DNA from: Collinsella sp. AF23-4AC
Lineage (GTDB): Bacteria; Actinomycetota; Coriobacteriia; Coriobacteriales; Coriobacteriaceae
Assembly: GCF_003462685.1 (NCBI RefSeq)
Contig: NZ_QRVE01000015.1
Location: 1 to 51,152, forward strand
Length of the DNA stretch: 51,152 bases
Direction of reading: 5' to 3'
Of this stretch, positions 1 through 51,152 are shown in pieces. Every line of letters begins with the position of its first letter. Positions within the stretch are counted from its first letter, which is position 1. The notes under the pieces are model-generated. The model made no database searches and was not told where the DNA came from. It saw only the letters and a program-made list of their open reading frames with translations. A program made the position numbers and the translations under genes.

Positions 1-446
1 AAGGAAAGGAATGGCAGGTCGCTTGCGGAGGCCGGGATATCCGTGATGCCGGAACTGCTCAGGGCGCGGCAATATGCGAGCTCCGCGTCATTGGTCTCTC
101 GGTCTCCCACGATGGACCCGGATTGGAAGCCTTCGTCCATGAGCGCGTAGTAGCTCTCGGCAGAATCGAGAAAGGCGGCGTCGGTTTGAGCGGCGAGGGC
201 GGCGTTCGCGTATCTTGCAAGCTCCGCGTCAGCTTGCTGCTCTGGAGATAGGTCTGTGCCGCTGGCCTGGGGCGCGCGCGGATTGAATGCGTCGACAAAG
301 CCCTGCATGCCCTGTTTCATAAAGAAGGGCCCGTAGATGGGTGAATTGAACGCAATGGGTACGGAAAAGGCTGCAGCGAGAACGAGCGTACAAATCCATA
401 CGGCCCTGTCTCTTAGGATTAGTTTGAGAAGAAGTCGACAGTACAT
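1..446 (-). CDS. ABC-2-like permease, partial (3' end outside window)
   Basis: The reading frame starts at ATG 446 and stays open to the window edge (148 codons seen). An AGGTG ribosome site lies about 8 nt upstream. Residues about 14-33 form one hydrophobic segment, followed by a long polar extracytoplasmic-looking stretch rich in Ala, Asp and Glu that ends in a Leu-Pro-Phe-Leu run. That plan (one N-terminal membrane segment, a large outside loop, then more membrane segments) is the same as each half of the permease at 1346-3568. It is therefore probably a third copy of the same permease module. It follows the ATPase gene by about 150 nt on the same strand. The substrate is unknown. Confidence 0.7.
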   Translation of the reverse strand, partial: MYCRLLLKLILRDRAVWICTLVLAAAFSVPIAFNSPIYGPFFMKQGMQGFVDAFNPRAPQASGTDLSPEQQADAELARYANAALAAQTDAAFLDSAESYYALMDEGFQSGSIVGDRETNDAELAYCRALSSSGITDIPASASDLPFLS

Positions 447-564
447 TTAGAAGCACCTACATTTCTCAAAGCGTCGTTAGATTAATAATGACAGACCGAA
501 TGAAGATGCGTGCGACGGGGGCGAGGCGAATGGCTGAGCGGTATCGATATGCGGGTTCAACGGT

Positions 565-570
565 ATTATA
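565..570 (-). promoter_or_regulatory. possible -10 box for the partial permease
   Basis: A perfect TATAAT reads on the minus strand at 570-565, about 120 nt before the permease start at 446. No good -35 box is seen at the usual distance, so a separate promoter between the ATPase and this gene is only a possibility. Confidence 0.25.
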
Positions 571-599
571 TTGACCACATAGATTTTTAACTTGCATTT

Positions 600-1340
600 C
601 TACCCGCCCTTTTCGTAGAGTCGCCGATACGTGCTTAGCGCACCCTCGGCGCGTCCGGCAGGCTTTGCGAAATGGGATCCAGGAGACTTCGGCGCAGCAT
701 CATCTTGCGGAATGCTTCTAATGAGCCTCCCATCCTTCAAAAACAGAATCTCATCGCACAGCCTATCGACCGAATCCAAGATGTGGGATGACATGATGAT
801 GCACGTACCAGAATCGGCCAGCTTCCTGAGAATCTCGGAATGCAAGTCCACCCTGCTGGGGTCGAGCGCGTTCATGGGCTCATCTAATAGAAGGTACCGC
901 GCGCCCGTCGCATACGCAATCGCCAGGGTAAGCTGCTGCTTCATGCCCTGGCTCAGAGTGCGGATCCTCATCTTCGCGAACTCGCCTATCTGCGTTTGTT
1001 CCACTATCTCTTCGATATCGCGAGCATGCGGCCACATATCGCAAACCATCTTGAGGTGATCTTCCGCACGCAATCCGGGATACAGCAGCGTCCCCTCACC
1101 AGGTGCATAGAAGATCATAGAACGGACCTCTCTCGCACCCGTACCCTGCACCTCATCCAGAACGATGCTCCCGTCCACGCGAGGACCCGGCAAACCTGCC
1201 ATCGCACGCAGCAACGTCGTCTTTCCATGCCCGTTCGGAGCGACGAGACCGTAGACCGTACCCGGGGCAAACTCAGCGTTCACCGAATCTACGAGCACCT
1301 TCTTTCCATAAGAGATCGTCAGCGTTTGAAGGTCAATCAT
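600..1340 (-). CDS. ABC transporter ATP-binding protein
   Basis: A 246-residue cytoplasmic ATPase that would drive the adjacent permeases. Visible motifs are Walker A APNGHGKT (34-41, where the usual first Gly is Ala and the usual Ala/Ser before the last Gly is His), signature LSQGMKQ (129-135), Walker B YLLLDEP (149-155) and the switch His186 in SSH. An upstream ATG at 1349 overlaps the permease stop as ATGA. The AAAGGGG ribosome site is about 9 nt before ATG 1340 but directly abuts ATG 1349, so 1340 is chosen. Overlap or near-overlap with the permease stop (1346) implies translational coupling. Family: multidrug/peptide-type ABC-2 ATPases; the substrate cannot be told. Confidence 0.85.
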   Translation of the reverse strand: MIDLQTLTISYGKKVLVDSVNAEFAPGTVYGLVAPNGHGKTTLLRAMAGLPGPRVDGSIVLDEVQGTGAREVRSMIFYAPGEGTLLYPGLRAEDHLKMVCDMWPHARDIEEIVEQTQIGEFAKMRIRTLSQGMKQQLTLAIAYATGARYLLLDEPMNALDPSRVDLHSEILRKLADSGTCIIMSSHILDSVDRLCDEILFLKDGRLIRSIPQDDAAPKSPGSHFAKPAGRAEGALSTYRRLYEKGG

Positions 1341-1345
1341 CGAGA

Positions 1346-3568
1346 TCATCCCCTTTCGATCTTTGGAACACTCAGGCGCACCATCAACGGAGATACGGCG
1401 CCCAAGACCACCAGCAGAGCGCCCGATGCGCCGACGACCTCTCCAAAAGGCATCGCGTTCGTCCCTCGCCCAAGGAACCCAATCGTCCCCACCTGGGAAG
1501 CGGGATCAAACGAGGCGAATGGAGCCAGCAGCGCGACGCCCATGCCCACGCTTTCAACATGAGCGCTCAACGAACCCAACACCAAGAGAACCGCGCAAAC
1601 CATTCCGGTAACAACGGGGTTGCGGCTAATCGCTGCTGTCAACGCAGCGACGACGGAAATCACGCCGTATGCCATGACCAGCAACGGAATACTGCACAAC
1701 ACCGCCTCCCCCACCATGGACGTTGTCGAAGCTCCCGCCCGAATGAGAGCGACGGGATACTCCGATCCACCCGCACCGTTCTTAATCACGGACACAACGA
1801 CAGCGGGAACCATCGACACCAAAAGCAGCACCAAGCCAAGCAGGAGAGCCAGCGCAACAGCCGTCAGAAAACGCACATGCGCTGTTGCGGGGATCTGGAG
1901 AACCAGAAGAGAACGACACTGCAGGTGGGTGCACGCGAGCGATGTGACAACCACGGGCAACAGCAAAAATAAGGAGGGAAGCGCTGCCTGGAGATACGAA
2001 AGGAGGATTAATGGGGGCATCTTCGTACTTAACTCGTAAACCTTGGGGTCCGGCAAGCTCGCGATCGACTCAAGCAGAAGGGCGCGCGCCTCCGCACGAG
2101 AAGGAGTCTCCGGCTCGATTCCGATCGATTGCAGGAGAGTCGCATCTGCCGCGCCCAGCTCACCTCGAGCGCGCTCGTACGTCGCAAGGCTTCGAAACCC
2201 CTCCGCAGGCATAGGCGCGTACACGAAACCCGAAAGAGCATCCCGCATGTCTTCCAGGGCCGCTTTGCCCTCGACGTCCATATTCGCAGCGTTCTGCTCT
2301 AGATACCGATCTATTGAACGGAGCTCCCTATCCCTATACCGAACAGCGGAAACGTTATCAGCGTCAGGAAACATCTCGACCAGAGCCGGGGCCAGCATCG
2401 TCGTCGACATTGCAATCGCGCATACGGCGAGGGTAGGAGAACGCAGGAGCAGTTTCCCCATCGTTCTTACGTATGCAACGGCGGAGGCACAAGCGCTCGA
2501 ACGAGTTGCCGTTCTCGATGCAGTGAAGGAACCTCTCTCAAGACAAATCGGGGATATCGGGCACGCGCAGCCGCTCTTTCCAGCAACGCAAAGCAGGCTA
2601 ATTGCCAGCACCTCGATCCCGATTGCGCATACGGGGGCAATCGCGCCACGCTCGAAGCAAAGTCCAGGCAGATTCACTATCTGCGTTGTCGGGTACGGGC
2701 TATAGGCGCCGACGGTCAACTCAGTGTTCGCATACGTAAGGGGATTCAACAGGGCGAACTCACGTAAAGCGATGGATCTTCCGTAATACCCGGGAACCAT
2801 CGTCACCCCCATCAGGGCACATACGAACACGATTCCAAGCGTAGGGTTATTGGCAATCTTCACGGCAAGGTGAACGACAAGCGAGATGAACGCTGCCACC
2901 AAGAATTGCAAGATGGCCGTCTGCGCGAACACCAGCCAAGCCGGTTTGATAACCGGAGTCGCATATTGAATGTAGCCTATCGGATAGAACGGCGAGCCCG
3001 GGCCATTCTTCACAAGCGCGGCGATTATCCCTGGAAGATTGATGGCGAGGACGGCAAGCATTGCAAAAACACTCGCCCATACGCTCGATGCAACAAGTCT
3101 ACCCAGCTCGCCCATCGGTGCCTGGATGATGAGCTTTTCACGTTTGTTAAGACGCGCGGCAAGGAACGAGACGGCAACGGCCGTTGCGACCCATAGCAAG
3201 TACTCCTTCGATCCGTCATAATAGGTGTACTCTCCATCCGATATCTGCAGAAACGGAAGTAGGGGAGAGAGCGGTGCCAAGATAAGACGTCCCGCGGCAA
3301 GAGGGTACAGAAGCGCGGGCATGCTTGATGAAGAGGTATAGACACCGTCCTCCCCCGCATTCACAAGCGCATCCGCATAGGATGCTGACAATTCCTGCTC
3401 AACACGGGTTATTCCCGACTCGAGGTATTCGACCCGTCCGTCGATGCCAGCCGCGCTCCTGAAGACGGGCAGAGCACAAAGAACCATCAACGCAACAACG
3501 ACAACACAGAGCGACCTGGAGGAGAGAAGCGACCTAAAGATCGCCTTCGAGATTTTGAGCATATTCAT
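1346..3568 (-). CDS. Large ABC permease made of two tandem copies of one module
   Basis: A 740-residue integral membrane protein with about a dozen hydrophobic segments. The start is ATG 3568, with AAGG 6 nt upstream; a longer frame opens at 3634 without a clear ribosome site. Each half has one N-terminal membrane segment (about 19-36 and about 378-398), a large polar loop, then a membrane bundle. The halves match without gaps in the bundle: KNGPGSPFYP at 187 and KNGAGGSEYP at 596, Pro179/Pro588, and NNP/RNP prolines at 242/651, all offset by exactly 409 residues. The protein is therefore a fused pseudo-dimer, and one ATPase gene follows immediately. A hairpin lies between it and the upstream peptide gene. 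No known family name is assigned with confidence; general role as ABC-2-type export permease is inferred. Confidence 0.8.
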   Translation of the reverse strand: MNMLKISKAIFRSLLSSRSLCVVVVALMVLCALPVFRSAAGIDGRVEYLESGITRVEQELSASYADALVNAGEDGVYTSSSSMPALLYPLAAGRLILAPLSPLLPFLQISDGEYTYYDGSKEYLLWVATAVAVSFLAARLNKREKLIIQAPMGELGRLVASSVWASVFAMLAVLAINLPGIIAALVKNGPGSPFYPIGYIQYATPVIKPAWLVFAQTAILQFLVAAFISLVVHLAVKIANNPTLGIVFVCALMGVTMVPGYYGRSIALREFALLNPLTYANTELTVGAYSPYPTTQIVNLPGLCFERGAIAPVCAIGIEVLAISLLCVAGKSGCACPISPICLERGSFTASRTATRSSACASAVAYVRTMGKLLLRSPTLAVCAIAMSTTMLAPALVEMFPDADNVSAVRYRDRELRSIDRYLEQNAANMDVEGKAALEDMRDALSGFVYAPMPAEGFRSLATYERARGELGAADATLLQSIGIEPETPSRAEARALLLESIASLPDPKVYELSTKMPPLILLSYLQAALPSLFLLLPVVVTSLACTHLQCRSLLVLQIPATAHVRFLTAVALALLLGLVLLLVSMVPAVVVSVIKNGAGGSEYPVALIRAGASTTSMVGEAVLCSIPLLVMAYGVISVVAALTAAISRNPVVTGMVCAVLLVLGSLSAHVESVGMGVALLAPFASFDPASQVGTIGFLGRGTNAMPFGEVVGASGALLVVLGAVSPLMVRLSVPKIERG

Positions 3569-3600
3569 CGCCAACCTTAACCTCATCCAGTCGGAACAGA

Positions 3601-3624
3601 GGGGCCGAACAAAATGCTCGGCCC
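3601..3624 (-). terminator. Hairpin between peptide gene and permease (attenuator-like)
   Basis: GGGGCCGA (3601-3608) can pair with TCGGCCC (3618-3624) around a 9-nt loop. On the minus strand no long T run follows, so it could be a weak terminator, a processing site or an attenuator that keeps peptide mRNA more abundant than transporter mRNA. This placement is common after small peptide precursor genes. Confidence 0.45.
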
Positions 3625-3644
3625 TTCCTCGCATCTAGTAGGTG

Positions 3645-3767
3645 CTATAGACAAATCTGGGAAGGAGGCATCGGGGTATCCGCAAAAGCGGGGGCTCCCG
3701 GCAGCAACAGACAAAGAGCGAGGCCGAGGAAAACCAAGAGCTTACACGACTTAACAGTACTGAACAT
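3645..3767 (-). CDS. Small secreted peptide precursor, 40 aa
   Basis: Reading the minus strand from ATG 3767 to TAG 3645 gives 40 residues. A GGAGAGG ribosome site sits just upstream. The product has a classic signal peptide: Lys6 and Lys9, a hydrophobic core at 10-22, a Pro-Gly turn, and an A-F-A cleavage motif (27-29). Cleavage there would release an 11-residue peptide, DTPMPPSQICL, with a single Cys. It is the first gene of the permease/ATPase operon and has a good promoter 36 nt upstream. This layout resembles peptide pheromones, bacteriocins or small exported ligands. I do not recognise the peptide. A chance ORF is the alternative, but ribosome site, signal peptide and promoter all agree. 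Confidence 0.6.
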   Translation of the reverse strand: MFSTVKSCKLLVFLGLALCLLLPGAPAFADTPMPPSQICL

Positions 3768-3802
3768 AATCCTCTCCAATCTAGAGGGGTTTCGGTTGCA
3801 GC

Positions 3803-3831
3803 ATACTGTGATTACTTGCCGGCAAAGTCAA
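3803..3831 (-). promoter_or_regulatory. Promoter of the peptide/transporter operon
   Basis: On the minus strand TTGACT (3831-3826) is followed after 17 nt by CAGTAT (3808-3803). This places a start site near 3796 and gives a leader of about 30 nt before the peptide ATG. The -35 box directly abuts the inverted repeat at 3832-3850. Confidence 0.5.
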
Positions 3832-3850
3832 TTTAACATAAACTGTTAAA
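3832..3850. promoter_or_regulatory. Palindromic operator candidate between divergent genes
   Basis: Perfect 7-bp inverted repeat TTTAACA-N5-TGTTAAA, in the divergent region between the peptide operon and the DUF2975/HTH pair. It touches the -35 box of the peptide promoter, so a bound dimer would block that promoter. The small HTH protein at 4410-4661 is the obvious candidate ligand, but this is inference. Confidence 0.45.
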
Positions 3851-3887
3851 AAGTAACCTGAGTTTTTTAAATTCTTCGGAGGTTATT

Positions 3888-4400
3888 ATGAGTTCCGACA
3901 ATCGCACTCCCCGGCTTCATTCCTTCCGCATCGCATGTGCGATAGCCTCTGCGGCCCTTTGCGCCACCGCCATCGCACAAGTGGCGTTCTCCTTAAAGCC
4001 AGCAATCGAAGTGCTCGACAACCCTGTAATTGCAGACTCCCCCGCGTATCCAGCCCTTGCGATCTCGACATTGGTCCCTGCCGTCATCGGTATCGCTACG
4101 ACCATCCTCAGCGCCGTTCTCGTGTGGACGATCAAGAGCGCAGACCCCTTCAAGAAAGGGTCTGCGACATGCTTGAAGGTGCTCGGCATTCTCTTCGTTG
4201 TTCAAGCTGCCACCAGCCTCTACGCCGGCTCACTCAAAACCTCCGTTTCGATGTTTGGCGGCGAGGGGGCCGTCGGCGCCCAAGAGATAGCTTCATCATT
4301 CGATTGGACCTCTCTGGTTCTCGGCATCGTCCTGTTCATGCTTTCCCAGCTCTTCTTGTACGCCCGAGAGCTGTACCTCGACTCCGACGAGATTGCGTAA
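3888..4400 (+). CDS. DUF2975-type four-helix membrane protein
   Basis: A 170-residue protein with four hydrophobic segments at about 11-33, 54-85, 97-117 and 138-160. A CGGAGG ribosome site lies 5 nt before ATG 3888. The C-terminal membrane segment ends in ARELYLDSDEIA, an acidic tail after the last helix that is typical of DUF2975 proteins (YoaS-like). Across Firmicutes and Actinobacteria such proteins are encoded beside a YozG-type HTH regulator, exactly as here with a 9-nt gap. The biochemical role of the family is not known. The divergent position opposite a peptide/ABC operon suggests a sensor or immunity role, which is inference. Confidence 0.75.
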   Translation: MSSDNRTPRLHSFRIACAIASAALCATAIAQVAFSLKPAIEVLDNPVIADSPAYPALAISTLVPAVIGIATTILSAVLVWTIKSADPFKKGSATCLKVLGILFVVQAATSLYAGSLKTSVSMFGGEGAVGAQEIASSFDWTSLVLGIVLFMLSQLFLYARELYLDSDEIA

Positions 4401-4409
4401 GGAAACGCC

Positions 4410-4661
4410 ATGCCCGTAATTGTTCGCCTCGACAAGATCATGGCCGAGCGAAAGATTTCCTCGAACGAACTTGCCGAAAGGATTGGAACCACGCCCGTGA
4501 ACCTGTCCCGTATTAAAAAAGGGCATATTCGCGGCATTCGCTTCAACACACTCGAGCAGCTATGCCTCGCCCTTCGTTGCCAACCCGGAGACCTTCTCGA
4601 AGTCATGAGCGAAGAGGATGCCCGAAAGGAGTTCGGACTCGATTGGTCCGCCGAGGATTAG
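4410..4661 (+). CDS. YozG-like HTH regulator (XRE, HTH_26)
   Basis: An 83-residue DNA-binding protein. The first 65 residues are a Cro/CI helix-turn-helix: IVRLDKIMAERKIS, then NELAERIGTTPVNLSRIKKG as the two core helices, then the recognisable IRFNTLEQLCLALRCQPGDLL ending. This matches the YozG/HTH_26 type that accompanies DUF2975 proteins. It follows the membrane protein by 9 nt, so the two are probably one operon. The stop codon TAG (4659-4661) is immediately followed, in the same reading frame, by an integrase fragment, so a recombination junction lies at this point. Confidence 0.85.
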   Translation: MPVIVRLDKIMAERKISSNELAERIGTTPVNLSRIKKGHIRGIRFNTLEQLCLALRCQPGDLLEVMSEEDARKEFGLDWSAED

Positions 4662-5387
4662 AGGGCGGTCGTACTCGCCCTGCACACGGGGATGCGAATC
4701 GGCGAGGTCTGCGGCCTTCGGTGGTGCGATGTGGATTTCGAGACGGGCCTGATCTCGATCAGACACTCGGTGGCGTACGCGAAGGGAATGGGTTCGTTCA
4801 TCAAGGACACCAAGACCCATGACGCCAGGGGTATCCCCATCGACCCGGTCGGCCTACTCCCCTTCCTGAAGGAGACCCACGAGATCGACTGCGGAAAGCT
4901 GCGCTTGCGCGGCCTTACCGGGGCGGTCGAGATCGGGGACTGCTACATCCTGTCGGAGCCGGGCGCGACCTTCGCGACGACAAGCTATATCCGCAGGGCG
5001 TTCAAGACGTTCTCGGAGACCAACGGCCTCATGGGCACCAACGACGAGCTGATCACGTTCCACGGCCTTCGCCACACGTTCGCAACGCAGTGGATCCGCC
5101 AAGGCGGCGATATCAAGGCGCTCCAATCGATCCTCGGCCACAAGGACGCCATGGCGACGCTCAACGTCTACGCCGATATCGAGCCCATCTCCAAAATCCA
5201 TAACATGCTGCGCGCCACGCCGTGCCTTTGGCGCGGGCACCTCGGGCCGAGGGTCGATCCGGGTCCCATGTTCCAACAGAGGATCCAGGAGTCCATCGAG
5301 ACGCTCCAGGCGTTCGGCTACGGCATCACCGAGCCGGACGACCGAAATATCGCCATACGCGACGTGAAGACGAACAGTTGGCTCTAG
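4662..5387 (+). pseudogene. Tyrosine recombinase/integrase, 5'-truncated
   Basis: Only the catalytic half of a phage-type integrase remains. From 4662 the frame reads straight into the start of the catalytic domain (...LALHTGMRIGEVCGLRW), with no N-terminal arm- or core-binding domain. Catalytic residues visible in the remnant are Arg in MRIGEV, the HGLRHTFAT box (His and Arg), His in LGHKD and the nucleophile Tyr in LNVYADIE. An ATG at 4692 could initiate a 231-residue product, but no convincing ribosome site is seen. The remnant is evidence that the DUF2975/HTH and transporter genes arrived on, or next to, an integrative element. The last 60 residues after the Tyr box do not look like a usual integrase tail. 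Confidence 0.8.
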
Positions 5388-5782
5388 CTCACCGAGTACG
5401 CGGCAGTGCTGGGCCCATCCCAACTGAGGTCACGGTGGTCCGATAGGGGCGCCGCCCGCGGCATGCGCCGCGGAGCGGTATCCCCTACCGAAGGGCGGGG
5501 ATGCCCTCCGCTTCCAGTTCGGAATCAGCCGTCGGAGGCGTTCGGCTGACTGCGGGAACGGCCTGTCCGCTCAATGTGTTCGGCTGAGATCGGAAATCAA
5601 CCCAACACGAGCCGGACACGCGCCAGACGGCTCTTCCCCGTACGGCCTTCCCCCTTACGCTCATGTTGCAGGCATGTAACGCCGCAGCGAGCGCGCCTTT
5701 TTTGCGCCAGACAGGTACAATGATGAACACTGTACCGTAGCGGAGCGCCCTCGCGCGCCGCAACCACGCGAAAGGGTTTCCC
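5388..5782. other. Intergenic stretch after integrase remnant
   Basis: No gene is supported here. It contains an imperfect hairpin with TAGGGG (5444-5449) facing CCCCTA (5482-5487) and a GC-rich palindrome inside it, two copies of TTCGGCTGA, and near the ACT-protein gene an inverted repeat GGTACA-N11-TGTACC (5714-5736) whose left arm overlaps a TACAAT -10-like box. An attachment site could not be recognised. Confidence 0.4.
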
Positions 5783-6070
5783 ATGGCCGAGATCTCGTCC
5801 TCCCGTATCGTCATCACCGTCCTTGGCAAGAACCGCCCCGGCATCGTCGCCGGCGTCACCCGCGTTCTGGGCGAGGCCAACGTCGACATCCGCGACATTA
5901 CGCAGTCCATTATCGAGGACATCTTCACCATGACCATGCTGGCCGACACCGCCGAGTCCAAGCTCGACTTCGCCGAGCTGCAGAAGGCGTTGGCCGAGGC
6001 CGGCGAACTTTCGGGCGTCAACGTGTCCATCCAGCGCGAGGACGTCTTTAACTTTATGTACCGCCTGTAG
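5783..6070 (+). CDS. ACT domain protein, UPF0237 family
   Basis: A 95-residue single ACT domain. The start of the protein, IVITVLGKNRPGIVAGVTRVL, followed by NVDIRDITQSIIEDIFTMTM, is the characteristic UPF0237 pattern. ACT domains bind small molecules, often amino acids, and in this family probably act as a free-standing regulatory subunit. ATG 5783 is the only sensible start; the ribosome site is weak (GAAAGGG about 7 nt upstream). Citrate synthase follows 77 nt downstream on the same strand. In many Gram-positives this gene pairs instead with a PFL-like UPF0210 protein, which is not next to it here. Confidence 0.85.
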   Translation: MAEISSSRIVITVLGKNRPGIVAGVTRVLGEANVDIRDITQSIIEDIFTMTMLADTAESKLDFAELQKALAEAGELSGVNVSIQREDVFNFMYRL

Positions 6071-6147
6071 CGAACAAGCCGCTCGGGGCAGCTTGACGTC
6101 ATATCGTCCAAGCGCGCGGCCCCAAAGCGGACCGGAGAGGAGCGCGC

Positions 6148-7566
6148 ATGGCCTACGACGCCAAGAAAATCTACTACCGCTTCGACGATCACCTGAGCCG
6201 CCTGGTTCTGGATTACGAGGCGAGCCGTCAGATTTCGCCCGAAAGCGAAAACCTCTACCACGGCCTGCCGACCGCCCCGTACGACGAGGGCCTGTTCGTA
6301 GAGCATAACGTCAAGCGCGGCCTGCGCAACGCCGACGGCTCGGGCGTGGTCGCGGGCCTCACTCGCATCTCGGATGTGCACGGCTACAACAAGGTCGACG
6401 GCAAAGTCGTGCCCGACCAGGGCAAGCTCACGCTACGTGGCTACAGCATCGAGGACCTTGTCAACAACGCCCAGGCCGAGAATCGCTATGGCTACGAAGA
6501 GGTCGCCTACCTGCTCATCACGGGCTCGCTGCCCAACAAAGAAGAGCTCGACGGTTTTTGCGGACGTCTGGGCGCTTTTAGGCACCTGAGCGACGAATAC
6601 GTCAAAGAGTTCCCCATGACCACGGTGTCGTCGAGCATCATGAATGTGCTTCAGCGCGCCGTGCTGCTGCTCTACGCCTTCGACGCCGAGCCCGACGTCA
6701 TTACACCCGAGCACGAAATCGACGTCGCCATCTCCATGCTCGCCCGTCTCCCCCGCATCGCCGCCTTCGCGCATATGGCCTCGGTCGCCAAGCGCCGCGG
6801 CTCCGAGGTTCATGTACCGCACCCCACACCCGGCCTCTCCACCGCCGAGACCATCCTGCAGGTGCTGCGCGGCGGCATGGCATTCACACGCGACGAAGCC
6901 ATGCTGCTCGACGTGATGCTCATGCTGCATGCCGAGCACGGCGGCGGCAACAACTCCACGTTTGCCTGCCGCGTGCTGTCCTCCTCGGCCACCGACCCGT
7001 ATTCCGCCTACGCCGCGGCCATCGGCTCGCTCAAGGGTCCGCGCCACGGTGGCGCCAACGCCAAGGTCGTATCCATGCACGAGGACATCCGTGCGCATGT
7101 CTCCAATTGGGAGGACGAGGACGAGGTCGCAGCCTACCTGGGCAAGATTCTCGACAAGCAGGCCTTCGACGGCACGGGTCTCATCTACGGTATGGGCCAC
7201 GCCGTCTACACGCTGAGCGACCCGCGCGCCGAGGTGTGCCGCCATTACGCGCGCACGCTTGCCGCCAAGAAGGACCTGGGCGATGAGTTCGCGCTCATCG
7301 AGCGCATCGAGCGCCTGGCACCGCAGGTGATGCGCGACCACGGCATGACCAAGCCCATCTGCGCCAACATCGACCTGTACACGGGCTTTATCTACAAGAT
7401 GCTCGGCGTGCCCGAGACGCTCTTTACGCCGCTGTTCGCCGTCGCCCGCATGGCCGGCTGGTCGGCGCACCGCATGGAAGAGCTCTTCTGCGCGCACCGC
7501 ATCATCCGTCCCGCATACCGTCCGGTGATCGAGCCGCTGGAATACAAGCCGCTCGCCGACCGCTAG
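6148..7566 (+). CDS. gltA: Citrate synthase
   Basis: A 472-residue enzyme that condenses oxaloacetate and acetyl-CoA to citrate. The catalytic residues are all visible: His264 in AEHGGGNN (oxaloacetate binding), His300 in GPRHGG, His351 in GMGHAVY and Asp409 in ANIDLYTG. The N-terminal 60 residues are longer than in the minimal type and match the long anaerobe-type enzymes. A GGAGAGGA ribosome site sits before ATG 6148. In an organism of this kind citrate synthase most likely feeds glutamate synthesis rather than a complete cycle. A strong terminator follows at 7591. Confidence 0.93.
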   Translation: MAYDAKKIYYRFDDHLSRLVLDYEASRQISPESENLYHGLPTAPYDEGLFVEHNVKRGLRNADGSGVVAGLTRISDVHGYNKVDGKVVPDQGKLTLRGYSIEDLVNNAQAENRYGYEEVAYLLITGSLPNKEELDGFCGRLGAFRHLSDEYVKEFPMTTVSSSIMNVLQRAVLLLYAFDAEPDVITPEHEIDVAISMLARLPRIAAFAHMASVAKRRGSEVHVPHPTPGLSTAETILQVLRGGMAFTRDEAMLLDVMLMLHAEHGGGNNSTFACRVLSSSATDPYSAYAAAIGSLKGPRHGGANAKVVSMHEDIRAHVSNWEDEDEVAAYLGKILDKQAFDGTGLIYGMGHAVYTLSDPRAEVCRHYARTLAAKKDLGDEFALIERIERLAPQVMRDHGMTKPICANIDLYTGFIYKMLGVPETLFTPLFAVARMAGWSAHRMEELFCAHRIIRPAYRPVIEPLEYKPLADR

Positions 7567-7590
7567 GACGCGGACCGTTATAGAACTCGA

Positions 7591-7628
7591 GCGTGGCCAG
7601 GGCATCACCGCCCTCGGCCACGCTTTTT
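7591..7628 (+). terminator. Rho-independent terminator of gltA
   Basis: GCGTGGCCAGGG (7591-7602) pairs with CCCT and GGCCACGC (7611-7623, one bulged C), giving a 12-bp stem followed by TTTTT (7624-7628). The next gene starts only 26 nt later. Confidence 0.85.
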
Positions 7629-7653
7629 ATGCCAGTAGAAAGGGCTGCATCGA

Positions 7654-8496
7654 ATGATTGTTTTTTCCGATATGGATGGAACGCTGTTGACGAGTGACAA
7701 GCAGATGAGCGACGCCACCTGGGCGATGCTCGACGAGCTCGCACGTCGCGGCATTGAGTTTGTGCCCTGCACGGGGCGCCCGCTGTCGGGCATCTTTGAG
7801 CCCATCCTCGCTCACCCCGCCGTACACTACGCGGTCTGCGCCAACGGTGCCAGCGTCTGGCAGCTCGACGACGGTACGCCCACCGATGCCTCACGTGCTA
7901 CGCGCATTTTGAGCCGTCCGCTCGACCGCGGTATCGCCCATCGCATCCATCGCATCGCCGCTTGCCACGATGTGACCTTCGACATTTTCGCCGATGGGCA
8001 GTGTTTCCTCCCCCGCTCGCTCTACACGCGCCTGGACGAATTCTGTGGCGGCGATCCTCACATCGCGGCTTCGCTCAAGCGCACGCGAACGCCGATCGAC
8101 ATGGATATCGACAGCAAAATCGACGAAGTCGAGGTGCTCGAACGCATCGCCATGTACTGGCACGACCCGGCCGATCGCGACGCCATCGCGGCTGAGCTCG
8201 ACACGCTCGGAGGCATTGAGGTCACGCGTTCGTACGCCATGAATATCGAGGTCATGGGCGAGGGCGCCACCAAGGGAACAGCCCTCACGTGGCTATGTGA
8301 GCACCTGGGCGAGCGTCTCGCCGACGCCTGGGCGTTCGGCGACAACATCAACGACATCCCCATGCTGCAGGCAGCGGGCCACGGCATGGCCATGATCAAC
8401 GGCGAACCCGAAGACCGCGAGGCCGCCGACGCCATCACCGAATACGACAACGACCACGACGGCGTCGCCCGCACCATCATGGCTGCCCTCGCCTAG
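7654..8496 (+). CDS. Cof-type HAD phosphatase
   Basis: A 280-residue haloacid dehalogenase-like hydrolase of subfamily IIB. The nucleophile motif DMDGTLL (Asp6, Asp8) opens the protein, a Thr in CTGRP gives motif II, and GDNINDIPML near the C-terminus gives the Mg-binding motif. The central cap region fits the Cof type, whose members dephosphorylate sugar phosphates or similar cofactors. The substrate cannot be read from sequence. An AGAAAGGG ribosome site precedes ATG 7654. The gene is convergent with a second Cof-type gene at 8605-9399, and a GGGGAC repeat element begins right at its stop codon. Confidence 0.88.
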   Translation: MIVFSDMDGTLLTSDKQMSDATWAMLDELARRGIEFVPCTGRPLSGIFEPILAHPAVHYAVCANGASVWQLDDGTPTDASRATRILSRPLDRGIAHRIHRIAACHDVTFDIFADGQCFLPRSLYTRLDEFCGGDPHIAASLKRTRTPIDMDIDSKIDEVEVLERIAMYWHDPADRDAIAAELDTLGGIEVTRSYAMNIEVMGEGATKGTALTWLCEHLGERLADAWAFGDNINDIPMLQAAGHGMAMINGEPEDREAADAITEYDNDHDGVARTIMAALA

Positions 8497-8540
8497 TCAT
8501 TGGGGACGCTCTTAAACGACTAGTCGTTGGGGACGCTCTT
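8494..8540 (+). repeat. Two-block GGGGAC 3' element, copy 1
   Basis: GGGGAC at 8502 and 8529 (27 bp apart) with an ACGACTAGTCGT palindrome between them. The element starts exactly at the TAG stop of the HAD gene (TAGTCATTGGGGACG), in the sense orientation. Confidence 0.7.
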
Positions 8541-8554
8541 CGCGAAAAAGCTGC

Positions 8555-8604
8555 AAGGACTGTCCCCCACTGCCGGCAGAAAAGGAACGTCCCCAACTGC
8601 CGGA
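8555..8604 (-). repeat. Two-block GGGGAC 3' element, copy 2 (variant)
   Basis: Downstream of the stop of the minus-strand HAD gene at 8605. On the minus strand GGGGAC occurs at 8594-8589 and 8567-8562, again 27 bp apart. The palindrome between the blocks differs from copy 1 (CTGCCGGCAG in place of the GACTAGTC type), so block spacing is conserved while the palindrome sequence is not. Confidence 0.65.
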
Positions 8605-9399
8605 TTAGGCGAGGCTCTCCAGAACACGGCGGAGTTCTTGCTGGACGGCGTGGTCGCGGTTACGACCCACCACGCGATCGGCCACCGCCTTGAGCGCGGG
8701 GCGCGCGTTTTCCATCGCGCAACCCGTGCCGACAAAGCGAATGATCTCGTAGTCGTTCATAGAGTCGCCAAACGCCATAACCTCATCGCGCCCAATGCCG
8801 TAATGCTCCGCGAGCTGTGCGATGCCCGAAGCCTTCGACACACCAGGCTGCATGGCATCGATCCACGCGTTGCCCGAAGGCGCAAAAGTAAAGAGCTGAC
8901 CAAGTTCGCGCTGTAGCACGTACGCACTGTCCATAACCGCACTGTCGTCGCAAAAGATACTCGCTTTGATGATATTTACGCTGGGATCGGGCAGCTCCCA
9001 AATGCGCTCGGCATTGGGAAGGTCCTTATCGACCTCGCGCACGAACTTGCACTCGTCATCGAGCAGGAAGGACTTGGTTCGGTCAAAGAGCGCAAGATGC
9101 AGATTGGGAAACGTCCTGACGGCTTGGGCGAGCCTTCGAATCGCCAGGTGGGAATACACCTCACGGTCTACCATCTTACCGTCGGCGTAGACCTGGGCGC
9201 CGTTAGCGGCGACAAAGTCCATCTTGTCGCGAACGGGCGCAAAGAACTCGCACAGGCGATCGTAGCGACGACCTGACGATGCAGCGAAATGCACACCATG
9301 CTCGTGTAGCGCCAGAATCAGTTCGTAGGTCTCGGGAGGCACCTGGCCGTTTTCGTCAAGCAGTGTGCCGTCCATATCGGATGCAATCAGTTTAAACAT
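8605..9399 (-). CDS. Cof-type HAD phosphatase
   Basis: A 264-residue HAD-IIB hydrolase. DMDGTLLDENG (Asp8, Asp10) is the nucleophile motif, SSGRRY is motif II, and VMAFGDSMNDYEII supplies the Mg-binding acidic residues. It belongs to the same broad family as the neighbour at 7654-8496 but differs strongly in the cap, so it is not a recent duplicate. The GGGAG ribosome site lies 7 nt before ATG 9399 and is inside the 3' arm of a very stable hairpin (9405-9466). Substrate unknown; members act on sugar phosphates, FMN or pyridoxal phosphate. Confidence 0.88.
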   Translation of the reverse strand: MFKLIASDMDGTLLDENGQVPPETYELILALHEHGVHFAASSGRRYDRLCEFFAPVRDKMDFVAANGAQVYADGKMVDREVYSHLAIRRLAQAVRTFPNLHLALFDRTKSFLLDDECKFVREVDKDLPNAERIWELPDPSVNIIKASIFCDDSAVMDSAYVLQRELGQLFTFAPSGNAWIDAMQPGVSKASGIAQLAEHYGIGRDEVMAFGDSMNDYEIIRFVGTGCAMENARPALKAVADRVVGRNRDHAVQQELRRVLESLA

Positions 9400-9404
9400 A
9401 GAAA

Positions 9405-9466
9405 AGCTCCCTTCGGGCTTGTTGGAATCGAACGCGTATCCGATTCCAACGTACCCAAAGGGAGCT
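9405..9466 (-). promoter_or_regulatory. Long leader hairpin sequestering the ribosome site of the HAD gene
   Basis: In the minus-strand transcript a 13-bp outer stem (9466-9454 with 9417-9405) and a 10-bp inner stem GTTGGAATCG/CGATTCCAAC (9450-9441 with 9430-9421) are separated by a 3x3 internal loop. The hairpin loop is 10 nt. The GGGAG ribosome site is in the last arm, 7 nt before ATG 9399. Confidence 0.6.
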
Positions 9467-9561
9467 CAAATAAGACTCCGCGGGCGTAAACGTTACAAGG
9501 ACCTGGCAAATAGCTCACACATGCCAGAGGTCCTACGGTCGCGGCGTCAGGCAGCCCGCCA

Positions 9562-9608
9562 AAGAGTGTCCCCAACGACTAGTCGTTTAAGAACGTCCCC
9601 GATGACTA
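9562..9608 (-). repeat. Two-block GGGGAC 3' element, copy 3
   Basis: On the minus strand the element starts at the TAG stop (9608-9606) of adenine deaminase as TAGTCATCGGGGACG. GGGGAC blocks lie at 9600-9595 and 9573-9568 (27 bp apart), with the same ACGACTAGTCGT palindrome as copy 1. Confidence 0.7.
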
Positions 9609-11426
9609 GTCGGCGTAGGTGAAGGTTGTAACGTCGAACATGCCCTCGGGGCGGATGCGGAGCGTCGGGATCACCGGCAGGGGCAGGAAAATGATGCCCA
9701 TGATGGGGTCGAGCGGCGGCTCAATACCCATGGCGCGCGCCTTGACCATAAAGTCGTCGTGCTGCGCGGCAACGTCCTCGGCCGTACCCTCGCTCATAAG
9801 GCCACCGAGCGCCAGCGGAATGCGCGCCACGACCTCGCCGTTGCGCACCAGCACGTGGCCGCCCTGGCCCACGGCCTCAACGGCAGCCATCATATCCGCC
9901 GCATTGTCGCCCACCACGCACACGTTGTGCGAGTCGTGGCCGATCGTCGAGGCGATGGCACCGCCCGTGATGGTGAAACCGCGCACCCAGCCGCGACCGA
10001 TATGCTTGCCGATCAGGCCCAGGCCAGCGGGGCCGTCGCCGTCGGCGCCCTCGGCCTGCAGCGACGCGCCGCGGCCATGGCGCTCAATCAGCATAATGCG
10101 ACGCAAGTCCTCGTCAGTCTCGGGACGAACCATGCCCGTGATGGCCTTGCCCGGCACCACGTCAATCACGGCCTCGCCCGGCTTAAAGGCATAGTCGAAT
10201 ACGTCGAGCGAAAGATTCGGCAGCTTAACGGAGGCGCGAAGCTCATCGGCAAGGGCCGCAACCTCGGCCATCTCGGGTGCATTCTCGCCCACAAAGGTGC
10301 CGTCCTGCGCCACCAGGGCACCGGCGGCATATACGCGATGCGGAGCCGTGGCAAACGTCAGATCATTGAGCACCAGCAGGTCGGCACGCTTGCCCGGGGC
10401 AATCGCACCGCGTAGCTCGTGCGGGTCGCGGCAGCCGTGATCCAGGCCAAACGCCTCGGCCGTGGAGAGGGACGCCATAGAGATGGCAACCACGGGGTCA
10501 ATGCCGGCCTCGATAGCTACACGGCAGGCGTTGTCGATCATACCGGTCGAAAGCGCGTCGGAGGGAGCACGGTCGTCGGTCGCAAAGCAGCAGCGGCGGG
10601 CACGGGCGGGGTTTTCCAGCAGCATCGGCGACAAGTTGGCCAGGTCATGGCTGCACGTACCCTCGCGCAGCATCACATACATGCCGCGGGATAGCTTGTC
10701 GAGTGCCTCCTCGGGAATCGTCGACTCGTGGTCGGCGATAATGCCCGCCGCGGCATAGGCGTTGAGGTCCTTTCCGGCAACGAGCGGCGCGTGGCCGTCG
10801 ACCTGCTTGGACGACGTCTGGTTGGCAGCATCGATACGAGCGCAGGTCTCGGGATCGGCCATAAAGACACCCGGCAGGTTCATCATCTCACCCAGACCGA
10901 AGACATCGCCCGGATACTCGGCAAAAAACGCCTGCATATCGGCGGCGGTAATGACGGCACCGGCCTGCTCATCGGGCAGCGCGGGCACGCACGAGGGCAT
11001 CATGTACTTGATGGAAATGGGCGCGCGACGGCCGTCCTCGATCATAAAGCGCAGGCCGTCGAGCCCCGCCACGTTGGCGATCTCGTGGCTGTCGGCAATG
11101 GCGGTGGTGGTACCGCGCGTCGCCGCCATGCGCGCATACTCAGCAGGGCGGATGTTCGAAGATTCGATATGCAAGTGCCCGTCGATAAAGCCGGGGGCAA
11201 GATAGCGGCCCTGGCAGTCGATGACTTCAGCCGCCTCGTAGGTACCAGCAGCGCCATCGCGACCGTCGTACAGCACGCCGACAATCACGCCGTCCTTGAC
11301 GGCAACGCTACCGGGCGCCACACGCTGGCCATACACATCGACAATCTGCGCATTGGCAAACAACGTGTCAACGGGCACGCGACCCTCGGCAGCGTCGATC
11401 ACAGACCTCATGACCTCAACGGACAT
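9606..11426 (-). CDS. ade: Adenine deaminase
   Basis: A 606-residue metal-dependent amidohydrolase that converts adenine to hypoxanthine and ammonia. Motifs seen: the metal-binding HLHIESS after FIDG, SHEIANV, VDGHAP and ADHES in order, as expected for the AdeC family, and the C-terminal adenine-deaminase domain. The frame is open upstream to 11606, but an AAAGGAG site 5 nt before ATG 11426 and the family start fix the start here. The gene fits the salvage of purines that the right half of the window degrades further. A 3' repeat element overlaps its stop. Confidence 0.92.
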   Translation of the reverse strand: MSVEVMRSVIDAAEGRVPVDTLFANAQIVDVYGQRVAPGSVAVKDGVIVGVLYDGRDGAAGTYEAAEVIDCQGRYLAPGFIDGHLHIESSNIRPAEYARMAATRGTTTAIADSHEIANVAGLDGLRFMIEDGRRAPISIKYMMPSCVPALPDEQAGAVITAADMQAFFAEYPGDVFGLGEMMNLPGVFMADPETCARIDAANQTSSKQVDGHAPLVAGKDLNAYAAAGIIADHESTIPEEALDKLSRGMYVMLREGTCSHDLANLSPMLLENPARARRCCFATDDRAPSDALSTGMIDNACRVAIEAGIDPVVAISMASLSTAEAFGLDHGCRDPHELRGAIAPGKRADLLVLNDLTFATAPHRVYAAGALVAQDGTFVGENAPEMAEVAALADELRASVKLPNLSLDVFDYAFKPGEAVIDVVPGKAITGMVRPETDEDLRRIMLIERHGRGASLQAEGADGDGPAGLGLIGKHIGRGWVRGFTITGGAIASTIGHDSHNVCVVGDNAADMMAAVEAVGQGGHVLVRNGEVVARIPLALGGLMSEGTAEDVAAQHDDFMVKARAMGIEPPLDPIMGIIFLPLPVIPTLRIRPEGMFDVTTFTYAD

Positions 11427-11529
11427 ACATACTCCTTTAACCGTAGAAAACAGCTGCGGAGCGGACAGACCTTCACCGCAGCAAGCCAATAGCCATTGTA
11501 TGCCCAAAAGGAGGGCCAGGAATACACCC

Positions 11530-11613
11530 CCTGCAAATGACGAGAGTGGACAATCTCCCACTTTGAGCCCGCAGACAGGCAAAAACGGGAGATTATCCAC
11601 TCTCATTCTGCAG
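11530..11613. repeat. Inverted repeat with 18-bp arms
   Basis: GAGAGTGGACAATCTCCC (11542-11559) faces GGGAGATTATCCACTCTC (11587-11604), with one G-T mismatch and a 27-bp centre. The pairing continues outward with bulges (CTGCAAATGA against TCATTCTGCAG). It lies upstream of adenine deaminase, between that gene and tyrS. It could be a palindromic mobile repeat or a structured leader/terminator. Confidence 0.6.
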
Positions 11614-11619
11614 GCACTC

Positions 11620-11650
11620 GTTTAAGTCTGTCCCCAATGAGTAATGACTA
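11620..11650 (-). repeat. Single-block GGGGAC repeat, diverged copy
   Basis: On the minus strand TCATTGGGGACAGACTTAAACGA matches one block of the two-block element but lacks the second block. The sense matches tyrS transcription, about 180 nt past its stop. Confidence 0.5.
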
Positions 11651-11694
11651 CTTGCGACCAAAGCGACGCCGATGTTTTGGCAGCGCCAGCGAGC

Positions 11695-11789
11695 GGGCCG
11701 CATTTGAGACAAGGTGACGTGAAACGAAAGGGCGCTGACCTTCTGGTCGCGCCCTTGAAGTTGAACGTCAGATTGTCCAAATGCGGCCC
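11695..11789. repeat. 95-bp multi-segment hairpin
   Basis: GGGCCGCATTTG (11695-11706) pairs with CAAATGCGGCCC (11778-11789). Inside follow GACA/TGTC, TGACGT/ACGTCA, AAGGGCGC/GCGCCCTT and finally GACC/GGTC around a 4-nt loop, separated by small internal loops. Almost the whole stretch is paired. It lies downstream of tyrS. No T run follows on either strand, so a simple terminator is unlikely; a structured RNA or a palindromic repeat fits better. Confidence 0.6.
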
Positions 11790-11806
11790 GCGCAGCGTCG
11801 GCCGGT

Positions 11807-11828
11807 CCGCCGTTCGGTAGAACGGCGG
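11807..11828 (-). terminator. Hairpin directly after tyrS stop
   Basis: Perfect 9-bp stem CCGCCGTTC/GAACGGCGG with a 4-nt GGTA loop, 3 nt from the tyrS stop. There is no T run, so it may protect the mRNA end rather than terminate alone. Confidence 0.5.
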
Positions 11829-11830
11829 AA

Positions 11831-13042
11831 CTAAACCAGCTTGAAGCCCTTGCGCTTGCCCACGGAGAGGGTGTCGCCCAGCTTGAGGACGCTGGGGTCG
11901 ATGTTGTAGCTCTTGGGAGCCACGGCCTTGCCGTTGATCTTGACGCCGCCGCCGTCGATGTCGCGACGGGCCTGGCCGGCGCTGGCCGAAAGGCCCAGGT
12001 CCTTGAGCAGGCCGGCGAGGTAGATCTGGCCCTCGTCGTTAACAGTCAGCTCAACATGCTTCTCGGGGAAGTCGGCGAGCTGGCCCTCCTTGAACACGCG
12101 GTCGAACTCGGCCTGAGCCTCGTCGCCGGCACCGGCGCCGTGGTAGGTGTCGCACAGGTCGCGGCCCAGAGCGCGCTTGAGCTCATAGGGATCGGCGGAG
12201 CCGTCGGCCAGAGCAGCGTCGATCTTGTCGACCTCGGCCGGGGTGAGCGAGCTCGCCAGGCGGTAGTACTTGCCGATCATCTCGTCGGGGATGGACATGG
12301 TCTTGCCGAACATATCCTTGGGGGCATCGGTCAGGCCGATGTAGTTGCCATAGGACTTGGACATCTTGCGCACGCCATCGGTGCCCTCGAGCAGCGGCAT
12401 GGTGAGCGCGATCTGGGGCTCCATGCCCATCTTCTCCATGAGCTCGCGGCCGGCGAGCAGGTTGAAGAGCTGATCGGTGCCGCCCATCTCCACGTCGGCC
12501 TTGATCTGCACAGAGTCGAAGGCCTGCATCACGGGATACAGGAACTCATGCAGGGCGATCGGCGTCTGAGACTGGTAGCGCTTGGTAAAGTCGTCGCGCT
12601 CAAGGATGCGGGCAACGGTGAACTTGGAGCACACCTGCAGCAGGCCGGCCAGATCCATCGAAAGGATCCAATCGCCGTTGTGCACGATGGTGGTCTTCTC
12701 GGGGTCCAGGATCTTCATGGCCTGGCTCACGTAGGTCTCGGCGTTGGCCTCGATCTGCTCCTGCGAAAGCTGCGGACGCGTGGAGTTCTTGCCCGAGGGA
12801 TCGCCGATCAGCGCGGTGCCGTTGCCGATGATAAGGGTGACGTTGTGGCCCAGGTCCTGGAACTGGCGCATCTTGCGCAGCGGCACGGCATGGCCCAGGT
12901 GCAGGTCGGGGCTGGTGGGGTCGACGCCGAGCTTGATGTTGAGGGGCTCGCCCTTCTCAAGCTTCTTGCGAAGGTCGGCCTCGGGAACGATCTGCGCGGC
13001 GCCCGAGGTGATGATACGCATTTGCTCGTCAACAGACAGCAT
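11831..13042 (-). CDS. tyrS: Tyrosyl-tRNA synthetase
   Basis: A 403-residue class I synthetase that charges tRNA-Tyr. The nucleotide-binding HIGH-type motif is HLGH (48-51), and KMSKS is at 226-230. The tyrosine pocket sequence (IKLGVDPTSPDLHLGH, GDPSGK) and the C-terminal S4 RNA-binding domain (about 335-403, with the final KRKGFKLV) are present. The wording of these motifs fits the TyrZ-like type. AAGGAGG is 8 nt before ATG 13042. It sits between adenine deaminase and a U32-family gene, all on the minus strand. Confidence 0.95.
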   Translation of the reverse strand: MLSVDEQMRIITSGAAQIVPEADLRKKLEKGEPLNIKLGVDPTSPDLHLGHAVPLRKMRQFQDLGHNVTLIIGNGTALIGDPSGKNSTRPQLSQEQIEANAETYVSQAMKILDPEKTTIVHNGDWILSMDLAGLLQVCSKFTVARILERDDFTKRYQSQTPIALHEFLYPVMQAFDSVQIKADVEMGGTDQLFNLLAGRELMEKMGMEPQIALTMPLLEGTDGVRKMSKSYGNYIGLTDAPKDMFGKTMSIPDEMIGKYYRLASSLTPAEVDKIDAALADGSADPYELKRALGRDLCDTYHGAGAGDEAQAEFDRVFKEGQLADFPEKHVELTVNDEGQIYLAGLLKDLGLSASAGQARRDIDGGGVKINGKAVAPKSYNIDPSVLKLGDTLSVGKRKGFKLV

Positions 13043-13139
13043 TGGGTATCCTCCTTTTGCTATAGCACCCTCACCGGATACGGCGGTGCTGGAAGTCCAT
13101 AAACTCTCTTATGATAACCAAAACGGCGCGGCCGAACAC

Positions 13140-15098
13140 CTACGACAGGAAAATCCTCGTCCTGCCGCACGCGTCGATAACGACCGGCAAACGCGTGCCG
13201 TCACGTTCGACCAAAAAGCGTGCCTGCTGACGGCGCGAGCAGTCACGGCAACAAACCTGCCCCGTTGCATCCGTGGCGCAGGCGCCCTCGGCAGTCAGCA
13301 AACAGTGCTCGCACACCATGAGCTCGGGACGGTCGGCATCGACAGGCCCCAAGACACCGGGACAAGCGGCAAGCTCGGCAACACGCTCCGCATCATTGCC
13401 GAGCAACTCGGCCGGCAAGTGCACTCGCCCCGCACCGAGTTCGCGCAGCCAGGCAAGCGTGGCCCGATTCGCGCAGAACACCGGCGCCGCCACGTCAAAC
13501 GTCACGCCCAGCTCGCGAGCGATCACCACCTGTCCTAGGTTGCGGCAGACGACGCGCCCGGCACGCTGCATCAGTGAGCAGGTCCGGTCAGCGTCACCCG
13601 TGCGGCACACCTCGTCAAGCACCACAACGGCGTCGGACAAATCGAGTTCTCCGCGCGGGTCGGCATCCATCAGCTGCCAAGCAAAAACCATGCGAGTGGG
13701 AACCGCGCACTCCACCAACTCCGTCGACGCACCGCCATCCACCGCAACGTCCTCAAAGGGCAGTGCCTCAACGGCACGTGCAACGGGCGCAATCGCATCC
13801 GCCTCGGCCCGCATGCGCTCCAACACCGCCGCCGTCTGATCCAACACGCCGGCGCTGCGAATCAGGTATACCTCGCAGCCCGCGTCCACCTTACGCTTGC
13901 AATGCACGACGACGCGCTTCCCCGCTGCGGCATCCACCGGGCAGGGCACCTGCGGCCAGCGCTTAGGCACATCGGGACGCGCGTCGGCACCCGGATAGAA
14001 CCGAATCTCGAGCGTGTCACCCGCCGCCACGGCGGCATCGAGCTCGACGGTCACTTCCTCGTGGCCAACGGCCACCAGGCGTCCCACGCGCACACCTTGG
14101 TTGATCGCACGCTCAAAGCTCATAAGCTCGGCGCCCGAACGCCCCCGCAGATACGCGTCGGTAAACCCGCGGTTGAACGACCTTCCCAGCTCGCGCTCAA
14201 GCTCTTCCACAGCACCGGGGTCCCACGCGCCGTCGCACAGCACATCGAGCGCCCGGCGCCACACCCGCACCACGTTGAATACGTAATCGGGGTTCTTCAT
14301 GCGCCCCTCGATCTTGAGCGACGCCACGCCGGCATCTACAAGCTCGGGCAGATGCGCAATACCCAGATAGTCGCGCGGACACAGCAGGCGATCTCCCTCG
14401 ACGGCGACAACGCTCTGTCCCGCCTCGTCCACCAGGTCGTACGCCAGACGGCACGGCTGCGTACAGTCGCCGCGCATCGCCGAGCGCCCACGCCGCAGGG
14501 CCGAGAACTCGCACGCCCCCGAATAGCCGATGCAAATCGCACCGTGGCAGAATACCTCGATGGGCACGCCCGTGGCACATAGCGCCGCAATCTCGTCGAC
14601 CGTCAGCTCGCGTGCCGTCGTCACGCGCTCGACCCCCAGCTCATCGGCCGCCAGCCTCACGGCACCTTCGCTATGAACGCCCGCCTGCGTGGACAGGTGA
14701 ATCTCGACCCCGGGAATCGCCGCGCGCAGCGCGCAGACCAACCCGGCATCGGCGACAATCAGAGCATCGGCGCCCAGCTCCAGTGCATGAGCTCCCAACG
14801 CCACCGCGTCGGACAACTCATCGTCAAACACGAACACGTTGAGCGTCACGTACACACGCACGTCATGGGCATGCGCCACGGCGCAGCCGCGCGCAAACTC
14901 GTCGTCGGTAAAACCGTGCGCACTCACACGGGCGTTAAAGCCGCCCAACCCCGCATAGATGGCATCGGCGCCCGCGGCGATGGCCGCAAGCATCTGGTCG
15001 AGCCCACCCGCCGGCGCCAGCAGCTCGGGCAGCGCCGCACCGACAGCATCCAATCCAGTCTCGTATTGTCCGCTCGGCCCCATCGTCCGAATCGCCAT
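13140..15098 (-). CDS. Peptidase U32 family protein (RlhA/YrrO-like)
   Basis: A 652-residue protein with the U32 signature EVFCHGAIC at 181-189 followed by GYSGAC, GDC and QPC, whose Cys189, Cys196, Cys212 and Cys216 fit the Fe-S cysteine set of this family. The N-terminal half is a TIM-barrel-like repeat (ELLAPAG, GADAIYAG, VYVTLNV, ALIVADAG). A second cysteine cluster, CEHC...C...CCRDC, stands near the C-terminus. U32 relatives hydroxylate rRNA or tRNA bases with prephenate rather than act as true proteases. The frame opens at 15125, but AAGGAG 8 nt before ATG 15098 marks the start. It is divergent from the penicillin-binding protein. Confidence 0.88.
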   Translation of the reverse strand: MAIRTMGPSGQYETGLDAVGAALPELLAPAGGLDQMLAAIAAGADAIYAGLGGFNARVSAHGFTDDEFARGCAVAHAHDVRVYVTLNVFVFDDELSDAVALGAHALELGADALIVADAGLVCALRAAIPGVEIHLSTQAGVHSEGAVRLAADELGVERVTTARELTVDEIAALCATGVPIEVFCHGAICIGYSGACEFSALRRGRSAMRGDCTQPCRLAYDLVDEAGQSVVAVEGDRLLCPRDYLGIAHLPELVDAGVASLKIEGRMKNPDYVFNVVRVWRRALDVLCDGAWDPGAVEELERELGRSFNRGFTDAYLRGRSGAELMSFERAINQGVRVGRLVAVGHEEVTVELDAAVAAGDTLEIRFYPGADARPDVPKRWPQVPCPVDAAAGKRVVVHCKRKVDAGCEVYLIRSAGVLDQTAAVLERMRAEADAIAPVARAVEALPFEDVAVDGGASTELVECAVPTRMVFAWQLMDADPRGELDLSDAVVVLDEVCRTGDADRTCSLMQRAGRVVCRNLGQVVIARELGVTFDVAAPVFCANRATLAWLRELGAGRVHLPAELLGNDAERVAELAACPGVLGPVDADRPELMVCEHCLLTAEGACATDATGQVCCRDCSRRQQARFLVERDGTRLPVVIDACGRTRIFLS

Positions 15099-15260
15099 CG
15101 ACAAACTCCTTACCAAGGTATGCATTCACTCTGAAAAATGCCGTCTTCCAGCATACACGAGGCCTCGCGCTCCCCGTTTGGTTTATCGTGTAATAACTTA
15201 TGTCCATCCTGCCCCGACGGCACATCCACCGTCCGGCACGACATACCTGGAGGTCAATAT

Positions 15261-17480
15261 ATGGGTCCTCGCCAACGACAGGGACGCAGCCGTTCAAAGA
15301 CGCATGTTCTGCCCATAATCCTGCTCTCGTTTTTGGGCTTTTTGCTTATCGCGGGCGTGGCATTTGGCATCGGCATGGTCGGCAACGTCAACCGCTGGCT
15401 GTCCGATCTGCCCGACTACACCGACGCCAACGCGTATCTGGTGAGCGAGCCCACCGAGATCGTCGACTGCAACGGCAACAAAATCGCGAGCTTCTACACG
15501 CAAAACCGCAAGTCCATCACCAAGGACGAGGTCTCCCCCTACGTGCTGCAAGGCACCGTTGACGTCGAGGACGAGCGCTTCTACGAGCACGGCGGTATCG
15601 ACCTGTGGGGTATCGCGCGTGCTGCGGTGGCAACCCTCGGCGGCGGGCACGAAGGCGCCTCGACTATCACCCAGCAGCTGGTGCGCAACACCATCCTGCA
15701 GGAGGAGCAGTTCGACTCGACCATCGAGCGTAAGGTGCGCGAGGCCTACATCGCCATCAAGATGGAGGACATGTACTCCAAAGACGAGATCCTCATGATG
15801 TACCTCAACACCATCTATTACGGCCACGGCGCCTACGGCATCGAGGCCGCAGCCGAGACCTATCTGTCCAAGAGCGCCGCCGACCTCACCCTGAGCGAGG
15901 CCGCGCTGCTCATCGGCCTTCCCAACTCGCCCTCGCAGTACGACCCCACGGTCAACCCCGACCTGGCGCTGTCCCGTCGCAACAAGGTCCTCGACAACAT
16001 GTTGCGCCTGGGCCACATCACGCAGGAGGAACACGATGCCGCACAGGCCGAGCCCATCACCCTCAACGTGACCGAGATTTCGGGCAGCGGCGTCGACGTA
16101 TACTCGCAGCCCTACTTTGTCGCCTATGTTAAGCAGCTGCTGGAGCAGGAGTTCTCGACCGACGTGCTCTTTAAGGGCGGTCTGACCGTCAAGTCCACCA
16201 TCGACCCCACGATGCAGCAGGTGGCAGAGAATGCCGTCCGCGAGCAGCTCGACACGCTCTCGCTCGACGGCCTGGACATGGGCATGGTCGTCGTCGACCC
16301 CAAGACCGGCTACATCAAGTGCATGGTGGGTGGCTACGACTACAACGCCGACGAGAACCACGTAAACCATGCCACGGCCAAGCGTCCCGTCGGCTCCACC
16401 TTTAAGGCCTTTACGCTGGCAACTGCCATCCAAAACGGCATGAACCCCAACGTCACCCTCAACTGCAACTCGCCGCTCAAGGCCAAGGGCACCACGACCG
16501 AGGTCCAAAACTACGCCAACCATAGCTATGGCAACATCTCGCTCAAGCAGGCGACGGCATACTCCTCCAACACCGGCTACATCCAGGTGGCGGAAGCCGT
16601 CGGCAACAGCAAGATCATCTCGCTCGTCAAAAAGCTCGGCATCGATCCCGCCAAGGACAACATCGAGGACGTTCCCGTCATGACGCTCGGCACCGGCTCG
16701 ATCTCGCCGCTCGAGATGGCCGCCGCCTACGCGACGTTTGCCAACGGTGGCTACTATCGCCAGCCGATCGCCATCACCGAGATTGACTCTCGCACCGGCT
16801 CGGTGCTGTACCAGCACACCGACAATCCCTCACAGGTGCTTACCGAGGGCGAGGCCGCCGCGGTCACCGATGTTCTGTCCGGCGTCATGCAGGGCGGCGG
16901 TACGGGTGCTGCCGGCGCCCTGAGCGTCAACCAGCCCTATGCCGGCAAGACGGGCACCACCGACAACACCACCAACCTGTGGTTCTGCGGCTATACCCCG
17001 CAGCTGGCGTGCGCCCTGTGGACCGGCTATTCCGCGGGCGAGATCCCCATCCAAAAATACGGCACAGACCTGCTGGGCGACAGCACCAACCTGCCTGTCT
17101 TTAAGCGGTTTATGAACACCGTTCTGACCGGTACCGAGCGCGAGGAGTTTGCGACCGGAACGGCTCCCACCTACAAGAACAACAGCGTCTGGAAGTTCTA
17201 CGGCACCAACAACACCAAGAAGACGGAGAACGACGACAAGGACGAGAACGAGGACGAAGAGGAAACCGCCACCACAACGACTACCACCACGACGACGACA
17301 ACCGAGACCACGGGCGGCGACACCACCGGCAGCACCGGCACGACCGGTGGCTCGACGGGTGGCTCGACGGGTGGCTCGACGGGCGGTTCCACTGGTGGTT
17401 CGACCGGCGGCGATGGCGGCACGCCTACGCCTACGCCCACTCCCGACCCCTCGCCCACGCCTGACGATACGGTCGGCTAA
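15261..17480 (+). CDS. Class A penicillin-binding protein (bifunctional transglycosylase/transpeptidase)
   Basis: A 739-residue peptidoglycan synthase anchored by one N-terminal membrane segment (about 16-40). The GT51 glycosyltransferase domain has catalytic Glu103 in VEDERFYEHGG and the QQL and KD/E motifs after it. The transpeptidase domain has STFK (Ser379 nucleophile, Lys382), SSN (435-437) and KTGT (563-566). The tail after about residue 653 is unusual: an acidic Lys/Asp/Glu stretch, a run of about ten Thr, GGST repeats and PTPTPTPDPSPTP. TGGAGG lies 8 nt before ATG 15261; the longer frame from 15138 has no ribosome site. A terminator follows. Confidence 0.93.
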   Translation: MGPRQRQGRSRSKTHVLPIILLSFLGFLLIAGVAFGIGMVGNVNRWLSDLPDYTDANAYLVSEPTEIVDCNGNKIASFYTQNRKSITKDEVSPYVLQGTVDVEDERFYEHGGIDLWGIARAAVATLGGGHEGASTITQQLVRNTILQEEQFDSTIERKVREAYIAIKMEDMYSKDEILMMYLNTIYYGHGAYGIEAAAETYLSKSAADLTLSEAALLIGLPNSPSQYDPTVNPDLALSRRNKVLDNMLRLGHITQEEHDAAQAEPITLNVTEISGSGVDVYSQPYFVAYVKQLLEQEFSTDVLFKGGLTVKSTIDPTMQQVAENAVREQLDTLSLDGLDMGMVVVDPKTGYIKCMVGGYDYNADENHVNHATAKRPVGSTFKAFTLATAIQNGMNPNVTLNCNSPLKAKGTTTEVQNYANHSYGNISLKQATAYSSNTGYIQVAEAVGNSKIISLVKKLGIDPAKDNIEDVPVMTLGTGSISPLEMAAAYATFANGGYYRQPIAITEIDSRTGSVLYQHTDNPSQVLTEGEAAAVTDVLSGVMQGGGTGAAGALSVNQPYAGKTGTTDNTTNLWFCGYTPQLACALWTGYSAGEIPIQKYGTDLLGDSTNLPVFKRFMNTVLTGTEREEFATGTAPTYKNNSVWKFYGTNNTKKTENDDKDENEDEEETATTTTTTTTTTTETTGGDTTGSTGTTGGSTGGSTGGSTGGSTGGSTGGDGGTPTPTPTPDPSPTPDDTVG
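17345..17410 (+). repeat. GGSTGGST-coding tandem repeat in the PBP tail
   Basis: A 12-bp unit (GGCTCGACGGGT and close variants) repeats at least five times, encoding Gly-Ser-Thr-Gly. It is preceded by a run of ACC/ACG/ACA Thr codons. Such tracts can change length by slippage. Confidence 0.75.
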
Positions 17481-17508
17481 GAAGTACGCGACTAAAGCCA
17501 ACAAGGCC

Positions 17509-17540
17509 CCGAGCAGCTTATTGAACTGCTCGGAACCTTT
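17509..17540 (+). terminator. Terminator after the penicillin-binding protein
   Basis: Perfect 8-bp stem CCGAGCAG (17509-17516) and CTGCTCGG (17526-17533) with a 9-nt loop, followed by AACCTTTTAG. The next gene is convergent (ArgR). Confidence 0.7.
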
Positions 17541-17582
17541 TAGTTTGAAGCGACCTGGTGGGCGGTCTTTATACCGGCACAC

Positions 17583-17615
17583 AAAAAGGGGTACCGACCA
17601 ACGTCGATACCCCTT
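17583..17615 (-). terminator. Terminator of argR
   Basis: On the minus strand AAGGGGTA (17615-17608 complement) pairs with TACCCCTT (17593-17586 complement), followed by a T run (17587-17583). An 8-bp stem with a 14-nt loop. Confidence 0.75.
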
Positions 17616-17664
17616 ACAAGCCACGATGTCAGCGCGCACAGTGCCAAGCGCACGACCCGCACGC

Positions 17665-18102
17665 CTACTTGCGAGAATTGCTCAGCTTATTGATCAGCGC
17701 CTCGAGGCGCTCGCCGTCCTCGGCCGTCTGGGCAATAACCAAAATCGTATCGTTGCCGGCAAGCGAGCCAAGCACATCGGGCAACTCTGCCGCATCAACG
17801 GCGGCGGCGATACCGGAAGCCGTGCCAGGCTGAGCCTTGATCATAACCAGATTATCGGTACGCAGAACGCCCGTTACGAGCTCGGAAACCATACGCTGCA
17901 GGTGCAGGTCCTCTGCCAGAACATAGATGCCCTCAGGGAGCTTACGCAGCCCCATGTCGGCAATATCGCGAGAGACAGTCGCCTGCGTGCAATCAAAGCC
18001 CATAGCACGGAGCTCATCGACCAGCACGCGCTGTGTGCGGACGTCCTTATTGCGCACAATATCTCTAATGGCATCCTGGCGCCCATTGCGTTTTTTAGCC
18101 AT
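17665..18102 (-). CDS. argR: Arginine repressor
   Basis: A 145-residue hexameric DNA-binding repressor of arginine metabolism. The N-terminal winged helix has the recognition-helix SRDIADMGLRKL (Ser44-Arg45 pair). The C-terminal domain contains the arginine-binding GTASGIAAAVDA and LAGNDTILVIA motifs. ATG 18102 follows GAGGG at 5 nt; a longer frame reaches 18135 but has no such site. No arg biosynthetic gene is near in the window, so it acts at a distance. A perfect TCAATCA-N1-TGATTGA palindrome upstream could be its own operator. Confidence 0.92.
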   Translation of the reverse strand: MAKKRNGRQDAIRDIVRNKDVRTQRVLVDELRAMGFDCTQATVSRDIADMGLRKLPEGIYVLAEDLHLQRMVSELVTGVLRTDNLVMIKAQPGTASGIAAAVDAAELPDVLGSLAGNDTILVIAQTAEDGERLEALINKLSNSRK

Positions 18103-18135
18103 ACAAACCCTCACTCCAAAAGATGGCGGAGACAA

Positions 18136-18150
18136 TCAATCAGTGATTGA
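18136..18150. promoter_or_regulatory. Palindrome upstream of argR, possible ARG box
   Basis: TCAATCA and TGATTGA with one central base, 34 nt before the argR start. It is AT-rich and symmetrical like ARG boxes and could mediate autoregulation. Confidence 0.4.
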
Positions 18151-18234
18151 ATAGTTTAACGCTATTTGAAGGCTTTTGTGTATAAGAACGCATTTCGAAA
18201 CAATTCTATGCAAGTTTGTTTCGTAATGAGCCGT

Positions 18235-19275
18235 TTAGGCGGTTTTTGCGCCCGTCCGGTTAAGAAAAGCTGCCAGATGCGTACACATCACGCAGCGCGC
18301 GGGCTTGGCGCTGGCGATCGGCCCAAACAACAGACCGAGCCCCCGATGGTTATCCTTGAGCGCGGCGACCATCTGACGGGTTCGAGGCGCCTCGAGCATA
18401 TCACGCATGCGGGCGGAACGCTCGATTGACGACACCCCATGCGGGCTCAGACACAAATTCTCAATGCAGGCGACCAGTCCGGCAAAGTAGAACTTTTGGC
18501 TTGCCAGCTTGAGCCGACCACCGCTATCTGCTTCCGAGAGTGAGTCCGCAAGCTCGTCGAGCGCTCGGGTGTCATCGGCTACCCTAGCATACATGGTGGG
18601 ATCAAAGGCATCTGTAAGCTTAGGCGCCACCGCGTGGAAACAAGCGTCGCCGCAGCCGGAGACGCGCTGCGCCTGCGAGAGCGCATATGCCATAAACTCA
18701 ACCGTACGGTACGCCTTGCCGTGTGACAGGCATGCCTCAAACAGCAGACGGCTATACATCACGCCAGAGGTCTGAACGACTCGGCCGCCTAAAATCAGCT
18801 GGGGCAGCCCGGTCACCATCGAAGACTTGTCTTCAATGACAATAGAGGCAGCATCCAAGACGCGCGAATGGCGCTCTCGATGCGCATCATAGCGGTCGAG
18901 CGACACCGTAGGGAACACTATGTCTGCCGCAGTATCGCACGCGATATCGACCATCTTGGAAAGGGACTGCGGAGCAAACCACTCATCGGCGTTCATAGCG
19001 ATGATTTGAGAGCCACGCGAGGCAGCAAGACCGGCACGAAGACAAGCGCCGCGCTTCGCGTCCTCGACGTCAATCAAATCAATATGGATGTCCCTGTCGG
19101 CAGCAACTTGAAGCGAATGGCGCACACCGGGCGCAGTATCGCGGCAGACAACGACAATCTGCAAATCGTAGAGGTCTTGGTTCTGGATACTCTCGAGCGC
19201 ACGCATCGCATAGCTGGGCGAACCTCCTACCACAAGGATCACCGAAAGTCGCGGATGCGAGCCACGTCGAACCAA
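18235..19275 (-). CDS. Glycosyltransferase family 2-like protein
   Basis: A 346-residue protein with the GT2 (GT-A fold) N-terminal pattern: LSVILVVGGSPSYAMRALESI opening, then QIVVVCRD, and NADEW (around residues 91-95) in place of the common DxD nucleotide-sugar motif. The C-terminal half, with several Cys residues, is not recognised. The frame starts with TTG at 19275 after GAGGA at 8 nt spacing; no ATG gives a better start. It lies between truA and argR on the same strand, separated by about 160 nt from truA. The acceptor and sugar are unknown. Confidence 0.75.
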   Translation of the reverse strand: MVRRGSHPRLSVILVVGGSPSYAMRALESIQNQDLYDLQIVVVCRDTAPGVRHSLQVAADRDIHIDLIDVEDAKRGACLRAGLAASRGSQIIAMNADEWFAPQSLSKMVDIACDTAADIVFPTVSLDRYDAHRERHSRVLDAASIVIEDKSSMVTGLPQLILGGRVVQTSGVMYSRLLFEACLSHGKAYRTVEFMAYALSQAQRVSGCGDACFHAVAPKLTDAFDPTMYARVADDTRALDELADSLSEADSGGRLKLASQKFYFAGLVACIENLCLSPHGVSSIERSARMRDMLEAPRTRQMVAALKDNHRGLGLLFGPIASAKPARCVMCTHLAAFLNRTGAKTA

Positions 19276-19409
19276 ATTATCCGTCCTCTCGACAGCAATA
19301 AATCAAACCGTGGTTCATGGTACACCCCGGCAATAAAAGCAATGAGACACCGGTTGTATTGCACGCCAAGAACAGATGTTGCACACGCGCAGACCACAGA
19401 CGACAGGTG

Positions 19410-19428
19410 TCGACGCACGACGCGTCGA
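19410..19428 (-). terminator. Hairpin after truA stop
   Basis: Perfect TCGACGC/GCGTCGA stem with a 5-nt loop, 8 nt past the truA stop. It has no T run; terminator function is uncertain. Confidence 0.35.
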
Positions 19429-19436
19429 ACCCTCCC

Positions 19437-20261
19437 CTAGTCGAGCACGACAAGCTCGGCGGGATCGTAATCCACGCCCATAAACGTAAGGCCGCAGGCA
19501 GGAGCCGTGGGGCCCGCAGCGGTACGGTCGCAAGCATCGATGACCTCGCGCATCCACTCGGGTTCACGGCGATGCATGCCAATCTCGACAAGCGTGCCCA
19601 CGATCGTGCGGACCATCGAATGCAGAAACGCATTGCCCTCGATGGTGAACGTCAGGATGTCCTCGCCAAACGCAACCTCATGGCCAAACTCGGCGCGCAT
19701 TACGCAGCGGTGCGTAGGTTTGCCCACGGCAGAGGCAACCTTGCAAAAGCTTTTAAAGTCCTGCTCGCCCAAAAGCGCAGGGCAGGCGGCCGCCATCGCA
19801 TCGACGTCGAGGGGATAGCGATGCCACCACACAGCACCGCGTGACAGCACGGGCCGCGCATCACGATCGGCAATGCGATAGGTGTAAGTGCGAGAGCGCG
19901 CGTCAAAGCGCGCAGAAAAGCCCTTACGAGCCTTGTAGACCTCGTTGATGGCGATATCTTTGGGCAGCAGGGCATCCATAGCCCGCAGCCACCTACGGCG
20001 CGTACAAGCGAGCTCAGCGTCCGTTACGGGCACGCTGATGTATTGGGCCACCGCATGCACGCCGGCATCGGTACGACCCGCGCACGTCAGATCGATCGGA
20101 CGGCGAAGCAGCGTCTCGATGGCTCGACGTAGCTCACCCGCAACCGTCGTCTGTCCCGGCTGCTCGGCAAATCCGCTATACGACGAGCCATCATAGGCCA
20201 CGCGAAATACGAGCGTGGCGTCAAGCTCGGAAATCGAATTGAAATCAGACGGCGCAGTCAT
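19437..20261 (-). CDS. truA: tRNA pseudouridine(38-40) synthase
   Basis: A 274-residue enzyme that isomerises uridines 38-40 in the tRNA anticodon stem. The catalytic Asp65 is in CAGRTDAGVHA, and FRVAYDGSSYSGF, FDARSRTYTYRI, FxSFCK and GNAFLHSMVRTIVGTLVEIG are family landmarks. ATG 20261 has GGGAG 5 nt upstream; a TTG at 20276 would lengthen it by five residues. It follows rplQ, from which it is separated by a terminator, as is common for the rpoA-rplQ-truA order. Confidence 0.93.
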   Translation of the reverse strand: MTAPSDFNSISELDATLVFRVAYDGSSYSGFAEQPGQTTVAGELRRAIETLLRRPIDLTCAGRTDAGVHAVAQYISVPVTDAELACTRRRWLRAMDALLPKDIAINEVYKARKGFSARFDARSRTYTYRIADRDARPVLSRGAVWWHRYPLDVDAMAAACPALLGEQDFKSFCKVASAVGKPTHRCVMRAEFGHEVAFGEDILTFTIEGNAFLHSMVRTIVGTLVEIGMHRREPEWMREVIDACDRTAAGPTAPACGLTFMGVDYDPAELVVLD

Positions 20262-20296
20262 GGGCGCTCCCAACAAACAAGCAACGGTATCGCGAC

Positions 20297-20327
20297 AAAA
20301 AAAGAGGGGTACGCGAACGTACCCCTC
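20297..20327 (-). terminator. Terminator of the ribosomal/rpoA operon
   Basis: Perfect 10-bp stem GAGGGGTACG/CGTACCCCTC (20304-20313 and 20318-20327) with a CGAA loop, then seven T on the minus strand. Confidence 0.9.
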
Positions 20328-20353
20328 GAATATAGCCTATGCAGACGGAATGT

Positions 20354-20821
20354 CTACTCAGCGGTCTCCTCGGCAGCAGTCTCCTCGACAGCCTCGACCT
20401 TCTTGGGAGCAGCGGCCTTCTTGGGGGCCGGAGCAGCCTTCTTGGCCTTAGGCGTGCAAGGCTCGGTGACGAGCTCCATGATAACGATGGGAGCGTTGTC
20501 GCCCTTGCGGTTGCCGAGCTTCATGATGCGGGTGTAACCGCCGTTGCGGTCCTGCCACATGCCCTGGGCAGCCTTGTCGAAGATCTCGGCAACGAGCTGC
20601 TTATCGCCGAGCTTGGCGATAGCCAGACGACGAGAGTGCAGGTCGCCCTTCTTGGCCCAGGTGATGATCGGGTCGACGACCGAACGCAGCGCCTTAGCGC
20701 GGGTCTCGGTGGTCTTGATGCGGTCGTTCTCGAAGAGGGCCTTAGCAAGGCTCTTCTTCATGGCCTTGGTGTGGCTCGCATCGGTGCCGAGCTTCAGGCC
20801 CTTCTTAACGTTGTGACGCAT
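20354..20821 (-). CDS. rplQ: 50S ribosomal protein L17
   Basis: 155 residues. The N-terminal 120 are the L17 domain (MRHNVKKGLKLGTDASHTKAM, LTD-type MKKSLAKALFENDRIKTTETRAKALR). The C-terminal extension of about 30 residues is Lys/Ala/Pro-rich turning acidic, as in other actinobacterial L17 proteins. It is the last gene of the operon and a terminator follows. Confidence 0.96.
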   Translation of the reverse strand: MRHNVKKGLKLGTDASHTKAMKKSLAKALFENDRIKTTETRAKALRSVVDPIITWAKKGDLHSRRLAIAKLGDKQLVAEIFDKAAQGMWQDRNGGYTRIMKLGNRKGDNAPIVIMELVTEPCTPKAKKAAPAPKKAAAPKKVEAVEETAAEETAE

Positions 20822-20851
20822 GGTCTAGTTTCTCCTCAAATATGCGAAGCA

Positions 20852-21793
20852 TTAAGCCTTCAGGCTCAGGCCCATGGACTCAAGCTTGTCCTTCACTTCC
20901 TCGATCGACTTAACACCGAAGTTACGGATGTTGAGCAGATCGTTCTCCGAGAACTCAACGAGCTGACGGACCGAGTGAATGCTGGCGCGCTTAAGGCAGT
21001 TGTAGGAACGGACGGAAAGGTCCAGATCCTCGATCTGCTTGTCCAGCTCGGCGTTGTCGTTAGTGACCTCGGGAGCGAAGATCGAAGCCTCCTCCTCGAC
21101 CTCGGGGGTCTCGGCAAGGTTCATAAAGGCGGCCATATGCTGGTTGATGATATTGGCAGCCTGGACCACGGCGTCGCGCGGGGCGATGGAGCCGTTGGTC
21201 TCGATCTCGAGGACAAGGCGGTCGTAGTCGGTGTGCTGACCGACACGGCAAGCCTCAACGAGCTTGGCGCAACGGGAAACCGGCGAGTACAGCGAGTCGA
21301 CGTGGATCACACCGATGGGATCGTTGTCGCGCTTGTTGGCCTCGCCAGAAACATAGCCGCGGCCATAGCCGATGCGCATGCTCATGGTGAGATGGCCACC
21401 CTCGGTGAGCGTAGCAATGTGCTGCTCGGGGTTGACCAGCTCAAACTCGGACGGAACAAAGAAGTCCGCACCGGTGACCTCGCAGGGGCCGTCAACCGAA
21501 ATGGTGGCGGTCGCCTCGTCGGTCGTGCCGAGAGCCCTGAAGACAAGACCCTTGACATTCAGGACGATGTCGGTGACATCCTCGACCATGTTAGGGATGG
21601 TCATGAACTCGTGCTGCGCACCATCGATCTGAATAGCCTCGACGGCGGCACCCTCGAGCGAGGACAGAAGAACGCGACGAAGGGAGTTACCCAGCGTATC
21701 GCCGTAGCCACGCTCGAGCGGCTCGACGGAGACACGAGCTGACGTCTCGTTGATCTCTTCGACCTGAACCTGAGGCCTAATGAATTCTGACAT
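20852..21793 (-). CDS. rpoA: RNA polymerase alpha subunit
   Basis: 313 residues. The N-terminal assembly domain (GNSLRRVLLSSLEGAAVEAIQIDG) and the C-terminal DNA/activator-binding domain (SVRSYNCLKRASIHSVRQLVEFSENDLLNIRNFGVKSIEEV) are both clear. They are joined by an acidic linker near residue 230. It is located between rpsD and rplQ as in most bacteria. Confidence 0.97.
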   Translation of the reverse strand: MSEFIRPQVQVEEINETSARVSVEPLERGYGDTLGNSLRRVLLSSLEGAAVEAIQIDGAQHEFMTIPNMVEDVTDIVLNVKGLVFRALGTTDEATATISVDGPCEVTGADFFVPSEFELVNPEQHIATLTEGGHLTMSMRIGYGRGYVSGEANKRDNDPIGVIHVDSLYSPVSRCAKLVEACRVGQHTDYDRLVLEIETNGSIAPRDAVVQAANIINQHMAAFMNLAETPEVEEEASIFAPEVTNDNAELDKQIEDLDLSVRSYNCLKRASIHSVRQLVEFSENDLLNIRNFGVKSIEEVKDKLESMGLSLKA

Positions 21794-21825
21794 GTATTAC
21801 CTCCAGCCTCAGCAGCCCGGATGGA

Positions 21826-22422
21826 CTACTTAGAGTAGAGCTCGACGATGAGCTGCTCGTTGATATCACCGCTGATCTGCTCACGCGTCGGCAGAGCGAG
21901 CACGTTACCAGACAGCTTCTCGATATCGACCTCGAGCCAGCCAGGGACCTCAAAGCGCTCGGAGGAAATCAGGGCCTCCTTGATGGGGAGGAGGTCACGG
22001 AACTTCTCGCCGACAGCGACGACGTCGCCGGCCTTGACGCGGTAGGACGGGATGTCCACGCGCTTGCCGTTCACGGTGAAGTGACCGTGACGGACGGACT
22101 GACGAGCCTCTTTGCGGGTGCGGGCGAAGCCAAGACGGAAAACGACGTTGTCGAGGCGAGACTCAAGGATGATCATGAGGTTCTCACCGGTGACGCCGTT
22201 CATCTTACGGGCCTTATTGAAGTAGCCGTGGAACTGCTTCTCCAGAACGCCATAGATGAACTTGACCTTCTGCTTCTCGCGCAGCTGCATGCCGTACTCA
22301 GATTCCTTGCGACGGCGCTTGGGCTGACGGATAGATTCCTTCTTGCTGCTGTAACCGAGCTCAGCGGGATCGATCCCGAGCTGACGGCAGCGCTTAAGAA
22401 CAGGAGTCCTGTCGATTGCCAT
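21826..22422 (-). CDS. rpsD: 30S ribosomal protein S4
   Basis: 198 residues with the S4 RNA-binding domain (RLDNVVFRLGFARTRKEARQ, then HGHFTVNGKRVDIPSY). A zinc-ribbon N-terminus is absent, because the start lacks the four-cysteine cluster. S4 nucleates 30S assembly. Gap to rpoA is 32 nt. Confidence 0.96.
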   Translation of the reverse strand: MAIDRTPVLKRCRQLGIDPAELGYSSKKESIRQPKRRRKESEYGMQLREKQKVKFIYGVLEKQFHGYFNKARKMNGVTGENLMIILESRLDNVVFRLGFARTRKEARQSVRHGHFTVNGKRVDIPSYRVKAGDVVAVGEKFRDLLPIKEALISSERFEVPGWLEVDIEKLSGNVLALPTREQISGDINEQLIVELYSK

Positions 22423-22441
22423 ATTGATACGATCCTTTCAG

Positions 22442-22846
22442 TTACACGCGGCGACGCTTCTTGGGGCGGCAGCCGTTGTGCGGAATGGGGGTCTTGTCCT
22501 GGATGCTCGAGACCTCGAGGCCAGCAGCCTGGAGGGAGCGGATGGCGGTCTCACGACCGGAGCCGGGGCCCTTGACGAAGACGGAAACCTTCTTCATACC
22601 GTGCTCCATGGCCTGCTTGGCAGCAGCCTCGGCAGCCATCTGGGCAGCGAACGGCGTGGACTTACGGGAGCCCTTGAAGCCCACCTGGCCAGCCGACTTC
22701 CAGGAAATGACGTTGCCCTGGGGATCGGTGATCGAAACGATCGTGTTGTTGAACGTAGAACGAATGTGAGCCTGGCCCACGGAAATGTTCTTACGGTCCG
22801 CGCGCTTCAGACGGGCAGCGCGAACGTTCTTCTTAGCAGTAGCCAT
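22442..22846 (-). CDS. rpsK: 30S ribosomal protein S11
   Basis: 134 residues. The signature pattern [40 protein letters not shown] closes the protein in full S11 form. It begins with a basic N-terminus. It sits 19 nt upstream of rpsD. Confidence 0.96.
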
Positions 22847-22860
22847 CTATCTAGCGCTCC

Positions 22861-23235
22861 TTATTTCTTCTTCTTAGCACCGATCTGACGCTTCGGACCC
22901 TTGCGGGTACGAGCGTTAGTGTGGGTGCGCTGGCCGCGGACCGGGAGGCCCTTGCGGTGACGAAGGCCGCGGTTGCAGCCGATGTCCATAAGGCGCTTGA
23001 CGTTCTGGTTGCGCTCACGGCGGAGGTCGCCCTCAACCATAATCTGATTCTTATCGATATAATCGCGGATGGCGTTAACCTCATCCTCGGTGAGGTCCTT
23101 AACGCGCGTGTCCACGTTAACGTTGCACTCGACGCAAATCTTCGTCGCAGTGGTGCGGCCGATGCCGTAAATGTAGGTCAGACCGATCTCAACGCGCTTC
23201 TCACGCGGGAGGTCGACACCATTAATACGGGCCAA
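22861..23235 (-). CDS. rpsM: 30S ribosomal protein S13
   Basis: 124 residues. It begins [26 protein letters not shown] and has the [27 protein letters not shown]-terminal part typical of S13. It follows rpmJ by 14 nt in the operon. Confidence 0.96.
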
Positions 23236-23249
23236 CGTAGTCTCCTCTC

Positions 23250-23363
23250 TTAACCCTGACGCTGCTTATGACGGGGGTTCTCGCAAATGACGAGGACCTT
23301 GCCATGGCGCCTAATGATTTTGCACTTATCGCACATCTTCTTGACCGAAGGACGTACCTTCAT
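23250..23363 (-). CDS. rpmJ: 50S ribosomal protein L36
   Basis: 37 residues, too short for ordinary ORF scans. ATG 23363 to TAA 23250. It reads [20 protein letters not shown] and continues through a second zinc-ligand region (CENPRHKQ), so this is the zinc-binding C+ form with Cys11, Cys14, Cys27 and His32. Confidence 0.95.
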
Positions 23364-23513
23364 CGTTCTTCCTTTCGGTAGCGCTCAAACTACTTCCCTA
23401 CTATCTACTCGCCCAGCCGCAGGCGTTTAAAACTATGGCTGGTCTTCACACACAATCCGACCGTAGGTTGAGCTAAGCCTGCAGTCGGAAATGGAGTGCG
23501 TGTATGCGTGCCG
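23364..23513. other. 150-nt infA-rpmJ spacer with a hairpin
   Basis: The spacer between infA and rpmJ is longer than others in the operon and can form a hairpin with TCCGAC and GTCGGA arms. No promoter is clear. Nothing else was recognised. Confidence 0.35.
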
Positions 23514-23732
23514 CTATTTGTAGCGATAGGTGATGCGGCCGCGGGTCAGGTCGTACGGGGAAAGCTCCACGACAACCCTGTCACCGGGGAGAATGCGGAT
23601 GTAATTCATTCGGATCTTGCCAGAAATGTTGCACAGAACCGAATGACCGTTCTCGAGCTCGACCTTAAACATGGCATTGGGCAGCGGTTCCTTTACCGTA
23701 CCCTCGAGCTCAATTGCGTCTTCCTTCTTCAC
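23514..23732 (-). CDS. infA: Translation initiation factor IF-1
   Basis: 72 residues, the usual family length, forming one S1-type OB fold ([22 protein letters not shown], then [20 protein letters not shown], ending [13 protein letters not shown]). Two starts are possible: TTG 23738 and GTG 23732. GTG gives the canonical length and a better distance to the AGAAAGA site. Confidence 0.93.
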
Positions 23733-23771
23733 AAGCAATCATCTTTCTCTAGAAAACGACAGCGATTGAGT

Positions 23772-23800
23772 ATTCTACAACACGTATGCACGCATCGTAA
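23772..23800 (-). promoter_or_regulatory. Possible promoter upstream of infA
   Basis: TAGAAT (minus strand, 23777-23772) with a poor -35, TTACGA (23800-23795), at 17 nt. The region is 40-70 nt before infA, so a mid-operon promoter is possible. Confidence 0.3.
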
Positions 23801-23836
23801 TAACTTCGTAATGGCTCCACAACTAAGTGGAACTTG

Positions 23837-24625
23837 TTACATTTCTCCGCCTTGGAGCGAACACCAAGCACCTTGGGCATCCGTGGTGAGAATCACCGGA
23901 CCGTCATTGGTAATGGCGACGGTGTTCTCGTAGTGCGCGGCGGGCAGGTGGTCGTTGGTCGTAACGATCCAACCGTCGGAGCCCGTGCTCACATGGTTGG
24001 AACCCATCGTAACCATCGGCTCAATGGCAATGACCATGCCGGCCTGGAGGCGAACGCCCCTCCCCTTCTTTCCATAGTTAGGAACGTTGGGGTCCTCGTG
24101 CATCACGCGACCAATGCCATGGCCCACATAATCACGAAGCACGCCGTAACCGTGAGACTCGGCGAGGGACTGAACGGCATAACCGACGTCCCCGATATGG
24201 TTACCGGGAACAGCCTGCTCGATGGCAGCCTTAAGGCAATCGCGCGTGACCTCGCACAAAGCCTTGGCTTCGGGCGTGGGGGTGCCGACGAAAAACGTCC
24301 AAGCGTTATCGCCGACCCAACCGTCGACAACGGCTCCCGTATCGATGGAGATGATATCGCCATCGCGCAGGATCATGTCGGGGTTGGGAATACCGTGGAC
24401 CACGGCATCGTTGATCGATGCGCAAATGGTCCCCGGGAATCCGCCGTAACCCTTAAAGGCCGGGGTGCCGCCATGCATGCGGATAATCTGCTCCGCGAGC
24501 TGATCGAGCTCAAAAGTCGAAACGCCGGGGCGCACCATGGCTCCAACGTGGCGGAGCGCCATCTTAGATAGCGCTCCTGCCTTCTTCATCTGCTCGATTT
24601 GCGTTGCAGACTTAATCTTGATCAT
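23837..24625 (-). CDS. map: Methionine aminopeptidase, type I
   Basis: 262 residues. It removes N-terminal Met from new proteins. The five metal ligands are visible: Asp in ISIDTGA, Asp in GDNAW, His in VGHGIG, Glu in IAIEPM and Glu in HYENTVAI. The start overlaps the adk stop as ATGA, so translation is coupled. Confidence 0.95.
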   Translation of the reverse strand: MIKIKSATQIEQMKKAGALSKMALRHVGAMVRPGVSTFELDQLAEQIIRMHGGTPAFKGYGGFPGTICASINDAVVHGIPNPDMILRDGDIISIDTGAVVDGWVGDNAWTFFVGTPTPEAKALCEVTRDCLKAAIEQAVPGNHIGDVGYAVQSLAESHGYGVLRDYVGHGIGRVMHEDPNVPNYGKKGRGVRLQAGMVIAIEPMVTMGSNHVSTGSDGWIVTTNDHLPAAHYENTVAITNDGPVILTTDAQGAWCSLQGGEM

Positions 24626-25248
24626 AGACCGAGTACCTCTTTGACATCCCCGTACACGGTCTCGCGAGCCTGGTCACCGTTGACCGACTTGAGCAGACCC
24701 TGGCCACGATAGTAGTCAACGAGCGGGCTCGTGGACTTCTCGTAGACGTCGAGACGGTTCTTGATGGTCTCGGGCTTGTCGTCATCGCGCTGATACATCT
24801 CGCCTGCGCACTTGGGGCAGGTAGCATCGGCAGCGGTGCCGGTGTAACCGCAGGCGCGGCAGGTGCGACGCGAAGACAGACGATCGATAATGACCTCGGG
24901 GGCCACATCGACTAGAAGGGCGCAGTCGATCTCGCGACCCATGGCGGAGAGCTCGGAATCGAGCGTCACGGCCTGGGCGGTGTTGCGCGGGAAGCCGTCG
25001 AGGATGAAGCCCTGCTGGGCGTCATCGGCGGCAAGGCGCTCCTTGACAAGGTCGATCACGAGCTGGTCGGTAACGAGCTCGCCAGCGTCCATGTACTTCT
25101 TAGCCTGAATACCAAGCTCGGTGCCACCCTTGACGGCAGCACGCAGCAGGTCGCCCGTGGAAATGTGAGCGACGCCAAACTCGGCGACGAGCTCCTGTGC
25201 GACGGTGCCCTTGCCGGCACCCGGAGCTCCGAGCAATACGAGGTTCAT
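24622..25248 (-). CDS. adk: Adenylate kinase
   Basis: 208 residues. It converts ATP + AMP to 2 ADP. P-loop GAPGAGKGT is at 8-16. The lid holds four cysteines in two C-x2-C pairs (CRACG and CPKC), so it is a zinc-lid form. ATG 25248 follows AGGAGG by 7 nt; a TTG two codons upstream is the alternative. Confidence 0.95.
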   Translation of the reverse strand: MNLVLLGAPGAGKGTVAQELVAEFGVAHISTGDLLRAAVKGGTELGIQAKKYMDAGELVTDQLVIDLVKERLAADDAQQGFILDGFPRNTAQAVTLDSELSAMGREIDCALLVDVAPEVIIDRLSSRRTCRACGYTGTAADATCPKCAGEMYQRDDDKPETIKNRLDVYEKSTSPLVDYYRGQGLLKSVNGDQARETVYGDVKEVLGL

Positions 25249-25266
25249 GAGCAATCCTCCTCTAGC

Positions 25267-26553
25267 CTATTTAAAGAATCCATCGTAATCATACATCTTG
25301 ATCTGGCCTTCGAGCTTATCGACCGTGTCGAGCACGACGCCGACCATGATGAGGATGGACGTGCCGCCAAATGCCTGGATCAGATGGTTACCCGTGAAGG
25401 AGAAGATGATCGAAGGCACGATGGCAATGAGCGCCAAAAAGACAGCGCTGGGAAGCGTAATCTTGTTGAGCGCGTTCTTGATGTAGGCCGCGGTAGCCCT
25501 ACCCGGACGCACGCCCGGAATAAAGCCGCCCTGCTTCTTAAGGTTGTCGGCCGTGTCATCGGGGTTGAACACCATGGAGGTGTAGAAGTACGCGAAGAAC
25601 ACGATGAGGACAACGTTAAGCACCCAGTTGAGCCAACCGGTCGAAAGCGCAGAGGCAACTGCCTGAATCCAGCCGATGCCGGGGAAGAACACGGCAATCT
25701 GAGCCGGGAAGTACAGCAGCGCCGAAGCGAAGATGATCGGCACGACACCCGCAGTGTTGACCTTGATGGGCAGGTAGGTGGTCTGGCCACCCATCATGCG
25801 ACGGCCCACGACGCGTTTGGCGTAGGAGACCGGGATGCGGCGCTGGCCGCGCTCAAGGAAAACGATCAGCGGGATAACCAGCAGGATGATGGCGCAGATG
25901 ATCACCATGGTGATGATGCCACCGGCATTGCCCTCGGTGCTGGAGAAGATCGCCTGCGGCAGGCCGGCCATGATGTTCGCAAAGATGATCAGCGACATGC
26001 CATTACCGATACCGCGCTGGGTGATGAGCTCACCAATCCACATGATCAGCATAGCGCCCGCAGTGAGCGTGCCGACGATCATGAGGTCGAAGATGATCTC
26101 GGGAGCGCCGGCGCCATTAAAGCTGATGCCGAAGCTCTTAAAGAGGAAGAGGTAACCCACGGAGTTGAGGATTGCCAGAGCCAGGGTGAGGTAACGCGAA
26201 TACTGCGTAATCTTGGTCTGACCGACCTCGCCCTCGCGGGCAAGCTCATGCAGGGAAGGCACAACGGCCTGGAGCATCTGGAGGATGATTGAGCTGGTGA
26301 TGTAAGGCATGATGCCCAGCGAAAACACCGACACATAGCTCAACGCGCCGCCAGAGAAAAGATTCAGGAGGGCCATAGCACCTGCGGCGACCGAATTGTT
26401 ATCGGTCGAGAAAAGGCCCAGCATCCCCTGGAAGGGAATGCCGGGCACAGGAACGTGCGCACCAATGCGGTACACGACGAGCATAGCTATGGTAAAAAGA
26501 ATCTTTTCGCGCAATTCTTTGATGCGGAAAGCATTCTTAAGACCATTTAGCAC
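25267..26553 (-). CDS. secY: Preprotein translocase subunit SecY
   Basis: 428 residues with ten hydrophobic segments. It is the SecYEG channel for secretion and membrane insertion. Landmarks are the cytoplasmic loop [11 protein letters not shown] and the plug region near [25 protein letters not shown]. It starts with GTG 26553 and overlaps the rplO stop by 7 nt. Confidence 0.96.
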
Positions 26554-26996
26554 GGCAGCTCGACCTTTCCGCCGGCGGCCTCGATCTTGGCCTGCGCAGA
26601 AGCGCTGACCTTGTCGACCTTGACCGTGAACTTCTTGGTGAGCTCACCATTGCCGAGCACCTTGACGGGCTCGAACTCGCTCTTGGTGATGCGAGCGGCC
26701 TTAAGAGCGGCACCGTCGATCACAGCGCCATCCTCGAACTTACGCTCGAGACGCTCAACGTTAACAGCGGTGTACTCGATACGACGGGGGTTGCGGAAGC
26801 CCGGAAGCTTGGGCAGGCGCATAGCCAGCGGAGTCTGGCCACCCTCGAAGCCGGCACCCTTGGTGCCGCCAGAGCGGGAACCCTGGCCCTTCTGACCGCG
26901 GCCAGAAGTGGTGCCGTGACCCGAAGAATTGCCACGGCCGACGCGCTTGCGGTTCTTGGTGGAACCGGGCGCGGGAGTAAGATCGTGAAGCTGCAT
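26547..26996 (-). CDS. rplO: 50S ribosomal protein L15
   Basis: 149 residues. The N-terminal Gly/Arg-rich tail ([26 protein letters not shown]) and the [13 protein letters not shown] region are typical of L15. It overlaps the secY start. Confidence 0.96.
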
Positions 26997-26999
26997 TTG

Positions 27000-27182
27000 C
27001 TACTCCTCTACAATCTCGACAAGGTGCTTGACCTTGAAGATCATGCCGCGGACGGACTCGTTGTCAGCAATCTCGCGAACCTCGCGGATCCTGTGGAGAC
27101 CGAGGGCACGGACAGTACGGACCTGGTCCTGCTTGCAACCATTGGTGCTGCGGACCTGCTTGATCTTGATGGTGTCAGCCAT
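27000..27182 (-). CDS. rpmD: 50S ribosomal protein L30
   Basis: 60 residues. KIKQVRSTNGCKQDQVRTVRALGLHRIREVREI is the L30 core. Spacing is 3 nt to both rpsE upstream and rplO downstream. Confidence 0.95.
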   Translation of the reverse strand: MADTIKIKQVRSTNGCKQDQVRTVRALGLHRIREVREIADNESVRGMIFKVKHLVEIVEE

Positions 27183-27184
27183 GC

Positions 27185-27709
27185 TTAGTTCTCCTTACCG
27201 ACGAACATCTCGGAGACCGTCAGGCCACGGCGAGCCGCGACGTCCTCAGGGCTGGAGAGCTCCTTGAGGCCCTCGACGGCAGCCTTGATGATGTTGAGGC
27301 CGTTGTCGGTACCGAGGGACTTGGACAGGACGTTCTTGATGCCAGCAAGCTCAAAGAGGGGACGCACAGCGCCGCCGGCGATAACGCCGGTACCCTCGAC
27401 AGCGGGCTTAATGATGATGCGGCCGGCACCAAAGTGGCCGAGAACCTCGTGCGGGATGGTGCCCTGCTCGGTCACCGGCACGTGGAACATGTTCTTCTTG
27501 GCATCGAGAGATGCCTTGGAGATGGCCATGGGCACCTCAGCGGACTTGCCCATGCCAACGCCGACGTTGCCCTTGCCGTCGCCAACGACGACGAGAGCGA
27601 CGAGGCTCATGCGACGACCACCCTTGACGGTCTTCGACACGCGGTTGATGTAAACGACGCGCTCCTCGAACTCGGAGGCCTCGCGCTGCTGCTTCTGATT
27701 ACGAGCCAT
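27185..27709 (-). CDS. rpsE: 30S ribosomal protein S5
   Basis: 174 residues. The double-stranded RNA-binding-like N-domain ([21 protein letters not shown]) and the second domain ([26 protein letters not shown]) are present. Confidence 0.96.
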
Positions 27710-27723
27710 GTGCTACATACCTC

Positions 27724-28092
27724 CTAGAACTCGAGACCGGCGGCACGAGCACCGTCGGCGAGGGCCTTGACGCGGCCATGGTAGATACGGCCACCGCGAT
27801 CGAAGGCGACCTTGGTGATGCCGGCCTCGATGGCGCGCTTGCCAACGAGCTGACCGACCTTCTCCGCAGCCTCCTTGTTCGAGGTGTGGGTGCCCTTGAA
27901 CTCGGCCTCGAGGGTCGAGGCAGAGACGAGCGTCAGGCTGGAGCCCTTGCTGTCGTCGATGATCTGGGCATAGATGTTGGCGTTAGTACGGGTCACGCGA
28001 AGACGCGGACGCTCGGAGGTACCCGAGACCTTGCCGCGAACACGACGCTGACGACGCTTGAGGCCTTCCAGCTTCGCCTTATGCTTGTTCAT
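27724..28092 (-). CDS. rplR: 50S ribosomal protein L18
   Basis: 122 residues. [18 protein letters not shown], then [15 protein letters not shown] and [19 protein letters not shown], are the L18 5S rRNA-binding pattern. Confidence 0.96.
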
Positions 28093-28120
28093 ACGTAAAC
28101 TCCTAAAAAGGTTGATCTTG

Positions 28121-28142
28121 CCAGCACCTGACGGGGTGCTGG
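28121..28142 (-). promoter_or_regulatory. Hairpin in the rplF-rplR spacer
   Basis: Perfect 8-bp stem CCAGCACC/GGTGCTGG with a 6-nt loop in the 75-nt gap between L6 and L18. No T run follows directly, so it may be a processing or mRNA-stability element inside the operon. Confidence 0.5.
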
Positions 28143-28167
28143 TCTTATGCGAGTGAGTCGGTTACGA

Positions 28168-28704
28168 CTACTTGGCGGCCTTACCCAGCTTGCGGCGGAT
28201 GTGCTCGCCAACGTAGTGGATACCCTTGCCCTTGTAAGGCTCGGGAGGACGATGGCCGCGGATCTCAGCGGCGATCTGACCGACCTGCTGCTTGTTGATA
28301 CCCTTGACGTTCACGTGGGTGTTGTCGGGAACCTCGAAGGTGATGCCCTCGGGAGCCTCGACGATCACGGGGTGCGAGAAGCCCAGGGAGAACTCGAGGT
28401 TCTTGCCCTTCTGCTGCACGCGGTAACCGACGCCGGCGAGCTCGAGCTTCTTCTCGAAGCCCTCGGAAACGCCAACAACCATGTTGTGGATGAGGGCGCG
28501 GGTGAGGCCGTGGCGGGCACGGGTCTCACGCTCGTCGTCGGGACGGGAAACGGTGAGGACGTTGTCCTCGACGTTGATAGCGAGCTTCTCAAAGACATCG
28601 AGCTCGAGCTGGCCCTTGGGGCCCTTGACGACAACGTTGTTGCCGTTGACTGCCACTTCGACTCCGGCGGGAATCTGGACAGGCTTATTACCGATACGAG
28701 ACAC
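28168..28704 (-). CDS. rplF: 50S ribosomal protein L6
   Basis: 178 residues. Two repeated alpha-beta domains, with the C-terminal [19 protein letters not shown] signature. Confidence 0.96.
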
Positions 28705-28737
28705 GGTGATCTCCTTTCCTTCTACCTACCGAGCGAA

Positions 28738-29136
28738 TTACCAGACGTAAGCGATGATCTCGCCGCCGACGTTGTGCTTGCGAGCATCGCGGTCGGTCAT
28801 AACGCCATGGCTGGTGGAAATAATGGCGGTACCAAGGCCACCGCGGACGCGGGGCATGTCGGCAACGCCGGTGTACTTACGCAGGCCCGGCTTGGAAATG
28901 CGGCGGATGCCGTTGATGACCTTAGCCTTCTTGGGACCATACTTAAGCGTGATGTGCAGAGTCTTCTGGGGAACGGTGTCCTCGACATCGTAGCCCTCGA
29001 TGTAGCCCTCCTCGTGCAGAACACGAGCGATCTCGACGAGTTTCTTGCTGCTCGGCATGGAGACCGTGGCCTTGTTCACAGAGTTAGCGTTACGGATGCG
29101 CGTAAGCATATCTGCGATCGGGTCTGTAAGGTTCAT
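28738..29136 (-). CDS. rpsH: 30S ribosomal protein S8
   Basis: 132 residues. It begins [18 protein letters not shown] and ends with [25 protein letters not shown]. In E. coli S8 represses the spc operon by binding mRNA near rplE; whether it does here is unknown. Confidence 0.96.
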
Positions 29137-29255
29137 ACAGATTCTCCTTCGTTCTTGATGAACACGTGCTCTTGGTTCTTCGCCGCCCTTAACGGCAAAG
29201 CCTTTTTAGCGCGTTTTCCCTGTTCCAAACTGATGCTTGAAACGCTGGTAGTGAC

Positions 29256-29441
29256 TTACCAGCTGGCCTTCTTAACGCCGGGAAGCTCGCCCTTGAGTGC
29301 AAGCTCGCGGAAGCAGACACGGCACAGGCCGAACTTGCGGTACACAGAGTGCGGACGGCCGCAGCGCTGGCAGCGCGTGTACTCACGAGTAGAGAACTTC
29401 TGCTTGCGATTGCACTTGACGATCATCGATGTCTTAGCCAC
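29256..29441 (-). CDS. rpsN: 30S ribosomal protein S14, zinc (type Z) form
   Basis: 61 residues. Zinc ligands CQRCGRP and CRVC (two C-x2-C pairs) mark the short zinc-binding form. Gap of 119 nt to rpsH. Confidence 0.95.
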
Positions 29442-29474
29442 TTATATCCTCCTCACATAGAGTATTGTTCGCCC

Positions 29475-29505
29475 CAAGCGCCGCCCCCTTGTGGGAACGG
29501 CGCTT
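29475..29505 (-). promoter_or_regulatory. Hairpin in the rplE-rpsN spacer
   Basis: Perfect AAGCGCCG/CGGCGCTT 8-bp stem with a 15-nt loop, 16 nt past the rplE stop. Similar in position and size to the rplF-rplR hairpin; could be an mRNA control or processing site. Confidence 0.45.
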
Positions 29506-29520
29506 ATAGGGCAGGTGAAC

Positions 29521-30078
29521 CTATTTCTTGAACGGGAAACCGAAGGCGTCCAGAAGGGCCTTGGCCTCCTCATCGGTGTTGGCGGTGGTCACGAAAGTGA
29601 TGTCCATACCACGCTGGTGATCGACGGAGTCGAAGTCGATCTCGGGGAAGATGAGCTGCTCGGTGACGCCCATGGAGAAGTTACCACGGCCGTCGAAGCT
29701 CTTGGCGGAGATGCCGCGGAAGTCGCGGATACGGGGGATCGCGACGGAGGTCAGACGATCGAAGAACTCCCACATACGGTCGCCACGCAGGGTAACCTTG
29801 CAGCCGATCGGCATACCGGCGCGCAGGCGGAAGGTAGCGATGGACTTGCGGGCACGGGTGATCATCGGCTGCTGGCCGGTGATGGCGCGCAGGTCGCGCA
29901 CGGCACCGTCGATGGCCTTGGAATCGGTAGCGGCCTCGCCGACACCCATGTTCACGACGATCTTCTCAAACTTGGGGATCATCATGACGTTCTCGTACTG
30001 GAACTTGTCCTGAAGCTGCTGCTTGACCTCGTTGTTGTACTTGGTCTTCAGACGCGGCACATACTTCTCTTCTGCCAT
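29521..30078 (-). CDS. rplE: 50S ribosomal protein L5
   Basis: 185 residues, the 5S rRNA-binding protein. Landmarks are [47 protein letters not shown] and the C-terminal [28 protein letters not shown]. Preceded by AGAAGGAG. In other bacteria rplN and rplX come directly before it in the same operon, but here the upstream 300 nt carry a promoter and repeat DNA and then an unrelated convergent or same-strand gene (xdhC), with no L24 or L14 reading frame. Confidence 0.96.
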
Positions 30079-30207
30079 TGTTCACTCCTTCTTGGGGTTT
30101 TAAGCACGGGGCGTGGCCACGATGGGTTGTCCTCGTGCCTCCTGGCTGCATCCGCGCCGCTCATGGCATTTCGCGGTTTGGACTCGACGCAGCAGGAGCC
30201 GACAAAA
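30079..30207 (-). promoter_or_regulatory. Leader of the rplE operon
   Basis: About 130 nt of 5' leader in the minus-strand transcript. It can form a hairpin with GCACG/CGTGC arms near 30105-30140. No L24 coding remnant was found in any frame. Confidence 0.4.
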
Positions 30208-30215
30208 CAATCGGT

Positions 30216-30244
30216 ACTATACGCGCATCGGGAGCGTATTTCCA
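30216..30244 (-). promoter_or_regulatory. Promoter of the rplE operon
   Basis: TGGAAA (30244-30239) and TATAGT (30221-30216) at 17-nt spacing on the minus strand. Start site near 30209. This is the only good promoter seen upstream of rplE in the gap and fits rplE being the first gene of the transcript. Confidence 0.5.
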
Positions 30245-30307
30245 GAAAAACCTCGTCTGCCTGCACAACTCCACAACTCCCCCGCACAAATGGGTCCCAA
30301 CAAGCAA

Positions 30308-30370
30308 TTGCGGTGAAATAGGGACTGTTGGGCGGCCTAACAGGCTTAAACAATCCGTATTTCACCGCAA
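30308..30370. repeat. KYGLF palindrome, copy 1 (imperfect)
   Basis: Inverted repeat with 22-bp arms (30308-30329 and 30349-30370, two mismatches). The arms share the core TTGCGGTGAAATA with the copy at 33085-33165. In translation both strands read MKYGLF or SPYFTA, which creates small false reading frames. Confidence 0.75.
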
Positions 30371-30389
30371 CTTATTGGTGGGGATGCGA

Positions 30390-31433
30390 TTAGCGCTTGC
30401 GGGGGACGAGCTTGGTGCGGCGCAGGTGAATCATCTCGGCGGCGATGGAGATAGCGATCTCCTCGGGATCCTCGGCCTCGATGGCAACGCCGATCGGCAA
30501 GTGCAGCCCGTCGATCTGGTCCTGCGTGAAGCCCTCCTGCTCCAAGCGAGCCCGCACAAAGGCCGTCTTGCGACGCGAGCCCAAGCAGCCCAGATAGGCG
30601 GGTTTGGCACGCATGGCCTGAATCACCACGTCGATATCGGACTTGTGACCCGCCGTGGCGACGACCACCAGGTCGCGCGGGCCGATGGGGCACTGCTTGC
30701 TCAGGCTCATGTAGTCGACCAGACGACGGTCGTAGACACCGGGCACCCAATCGGGGGTCAGCGTGCCGGGGCGGTCGTCGCACGCCACGACGGCAAAGCC
30801 CGCCGCGGTGAGCACGCGCGCCGTCGCGGCGCCCACGTGTCCGCAGCCAAAGATGTAGGTCAGGCCCTCGGGACAGAGCGTCTCGATGTGTGCCGCGGGA
30901 ATCTCGGAGGCCGCGTTGGTGTAGGTGACCTTACTCCCCTCCTCCACCAGCGAAAGCCCGGGGCAGCCCGCAATGGTGCGGCGCGATTCCTCGCCATGGT
31001 ACTCGGCCGTATCGCCCTCGAGCGCGCTCGCGATAAACGGTTCAAAGTCGATGACGAAGTCGCCGATGCGCCGATAGGCCAAGACGTCGGCAACCGACTG
31101 GAGCAACGGTACCTTGGTCGCGTCCAGGTGCAGATAGCACAGGCAGATGGCTCCGCCGCAGATCATGCCGGTATCGGAGTTCTCGCCGCCCATGGTGTAG
31201 CGGACCAGACGCGACTGTCCCGCGCTCAGGAGTTCGCGCGCCTCATCCAGCGCAAAGAGCTCAATCTTGCCGCCGCCGATAGTGCCCGCCTGGCCACCGT
31301 CGGCAAAGACGGCCATCCAGGCGCCCACGCCGCGCGGCGACGACCCCGCCGTGCCGGCCACGACCACGAGCTCGCACGTCTTACCAGCCTTCAGAGCGCC
31401 AAGCGCAGCATTCACCACATCGAGCTTTTCCAT
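30390..31433 (-). CDS. xdhC: XdhC-family molybdenum hydroxylase maturation protein
   Basis: 347 residues. XdhC proteins bind molybdenum cofactor and insert it, sulphurated, into xanthine dehydrogenase-like enzymes. The N-terminal XdhC domain has VAGTAGSSPRGVGA and GTIGGGKIE; the C-terminal XdhC Rossmann domain has IFGCGHVGAATARVL and YLGCLGSRRKTA. It follows yqeB by 9 nt on the same strand. A hydroxylase target gene is not in the window. TAGGAAA precedes ATG 31433. Confidence 0.88.
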   Translation of the reverse strand: MEKLDVVNAALGALKAGKTCELVVVAGTAGSSPRGVGAWMAVFADGGQAGTIGGGKIELFALDEARELLSAGQSRLVRYTMGGENSDTGMICGGAICLCYLHLDATKVPLLQSVADVLAYRRIGDFVIDFEPFIASALEGDTAEYHGEESRRTIAGCPGLSLVEEGSKVTYTNAASEIPAAHIETLCPEGLTYIFGCGHVGAATARVLTAAGFAVVACDDRPGTLTPDWVPGVYDRRLVDYMSLSKQCPIGPRDLVVVATAGHKSDIDVVIQAMRAKPAYLGCLGSRRKTAFVRARLEQEGFTQDQIDGLHLPIGVAIEAEDPEEIAISIAAEMIHLRRTKLVPRKR

Positions 31434-31442
31434 TGCAATTTC

Positions 31443-32237
31443 CTATCCCTGGAATACACCGGTGAGCATGGCGAGCGCCTCGAGCACGCCGCCGCCGACC
31501 GACGTCGCCTTGTCCGAAATGTAGTTGATATAGCTGGCATCGCCGCGCGGGTCGACGTCGGCGCATTTAAAGCCCTCAATCACCTGCACACCGTTCGCCA
31601 AAAGCCCGCGCAGACAGCCATCGATCTGCGTGTACATGGGCGTATCGCCCGCGTAGCCAATCACGTCTCCGGCGCTCACGATGTCGCCGATCGCGCGGTC
31701 GGACCAAAACACGCCGGCGGCGGGGCTGTGGATAACGCGCTCTCTGCCATAGCCAGCGATCATGCCCGGCACGCCCGTGTTGGGTTGGGGCGAACCCTGG
31801 GTAATGACACGGCCCAGGAAATGCCCGCGCATGGTTTCGACCACGGCGTCGCAGTCAACCGGCGCGGTAAAGCCCGGCCCCACGGCGATGACGGCAGGCG
31901 CCATGTCGCGCGTGGTACCCAGGTTGCGCTTAGCCAGAATCGCGTCGACCACAGCCGCGGGTTTCAGCTCGCCGAGCATCTTGGCCTGGGGGTCCACCAC
32001 AACGGCGACGTCTCCAGCCTCGGTAATTGCAAGCGCCTCTGCCGGCGTCTGTGCCAAGCGAGCGCGAATGCCCTCGACCTCGACCTCGCCCAAGCGAATA
32101 GCCTCGCAAAAACTGATTGTGCGGCGGATGCACGTGGGAACCGCGATATCGGCCATAACGACCGACACGCCGGCGCGCACCAAGCGAGCGGCGACGCCCG
32201 TGGCGATATCGCCGGCGCCGCGAATATAAACGAGCAT
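31443..32237 (-). CDS. yqeB: EF2563-type selenium-dependent molybdenum hydroxylase system protein
   Basis: 264 residues. It starts LVYIRGAGDIATGVAARLVRAG, a dinucleotide-binding Rossmann motif, and contains VIAVGPGFTAPVDCDAVVETMRG and SPAAGVFW regions typical of the YqeB/EF2563 family. Members co-occur with selenium-dependent molybdenum hydroxylases. First gene of a two-gene minus-strand operon with xdhC, divergent from yqeC. Confidence 0.85.
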   Translation of the reverse strand: MLVYIRGAGDIATGVAARLVRAGVSVVMADIAVPTCIRRTISFCEAIRLGEVEVEGIRARLAQTPAEALAITEAGDVAVVVDPQAKMLGELKPAAVVDAILAKRNLGTTRDMAPAVIAVGPGFTAPVDCDAVVETMRGHFLGRVITQGSPQPNTGVPGMIAGYGRERVIHSPAAGVFWSDRAIGDIVSAGDVIGYAGDTPMYTQIDGCLRGLLANGVQVIEGFKCADVDPRGDASYINYISDKATSVGGGVLEALAMLTGVFQG

Positions 32238-32339
32238 TCCCGGGACACCTCCCTGTGCTACGGTTTGAGCAGAGCAAATGCGGTTCGACCGCTACTCTGA
32301 TGATTATTTATTATCACAGTATTATACGGCGGTGAACAG

Positions 32340-33074
32340 ATGGAAACGGTTAGCGGCAATCTTGCCTCGGCGCTCAGGATCAAGCCGGGCATTACCGCGA
32401 TTATCGGCAGCGGTGGCAAGTCGACGTTGCTGAAGACGCTGGGTCTCGAGCTCATGCGCGCTGGCGGCCGCGCGCTCCTCTGCACCACCACGCATATGTT
32501 CCCCGTCGCCGGCGTGCCGTGGGACGGGTCGAGCCGTCGCCTGGACGCCGCGCCTTGGAAGCCGGGCGCCTCGCATGCCCCCGGTTGCACCTGCGAGGCA
32601 TGCGCGGGCATGAGCCGCGGAAGTATCTGCCAGGCGGGTGTTTTGGACCCGGAGACGGGCAAGCTCTCCTCCCCTGCCGAGCCGCTCGACCAGCTGGCGC
32701 AGCGCTTTGACTACGTCCTGGCCGAGGCGGACGGCAGCAAGCGGCTCCCGCTCAAGGCCCACGCCCCGTGGGAGCCGGTCGTTCCCGCCGGCACGGCCAA
32801 CGTCATCTGGCTCGTCGGCGCCTCGGGGCTCGGCAAGCCCATCAACGAAGCCGTCCACCGCCCCGAGCTCTTTTGCGAGCGTTGCGGCTGCGAGCTCACC
32901 GACATCGCCACGCCCGAGCGCGTCGCCCAGGTGCTCAATTCCGAGATGCAGGCGCTGGGACTCAGCACCGCACGCGTCATGCTCAACCAAGTCGACACGC
33001 TCAGCGACCCCACGATGGCTGACCGCTTCGGGGCAGCCCTCGGCCGCCCCGTCGTCACCAGCAGCCTCCGATAG
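32340..33074 (+). CDS. yqeC: YqeC-type selenium-dependent hydroxylase accessory protein
   Basis: 244 residues. P-loop GSGGKST (23-29), LLCTTTHMF and DYVLAEADGSKRLPLKAHA are the family landmarks; the latter is a Walker B-like acidic site. It carries two cysteine groups not expected from the motifs above, C-x-C-x2-C at 83-88 and C-x2-C-x-C at 179-184, which could bind a metal or Fe-S centre. It is divergent from yqeB; both belong to the selenium/molybdenum hydroxylase cluster. GGTGAACAG precedes ATG. Confidence 0.85.
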   Translation: METVSGNLASALRIKPGITAIIGSGGKSTLLKTLGLELMRAGGRALLCTTTHMFPVAGVPWDGSSRRLDAAPWKPGASHAPGCTCEACAGMSRGSICQAGVLDPETGKLSSPAEPLDQLAQRFDYVLAEADGSKRLPLKAHAPWEPVVPAGTANVIWLVGASGLGKPINEAVHRPELFCERCGCELTDIATPERVAQVLNSEMQALGLSTARVMLNQVDTLSDPTMADRFGAALGRPVVTSSLR

Positions 33075-33084
33075 CCGGCCCCAG

Positions 33085-33165
33085 CCTCCGCAGTTGCGGT
33101 GAAATACGGACTGCTTACGGCCGCCAGGCGGCCAAACAGTCCGTATTTCACCGCAACTGCGGAGG
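33085..33165. repeat. KYGLF palindrome, copy 2 (perfect 29-bp arms)
   Basis: Arms at 33085-33113 and 33137-33165 are perfectly complementary over 29 bp. The 23-bp centre holds a smaller GGCCG/CGGCC hairpin. It lies between yqeC (plus) and hydA (minus), so it could serve as a two-way terminator, but the conserved core sequence shared with copy 1 implies a repeat family. Confidence 0.85.
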
Positions 33166-33177
33166 GCGCCCTTTCTG

Positions 33178-34545
33178 CTAGCGGGGGACGTAGCGGCCGG
33201 GCTGAGCTCCGGTGGGCTCGCCATCGCGCGCCACCAGCACGCCGTTCACAAACACAGCCTTGGCGCGACCATGCGCCTCAAAGCCCTCGAGCGGCGTGTA
33301 GTCCACGGCCTGATGCTGCGTCGCCGCGCTAATGGTCCAGCGCGCCTTTGGATCCCACACGCACACGTCGGCATCGGCACCCTCGGCAAGACAGCCCTTG
33401 CGCGGATACATGCCAAAGACGCGCGCCGGGTTCTCGCTCATCAAGCGGCACAGATCCTCGGGTCCCAGCTGTCCCTCAAAGCTCGTGGCAATCGCGACGG
33501 GACGATGCTCCACGCCGGGCCCGCCGTTGGGAATCGCGCGGAAATCATCGCGTCCGCGGTCCTTTTGCCCGTGCAGGTTAAAGCTGCAATGATCGGTCGC
33601 AATAGTATCGATCTCGCCGGCCACAAGCGCCTCGCGCAGCGCGGCACGGTCGCTGGCATGGCGCAGTGGCGGGCTCATCACATACTTGGCACCCGCAAAG
33701 CCGTTCTCGCCCTGCTCCAAGTAGCAAGTATCGTCGAGCATCAGATACTGAGGGCAGGTCTCGACATAGATGTTCTTCTGCCCGCGCGCTTTGGCAGCGC
33801 GAATGGCCTCGAGCCCCAGCTTGGTCGAAAGGTGCACCACATTGACTGGAGCGTCCCCGGCTAAGTGCGCCAGATACAGCAGACGGCTCACGGCCTCGGC
33901 CTCGCACACATCCGGACGGCTGAGCGCATGTCCCTCGGGCCCATGAATCCCCTGCTCGTACACGCGCTTCTGCAGCTCGTTCACGAGCGTGCCGTTCTCG
34001 CAATGCACGCACAGGATACCGCCCACGCGCTTGAGCTCCTCCAGCACCTCGAGCGTCTCGGCATCGTCCAAGCGCAGGTGGTCATAGGCAAAGTAGGTCT
34101 TGAACGACGATACGCCCGCCTCGCGCATGGCCGAAAGATCGGCGCGGTTGCGCTCATTCCACTCGGCGAGTGCCATATGAAAAGCGTAGTTTGCCGTGCA
34201 GGTGCCGTCGGCGCGATGATGCCACTCGGCAAGGGCATCGGGCATGGTCACGCCGCGATCGGCCGTCGCATAGTCCACGATGGTCGTGGTGCCGCCGCAG
34301 GCAGCCGCACGCGTACCGGTCTCAAAGCTATCGGCCGTCCAATCCATACCAGTCCAGCACTGCATGTGCGTATGGGCATCGATAAAGCCGGGGAACACCC
34401 AACAGTCCGTGGCGTCCTGGACGGTATCGCCCTCGCCCGGCCCGATTGCCGCGGCAATCCGCACAATCTTGTTGCCCTCCATGGCAAGATCGGCGCGGCG
34501 AAGCCCCTGGGGCGTCACAAGCGCGCCGTTTTTGATGATGATCAT
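33178..34545 (-). CDS. hydA: Dihydropyrimidinase/hydantoinase-type amidohydrolase
   Basis: 455 residues. It hydrolyses cyclic amides. DAHTHMQC gives metal His58 and His60, SSFKTYFAY holds Lys149 that would be carbamylated, and HCENG, HLS and TDHCSFN supply further metal ligands. In the selenium-linked yge cluster this type of enzyme opens a purine-derived ring. It is 8 nt after the mocA gene on the same strand, hence in an operon. Confidence 0.88.
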   Translation of the reverse strand: MIIIKNGALVTPQGLRRADLAMEGNKIVRIAAAIGPGEGDTVQDATDCWVFPGFIDAHTHMQCWTGMDWTADSFETGTRAAACGGTTTIVDYATADRGVTMPDALAEWHHRADGTCTANYAFHMALAEWNERNRADLSAMREAGVSSFKTYFAYDHLRLDDAETLEVLEELKRVGGILCVHCENGTLVNELQKRVYEQGIHGPEGHALSRPDVCEAEAVSRLLYLAHLAGDAPVNVVHLSTKLGLEAIRAAKARGQKNIYVETCPQYLMLDDTCYLEQGENGFAGAKYVMSPPLRHASDRAALREALVAGEIDTIATDHCSFNLHGQKDRGRDDFRAIPNGGPGVEHRPVAIATSFEGQLGPEDLCRLMSENPARVFGMYPRKGCLAEGADADVCVWDPKARWTISAATQHQAVDYTPLEGFEAHGRAKAVFVNGVLVARDGEPTGAQPGRYVPR

Positions 34546-34553
34546 GTTGCTCC

Positions 34554-35168
34554 TTATTGATTAATACAGTTGGCCACGCGATCAAAATACGAGCAGGCCG
34601 CGATATGCTCCGTTATGCGTCGCTGCCCCTCGGCGGTATCGACATCCCACAGCTCATAGGCGCGCGCTTCAACCAGCGCAACGTCGACGCGGCCTTTGAG
34701 AATCGAACCGCCGCCGTCCTTGCCCTCAAGACACATAAGTGCATCGAACAGTTCCGCCGGAAAGAGCACCGGGCTCGAAGGCTCACCGTTGCACGCAAGA
34801 CGCACCGGATGCTTGCGGCCACGCTCGTCAAATGCACGAACCATAGCCTCAAAAGAATCCGAACTCACGAGCGGCTGGTCGCCCGGCAAAAAGAGGCAAC
34901 CTTTCCAGTTGCGTTCGACTCCCCACGAAAGGCCCGCACGGACGCTTTCGCTGCGCAGCTCGCCATCGTGCAGCACGCACGGGCAATGCTTGTCCTCGCA
35001 AATCTTAGCGACCTCGGGCCAACGCGTCGAAACCACAACGTCAAAGCCCCGGGGAACCGAATCAATGGTCCGGGCAATCAGCGGCTCGCCATAGATATCA
35101 GCGAGCATCTTGTTAGAGCCAAATCGCTTGCCCTCGCCCGAAGCCATAATGACGCAACCAAGTTTCAT
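34554..35168 (-). CDS. mocA: Molybdenum cofactor nucleotidyltransferase, MocA-like
   Basis: 204 residues. CVIMASGEGKRFGSNKML is the MobA/MocA nucleotide-binding signature, GDQP in LPGDQPLV is the metal site. The product would transfer CMP (or GMP) to molybdopterin for a hydroxylase cofactor. GGGGAGG lies 7 nt before ATG 35168; the frame is open to 35219. Close coupling to hydA and the neighbouring xdhC/yqeB/yqeC suits this role. Cytidylyl versus guanylyl specificity cannot be decided. Confidence 0.8.
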   Translation of the reverse strand: MKLGCVIMASGEGKRFGSNKMLADIYGEPLIARTIDSVPRGFDVVVSTRWPEVAKICEDKHCPCVLHDGELRSESVRAGLSWGVERNWKGCLFLPGDQPLVSSDSFEAMVRAFDERGRKHPVRLACNGEPSSPVLFPAELFDALMCLEGKDGGGSILKGRVDVALVEARAYELWDVDTAEGQRRITEHIAACSYFDRVANCINQ

Positions 35169-35256
35169 GGCGATACCTCCCCTGAAACCATCGTACCCAT
35201 AACTCGCGTCGCGGGGCATCTACATCGAAAGCGCTTATCCCGCACGCCCACGATGC

Positions 35257-35295
35257 AAAAAGGGGCACCCCGCCGGTTGGCAGAGCGCCCCCTTT
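35257..35295 (-). terminator. Terminator of ygeW
   Basis: On the minus strand GGGGCGC (about 35285-35291) pairs with GTGCCCC (about 35262-35268) apart from one mismatch, followed by TTTTT (35261-35257). Confidence 0.6.
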
Positions 35296-35318
35296 ACATG
35301 GCTTACCTCAACCCAGCT

Positions 35319-36521
35319 TTAGGCCTGGAACCAACGGGCGGTGTTGCGCTCGTCGAGGGCCTTGAGGGTAGCGGCGGGATCGGCAACCTTCTGCAGGAAC
35401 ATCATGGCTGCGATGGCGTACGGCTTGTAGCTGGCCTCCTTGTACATGCCCACGCGGTGCATGTCGAAGACGTCGGCGTTGACCTCGCCGTGCTCGCAGG
35501 AGACACCGGAGATGTCGGCGGGCAGCGGATGCATAAAGATGGTGTCCTGGCCGTTGGCAGTCTTCTCCATGAGCTCGGTCGTGGAGCACCAGTCCTGATG
35601 CGTAGCGTTCTGGGCGAGCAGCTCCTTCTCGAGCGCGGCGATGCCGGCATCGTCGCCCTCGGCGTACAGGTTGGTGCGCTTCTCCATGGCGGCAAACGGA
35701 GCCCAGCTCTTGGGGATCACGATGTCGGCGCTCTCGAAGGCCTCGGCCATGGTGTTGACCTGCTTAAAGGTGGTGCCGGACTCGGCGGCATAGCCCTTGG
35801 CGCGCTCGACGACCTCGGGCATGAGGTCGTAGCCCTCGGGGTGAGCCAGGGTGACGTCCATGCCAAAGCGGGGCAGCAGGCTGATCAGCGACTGCGGGCA
35901 GGACAGCGGCTTGCCGTAAGAGGGCGAATAGGCCCAGGTGACAGCAACCTTCTTGCCCTTGAGGTTCTCAAGACCACCAAACTCGTTGATGAGGTAGAGC
36001 ATGTCGGCAGAGGACTGCGTGGGGTGGTCGGAATCGGACTGCAGGGAGATGAGCGTGGGACGGTGATCAAGAACGCCGTCCTCGTAGGCCTGCTGCACGG
36101 ACTCGGAGACCTCGGCCATGTAGGCGTCGCCCTTGCCGATGTACATGTCGTCGCGGATGCCGATGACGTCGGCCATGAAGGAGATCATGGTAGCGGTCTC
36201 GCGGACGGTCTCGCCGTGAGCGATCTGGGACTTCTTCTCGTCCAGGTCCTGCAGCTCAAGGCCGAGCAGGTTGGCGGCCTTAGAGAAGGAGAAACGCGTA
36301 CGGGTAGAGTTGTCGCGGAACAGGGAGACGGCCAAGCCCGAGTCGAAAATCTTGGACGAAACGTTGTTCTCGCGCAGCTCGCGCAGGGCGTCGGCGACGA
36401 TGTAGAGCGCCTTGAGCTCATCGGTGGTCTTGTCCCAGGTGTGCAGGAAGTCGCTGCCGTACATACCCTTAAAATCGAGGCCGTTCAGCTGCTCGACGAG
36501 CTCGGTAAACTTGGCGTCCAT
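35319..36521 (-). CDS. ygeW: YgeW-type knotted carbamoyltransferase
   Basis: 400 residues. The carbamoyl-phosphate loop STRTR (72-76), HPTQ in SDSDHPTQSSADML and HPLPAD are all present. YgeW proteins are transcarbamylase relatives with a knot, whose natural acceptor is not firmly established; they occur in the purine/urate gene clusters of gut anaerobes. Minus-strand order is ygeX-ygeY-ygeW, with gaps of 74 and 201 nt. Confidence 0.92.
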   Translation of the reverse strand: MDAKFTELVEQLNGLDFKGMYGSDFLHTWDKTTDELKALYIVADALRELRENNVSSKIFDSGLAVSLFRDNSTRTRFSFSKAANLLGLELQDLDEKKSQIAHGETVRETATMISFMADVIGIRDDMYIGKGDAYMAEVSESVQQAYEDGVLDHRPTLISLQSDSDHPTQSSADMLYLINEFGGLENLKGKKVAVTWAYSPSYGKPLSCPQSLISLLPRFGMDVTLAHPEGYDLMPEVVERAKGYAAESGTTFKQVNTMAEAFESADIVIPKSWAPFAAMEKRTNLYAEGDDAGIAALEKELLAQNATHQDWCSTTELMEKTANGQDTIFMHPLPADISGVSCEHGEVNADVFDMHRVGMYKEASYKPYAIAAMMFLQKVADPAATLKALDERNTARWFQA

Positions 36522-36675
36522 GGAAATGTCCTTTCAAAAGATGAAACGATCGCAATGAGTAGACGTGCTCCGGCATGCGCGTGTGGCTAGAACATGCAGA
36601 GCACTATGACGAGGACCCGCCACCGTTGAGGAAGCATGGGAGATAACGACCGCGGGCCCCGAGTCAACAGGGGGT

Positions 36676-36700
36676 GCCGGGGACACGAGCGGCCCCCGGC
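36676..36700 (-). terminator. Hairpin after ygeY stop
   Basis: Perfect GCCGGGG/CCCCGGC 7-bp stem with an 11-nt loop, 22 nt past the stop of ygeY; no T run follows. Could be a weak terminator or stability element before ygeW. Confidence 0.35.
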
Positions 36701-36722
36701 TCAACAAAATCGAGGAATGGGA

Positions 36723-38108
36723 CTAATCGATCTTGTTGTTGGTCAGACCGGCGCGGAACACGGTGGCGTCGCCATCGGCCTGGCTCGGATCGTAGAGGTT
36801 CAGGGCAGCCACGTACATGGCGGCAGCGGTGACCAGGTCGTCCTTGTAGGTGACCTCGTTGGGAGCGTGAGCCTGAGACTCGGCACCCGGGCCAAAGCCC
36901 ACGCAGGGGATGCCATAGCGGCCCTGGATGGAAACGCAGTTCGTGGAGAAGGTCCACTTGTCGCACAGCGGACGACCGGTGCGCTTGTCCATGCTGGGTT
37001 CGCAGCCGATGCGCTCGTCACCGAACATGGCCTTGTGGGCGTCGACGAGGGCCTTGACGTGCGGAGCGGTCTCCTTGTTGATCCACGTGGGGAAGTAAGC
37101 CTCGGTCTCGTAGACCTCGCCGGTCCAGGACGGACGGTCGTACATGTACATGGAGACCTTCACGTCGTCGCCGTACTTCTTGGCGGCCGGCAGGTTACGG
37201 ATCTCGTCCAGGCAGGACTCCCAGGTCTCGCCGGCGGTCATGCGACGGTCAATGGAGATGGCGCAGGAGTCAGCGACAGCGCAGCGGCTGGGGCTGGTGT
37301 AGAAGATCTGGCTGACGGTGCAGGTGCCGCGGCCCAGGAAGCGGGCATCCTCGAAGTGCTCGGGATTGTACTTGGGGTCGAGCATCTTGACGAGACCCTT
37401 GATGTCGGTCGACTCGTCGCAGCCGTTGTTGTTGAGGGCGCGGACGTCGGCGATGATGTCGGCCATCTTGTAGATGGCGTTGTCGCCGCGGTCGGGCGCG
37501 GAGCCGTGGCAGGAGGTGCCGTGAACGTCGACGCGGATCTCCATGCGGCCGCGGTGACCGCGATAGATGCCGCCGTCGGTGGGCTCGGTGGAAATGACGA
37601 ACTCGGGCTTAATGCCGTCCTTGTTGTAGATGTACTGCCAGCACATGCCGTCGCAGTCCTCTTCCTGGACGGTGCCGACGACCATGATCTTGTAGCCCTC
37701 GGGGATGAGGCCCATGTCCTTCATCATCTTGGCAGCGTAGGTAGCAGAAGCCATGCCACCCTCCTGGTCGGAGCCGCCGCGGCCGTAGATGATCTCGTCG
37801 GTCTCGTAGCCCTCATAGGGATCGGCGTCCCAGTTCTCGATGTTGCCGATGCCGACGGTGTCGATGTGAGAGTCGATGGCGATGATCTTGTCGCCCTCTC
37901 CCATAAAGCCCATGACGTTGCCCAGGCCGTCGACCTTGACCTCGTCATAGCCAAGGTTCTCCATCTCGGCCTTGATGCAGGCAACAACCTCACCCTCCTC
38001 GCAGGACTCAGAGGGATGGGAGATCATAGCGCGCAGGAAGCGAGTCATATCAGCACGATGAGACTCAGCAGCAGCCTTGATAGCGTCGAAATCGAGTTCT
38101 TTAGCCAT
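36723..38108 (-). CDS. ygeY: YgeY-type M20 hydrolase, selenium metabolism-linked
   Basis: 461 residues. M20 metallopeptidase/deacetylase fold with DSHIDTVG (metal His and Asp), [10 protein letters not shown] and VQEEDCDG (catalytic Glu and metal Glu), and a dimerisation domain in the middle. In the yge cluster it is thought to cleave an amide of a ring-opening product to release diaminopropionate or a similar amine for YgeX. The exact substrate is unproven here. Confidence 0.9.
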
Positions 38109-38182
38109 TGTTCATAACCTTTCAAACGAAGGAATCTACCTGTGAGGTGGCGGAGCGATACCTATTTACTCCGCCCCAACGA

Positions 38183-39397
38183 TTAGCAAGTGGGATATTC
38201 GCCTTCCCAAACAATGCGGCGATACTGGTCGGGATCCGTATCGCCCTCGGTGGAGAAGCAGAGCACAGAGCTCGTCTTGTCCAGGCCGATGAGTTCCTTG
38301 AGCTCGGCGTACTCGGGATCGAGCATGAGGGTCTCGACCAGGCCGGTGGTCACAGCGCCGGACTCGCCGGAGATGACGCGCGGGTCGCCCTTCTCGGGAG
38401 CGCCCAGGGTGCGCATGCCGCGAGCGGTGACCCAGTCGGGGCAGGACACGAAGGCGGTGGTGTGGTTGCGCAGGATATCCCAGCCCAGGATGTTGGGCTC
38501 GCCGCAGCACAGGCCGGCCATGATGGAGGGCATGTCGCCGTCCACGATGCGCGGATCGCCATCGCCGGCGGCAGCGCCCTTGTACAGGCAGGCAGCAGGC
38601 GCGCACTCGACCACAACGAAGGTAGGCGGGTTATCGGGATACAGGTTGGTGAAGTAGCCCACCACGGCGCCGGCGAGCGAGCCCACGCCAGCCTGGACAA
38701 AGACGTGCGTCGGGCGGTTGATGGCCATCTCGCGCAGCTGCTCGGCAGCCTCGGAAGCCATGGTGCCGTAGCCCTCCATGATCCAGGACGGGATCTTCTC
38801 GTAGCCCTCCCAGGCGGTGTCCTGAACGATAACGCCGCGCTCGCAAGCGTCGGCCTCGGCGGCGGCCATGCGCACGCACTCGTCGTAGTTGACCTCTTCG
38901 ATGGTCACCGTGGCGCCCTCGGCGGCGATGTTATCAAAGCGGGGCTTGGTGGAACCCTTAGGCATGTGCACGACAGCCTTCTGGCCCAGCTTGTTGGCAG
39001 CCCATGCCACGCCGCGGCCATGGTTGCCGTCGGTGGCGGTAAAGAAGGTTGCCTGGCCAAAGTCCTTGGCAAGCTGATCGGAGGTCAGGTAGTCGAAGGT
39101 GCAGTCGGCAACGTCCTTGCCGGTCTCGTCGGCAATGTAGTTGGCCATGGCAAACGAACCGCCCAGGACCTTAAAGGCGTTGAGGCCAAAGCGATAGCTC
39201 TCGTCCTTAACGCACAGGTTGGACAGGCCCAGGCGCGCAGCCTGGCCGTCCAGGCGGGCAAGCGGAGTGACGGTGTACTGGGGGAACGACTGGTGGAAGG
39301 CGCGGGCCTTCTTCACGTGGTCGAGGCTCATGATTCCCAAGTGCTTGTCATCGCTCTTGGGCATCGTGTTGCCCGCCCACTGGATCTTATCGGCCAT
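38183..39397 (-). CDS. ygeX: Diaminopropionate ammonia-lyase
   Basis: 404 residues, PLP-dependent fold type II. It cleaves 2,3-diaminopropionate to pyruvate and ammonia. The PLP lysine is Lys76 in GLNAFKVLGG. The GVGSLAGAVVGYF and DGNHGRGVAWAANKLG loops bind substrate or PLP phosphate. It is the first gene of the ygeX-ygeY-ygeW run and is divergent from the DauR-like regulator. Confidence 0.93.
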   Translation of the reverse strand: MADKIQWAGNTMPKSDDKHLGIMSLDHVKKARAFHQSFPQYTVTPLARLDGQAARLGLSNLCVKDESYRFGLNAFKVLGGSFAMANYIADETGKDVADCTFDYLTSDQLAKDFGQATFFTATDGNHGRGVAWAANKLGQKAVVHMPKGSTKPRFDNIAAEGATVTIEEVNYDECVRMAAAEADACERGVIVQDTAWEGYEKIPSWIMEGYGTMASEAAEQLREMAINRPTHVFVQAGVGSLAGAVVGYFTNLYPDNPPTFVVVECAPAACLYKGAAAGDGDPRIVDGDMPSIMAGLCCGEPNILGWDILRNHTTAFVSCPDWVTARGMRTLGAPEKGDPRVISGESGAVTTGLVETLMLDPEYAELKELIGLDKTSSVLCFSTEGDTDPDQYRRIVWEGEYPTC

Positions 39398-39483
39398 ACG
39401 GTGAACTCCTTAAGTCCTCTCTTGCCGGCCCCCGCATACGCGTTTCAGCCCGATCCCATTCACACGGCTGAACTTTTATGTGG

Positions 39484-39536
39484 ATGCCAAACAAAAAGTT
39501 TGTTAGTAATGTTCTATCACACTTTTTGATTGGCAT
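39484..39536. promoter_or_regulatory. Inverted repeat operator candidate between ygeX and its regulator
   Basis: ATGCCAAACAAAAAG (39484-39498) and CTTTTTGATTGGCAT (39522-39536) form an almost perfect 15-bp inverted repeat with one mismatch. It lies in the divergent control region; a dimeric or tetrameric regulator could bind both arms. Nearby TTTGTTAG and CTAACGAA look like extra half-sites. Confidence 0.6.
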
Positions 39537-39674
39537 ACCTAACGAATTGTTTGTTGCCGTAATCGGTACTTTTTCGCCCCCGAACGGTCATGAATTGCCT
39601 TGTTGATGGATTTGTTTGCGGTCAAGTGTGGTTTATGGCACAGTGAGCCCAAACTAATTTTTAGGAAGGCACCC

Positions 39675-40328
39675 ATGACCCCGTCACAGATTGAGTTTTA
39701 TAAGCGCCTTGCACACGGCCTGGCGCTCCAATTTGGCCCCAACTGCGAAGTCGTCGTCCACGACCTGGAGACCGAGGACGTGGACCACTCCATCGTGGTG
39801 ATCGAAAACGGCCACGTCAGCGGGCGCAAACTGGGTGACGGTCCCAGCCATATCGTGTTTGAGTCCATGCACGAGGGCGCCACCGATGTACACGACCGCG
39901 AGCCGTACCTCACTAAAACCACCGACGGTAAGCTGCTCAAATCGTCGACGATCTTTATCCGCAACGACGAGGGCAAGCCCGTCGGCATTCTGGGCATCAA
40001 CTTTGACATTACGCTCATGAAGGCTTTTGAGCGTTCGCTCGACGCCTTTACCGGCACCGGCGGCACGGGCTATACCGAGCCCGAGCCCATTACCAAGAAC
40101 ATCGGCGACCTGCTCGAGGACCTGCTGCACGAGTGCGAGCAGTTTGTGGGCAAGCCCGCGGCGCTCATGACCAAAGACGAGCGCATTCGTGCCATTGGCT
40201 ACCTCGACCGTCGTGGCGCCTTCCTCATTTCCAAGTCGAGCGAGCGCGCCTGTGAGTTCTTTGGCATCTCCAAATACAGCTTCTATAGCTACCTCAATGA
40301 GGCCAAGGCGGCGGCCGGCGACAAGTAG
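39675..40328 (+). CDS. YheO/DauR-like PAS-HTH transcriptional regulator
   Basis: 217 residues. An N-terminal PAS-like YheO domain (about 1-120; FGPNCEVVVHDLETEDVDHSIVVIENGHVSGRKLGD) is followed by a linker and a C-terminal HTH (about 155-217; ERIRAIGYLDRRGAFLISKSSERACEFFGISKYSFYSYLNEA). DauR relatives control D-amino acid and amino acid catabolism genes. It is divergent from ygeX and the shared inverted repeat suggests it regulates the ygeX-ygeY-ygeW unit. The frame opens at 39600, but TTAGGAAGG precedes ATG 39675. Confidence 0.85.
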   Translation: MTPSQIEFYKRLAHGLALQFGPNCEVVVHDLETEDVDHSIVVIENGHVSGRKLGDGPSHIVFESMHEGATDVHDREPYLTKTTDGKLLKSSTIFIRNDEGKPVGILGINFDITLMKAFERSLDAFTGTGGTGYTEPEPITKNIGDLLEDLLHECEQFVGKPAALMTKDERIRAIGYLDRRGAFLISKSSERACEFFGISKYSFYSYLNEAKAAAGDK

Positions 40329-40450
40329 GCACTCGCCTGGATTGCCCTCCCCTTTTGGGCGCGAGTTCTGGAAAGCACGAATCCAAGACCGAGCCGCTTG
40401 GGAAGTTCCATATAATCGATGTCATTAGTATTTCGAAAGGATGGAACAGA

Positions 40451-41428
40451 ATGGCGTTGAGCAAGGCATCATGCACCGGTCGCGGATTGATTCCGGCAAT
40501 TGGTGGACATGTGCACCGCATGTTCGATGAGGGTGAAGACGACCTGTTTTCGCTGAGCCTTGACGATGTGATGGATGATCGCCCGTGGACCGCCGACGAA
40601 CTCATGGGCGGCGGGGCTCGCCCGTCAAGCCCCAATCCCGCACTTGCGTCTAAGTCCGCACCTGCGCCGACTCCTGCGCAGTCGCCTGTTTCGACGCCCG
40701 CGCCTACGCCCGCACCCACTTCGGCGCCTACGCCCGCTCCCCGCCCCGCAAGCGACCCGTCCGAGACGGCGGCATTTCTCGCTGCAGCGACGCAGGGTAA
40801 ATCGGCCGACAGCACTGTTATGTACAGCGCCCAGCAGTTGCCTGTTCCTGCGGCACGCAAGCCTCCGGTCGCAAGGCTCGATGAGCCCGTTGCCCGTCAG
40901 GTTGCCTACGATTCGTGGGCTGCAACCGATCTGGATGAGACCTCTACCGGCATGCCGGCGCTCGACGTTCCAGTTAACCCGCTTTTTGCCGCCAACACGA
41001 GCGCCGCGGACTATGAGGGCGGTGCGGCATATTCCGATGGCTATGATGGCACCGGTCGCATCGAGACCGAGGATTATGGCACCGCATCGAGCGATTATCT
41101 CAACGATCCGTACGCTGCCACACCTGCACCGGAATATGACCCGGAGGCCGCGTCCGCGCCGGCGTATACCAAAAGCACGGGCGAAGAGCGCTTCGCCGAT
41201 TATTACGCCGAGGAAAAGGCGCTGCGTTTCTCGGAATTTCCGCAAGCAGTCAAGGTTGCCTTTATCGCCATTGTCATTGCCCTGCTCGGCGTCATTGCGT
41301 TTGAGGGATTCCGGCTGTTCTCCGGCCCCACCCAAGCGGAGTCGGAGACCCAGCAAAAAGAGAACGATGACGAGTACCTGGACATCAACACCCTCAAGGG
41401 CGACCCCAACGACGAGGACGACGAGTAG
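40451..41428 (+). CDS. Unknown protein with Pro/Ala linker and C-terminal membrane segment
   Basis: 325 residues. Residues about 1-50 are acidic (FDEGEDDLFSLSLDDVMDDRPWTADELM). About 55-95 is a Pro/Ala/Ser-rich tract with PAPTPAPTSAP repeats, then a long polar, Tyr/Asp-rich region. One membrane segment near residues 266-288 (VKVAFIAIVIALLGVIAFEGF) is followed by about 35 acidic residues. The membrane segment near the C-terminus would leave the bulk in the cytoplasm. AAAGGA is 8 nt before ATG 40451. I recognise no family. Confidence 0.7.
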   Translation: MALSKASCTGRGLIPAIGGHVHRMFDEGEDDLFSLSLDDVMDDRPWTADELMGGGARPSSPNPALASKSAPAPTPAQSPVSTPAPTPAPTSAPTPAPRPASDPSETAAFLAAATQGKSADSTVMYSAQQLPVPAARKPPVARLDEPVARQVAYDSWAATDLDETSTGMPALDVPVNPLFAANTSAADYEGGAAYSDGYDGTGRIETEDYGTASSDYLNDPYAATPAPEYDPEAASAPAYTKSTGEERFADYYAEEKALRFSEFPQAVKVAFIAIVIALLGVIAFEGFRLFSGPTQAESETQQKENDDEYLDINTLKGDPNDEDDE

Positions 41429-41825
41429 CGAGGGCTGGGGGCAGCTGAAGCGTCCGCATGTAGCACCAGCTTTTACGTGCTGTTTTGTCATCCGATTACA
41501 CTTTTCCGGATGTTGAGACCGTCAGATTCGACACTTTTCCGTACTTTTGAGGTGCCGATTTCGACACTTTTCCGGATTTAGGCCGAATAATTGCCGCGTA
41601 ATCAAGCGTCGCTTGCACGTCATTTCGCAGGCGGCGCTTAATTTCTGTCCGCGTGCGCTGATAGAGTCCATTGTGCCCGCAAGGAGGGTAGTGTCAAAAA
41701 AGTTGGTGTAGAGCTCAACTAAACAAGTGTAATTATTCGTGTGATATCAAGCGCCCCATACTTGGCCTCGACAAGCGGCATCGTACGCAGGCTTACCGGC
41801 ATAGAGTCTGCGTTAAAACAAAATG
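41429..41825. other. Intergenic stretch with 33-bp direct repeats and possible IS scar
   Basis: No gene is supported. ACACTTTTCCG occurs at 41498, 41531 and 41564 (33 bp apart), each preceded by GATT or GATTTCG. Further on GTGTCAAAAAAGTTGGTGTAG (near 41692-41712) after an AAGGAGG could be an insertion-sequence end, but no transposase remains. Confidence 0.4.
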
Positions 41826-41865
41826 AGCCCCGGTGACTTGAATCAGTGGTCATCCCGGGTCATCA
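41826..41865 (-). terminator. Terminator after the glycine-zipper gene; repeated element copy 1
   Basis: Minus strand GACCCGGGATGAC pairs with GTCACCGGGGC, then CTCATTTTGTTTT. A near-identical element with conserved loop lies at 45524-45559. Confidence 0.7.
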
Positions 41866-41878
41866 ATATGCAGTGTAC

Positions 41879-44242
41879 TTATTCATCATCTGATGCCGGC
41901 AAGCTGTTGAGCGGCTCGCTCTCACCGTCGGTGCCAAGGCGCCTCTGCATCTTCTCGATCTGCTTAAGGGTCGAAGTCAAATACCCAAGACCCTTCTTCA
42001 GTTGCTTAAGTAACTTGCCATCCTTGCGATTTCCCTTTCCGTTCTCCTTCTCGACATCTTCTTCAATGCCAGCGATGCCGCGCTGCACGGCCTCGGCTGC
42101 TTTCCGCACCAAAATGGCCCCCTCATGCGGGCAGCGGTCAGTTGCCACATCAAGAAATGCGAGAAGCCTTGAGCATTCAACGAGCACGAACTGAGCATAG
42201 TCCTCCCCCATCGACGCCGCCAGGGCAACGCCGCCAGAACCCAAAAGGCCAAGCGCAGCGCCGCCGCCAGCAATTAAAGCGGTGCCGCCAGCCATGCCCA
42301 TGCCGCCGGCGGCCAAGGCGCCGCCGCCAGCAGCGGCAAGACTCGCATTGACAAGCGCAGCTCCGTGGAGGCCAACAAACGAGCCTCCAAAGATACCGAC
42401 AGCGATATTTGGAGCGACCACCGCGGCAGCTCCTCCAGTGCCCACGGCCACCACCGCGGTGATGGCTCCGCCCACCAAAAACTTTGGCAACGCGCCTGAA
42501 AGCCCGCGAATGCGCGCCTTACATCGCTTCTCGAGGGAACGTATGGCGTCCAAATCAGCCGCGTCTTGTCTCTTGGGAAATTCATCTCTAACCCAAGACC
42601 CATTCTCCTTCAAACCTTTGTATTCCTTCTTCTCTTCATCTCCTAACTGCGAATAGGGGCAAAACTCAACCAGCTCCTGTGCAACCAGCAGGGCGCGCAC
42701 CTTACCGCCTCGCTGCCGCGAAATAGCCTCAAGGGCTCCGTATGCATCTTCCTCGCTCAAAAAGTAGCCGTCTGCATCAATGCCTAGGCCATCCGCGACC
42801 GAATCCTGCCACGCGCGGGCCCAGCTCCTCTTTTGCCCTTTGCGCACTTCGTTCTTCTCGTTCTCGCAGTCGTAGTTGATGGCGGCAAGCTTCAGCGAGA
42901 AGGCAATCCTCGTCGTTTCTCTATCTAGGCTATAAAAGTGGAATCCATCGAAAATATCCTGGCGGTGCCTGGCGCGCTCAGCCCAAGCCTCGGACATTTC
43001 CTCTGCCATATAGTCCCAGTCGGCATGGAGTGCAAACGCAAGGCGTCCAACTCCGACGTAGTTTATACGCAAGAAGAACTTCTGGGCGAAAACGACTTTG
43101 TTCCCCTCGCATTCGATACCCGCCCTGACCGCCACCGTCGCCAGATTCGCCAAAACAAACGAAGTGCTCGAAACCGTGACCATGCGAGTGAGGGCCCTAC
43201 TGTTATAGGGCATAAAATGCGAAGCCTTGAGTTTGTTCAAGTCGGAGACCTTGCTCACTTCACAACGCTCTAGCTCGGCCTTGAGCCTTGAAAGCATGTA
43301 GAGACAACGAACGATAACCTCGTTGGCCACGACTGCTGGCACCTGGCTTAAAGCCTGATCGAGAAGACCGACTTCCGTCCGAAGGTCGAAGCGAATGGGC
43401 TTACCGTCCTCGGTTTTGAACGCCGTTCCGTTAAACAGCTTTGAGATCCATTGCTGAATGCGAATATCCTCGCCCTTATAGGCAATCTGCATGTCTTGAA
43501 AAACAGGCAGGGAGGAGAGCTCCTTTAGCAGGGATAACACGACGCCGGGAATACCCGTCCCCTTACCGGGGTTTGAACTAGACCCCGCCATGTCGCTCAT
43601 GAGATGCATCGCCCAGAGCAAAGTACCGAACGCAATCTTCTCTGGAACGTTCCTGCCTATAAGAGGGCAGTCGGGATCGAAGGCGGCGGCAGGCAGGTCA
43701 AAGGCGACAAACCGGCCGGCAGTATCGGTACCATAGCCTTTGCCCGTGAATTGCGAGAGGATCGAACACGCAAGGCCAACCAAACTCGGGTGGTGCGAAA
43801 AATCCCGCAGATGATGTTGGAGCCCGCCGCCAAACTCGACGGTCAGCTTGTCCGCTGCAAAAGGAAACTCTTTCTCCAAAAAGCGAATAGCATCTTCCAG
43901 GGTTGCATCCGCCTTTGTCATCCCCGCAGACTTGGCAACCGTAAGAACGAAATTGCCAACTTTCTCATCGCCCCAGGCTTTGGCACCCTCTAGGTTGAAG
44001 TCTTTCTGCCACAGGATATTCAACGCGCCCGTGAGGAGTCCGCTAACGGCTGCAAGTTCATAGTCGAGCTTCGTAGCCTTTTCAGCCCGAGGGTCAAAAT
44101 CAAAGAGGACCTCCTCCCCATCGGGAACGTCCTTAAAACCAACCAGCACAGCGCTACCGTTCAGCGGCACAGATGTAACTTTGGGCAGTTGAGACATGGT
44201 GTAAACTATCTCGCCGCCACTAAAAACAAGTTCGTCTGCCAT
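41879..44242 (-). CDS. Large unknown protein with a Gly/Ala zipper hydrophobic region
   Basis: 787 residues; I do not recognise a family. The start is ATG 44242 after AAGGAGG (8 nt); a TTG six codons upstream is less likely. Near residues 143-157 is a distinctive His-rich motif, QHHLRDFSHHPSLVG. Residues about 585-679 are almost only Gly, Ala, Val and Leu in glycine-zipper spacing (GGxxxGG repeats), able to form a membrane hairpin or pore. The last 100 residues are charged and helical. It sits alone, followed by a terminator, and is preceded by a broken gene. A membrane-acting effector or a large phage-type protein are both possible. Confidence 0.8.
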   Translation of the reverse strand: MADELVFSGGEIVYTMSQLPKVTSVPLNGSAVLVGFKDVPDGEEVLFDFDPRAEKATKLDYELAAVSGLLTGALNILWQKDFNLEGAKAWGDEKVGNFVLTVAKSAGMTKADATLEDAIRFLEKEFPFAADKLTVEFGGGLQHHLRDFSHHPSLVGLACSILSQFTGKGYGTDTAGRFVAFDLPAAAFDPDCPLIGRNVPEKIAFGTLLWAMHLMSDMAGSSSNPGKGTGIPGVVLSLLKELSSLPVFQDMQIAYKGEDIRIQQWISKLFNGTAFKTEDGKPIRFDLRTEVGLLDQALSQVPAVVANEVIVRCLYMLSRLKAELERCEVSKVSDLNKLKASHFMPYNSRALTRMVTVSSTSFVLANLATVAVRAGIECEGNKVVFAQKFFLRINYVGVGRLAFALHADWDYMAEEMSEAWAERARHRQDIFDGFHFYSLDRETTRIAFSLKLAAINYDCENEKNEVRKGQKRSWARAWQDSVADGLGIDADGYFLSEEDAYGALEAISRQRGGKVRALLVAQELVEFCPYSQLGDEEKKEYKGLKENGSWVRDEFPKRQDAADLDAIRSLEKRCKARIRGLSGALPKFLVGGAITAVVAVGTGGAAAVVAPNIAVGIFGGSFVGLHGAALVNASLAAAGGGALAAGGMGMAGGTALIAGGGAALGLLGSGGVALAASMGEDYAQFVLVECSRLLAFLDVATDRCPHEGAILVRKAAEAVQRGIAGIEEDVEKENGKGNRKDGKLLKQLKKGLGYLTSTLKQIEKMQRRLGTDGESEPLNSLPASDDE

Positions 44243-44280
44243 ACCGACTTCCTCCTTCAAACGCGTAAAATCAGATTGCT

Positions 44281-44615
44281 CTACGCCGCCAAATCCCTCT
44301 CGTAGAAGTACTCGATAATCTCGCTGATACAGTTGCCCATAACCTCGTCGGGATAGCTCACCCCTGGCAGCCCGTATGCCTCATTGTGCACGATAACGCG
44401 TGCAGCGTCACGGGTCTATGCCTGTCCATCCAGCAAATCATGTTTGCATGTCGTTCTTCGATAATAGATGCCTTCTCGATGTCCACGCTCTTGACCTGCT
44501 TAGTCTCAGCGGATGTCAGTGTGTCCTTGAATAGCATCTCAAGCACAGCCCTCTGATGCTGATTCCGGAATCCCTCGCGTAACCGTTCCTTCTGCTTGTC
44601 GCTAAATAAGCACCC
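44281..44615 (-). pseudogene. Broken gene of unknown function (frameshift)
   Basis: Minus strand from about 44615 reads FSDKQKERLREGFRNQHQRA and on to about 44410, then ends in another frame with RDAARVIVHNEAYGLPGVSY and ...EIIEYFYERDLAA with the stop at 44281. The two pieces lie in different frames, and each piece is composed like coding sequence, so a frameshift near 44400-44420 is likely. No family is recognised. Confidence 0.5.
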
Positions 44616-45350
44616 CTACCTTCCCTCCGCCTTCAGCTTCAGCAGCAGGTCACCCAGCTCGGGGCACTTGCTGGAAAGGCGCGTCTGAGCTCGCTCGCCC
44701 ATCCCCCACCGCTGGCGGACTTCCTGGGCGCGCGGACTAACGCGGTAGTCCCCGTCCATCACCTGCTTGAGCAGCTTGGCGGTCACGCGCGCATCGGCTA
44801 AGGCGCTGTGAGCGTGGCCCGTCGACTCGTCAAATTCGATGCCAAACCACGTTGCCGCGTCACCCAAAGAGACGCACCCGTGGCTGCCCACGTCCATGAT
44901 CGAGGTATAAAACGCCTGCAGGTCGGCCCAGTCCGCAGGAAATGCGGAAAGATCGATGTGCTTCGCCTGGCACTCGGCCAAAAGCTGTCGACGGTCCGCC
45001 CCGCTCCAGCAGACCACCTGGGCGGAGTAGCGACCGATCCAATCGCTGAGCCTTTTGATCACCATGTAGAGCGGATCGGCCATCGCGGCGTCCATGGCCG
45101 ATATCCCCGTAAGCTCGCGGACGGGGAACGCAACGCCTTCGGTAAATTCCGTCTGCACAAACTGCGAGAACTCGCCCATAACGTTGCCGTGGTAATCGAG
45201 CTTGACGGCGCCGACCTCGATAATCTCGTTGCGCAGTCCACGGCGCTGGCGCTGCTTTGGCACCGGCGCAAACTCAAAGTCCAGCACAATCTGGCGCGCA
45301 AAGTTCGTCGTATCGATAGCCGAGATGCACGGCGTCTTTTCAGCTGACAC
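44616..45350 (-). CDS. DnaQ-like 3'-5' exonuclease
   Basis: A DEDDh-type exonuclease of 244 residues from GTG 45350; AGAAAGG is 8 nt upstream. Exo I is IVLDFEF (Asp24, Glu26), Exo II lies in the ENIIEVG...-like NEIIEVGAVKLD and following helix, and Exo III is the HSALADAR region (His, Asp). The frame is open to 45464, but that N-terminus lacks a ribosome site. It could be an RNA- or DNA-processing exonuclease such as a lone PolC-epsilon-like domain. It sits in the accessory region, adjacent to the broken gene. Confidence 0.75.
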   Translation of the reverse strand: MSAEKTPCISAIDTTNFARQIVLDFEFAPVPKQRQRRGLRNEIIEVGAVKLDYHGNVMGEFSQFVQTEFTEGVAFPVRELTGISAMDAAMADPLYMVIKRLSDWIGRYSAQVVCWSGADRRQLLAECQAKHIDLSAFPADWADLQAFYTSIMDVGSHGCVSLGDAATWFGIEFDESTGHAHSALADARVTAKLLKQVMDGDYRVSPRAQEVRQRWGMGERAQTRLSSKCPELGDLLLKLKAEGR

Positions 45351-45523
45351 GGTTAGGGCCTTTCTCCGTTGCCTGCCGCTTGCTACATAGGCGGCTACAT
45401 TGCCGTAAGGATAGGCGCCCGTGCGGACATGAAAGCGGGGCGCAATACCATGCGCCAGGCACACGCCATGCAGACGGCCCCGAGAGCGCCGCCCACTCTA
45501 TTCAAATGAATGAAAAAGATTGA

Positions 45524-45559
45524 GGCCCGGTGACTTGAATCAGAGGTCATCCCGGGCCC
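45524..45559 (-). terminator. Terminator-like hairpin; repeated element copy 2
   Basis: GGCCCGG-T-GAC / GTC-AT-CCCGGGCC on the minus strand, with a T-rich tail (TCTTTTTC). The loop (TGATTCAAG) and flanks match the element at 41826-41865. Confidence 0.65.
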
Positions 45560-45560
45560 A

Positions 45561-45808
45561 TCAGAGCTCGTAGAGCTCTTGGTTGCTTTGGTCTTGCTCT
45601 TCACGGCGCTTATCGAACTTTCCGAGGCACTCAAGCAGCATTCGAAGCATAACAAGTCGCTGCCATTAAGGCACTGACCTCTTGACCAAGCAACGGCGCT
45701 GCCCAGCTCTTCACTACTTGGGCTGCCGTCGACTTTATTCTATCCGCGAGCATCTGGTTTACCAAATGGATTTTCGGTAAAGGAAGCACGGCACGCCCCG
45801 CAAAACCA
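45561..45808 (-). pseudogene. Unclear remnant between ATPase gene and terminator
   Basis: Two short minus-strand frames are seen: one of 62 codons to 45631 that overlaps the ATPase stop and ends in ...AATCYASNAA, and one from ATG 45650 to 45561 (29 residues; MLRMLLECLGKFDKRREEQD). They could be two parts of one decayed gene, or chance. I see no family. Confidence 0.3.
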
Positions 45809-47104
45809 CTACGCCCCAAGTGCCGCCACGGGGATCACCGCCACGCCGTCGTCGCGTGTGTAGGCAATGCTCCCCTTTCCAACCACGACCGCCAAAAACG
45901 CCGGCGCGGCATTCTGGGCGGCAGGATTGGAGAGCACTTTCCTCTCCAGCGCCTTGAGATTTCTCGCTCCATCGTCTGCTTTCGCATCACTCAGCTTGAC
46001 CTCGATGGCTCCCCAGCGCCCGTCGTGCTCAACGATCAGATCAACCTCAAGGCCCTTCTCATCTCGGAAATAATGGACACTGTTGTCAACACCGCCGTAG
46101 GTGGAAAGGAACACGCGCACGTCGCGCAGAACGAGGTTCTCAAAGAGCATCCCCAGCGTTTGCATATCGCCAAGCAGCCGCTCGGGGGTAGCCCCCAGCA
46201 ACGCCGCCGCAAGTGACGGGTCACAGAAGTAGCGCTTGGGGCGCACGCGAACGCGGGCCTTCGAGCGCATGGGCGGCTCCCATCCGCACAGGTCCTCGGT
46301 CAGCTTGAGCCTGTTGAAGAGGTCCAAGTACGCAGCGATGGTCCTCTCGTCGGGGCCCGCCTCACCGTACGAGGCGTCCTTTACGAGCGTCTTGTACGTG
46401 ACAGCCTGGCTCTCGTTCATGGCAAGAGCTCGCAAAAGGCCGTGTGCAAGCTCGGGCGACATGCCCTCATCCAGCACGTTGACGTCGAGCACCGAGTGCA
46501 CGTACTGGCTTGCCGTCTCTCGCGCAAGCTCTTCCGAAAGCCCAAGGTTTGCAGGCCAACCGCCCCTGCAGCACCAGCGTGCGACGTCATCCACCGTACT
46601 CTCGCAACGCTGAGGGGCAAAACCCTCGCCCTTAAAGAGGCTTGCCAGTGACACGAGCGGCTCGCCGTCGCCCGACTCACACAGGGCCATGGGGCGCATT
46701 GACAGACGGGCGATCCTACCCGTGCCGGAATGACGAACATGGCTGCGCTCCTCGCTTTTGAGCGCGGTCGATCCCGTGAGCAAAAGTGTCCCGCGTTCGT
46801 TGCCGCTCGCGTCCACGAAGCGCCGGGCGGCATCCCAAACCTCGGGCACCTCCTGCCATTCATCGACCAGGTGTGGCGCATCGCCGATGAGCGCCAGGCT
46901 TGGGTCGACCTCTGCCGCCGCGCGCTGCGCAGGCTCATCGAGCCTGGAGACGCTCGCCGAGCGAGAGAGCGCCGTCCAGGTCTTGCCGCACCATTTGGGG
47001 CCGTTGATCTCCACACAGCCAAACGCCCGCATAAGAGTGTCGAGGCGCTCCTCTATGAGCCGGGGTCTATATCCCTTTTGGGTCAATCTCTTTGGTGCAT
47101 CCAC
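45809..47104 (-). CDS. AAA ATPase with DUF4143-type nuclease-like C-terminus
   Basis: 431 residues. Walker A GPKWCGKT (35-42), Walker B LVDEWQ (79-84), and Sensor-like TGSTALKS. The C-terminal DUF4143 domain contains LEVDLIVEHDGRWGAIEVKLSDAK, a PD-(D/E)XK nuclease-like motif (Asp, then Glu-x-Lys). Such proteins are abundant in gut Actinobacteria and have no established role, but a link to defence or plasmid/phage control is often suggested. The start is GTG 47104. Five 23-bp iterons lie directly upstream. Confidence 0.8.
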   Translation of the reverse strand: MDAPKRLTQKGYRPRLIEERLDTLMRAFGCVEINGPKWCGKTWTALSRSASVSRLDEPAQRAAAEVDPSLALIGDAPHLVDEWQEVPEVWDAARRFVDASGNERGTLLLTGSTALKSEERSHVRHSGTGRIARLSMRPMALCESGDGEPLVSLASLFKGEGFAPQRCESTVDDVARWCCRGGWPANLGLSEELARETASQYVHSVLDVNVLDEGMSPELAHGLLRALAMNESQAVTYKTLVKDASYGEAGPDERTIAAYLDLFNRLKLTEDLCGWEPPMRSKARVRVRPKRYFCDPSLAAALLGATPERLLGDMQTLGMLFENLVLRDVRVFLSTYGGVDNSVHYFRDEKGLEVDLIVEHDGRWGAIEVKLSDAKADDGARNLKALERKVLSNPAAQNAAPAFLAVVVGKGSIAYTRDDGVAVIPVAALGA

Positions 47105-47445
47105 AGACGGCCGTCCCTCTCTATCACGCGATATGCGAAATTACGCCATTCTCAATGCTGATTTTACGCTACATTCAATGTAGTTTTTACGCCATGACAG
47201 ATGCAGTTTTTACGCTATTTTCATTGAAGGTTTTACGCTTGGCATCCTTAGCGCAACGCTCGCTCAACCCCTGACCACCGGATTGCCTGAATTCCGGGAT
47301 GCTGCCTCCGCTCCAAACAAAAGGCCCCGGCTCGCGATGAGCTGCCTCCCATTTCTTGAACATATGAGCTTCCGCTTGAAGGGCGATCCGGAAAGCACAT
47401 CCCATTCCCAGCATCAAATCAGAACGCGCTTCATTATCCCCGCCC
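47105..47445. other. Gap between two ATPase genes: iterons and repeat remnants
   Basis: Holds the 23-bp iteron array (47138-47247, listed separately) and, from about 47285 to 47410, remnants of the 62-bp hairpin repeat, including a 40-bp stretch nearly identical to one at 49170-49215. No gene seen. Confidence 0.6.
47138..47247. repeat. 23-bp iteron array, five units
   Basis: Units start at 47138, 47161, 47184, 47207 and 47230, each beginning with (A/T)TTTACGC or ATTACGC and followed by 14 less conserved bases containing a CAATG-like core; the last unit is partial. The period is exactly 23 bp. Unit 2 also holds the palindrome TACATTCAATGTA. Confidence 0.75.
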
Positions 47446-48825
47446 TCACATCTCGGCAAACGAAATCAGCTTGGTATCTCCCCTACTCTCCGCTGCATCC
47501 CGACATCCCTGCGTAAAGCCGCTTTTTGAGAAAAGCGCATAGCTTTTATTTTGCCGTCTAAAGAGCTCGCTTCGGTGCACGAGCTTTTGCAGCACGTCTT
47601 CGCCCACCGGTTCATTGCGCCATTTGCACTCCGCAAACAGAGCAGTGCCCTCGCCATCGTCAACAATCAAGTCGATTTCTTCCTGCGTATGCGTGCGATT
47701 ATCCGTCCCCCACCAGCGCCCGACGCTCGCCGGAACCACATCGAGCTGGCCCGCGCGCGCGAGTTCGTACACATATTGTCTGCATATGAGCTCAAAGACC
47801 GTACCCATGTAATCCGATACGTGCGGCTCAATGCGCTTATACGCCATCTCGGCCATATCGTTTTGAATCAGCCCGATGTTCTGCGGAACAAACTTGTACC
47901 AGAACCTAAACATCTGGTCGCTCAGCAGATACACGGCTCGCTTATTGCTCGTCTCGTTTAGGGGCAGCTCGCGCTCGACAATCCCAAGCGACGCCAGCTT
48001 ATCCACATAGCTCTTTACGTTGCTCGCAGGGATTCCCGTAGAGCTCGCAATCTCCGAGATCTTCGAGCGCCCCTGAGCAATTGCTTGCACGATCGCATCA
48101 TATTGCTCGGGATTGCGGCACTCTTGCAATAGCAGGTTACTCGGCTCTTCAAAGAGATAACCCGTAGGGGTAAGAAAAAGACGCTTGATGTTGCCCTTGA
48201 GCGATACGGTAGGATCGACTTTCTCGATATATGCAGGAATGCCGCCCGTCATGCCATAGCAAACCGCTGCGTCTTCGCGACCCATGCTCTGCCACAGGCC
48301 GAGGGTCGTCGTAAAATCTAGCGGCATGATCTTAAACTGGGCCGTACGCCTACCGTATAGTGGGCTCTCGTAGCCCAACACCTGCTCTTCCATAAACGAA
48401 AGCGACGACCCGCACAGGATCAGCATTAGCCTGGTCTCTTTGTATAAGTGGTCGATCTTGTCTTGCAGCAACGAGCTGATTTCGGGATTCGATTGGGCGA
48501 GATAGGGATACTCGTCAATCACGACAACCAAACGTTCCGTGCGAGCCATGGTGGCCAATGCATCGAACGCTTCGTCAAAACTACGAAACGACACGCCTGC
48601 AGCACCAACCGAGCCTGCAAGTATCGCCTGGCTAAAGCCGTGCAGGTTTGCCTCCGCATTGGTACGACGAGCTTGAAAGTAAATAGCCTTCTTGCCTTGG
48701 ATGAACTCTGTGATAAGGCGCGTTTTACCCACACGACGGCGGCCGTAAATCACAGGCATCTCAAAGGAGTCCGTGCCATACAGTCGATTGAGCTCGGACA
48801 TTTCCGCTGTTCTTCCGACAAACAT
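47446..48825 (-). CDS. ATPase with DUF234-type C-terminus
   Basis: 459 residues. An archaeal-type ATPase: Walker A YGRRRVGKT (27-35), Walker B VVVIDEYPYLAQS, winged-helix region (KISEIASSTGIPASNVKSYVDKLASLGIVE), and a C-terminal DUF234 nuclease-like core (EEIDLIVDDGEGTALFAECKW, the Asp and Glu-x-Lys of PD-(D/E)XK). AAAGGAAGG precedes ATG 48825; the longer frame to 49062 translates the palindrome and array. It follows the DUF4143 ATPase gene in the opposite order, both on the minus strand. Function is not known; these ATPases occur with mobile and defence DNA. Confidence 0.8.
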   Translation of the reverse strand: MFVGRTAEMSELNRLYGTDSFEMPVIYGRRRVGKTRLITEFIQGKKAIYFQARRTNAEANLHGFSQAILAGSVGAAGVSFRSFDEAFDALATMARTERLVVVIDEYPYLAQSNPEISSLLQDKIDHLYKETRLMLILCGSSLSFMEEQVLGYESPLYGRRTAQFKIMPLDFTTTLGLWQSMGREDAAVCYGMTGGIPAYIEKVDPTVSLKGNIKRLFLTPTGYLFEEPSNLLLQECRNPEQYDAIVQAIAQGRSKISEIASSTGIPASNVKSYVDKLASLGIVERELPLNETSNKRAVYLLSDQMFRFWYKFVPQNIGLIQNDMAEMAYKRIEPHVSDYMGTVFELICRQYVYELARAGQLDVVPASVGRWWGTDNRTHTQEEIDLIVDDGEGTALFAECKWRNEPVGEDVLQKLVHRSELFRRQNKSYALFSKSGFTQGCRDAAESRGDTKLISFAEM

Positions 48826-48839
48826 AGACCATCCTTCCT

Positions 48840-48895
48840 TTACGTTATAGCTAGCTATATTATACCTTCCTATAATATAGCTAGCTATAACGTAA
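48840..48895. promoter_or_regulatory. Perfect 25-bp inverted repeat before the DUF234 ATPase
   Basis: Arms at 48840-48864 and 48871-48895 are fully complementary, with a 6-bp centre. Each arm contains the self-palindrome TATAGCTAGCTATA (48846-48859 and 48876-48889), so two operator-like sites sit 30 bp apart, near three helical turns. It is AT-rich in a GC-rich genome and lies 15 nt upstream of the ATPase ATG. Confidence 0.75.
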
Positions 48896-48948
48896 TTCGA
48901 CAAGCGGCGCACACGAAAGGGGCGGTACACCACCGCACGTGGACCGTT

Positions 48949-49245
48949 CCGGAAAATGCATCCCGTTCTGGAGCCAAAAACTGGGCCATAGTTTCCGCCA
49001 AGCATCCCATCCGGAAAGCGTGTCCCGTTCTGAGTGGCAATTCCGGGACACAGTTTCCGCATGCGGCCCGTTGGGAAAGTTCATCCCGCTCTGAAGGCTC
49101 GTTCCGGGATGCAATTTCCGTTTGAGGCCCGATCTGGAAACGGCATCCCACTCTGAGGCCGAAATCTGGGATGTAGTTTCCGCTTGAAGGGCGATCCGGA
49201 AAGCACGTCCCATTCCGAGTGGCAATTCCGGGTCACAGTTTCCGC
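48949..49245. repeat. 62-bp hairpin repeat array A, five units
   Basis: GGAAA starts at 48951, 49013, 49074, 49136 and 49198 (spacing 61-62). Each unit has GGAAA-N4-RTCCC, about 20 bp, then GGGAY-N4-TTTCC, so each can fold into a hairpin. Units diverge in the linker. No stable coding use is seen. Confidence 0.8.
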
Positions 49246-49539
49246 AGATACAAGGCGACAGTCCGCCGGCCTTATCACATGCCTTCAAATATGCGATCCA
49301 GAAACACAAAACAGCAGATAGAATGCTCTTTTTCAAAAAGTACACGTCCCGAAACTTACCAAGACTTCATATCCAGTTACCGTTCACGGTCGCCGATTAC
49401 CGCCCACCGATTCAAACAAGAAATATGTCGCCAAAAGCAGGTCATCTACCTGCATGGTTAGATTTTGGTCAGCTTTTGGTCAGCTGAGCGGCAAGTTCCA
49501 GCTGATACGTTTTTGCTACCCAAAAGGAGGCGGTAGCTC
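49246..49539. other. Intergenic stretch before the AbiEi-like gene
   Basis: Nothing with coding features. Contains a direct repeat TTTTGGTCAGC (twice at about 49466-49485) and a ribosome site AAGGAGG at 49522-49530 for the next gene. Confidence 0.4.
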
Positions 49540-50538
49540 ATGACCCATTGCAATGACCAGCTCATCGACCAACTGCTCACTCAAGCCGGACAAGAGGGGC
49601 GCTGCCTGATTCCCCCGAGCACGGCGATCCGAAAAGCGCTCCTTCGGCGCGCCGGCGGCACGGTTGTCTCGCCCATGCCGGGGTTGTTTGCGCGAAAAAC
49701 GCGCTGGGATGAACTCAACCGAGCGCAACGCCATTGCGAGATTATCCGCGCCCTTGCGATCATCCATCCCGATTGGACGTTCTGCTCGTTTTCGGCAGCT
49801 TGCCTGCTGGGGCTCGAGATCTCGTGGCGACACCTGAACGTCGTGCATGTTTGCAGCTCGACAAAGCCGTCGGCTCGTCCGGGCGCACATATTCAGCGAC
49901 ACCAGATTGAGCCGGCCGGAGCAATACGCAGAGCCGGCATATCGGTAACGCCGCCCATCCAAACGGCCACAGATTGCCTGCTGCAAACTGGTTTTACCGA
50001 CGGCATGCCCATTGCCGATTCGGCGATCTCAAAGCTCGGCCTTGCGCCGGAACAGCTGATGGAGGCCGTTGAGCAACGAGCGACTGCCCGCAATGGTCGC
50101 GCGATTCGCACCGCCCTCACAACGCTTCGATATGCCGACGCCCGCGCCGAGAGCGGCGGGGAATCGGTCGCCCGAGCCATCATGATCGAGACGGGCTTTG
50201 CGCCCGACTGGCTTCAATACGAGCTGACGGACCCCTTCGATTCGGCCAAGCCCATACGAACGGACTTTGCCTGGGAGCGCCAGGCGCGGGAACTCACGCT
50301 GGGCGAGCTCGACGGGCTCATCAAATATACCGACCAGACCATGCTGGCCGGACGCACCGCCGCCGAGGCGCTCGTTGCCGAACGACAGCGCGAGGCGCAC
50401 CTATCACTCTACGGTCATCCTCTGTTGCGCTTTACCATGAACGAGGTCCGCTCGGCAGGAATGCTCGCCAAAAAGCTGCAGACGGCAGGCATCCGGCAGA
50501 CCGCGCTGCCGACATGGCTCAACGAGGTGGACCTGTAG
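49540..50538 (+). CDS. AbiEi-like HTH protein with DUF559-type nuclease-like C-terminus
   Basis: 332 residues. The N-terminal region (IPPSTAIRKALLRRAGGTVVSPMPGLF) looks like the winged helix of AbiEi antitoxin-type proteins. The C-terminal region has the DUF559/Vsr-like pattern: Glu208 in GGESVARAI, Asp242 in RTDFAWE, Glu256 and Lys262 in GELDGLIKY, which suggests a PD-(D/E)XK or Vsr-type nuclease core. Such genes are common in Actinobacteria, often with no partner toxin; none is seen here. AAGGAGG is 9 nt before ATG 49540. Confidence 0.75.
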   Translation: MTHCNDQLIDQLLTQAGQEGRCLIPPSTAIRKALLRRAGGTVVSPMPGLFARKTRWDELNRAQRHCEIIRALAIIHPDWTFCSFSAACLLGLEISWRHLNVVHVCSSTKPSARPGAHIQRHQIEPAGAIRRAGISVTPPIQTATDCLLQTGFTDGMPIADSAISKLGLAPEQLMEAVEQRATARNGRAIRTALTTLRYADARAESGGESVARAIMIETGFAPDWLQYELTDPFDSAKPIRTDFAWERQARELTLGELDGLIKYTDQTMLAGRTAAEALVAERQREAHLSLYGHPLLRFTMNEVRSAGMLAKKLQTAGIRQTALPTWLNEVDL

Positions 50539-50569
50539 GAGCTGTTGAGCTTATGCCCGCCTGCCCATC

Positions 50570-51090
50570 AAACTGGGGCACACTTTCCAGTTGGCGGCAC
50601 CGCGGAAACCATATCTCAGATTGAGTGCTCAGAATGGGATGCGCCTTCCATATGGCATACCTAGCGGAAACCGTGTCCCGGAATCAAGGCCCAGAACGGG
50701 ACACGCTTTCCGGCTGAAGCGCCCAGCGGAAACTGCATCCCGGAATAGACGCTCAAACTGGGACGCAATTTCCGCTGAGGTTCCATCCGGAAACTGTGTC
50801 CCACTCCGAGCGTCAATTCTGGGATGAACTTTCCGCCAGAGGGTTCAGCCGGAAACGGCATCCCACTCTGAAGCGAAATTCTGGGACGCAGTTTCCGGTT
50901 GAGGGCTGTTCCGGAAAGTGCGTCCCATTCCAGGCGCGGATTCCGGGATGCACTTTCCGTTTGAAGCTCCAACCGGAAAGTGCATCCCACTCTGGAGCCA
51001 AATTCCGGGACACGCTTTCCGCTAGAGGCCCAAAAAGGAAAGCACATCCCGTTCTGAGCGCCAAATCCGGGACGTAGTTTCCGTATGCGG
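50570..51090. repeat. 62-bp hairpin repeat array B, eight units
   Basis: GGAAA at 50604, 50666, 50728, 50789, 50851, 50913, 50975 and 51038 (spacing 61-63). Unit structure is the same as array A: GGAAA-N4-RTCCC and GGGAY-N4-TTTCC. A partial unit precedes the first. Reading frames are open on both strands over parts of the array, but 62 is not a multiple of three so no frame reads a constant repeat. Confidence 0.85.
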
Positions 51091-51106
51091 AGGCGCTCCA
51101 AATCAG

Positions 51107-51129
51107 AACCACCCTTAAAAAGGGTGGTT
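51107..51129. terminator. Palindromic terminator-like hairpin at the right end
   Basis: Perfect 10-bp stem AACCACCCTT/AAGGGTGGTT with a 3-nt loop, followed on the plus strand by TGCTCTT. It ends the repeat array; no T run is strong enough to be certain. Confidence 0.55.
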
Positions 51130-51152
51130 TGCTCTTAGGGTATAACCCACGG

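What the first reader, a model, noticed from the sequence alone, without database searches (positions are those of the whole stretch)
3568..3850. Unannotated 40-aa secreted peptide heading an ABC-exporter operon
A 40-codon gene with ribosome site, clean signal peptide (A-F-A cleavage motif) and an 11-residue mature peptide with one Cys lies upstream of a permease/ATPase operon. It has its own TTGACT/CAGTAT promoter, an operator palindrome at the -35 box, and a hairpin between peptide and exporter genes. This looks like a small-peptide signalling or bacteriocin-type module, possibly self-exporting or self-immune. The link between peptide and exporter is inferred from layout.
Basis: partly seen in the sequence, partly recalled or inferred. 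Interest (0 to 1): 0.78.

Follow-up and report, generated by a model that had tools for sequence, protein, structure and literature searches.

The report
Broken bacteriocin-like gene beside ABC transporter
The "40-residue peptide" is the stump of a longer secreted protein from an unnamed family found in gut Coriobacteria, probably small weapons against related bacteria, whose presumed protective transporter genes stay while the weapon gene is often lost.

Summary
The 40-codon frame exists, but it is not a natural 11-residue peptide gene. In three related Collinsella genomes the same start continues to a 121-residue secreted protein with four cysteines in its mature part. The window copy has a 233-bp out-of-frame internal deletion, so its last three residues, including the one Cys, are a junction product. 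Among 13 copies of the locus (window plus 12 of 43 Collinsella genomes) the peptide gene is intact in 3, stop-interrupted in 1, internally deleted in 1 and absent in 8, while the ATPase is open in 13 and the permease in 12. A profile of the family finds 41 hits (20 loci) in 25 of 392 genomes of the class: signal peptide, DxVxDTY, YKxLxY, C-terminal YxW/Y. An ABC ATPase or its permease is next to it in 15 of 20 loci; the other five are tandem pairs. No Pfam, NCBIfam or PDB profile matches, and profile comparison with Lactococcin_972 fails. The layout (signal-peptide protein, large permease, ATPase) is that of lactococcin-972 operons, so I read it as bacteriocin plus immunity ABC, with frequent producer loss. 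Antibacterial activity is inferred, not shown.

The parts
3645..3767 (-). Truncated secreted-peptide gene (pep1 remnant), 40 codons; first 37 codons equal the intact 121-codon gene, last 3 follow a 233-bp out-of-frame internal deletion
3599..3627 (-). Hairpin between peptide gene and permease (no T-run; attenuator or processing element by inference), kept in 12 of 12 relatives
3803..3831 (-). Promoter-like TTGACT-N17-CAGTAT (weak; 8 of 12 consensus positions by my count)
3832..3850 (.). Operator-like inverted repeat TTTAACA-N5-TGTTAAA between divergent operons, identical in 12 of 12 relatives
1346..3568 (-). ABC permease (start uncertain), two homologous halves (duplicated permease fused)
600..1349 (-). 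ABC ATPase, 249 aa; best NCBIfam match the lantibiotic-protection ATPase TIGR03740, below its cut-off
1..446 (-). N-terminal 148 residues of a second ABC (permease-ATPase fusion, 604 aa in relatives), cut by the window edge; in 10 of the 12 relatives the genome also has a second family peptide (pep2)
3888..4400 (+). DUF2975-like membrane protein, 170 aa (20.6 bits, below gathering score 27), divergent
4410..4661 (+). HTH_26 (Cro/C1-type) regulator, 83 aa; homologues beside family peptides in L127 and L178

Best explanation
The window carries the decayed front part of a secreted bacteriocin-like protein gene (intact form 121 aa, about 92 aa mature, 4 Cys) at the head of an operon whose permease and ATPase most likely give self-immunity. 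SHOWN: truncation by an internal deletion; intact copies in relatives; an unannotated family with signal-peptide-like start and conserved core; linkage to one ABC subfamily across genera; loss of the peptide gene by several different lesions with retention of the ABC. INFERRED: the mature protein leaves by Sec (so the ABC is not needed for export), acts on the envelope of closely related cells, and the ABC clears it from the membrane or target; the divergent DUF2975/HTH pair regulates through the conserved palindrome; strains like the one of this window keep immunity after dropping the weapon. The deletion itself and the dead state of the window copy: about 0.95. Bacteriocin plus immunity function: about 0.55.
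For: Alignment of 13 loci: 3 intact, 1 with an in-frame stop at codon 7, 1 internal deletion (window), 8 without the gene by two different junctions (6 and 2); ATPase, DUF2975 and HTH open in 13 of 13, permease in 12 of 13; Fisher p 0.001 for peptide vs permease loss, ignoring relatedness. Family profile: 41 hits in 25 of 392 genomes, 9 of 151 genera, 20 loci after merging near-identical copies; ABC ATPase or its permease next to it on the same strand in 15 of 20, against 61-83 ABC_tran matches per genome in 4 genomes. Permeases at the 13 distant ABC-linked loci all fit one profile, 7 of the 13 not used to build it. Peptide and permease distances correlate, r 0.56, p 0.0007, 14 pairs, species history not removed. 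Two of 18 distant loci carry the HTH regulator at 53-57% identity, one divergently as here. Lactococcin-972-type operons have the same order: signal-peptide bacteriocin, integral membrane protein, ABC ATPase (PMC4004548, passages).
Against: No antibacterial activity is shown. No sequence relation to Lactococcin_972 (hhalign probability 1.5%, 3 members only) or to any Pfam/NCBIfam/PDB profile. One genome (G003) has an intact peptide and a frameshifted permease, which a self-immune producer should not tolerate unless that is a sequencing error or the second ABC suffices. Three loci have two-component genes downstream and one a LuxR-type regulator gene next to the ABC, which also fits a signal. 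Five of 20 loci have no ATPase within 3.5 kb, and 12 fetched loci have the permease without the peptide. Losses among close relatives are not independent. In the database most detectable copies are full length (813 of 931 member sequences; empty loci leave no protein and are not counted). In the commonest loss type the -10 region is gone too, so how the ABC is then expressed is unknown. AlphaFold models are of low confidence (pLDDT 40.5 and 51.7).
Confidence: 0.6

Rival explanations
1. Signalling system: the secreted protein is a pheromone or cue sensed by the ABC, the HTH regulator or neighbouring two-component systems, and loss of the signal gene is signal cheating.
For: Response regulator and HisKA genes directly downstream in L130, L133, L134 and a LuxR-type (GerE) protein gene beside the ABC in L131; divergent HTH regulator and conserved palindrome.
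Against: Two-component genes were identified at only 3 of 20 loci (only these three gene pairs were scanned); the mature part is long for a signal peptide and has a conserved core; bacteriocin loci often carry such regulators too (recalled).
Confidence: 0.2
2. The ABC transporter is the dedicated exporter of the peptide.
For: Neighbouring genes on one strand in 15 of 20 loci.
Against: Members start with signal-peptide-like stretches, many with an A-x-A-like site by eye; no C39 peptidase domain in the Pfam scan of permease and ATPase; ABC kept in 8 of 12 relatives without the peptide gene.
Confidence: 0.08
3. The 40-codon frame is itself a new functional micro-peptide created by the deletion and kept by selection.
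For: Signal peptide and start are unchanged.
Against: Its tail is out of frame and was matched by none of 9 database hits; database variants of the gene show many other disruptions, as expected for decay.
Confidence: 0.03
4. A secreted protein of other function (adhesin, enzyme inhibitor, envelope protein) whose ABC linkage reflects a shared regulon only.
For: No functional profile hit; the ABC subfamily also occurs without the peptide in 12 fetched loci.
Against: Linkage to one permease subfamily over several genera and correlated distances; one-sided loss of the peptide.
Confidence: 0.14

Closest known systems
Lactococcin 972 operons (lclA, membrane protein, ABC ATPase; PF09683)
   Same: [quoted passage not shown] PMC11161930, passages).
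   Different: No profile similarity, no PF09683 hit in the members scanned; motifs differ (DxVxDTY, YKxLxY versus GG-W, SxYxH); PF09683 was found in 3 of 246 genomes of the phylum, none of the three in this class.
Lantibiotic-protection ABC transporters (LanFEG type, TIGR03740)
   Same: Best NCBIfam match of the ATPase, 124 bits.
   Different: Far below the curated cut-off of 309.75; permease is a fused double permease. No search for a lanthionine synthetase was made.
Orphan bacteriocin-immunity ABC transporters of enterococci (Mr10EFGH)
   Same: Immunity ABC shared among different bacteriocins and found without any bacteriocin gene in some strains (PMC10598978, passages).
   Different: Different peptides and host; there orphans are few, here 8 of 13 copies have no peptide gene and 2 more have it broken.

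Membership tests
Lactococcin 972 family (PF09683; TIGR01653 recalled) | Profile match to PF09683 | tested here: not met
   No Pfam family at E<=10 for the intact protein; PF09683 not among the 5 families that any of 13 members matched; nothing of this kind in NCBIfam
Lactococcin 972 family (PF09683; TIGR01653 recalled) | Profile-profile similarity to family members | tested here: not met
   hhalign A5 vs 3 PF09683 members: probability 1.5%; only 3 members were at hand
Lactococcin 972 family (PF09683; TIGR01653 recalled) | Signal peptide, followed by membrane protein and ABC ATPase genes | tested here: met
   signal peptide by eye and hydrophobicity only
Lactococcin 972 family (PF09683; TIGR01653 recalled) | Beta-sandwich fold (recalled) | tested here: inconclusive
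   Low-confidence, strand-rich models; Foldseek no hit with E<=0.001
Lactococcin 972 family (PF09683; TIGR01653 recalled) | Lipid II binding / septum inhibition | not testable with these tools
   needs protein
The Coriobacterial DxVxDTY family defined here | Profile A1 match at E<=1e-3 with signal peptide and DxVxDTY...YKxLxY core | tested here: met
   the three intact relatives match at E 5e-35 to 8e-35 (one such sequence is a row of A1); the window remnant keeps only the signal part and 8 residues, so it is a remnant of a member
LanFEG lantibiotic-protection ABC (TIGR03740) | ATPase above curated cut-off | tested here: not met
   124.2 vs 309.75 bits

The most novel reading that the evidence does not exclude
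Coriobacteriales carry a new, unnamed class of secreted bacteriocins, single-gene loci with an immunity ABC and tandem-pair loci without one, and many gut Collinsella strains are ex-producers that dropped the weapon by several different lesions but kept the immunity transporter.
Probability: 0.45. Interest if true: 0.72.

Novelty: new variant of a known kind. Interest (0 to 1): 0.55.

Why it matters
Collinsella is a common human gut genus (recalled) and, in the papers I could search, no bacteriocin of this type is described for it (listings only). A peptide family without any profile, tied to one ABC subfamily, is directly testable, and the strain-to-strain pattern (weapon lost, transporter kept) would be a natural data set on producer, immune and sensitive types in the gut.

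Tried and rejected
Plasmid or phage home of the cluster: no tblastn match of the permease in 72,556 plasmid records nor of the intact peptide in 50,697 phage records; the ATPase alone matches at least 5,000 plasmid records, all under 60% identity. Island boundary: a 74-nt direct repeat flanks the module 7,629 bp apart in L034, but it is a dispersed repeat, up to 10 copies per genome in 21 of 42 genomes, so it is no evidence of an attachment site. Defence system: in PADLOC the peptide, permease and DUF2975 protein match nothing and the ATPase and HTH give only partial matches. Structure: two AlphaFold jobs with nine-row alignments gave pLDDT 40.5 and 51.7; the Foldseek list of the better one (best E 0.32) is meaningless at that confidence and I draw nothing from the names in it. 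I did not hand the divergent members from the fetch from genomes to structure prediction, because its stated rule does not name such loci. dN/dS of the permease 0.34-0.61 over 7 comparisons, few changes, weak support for purifying selection. Count of database variants: for pep1, 118 of 931 member sequences lie in clusters that are not full length; for pep2, 148 of 3,654 (sums made by hand; test). The contrast leans a little towards pep1, which had two searches; alone it is 96 of 909. Fragments, chimaeras and sequencing errors are in both counts, and no other control gene was searched. Rows dropped before counts: near-identical pep1 (4) and pep2 (14) hits were merged to one locus each and tandem hits to one locus, giving 20 loci from 41 hits; L046 duplicates L132; L137 (internal stop) was left out of the distance test. 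The pep2 copy of G019 (L181) has no ATPase within 3.5 kb, and those of G031 (L183), G001 (L184) and G012 (L180) lie near contig ends; pep2 was still counted as ABC-linked from the other copies. The peptide-free loci were scanned only for frames of at least 60 aa picked by a script.

Full report
WHERE IT IS. The window's own assembly is not held.

THE OBSERVATION. On the minus strand the order is palindrome (3832-3850), weak promoter-like pair, ATG at 3767, 40 codons, hairpin (3599-3627), permease, ATPase, then the front of a second ABC gene cut by the window edge. All of these elements are really there; the promoter pair is weak by consensus and the hairpin is no standard terminator because no T-run follows.

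WHAT THE 40 CODONS ARE. I aligned the upstream region of the permease in the window and the 12 genomes. In G018, G001 and G003 the same start continues to 121 codons: signal peptide, then DTPMPPSQESSQCALVEPLGYTDDVVDTYWSYSC...SYKTISYRNGY...MCSCGVLG...KWQFVYSTY (G018). The window lacks 233 bp inside it; 233 is not a multiple of three, so codons 38-40 (ICL) come from another frame. G031 has an in-frame stop at codon 7. Six genomes (G008, G002, G005, G006, G011, G035) lack everything from behind the -35-like box to the hairpin, with one-base differences between some of them, and two (G004, G019) lack the gene by a different junction. So 3 of 13 are intact, 2 broken, 8 empty, while ATPase, DUF2975 and HTH genes are open in 13 of 13 and the permease in 12 of 13, the exception being G003, which has an intact peptide gene. 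The protein database holds full-length clusters (813 member sequences) and many differently disrupted ones (118) for this gene, and 3,506 against 148 for the second peptide of the same operon (sums mine). Most detectable copies there are thus full length; empty loci leave no protein and cannot be counted.

A FAMILY. The intact protein finds distant relatives in other genera of the class (best new E 7.5e-10), several of which lie next to relatives of the permease found in a separate search. Thirteen sequences were aligned (A1). The second peptide behind the fused ABC (pep2, 117-aa frame; present in 10 of the 12 relatives) is a member too, at 19-22% identity to the first. A profile search of 392 genomes of the class gave 41 hits at E<=1e-3 in 25 genomes and 9 of 151 genera; 13 of the hits, at 9 loci, were not among the alignment's rows or close copies of them. 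In 246 genomes drawn from the phylum, the convincing hits were again in this order (best E 1e-32); hits in three genomes of other classes (E 0.0015-0.009) lie in frames of 180-805 aa and are marginal. The larger alignment of 24 sequences keeps a V and a C-terminal Y throughout and, in 90% or more, M1, a P before the cleavage site and the Y of YK; the consensus core is DxVxDTYxxFxC...TYKxLxYxxxY...GxxxxxxCxYxx(W). No Pfam, NCBIfam or PDB profile matches with any weight.

LINKAGE. Merging near-identical copies and tandem hits, the 41 hits are 20 loci. In 15 an ABC ATPase, or the permease of a permease-ATPase pair, is the neighbour on the same strand. With 61-83 ABC_tran matches per genome in four genomes and about 2,000 genes each (recalled), chance would give fewer than two; a binomial with 8% gives 4e-13, though related species are not independent. 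The other five loci (L133, L135, L174, L175, L177) hold two family genes in tandem (one L174 copy has a stop) and no ATPase within 3.5 kb. At the 13 distant ABC-linked loci the permease belongs to one subfamily, seven of them unused in building the profile; peptide and permease distances correlate (r 0.56, p 0.0007, 14 pairs; shared species history can cause part of this). The window permease is a fused duplicate of that permease: its halves match each other (E 1.8e-5) and the single-permease profile. The ABC subfamily also occurs without the peptide: 12 fetched loci with a permease and no family hit. The HTH regulator has homologues at 2 of 18 distant loci, beside the peptide in L127 (divergent, as here) and in L178; L178 also has a DUF2975-like gene (17.6 bits, below cut-off). 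Three loci have response regulator and HisKA genes downstream and L131 a LuxR-type regulator gene next to the ABC.

HOW IT MOST LIKELY WORKS. The precursor probably leaves through Sec by its own signal peptide (no predictor was run); the ABC therefore is more likely protection than export. The order of genes is that of lactococcin-972-type operons as described for Streptococcus iniae Sil (PMC4004548, passages seen) and Staphylococcus shinii (PMC11161930, passages seen). Lactococcin 972 itself binds lipid II (PMC8538875, passages seen). Membership in that family is not met by sequence and the fold could not be tested, so I claim 'works like', not 'is'. Immunity ABCs left without bacteriocin gene are known in enterococci (PMC10598978, passages seen). 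The repeated loss here fits a costly weapon and a still useful shield, or else a shield that also serves the second peptide or foreign ones. The window strain would be such an ex-producer for peptide 1; whether its second peptide gene is intact lies beyond the window edge.

RESULTS AGAINST. The G003 genome (intact peptide, frameshifted permease) argues against simple self-immunity unless it is a sequencing error. Regulators near some loci leave signalling open. Five of 20 loci lack the ABC and 12 fetched loci have the ABC without the peptide. In the commonest loss type the -10 region is lost as well, so ABC expression there is unexplained. I know of no activity data.

NOVELTY. Paper searches for Collinsella with bacteriocin and immunity terms, with lactococcin 972, with 'bacteriocin gene', and for Coriobacteriales secreted peptides (listings only, open-licence papers only) showed no title or abstract start that describes this family. 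The kind (signal-peptide bacteriocin plus ABC) is known; the peptide family, its tandem-pair form and its loss pattern appear new.

Noticed in passing
window 4692-5387 (+): A 231-aa frame matching only the later part of the phage integrase profile (PF00589 from profile position 36), right behind the HTH gene and kept in relatives L031 and L034: a recombinase relic.
   Followed up: partly
L047, L186, L187, L188, L190 behind the second ABC gene: At the start-codon junction behind the fused ABC, pep2 is replaced in these five loci by another gene (MIGKSYAK..., secreted or anchored by eye), and in L037, L040, L189 by neither: the cargo at this slot is exchanged. One database protein (P0055) joins the front of the other gene to pep2.
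   Followed up: partly
L133, L135, L174, L175, L177: Family genes in tandem pairs without ABC neighbour. Small hydrophobic proteins lie beside some of them (161 aa with 5 TM in L135; by eye 169 aa in L174, 151 aa in L175 and 123 aa in L177, the last two on the other strand), possible immunity proteins of a two-peptide type.
   Followed up: partly
window 5533-5606; L034 4847-4920 and 12476-12549: A 74-nt dispersed repeat, up to 10 copies per Collinsella genome (21 of 42 genomes), flanks the whole module as a direct repeat 7,629 bp apart in L034.
   Followed up: yes
L042 (G003) near 10191: One-base length change frameshifts the permease at about residue 117 although both family peptides are intact there.
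   Followed up: partly
L132 7756-8184 and L173 5359-5790: A second secreted or anchored protein of about 142 aa follows the peptide in both loci and looks alike in the two; the L132 one has no Pfam match above cut-off.
   Followed up: no
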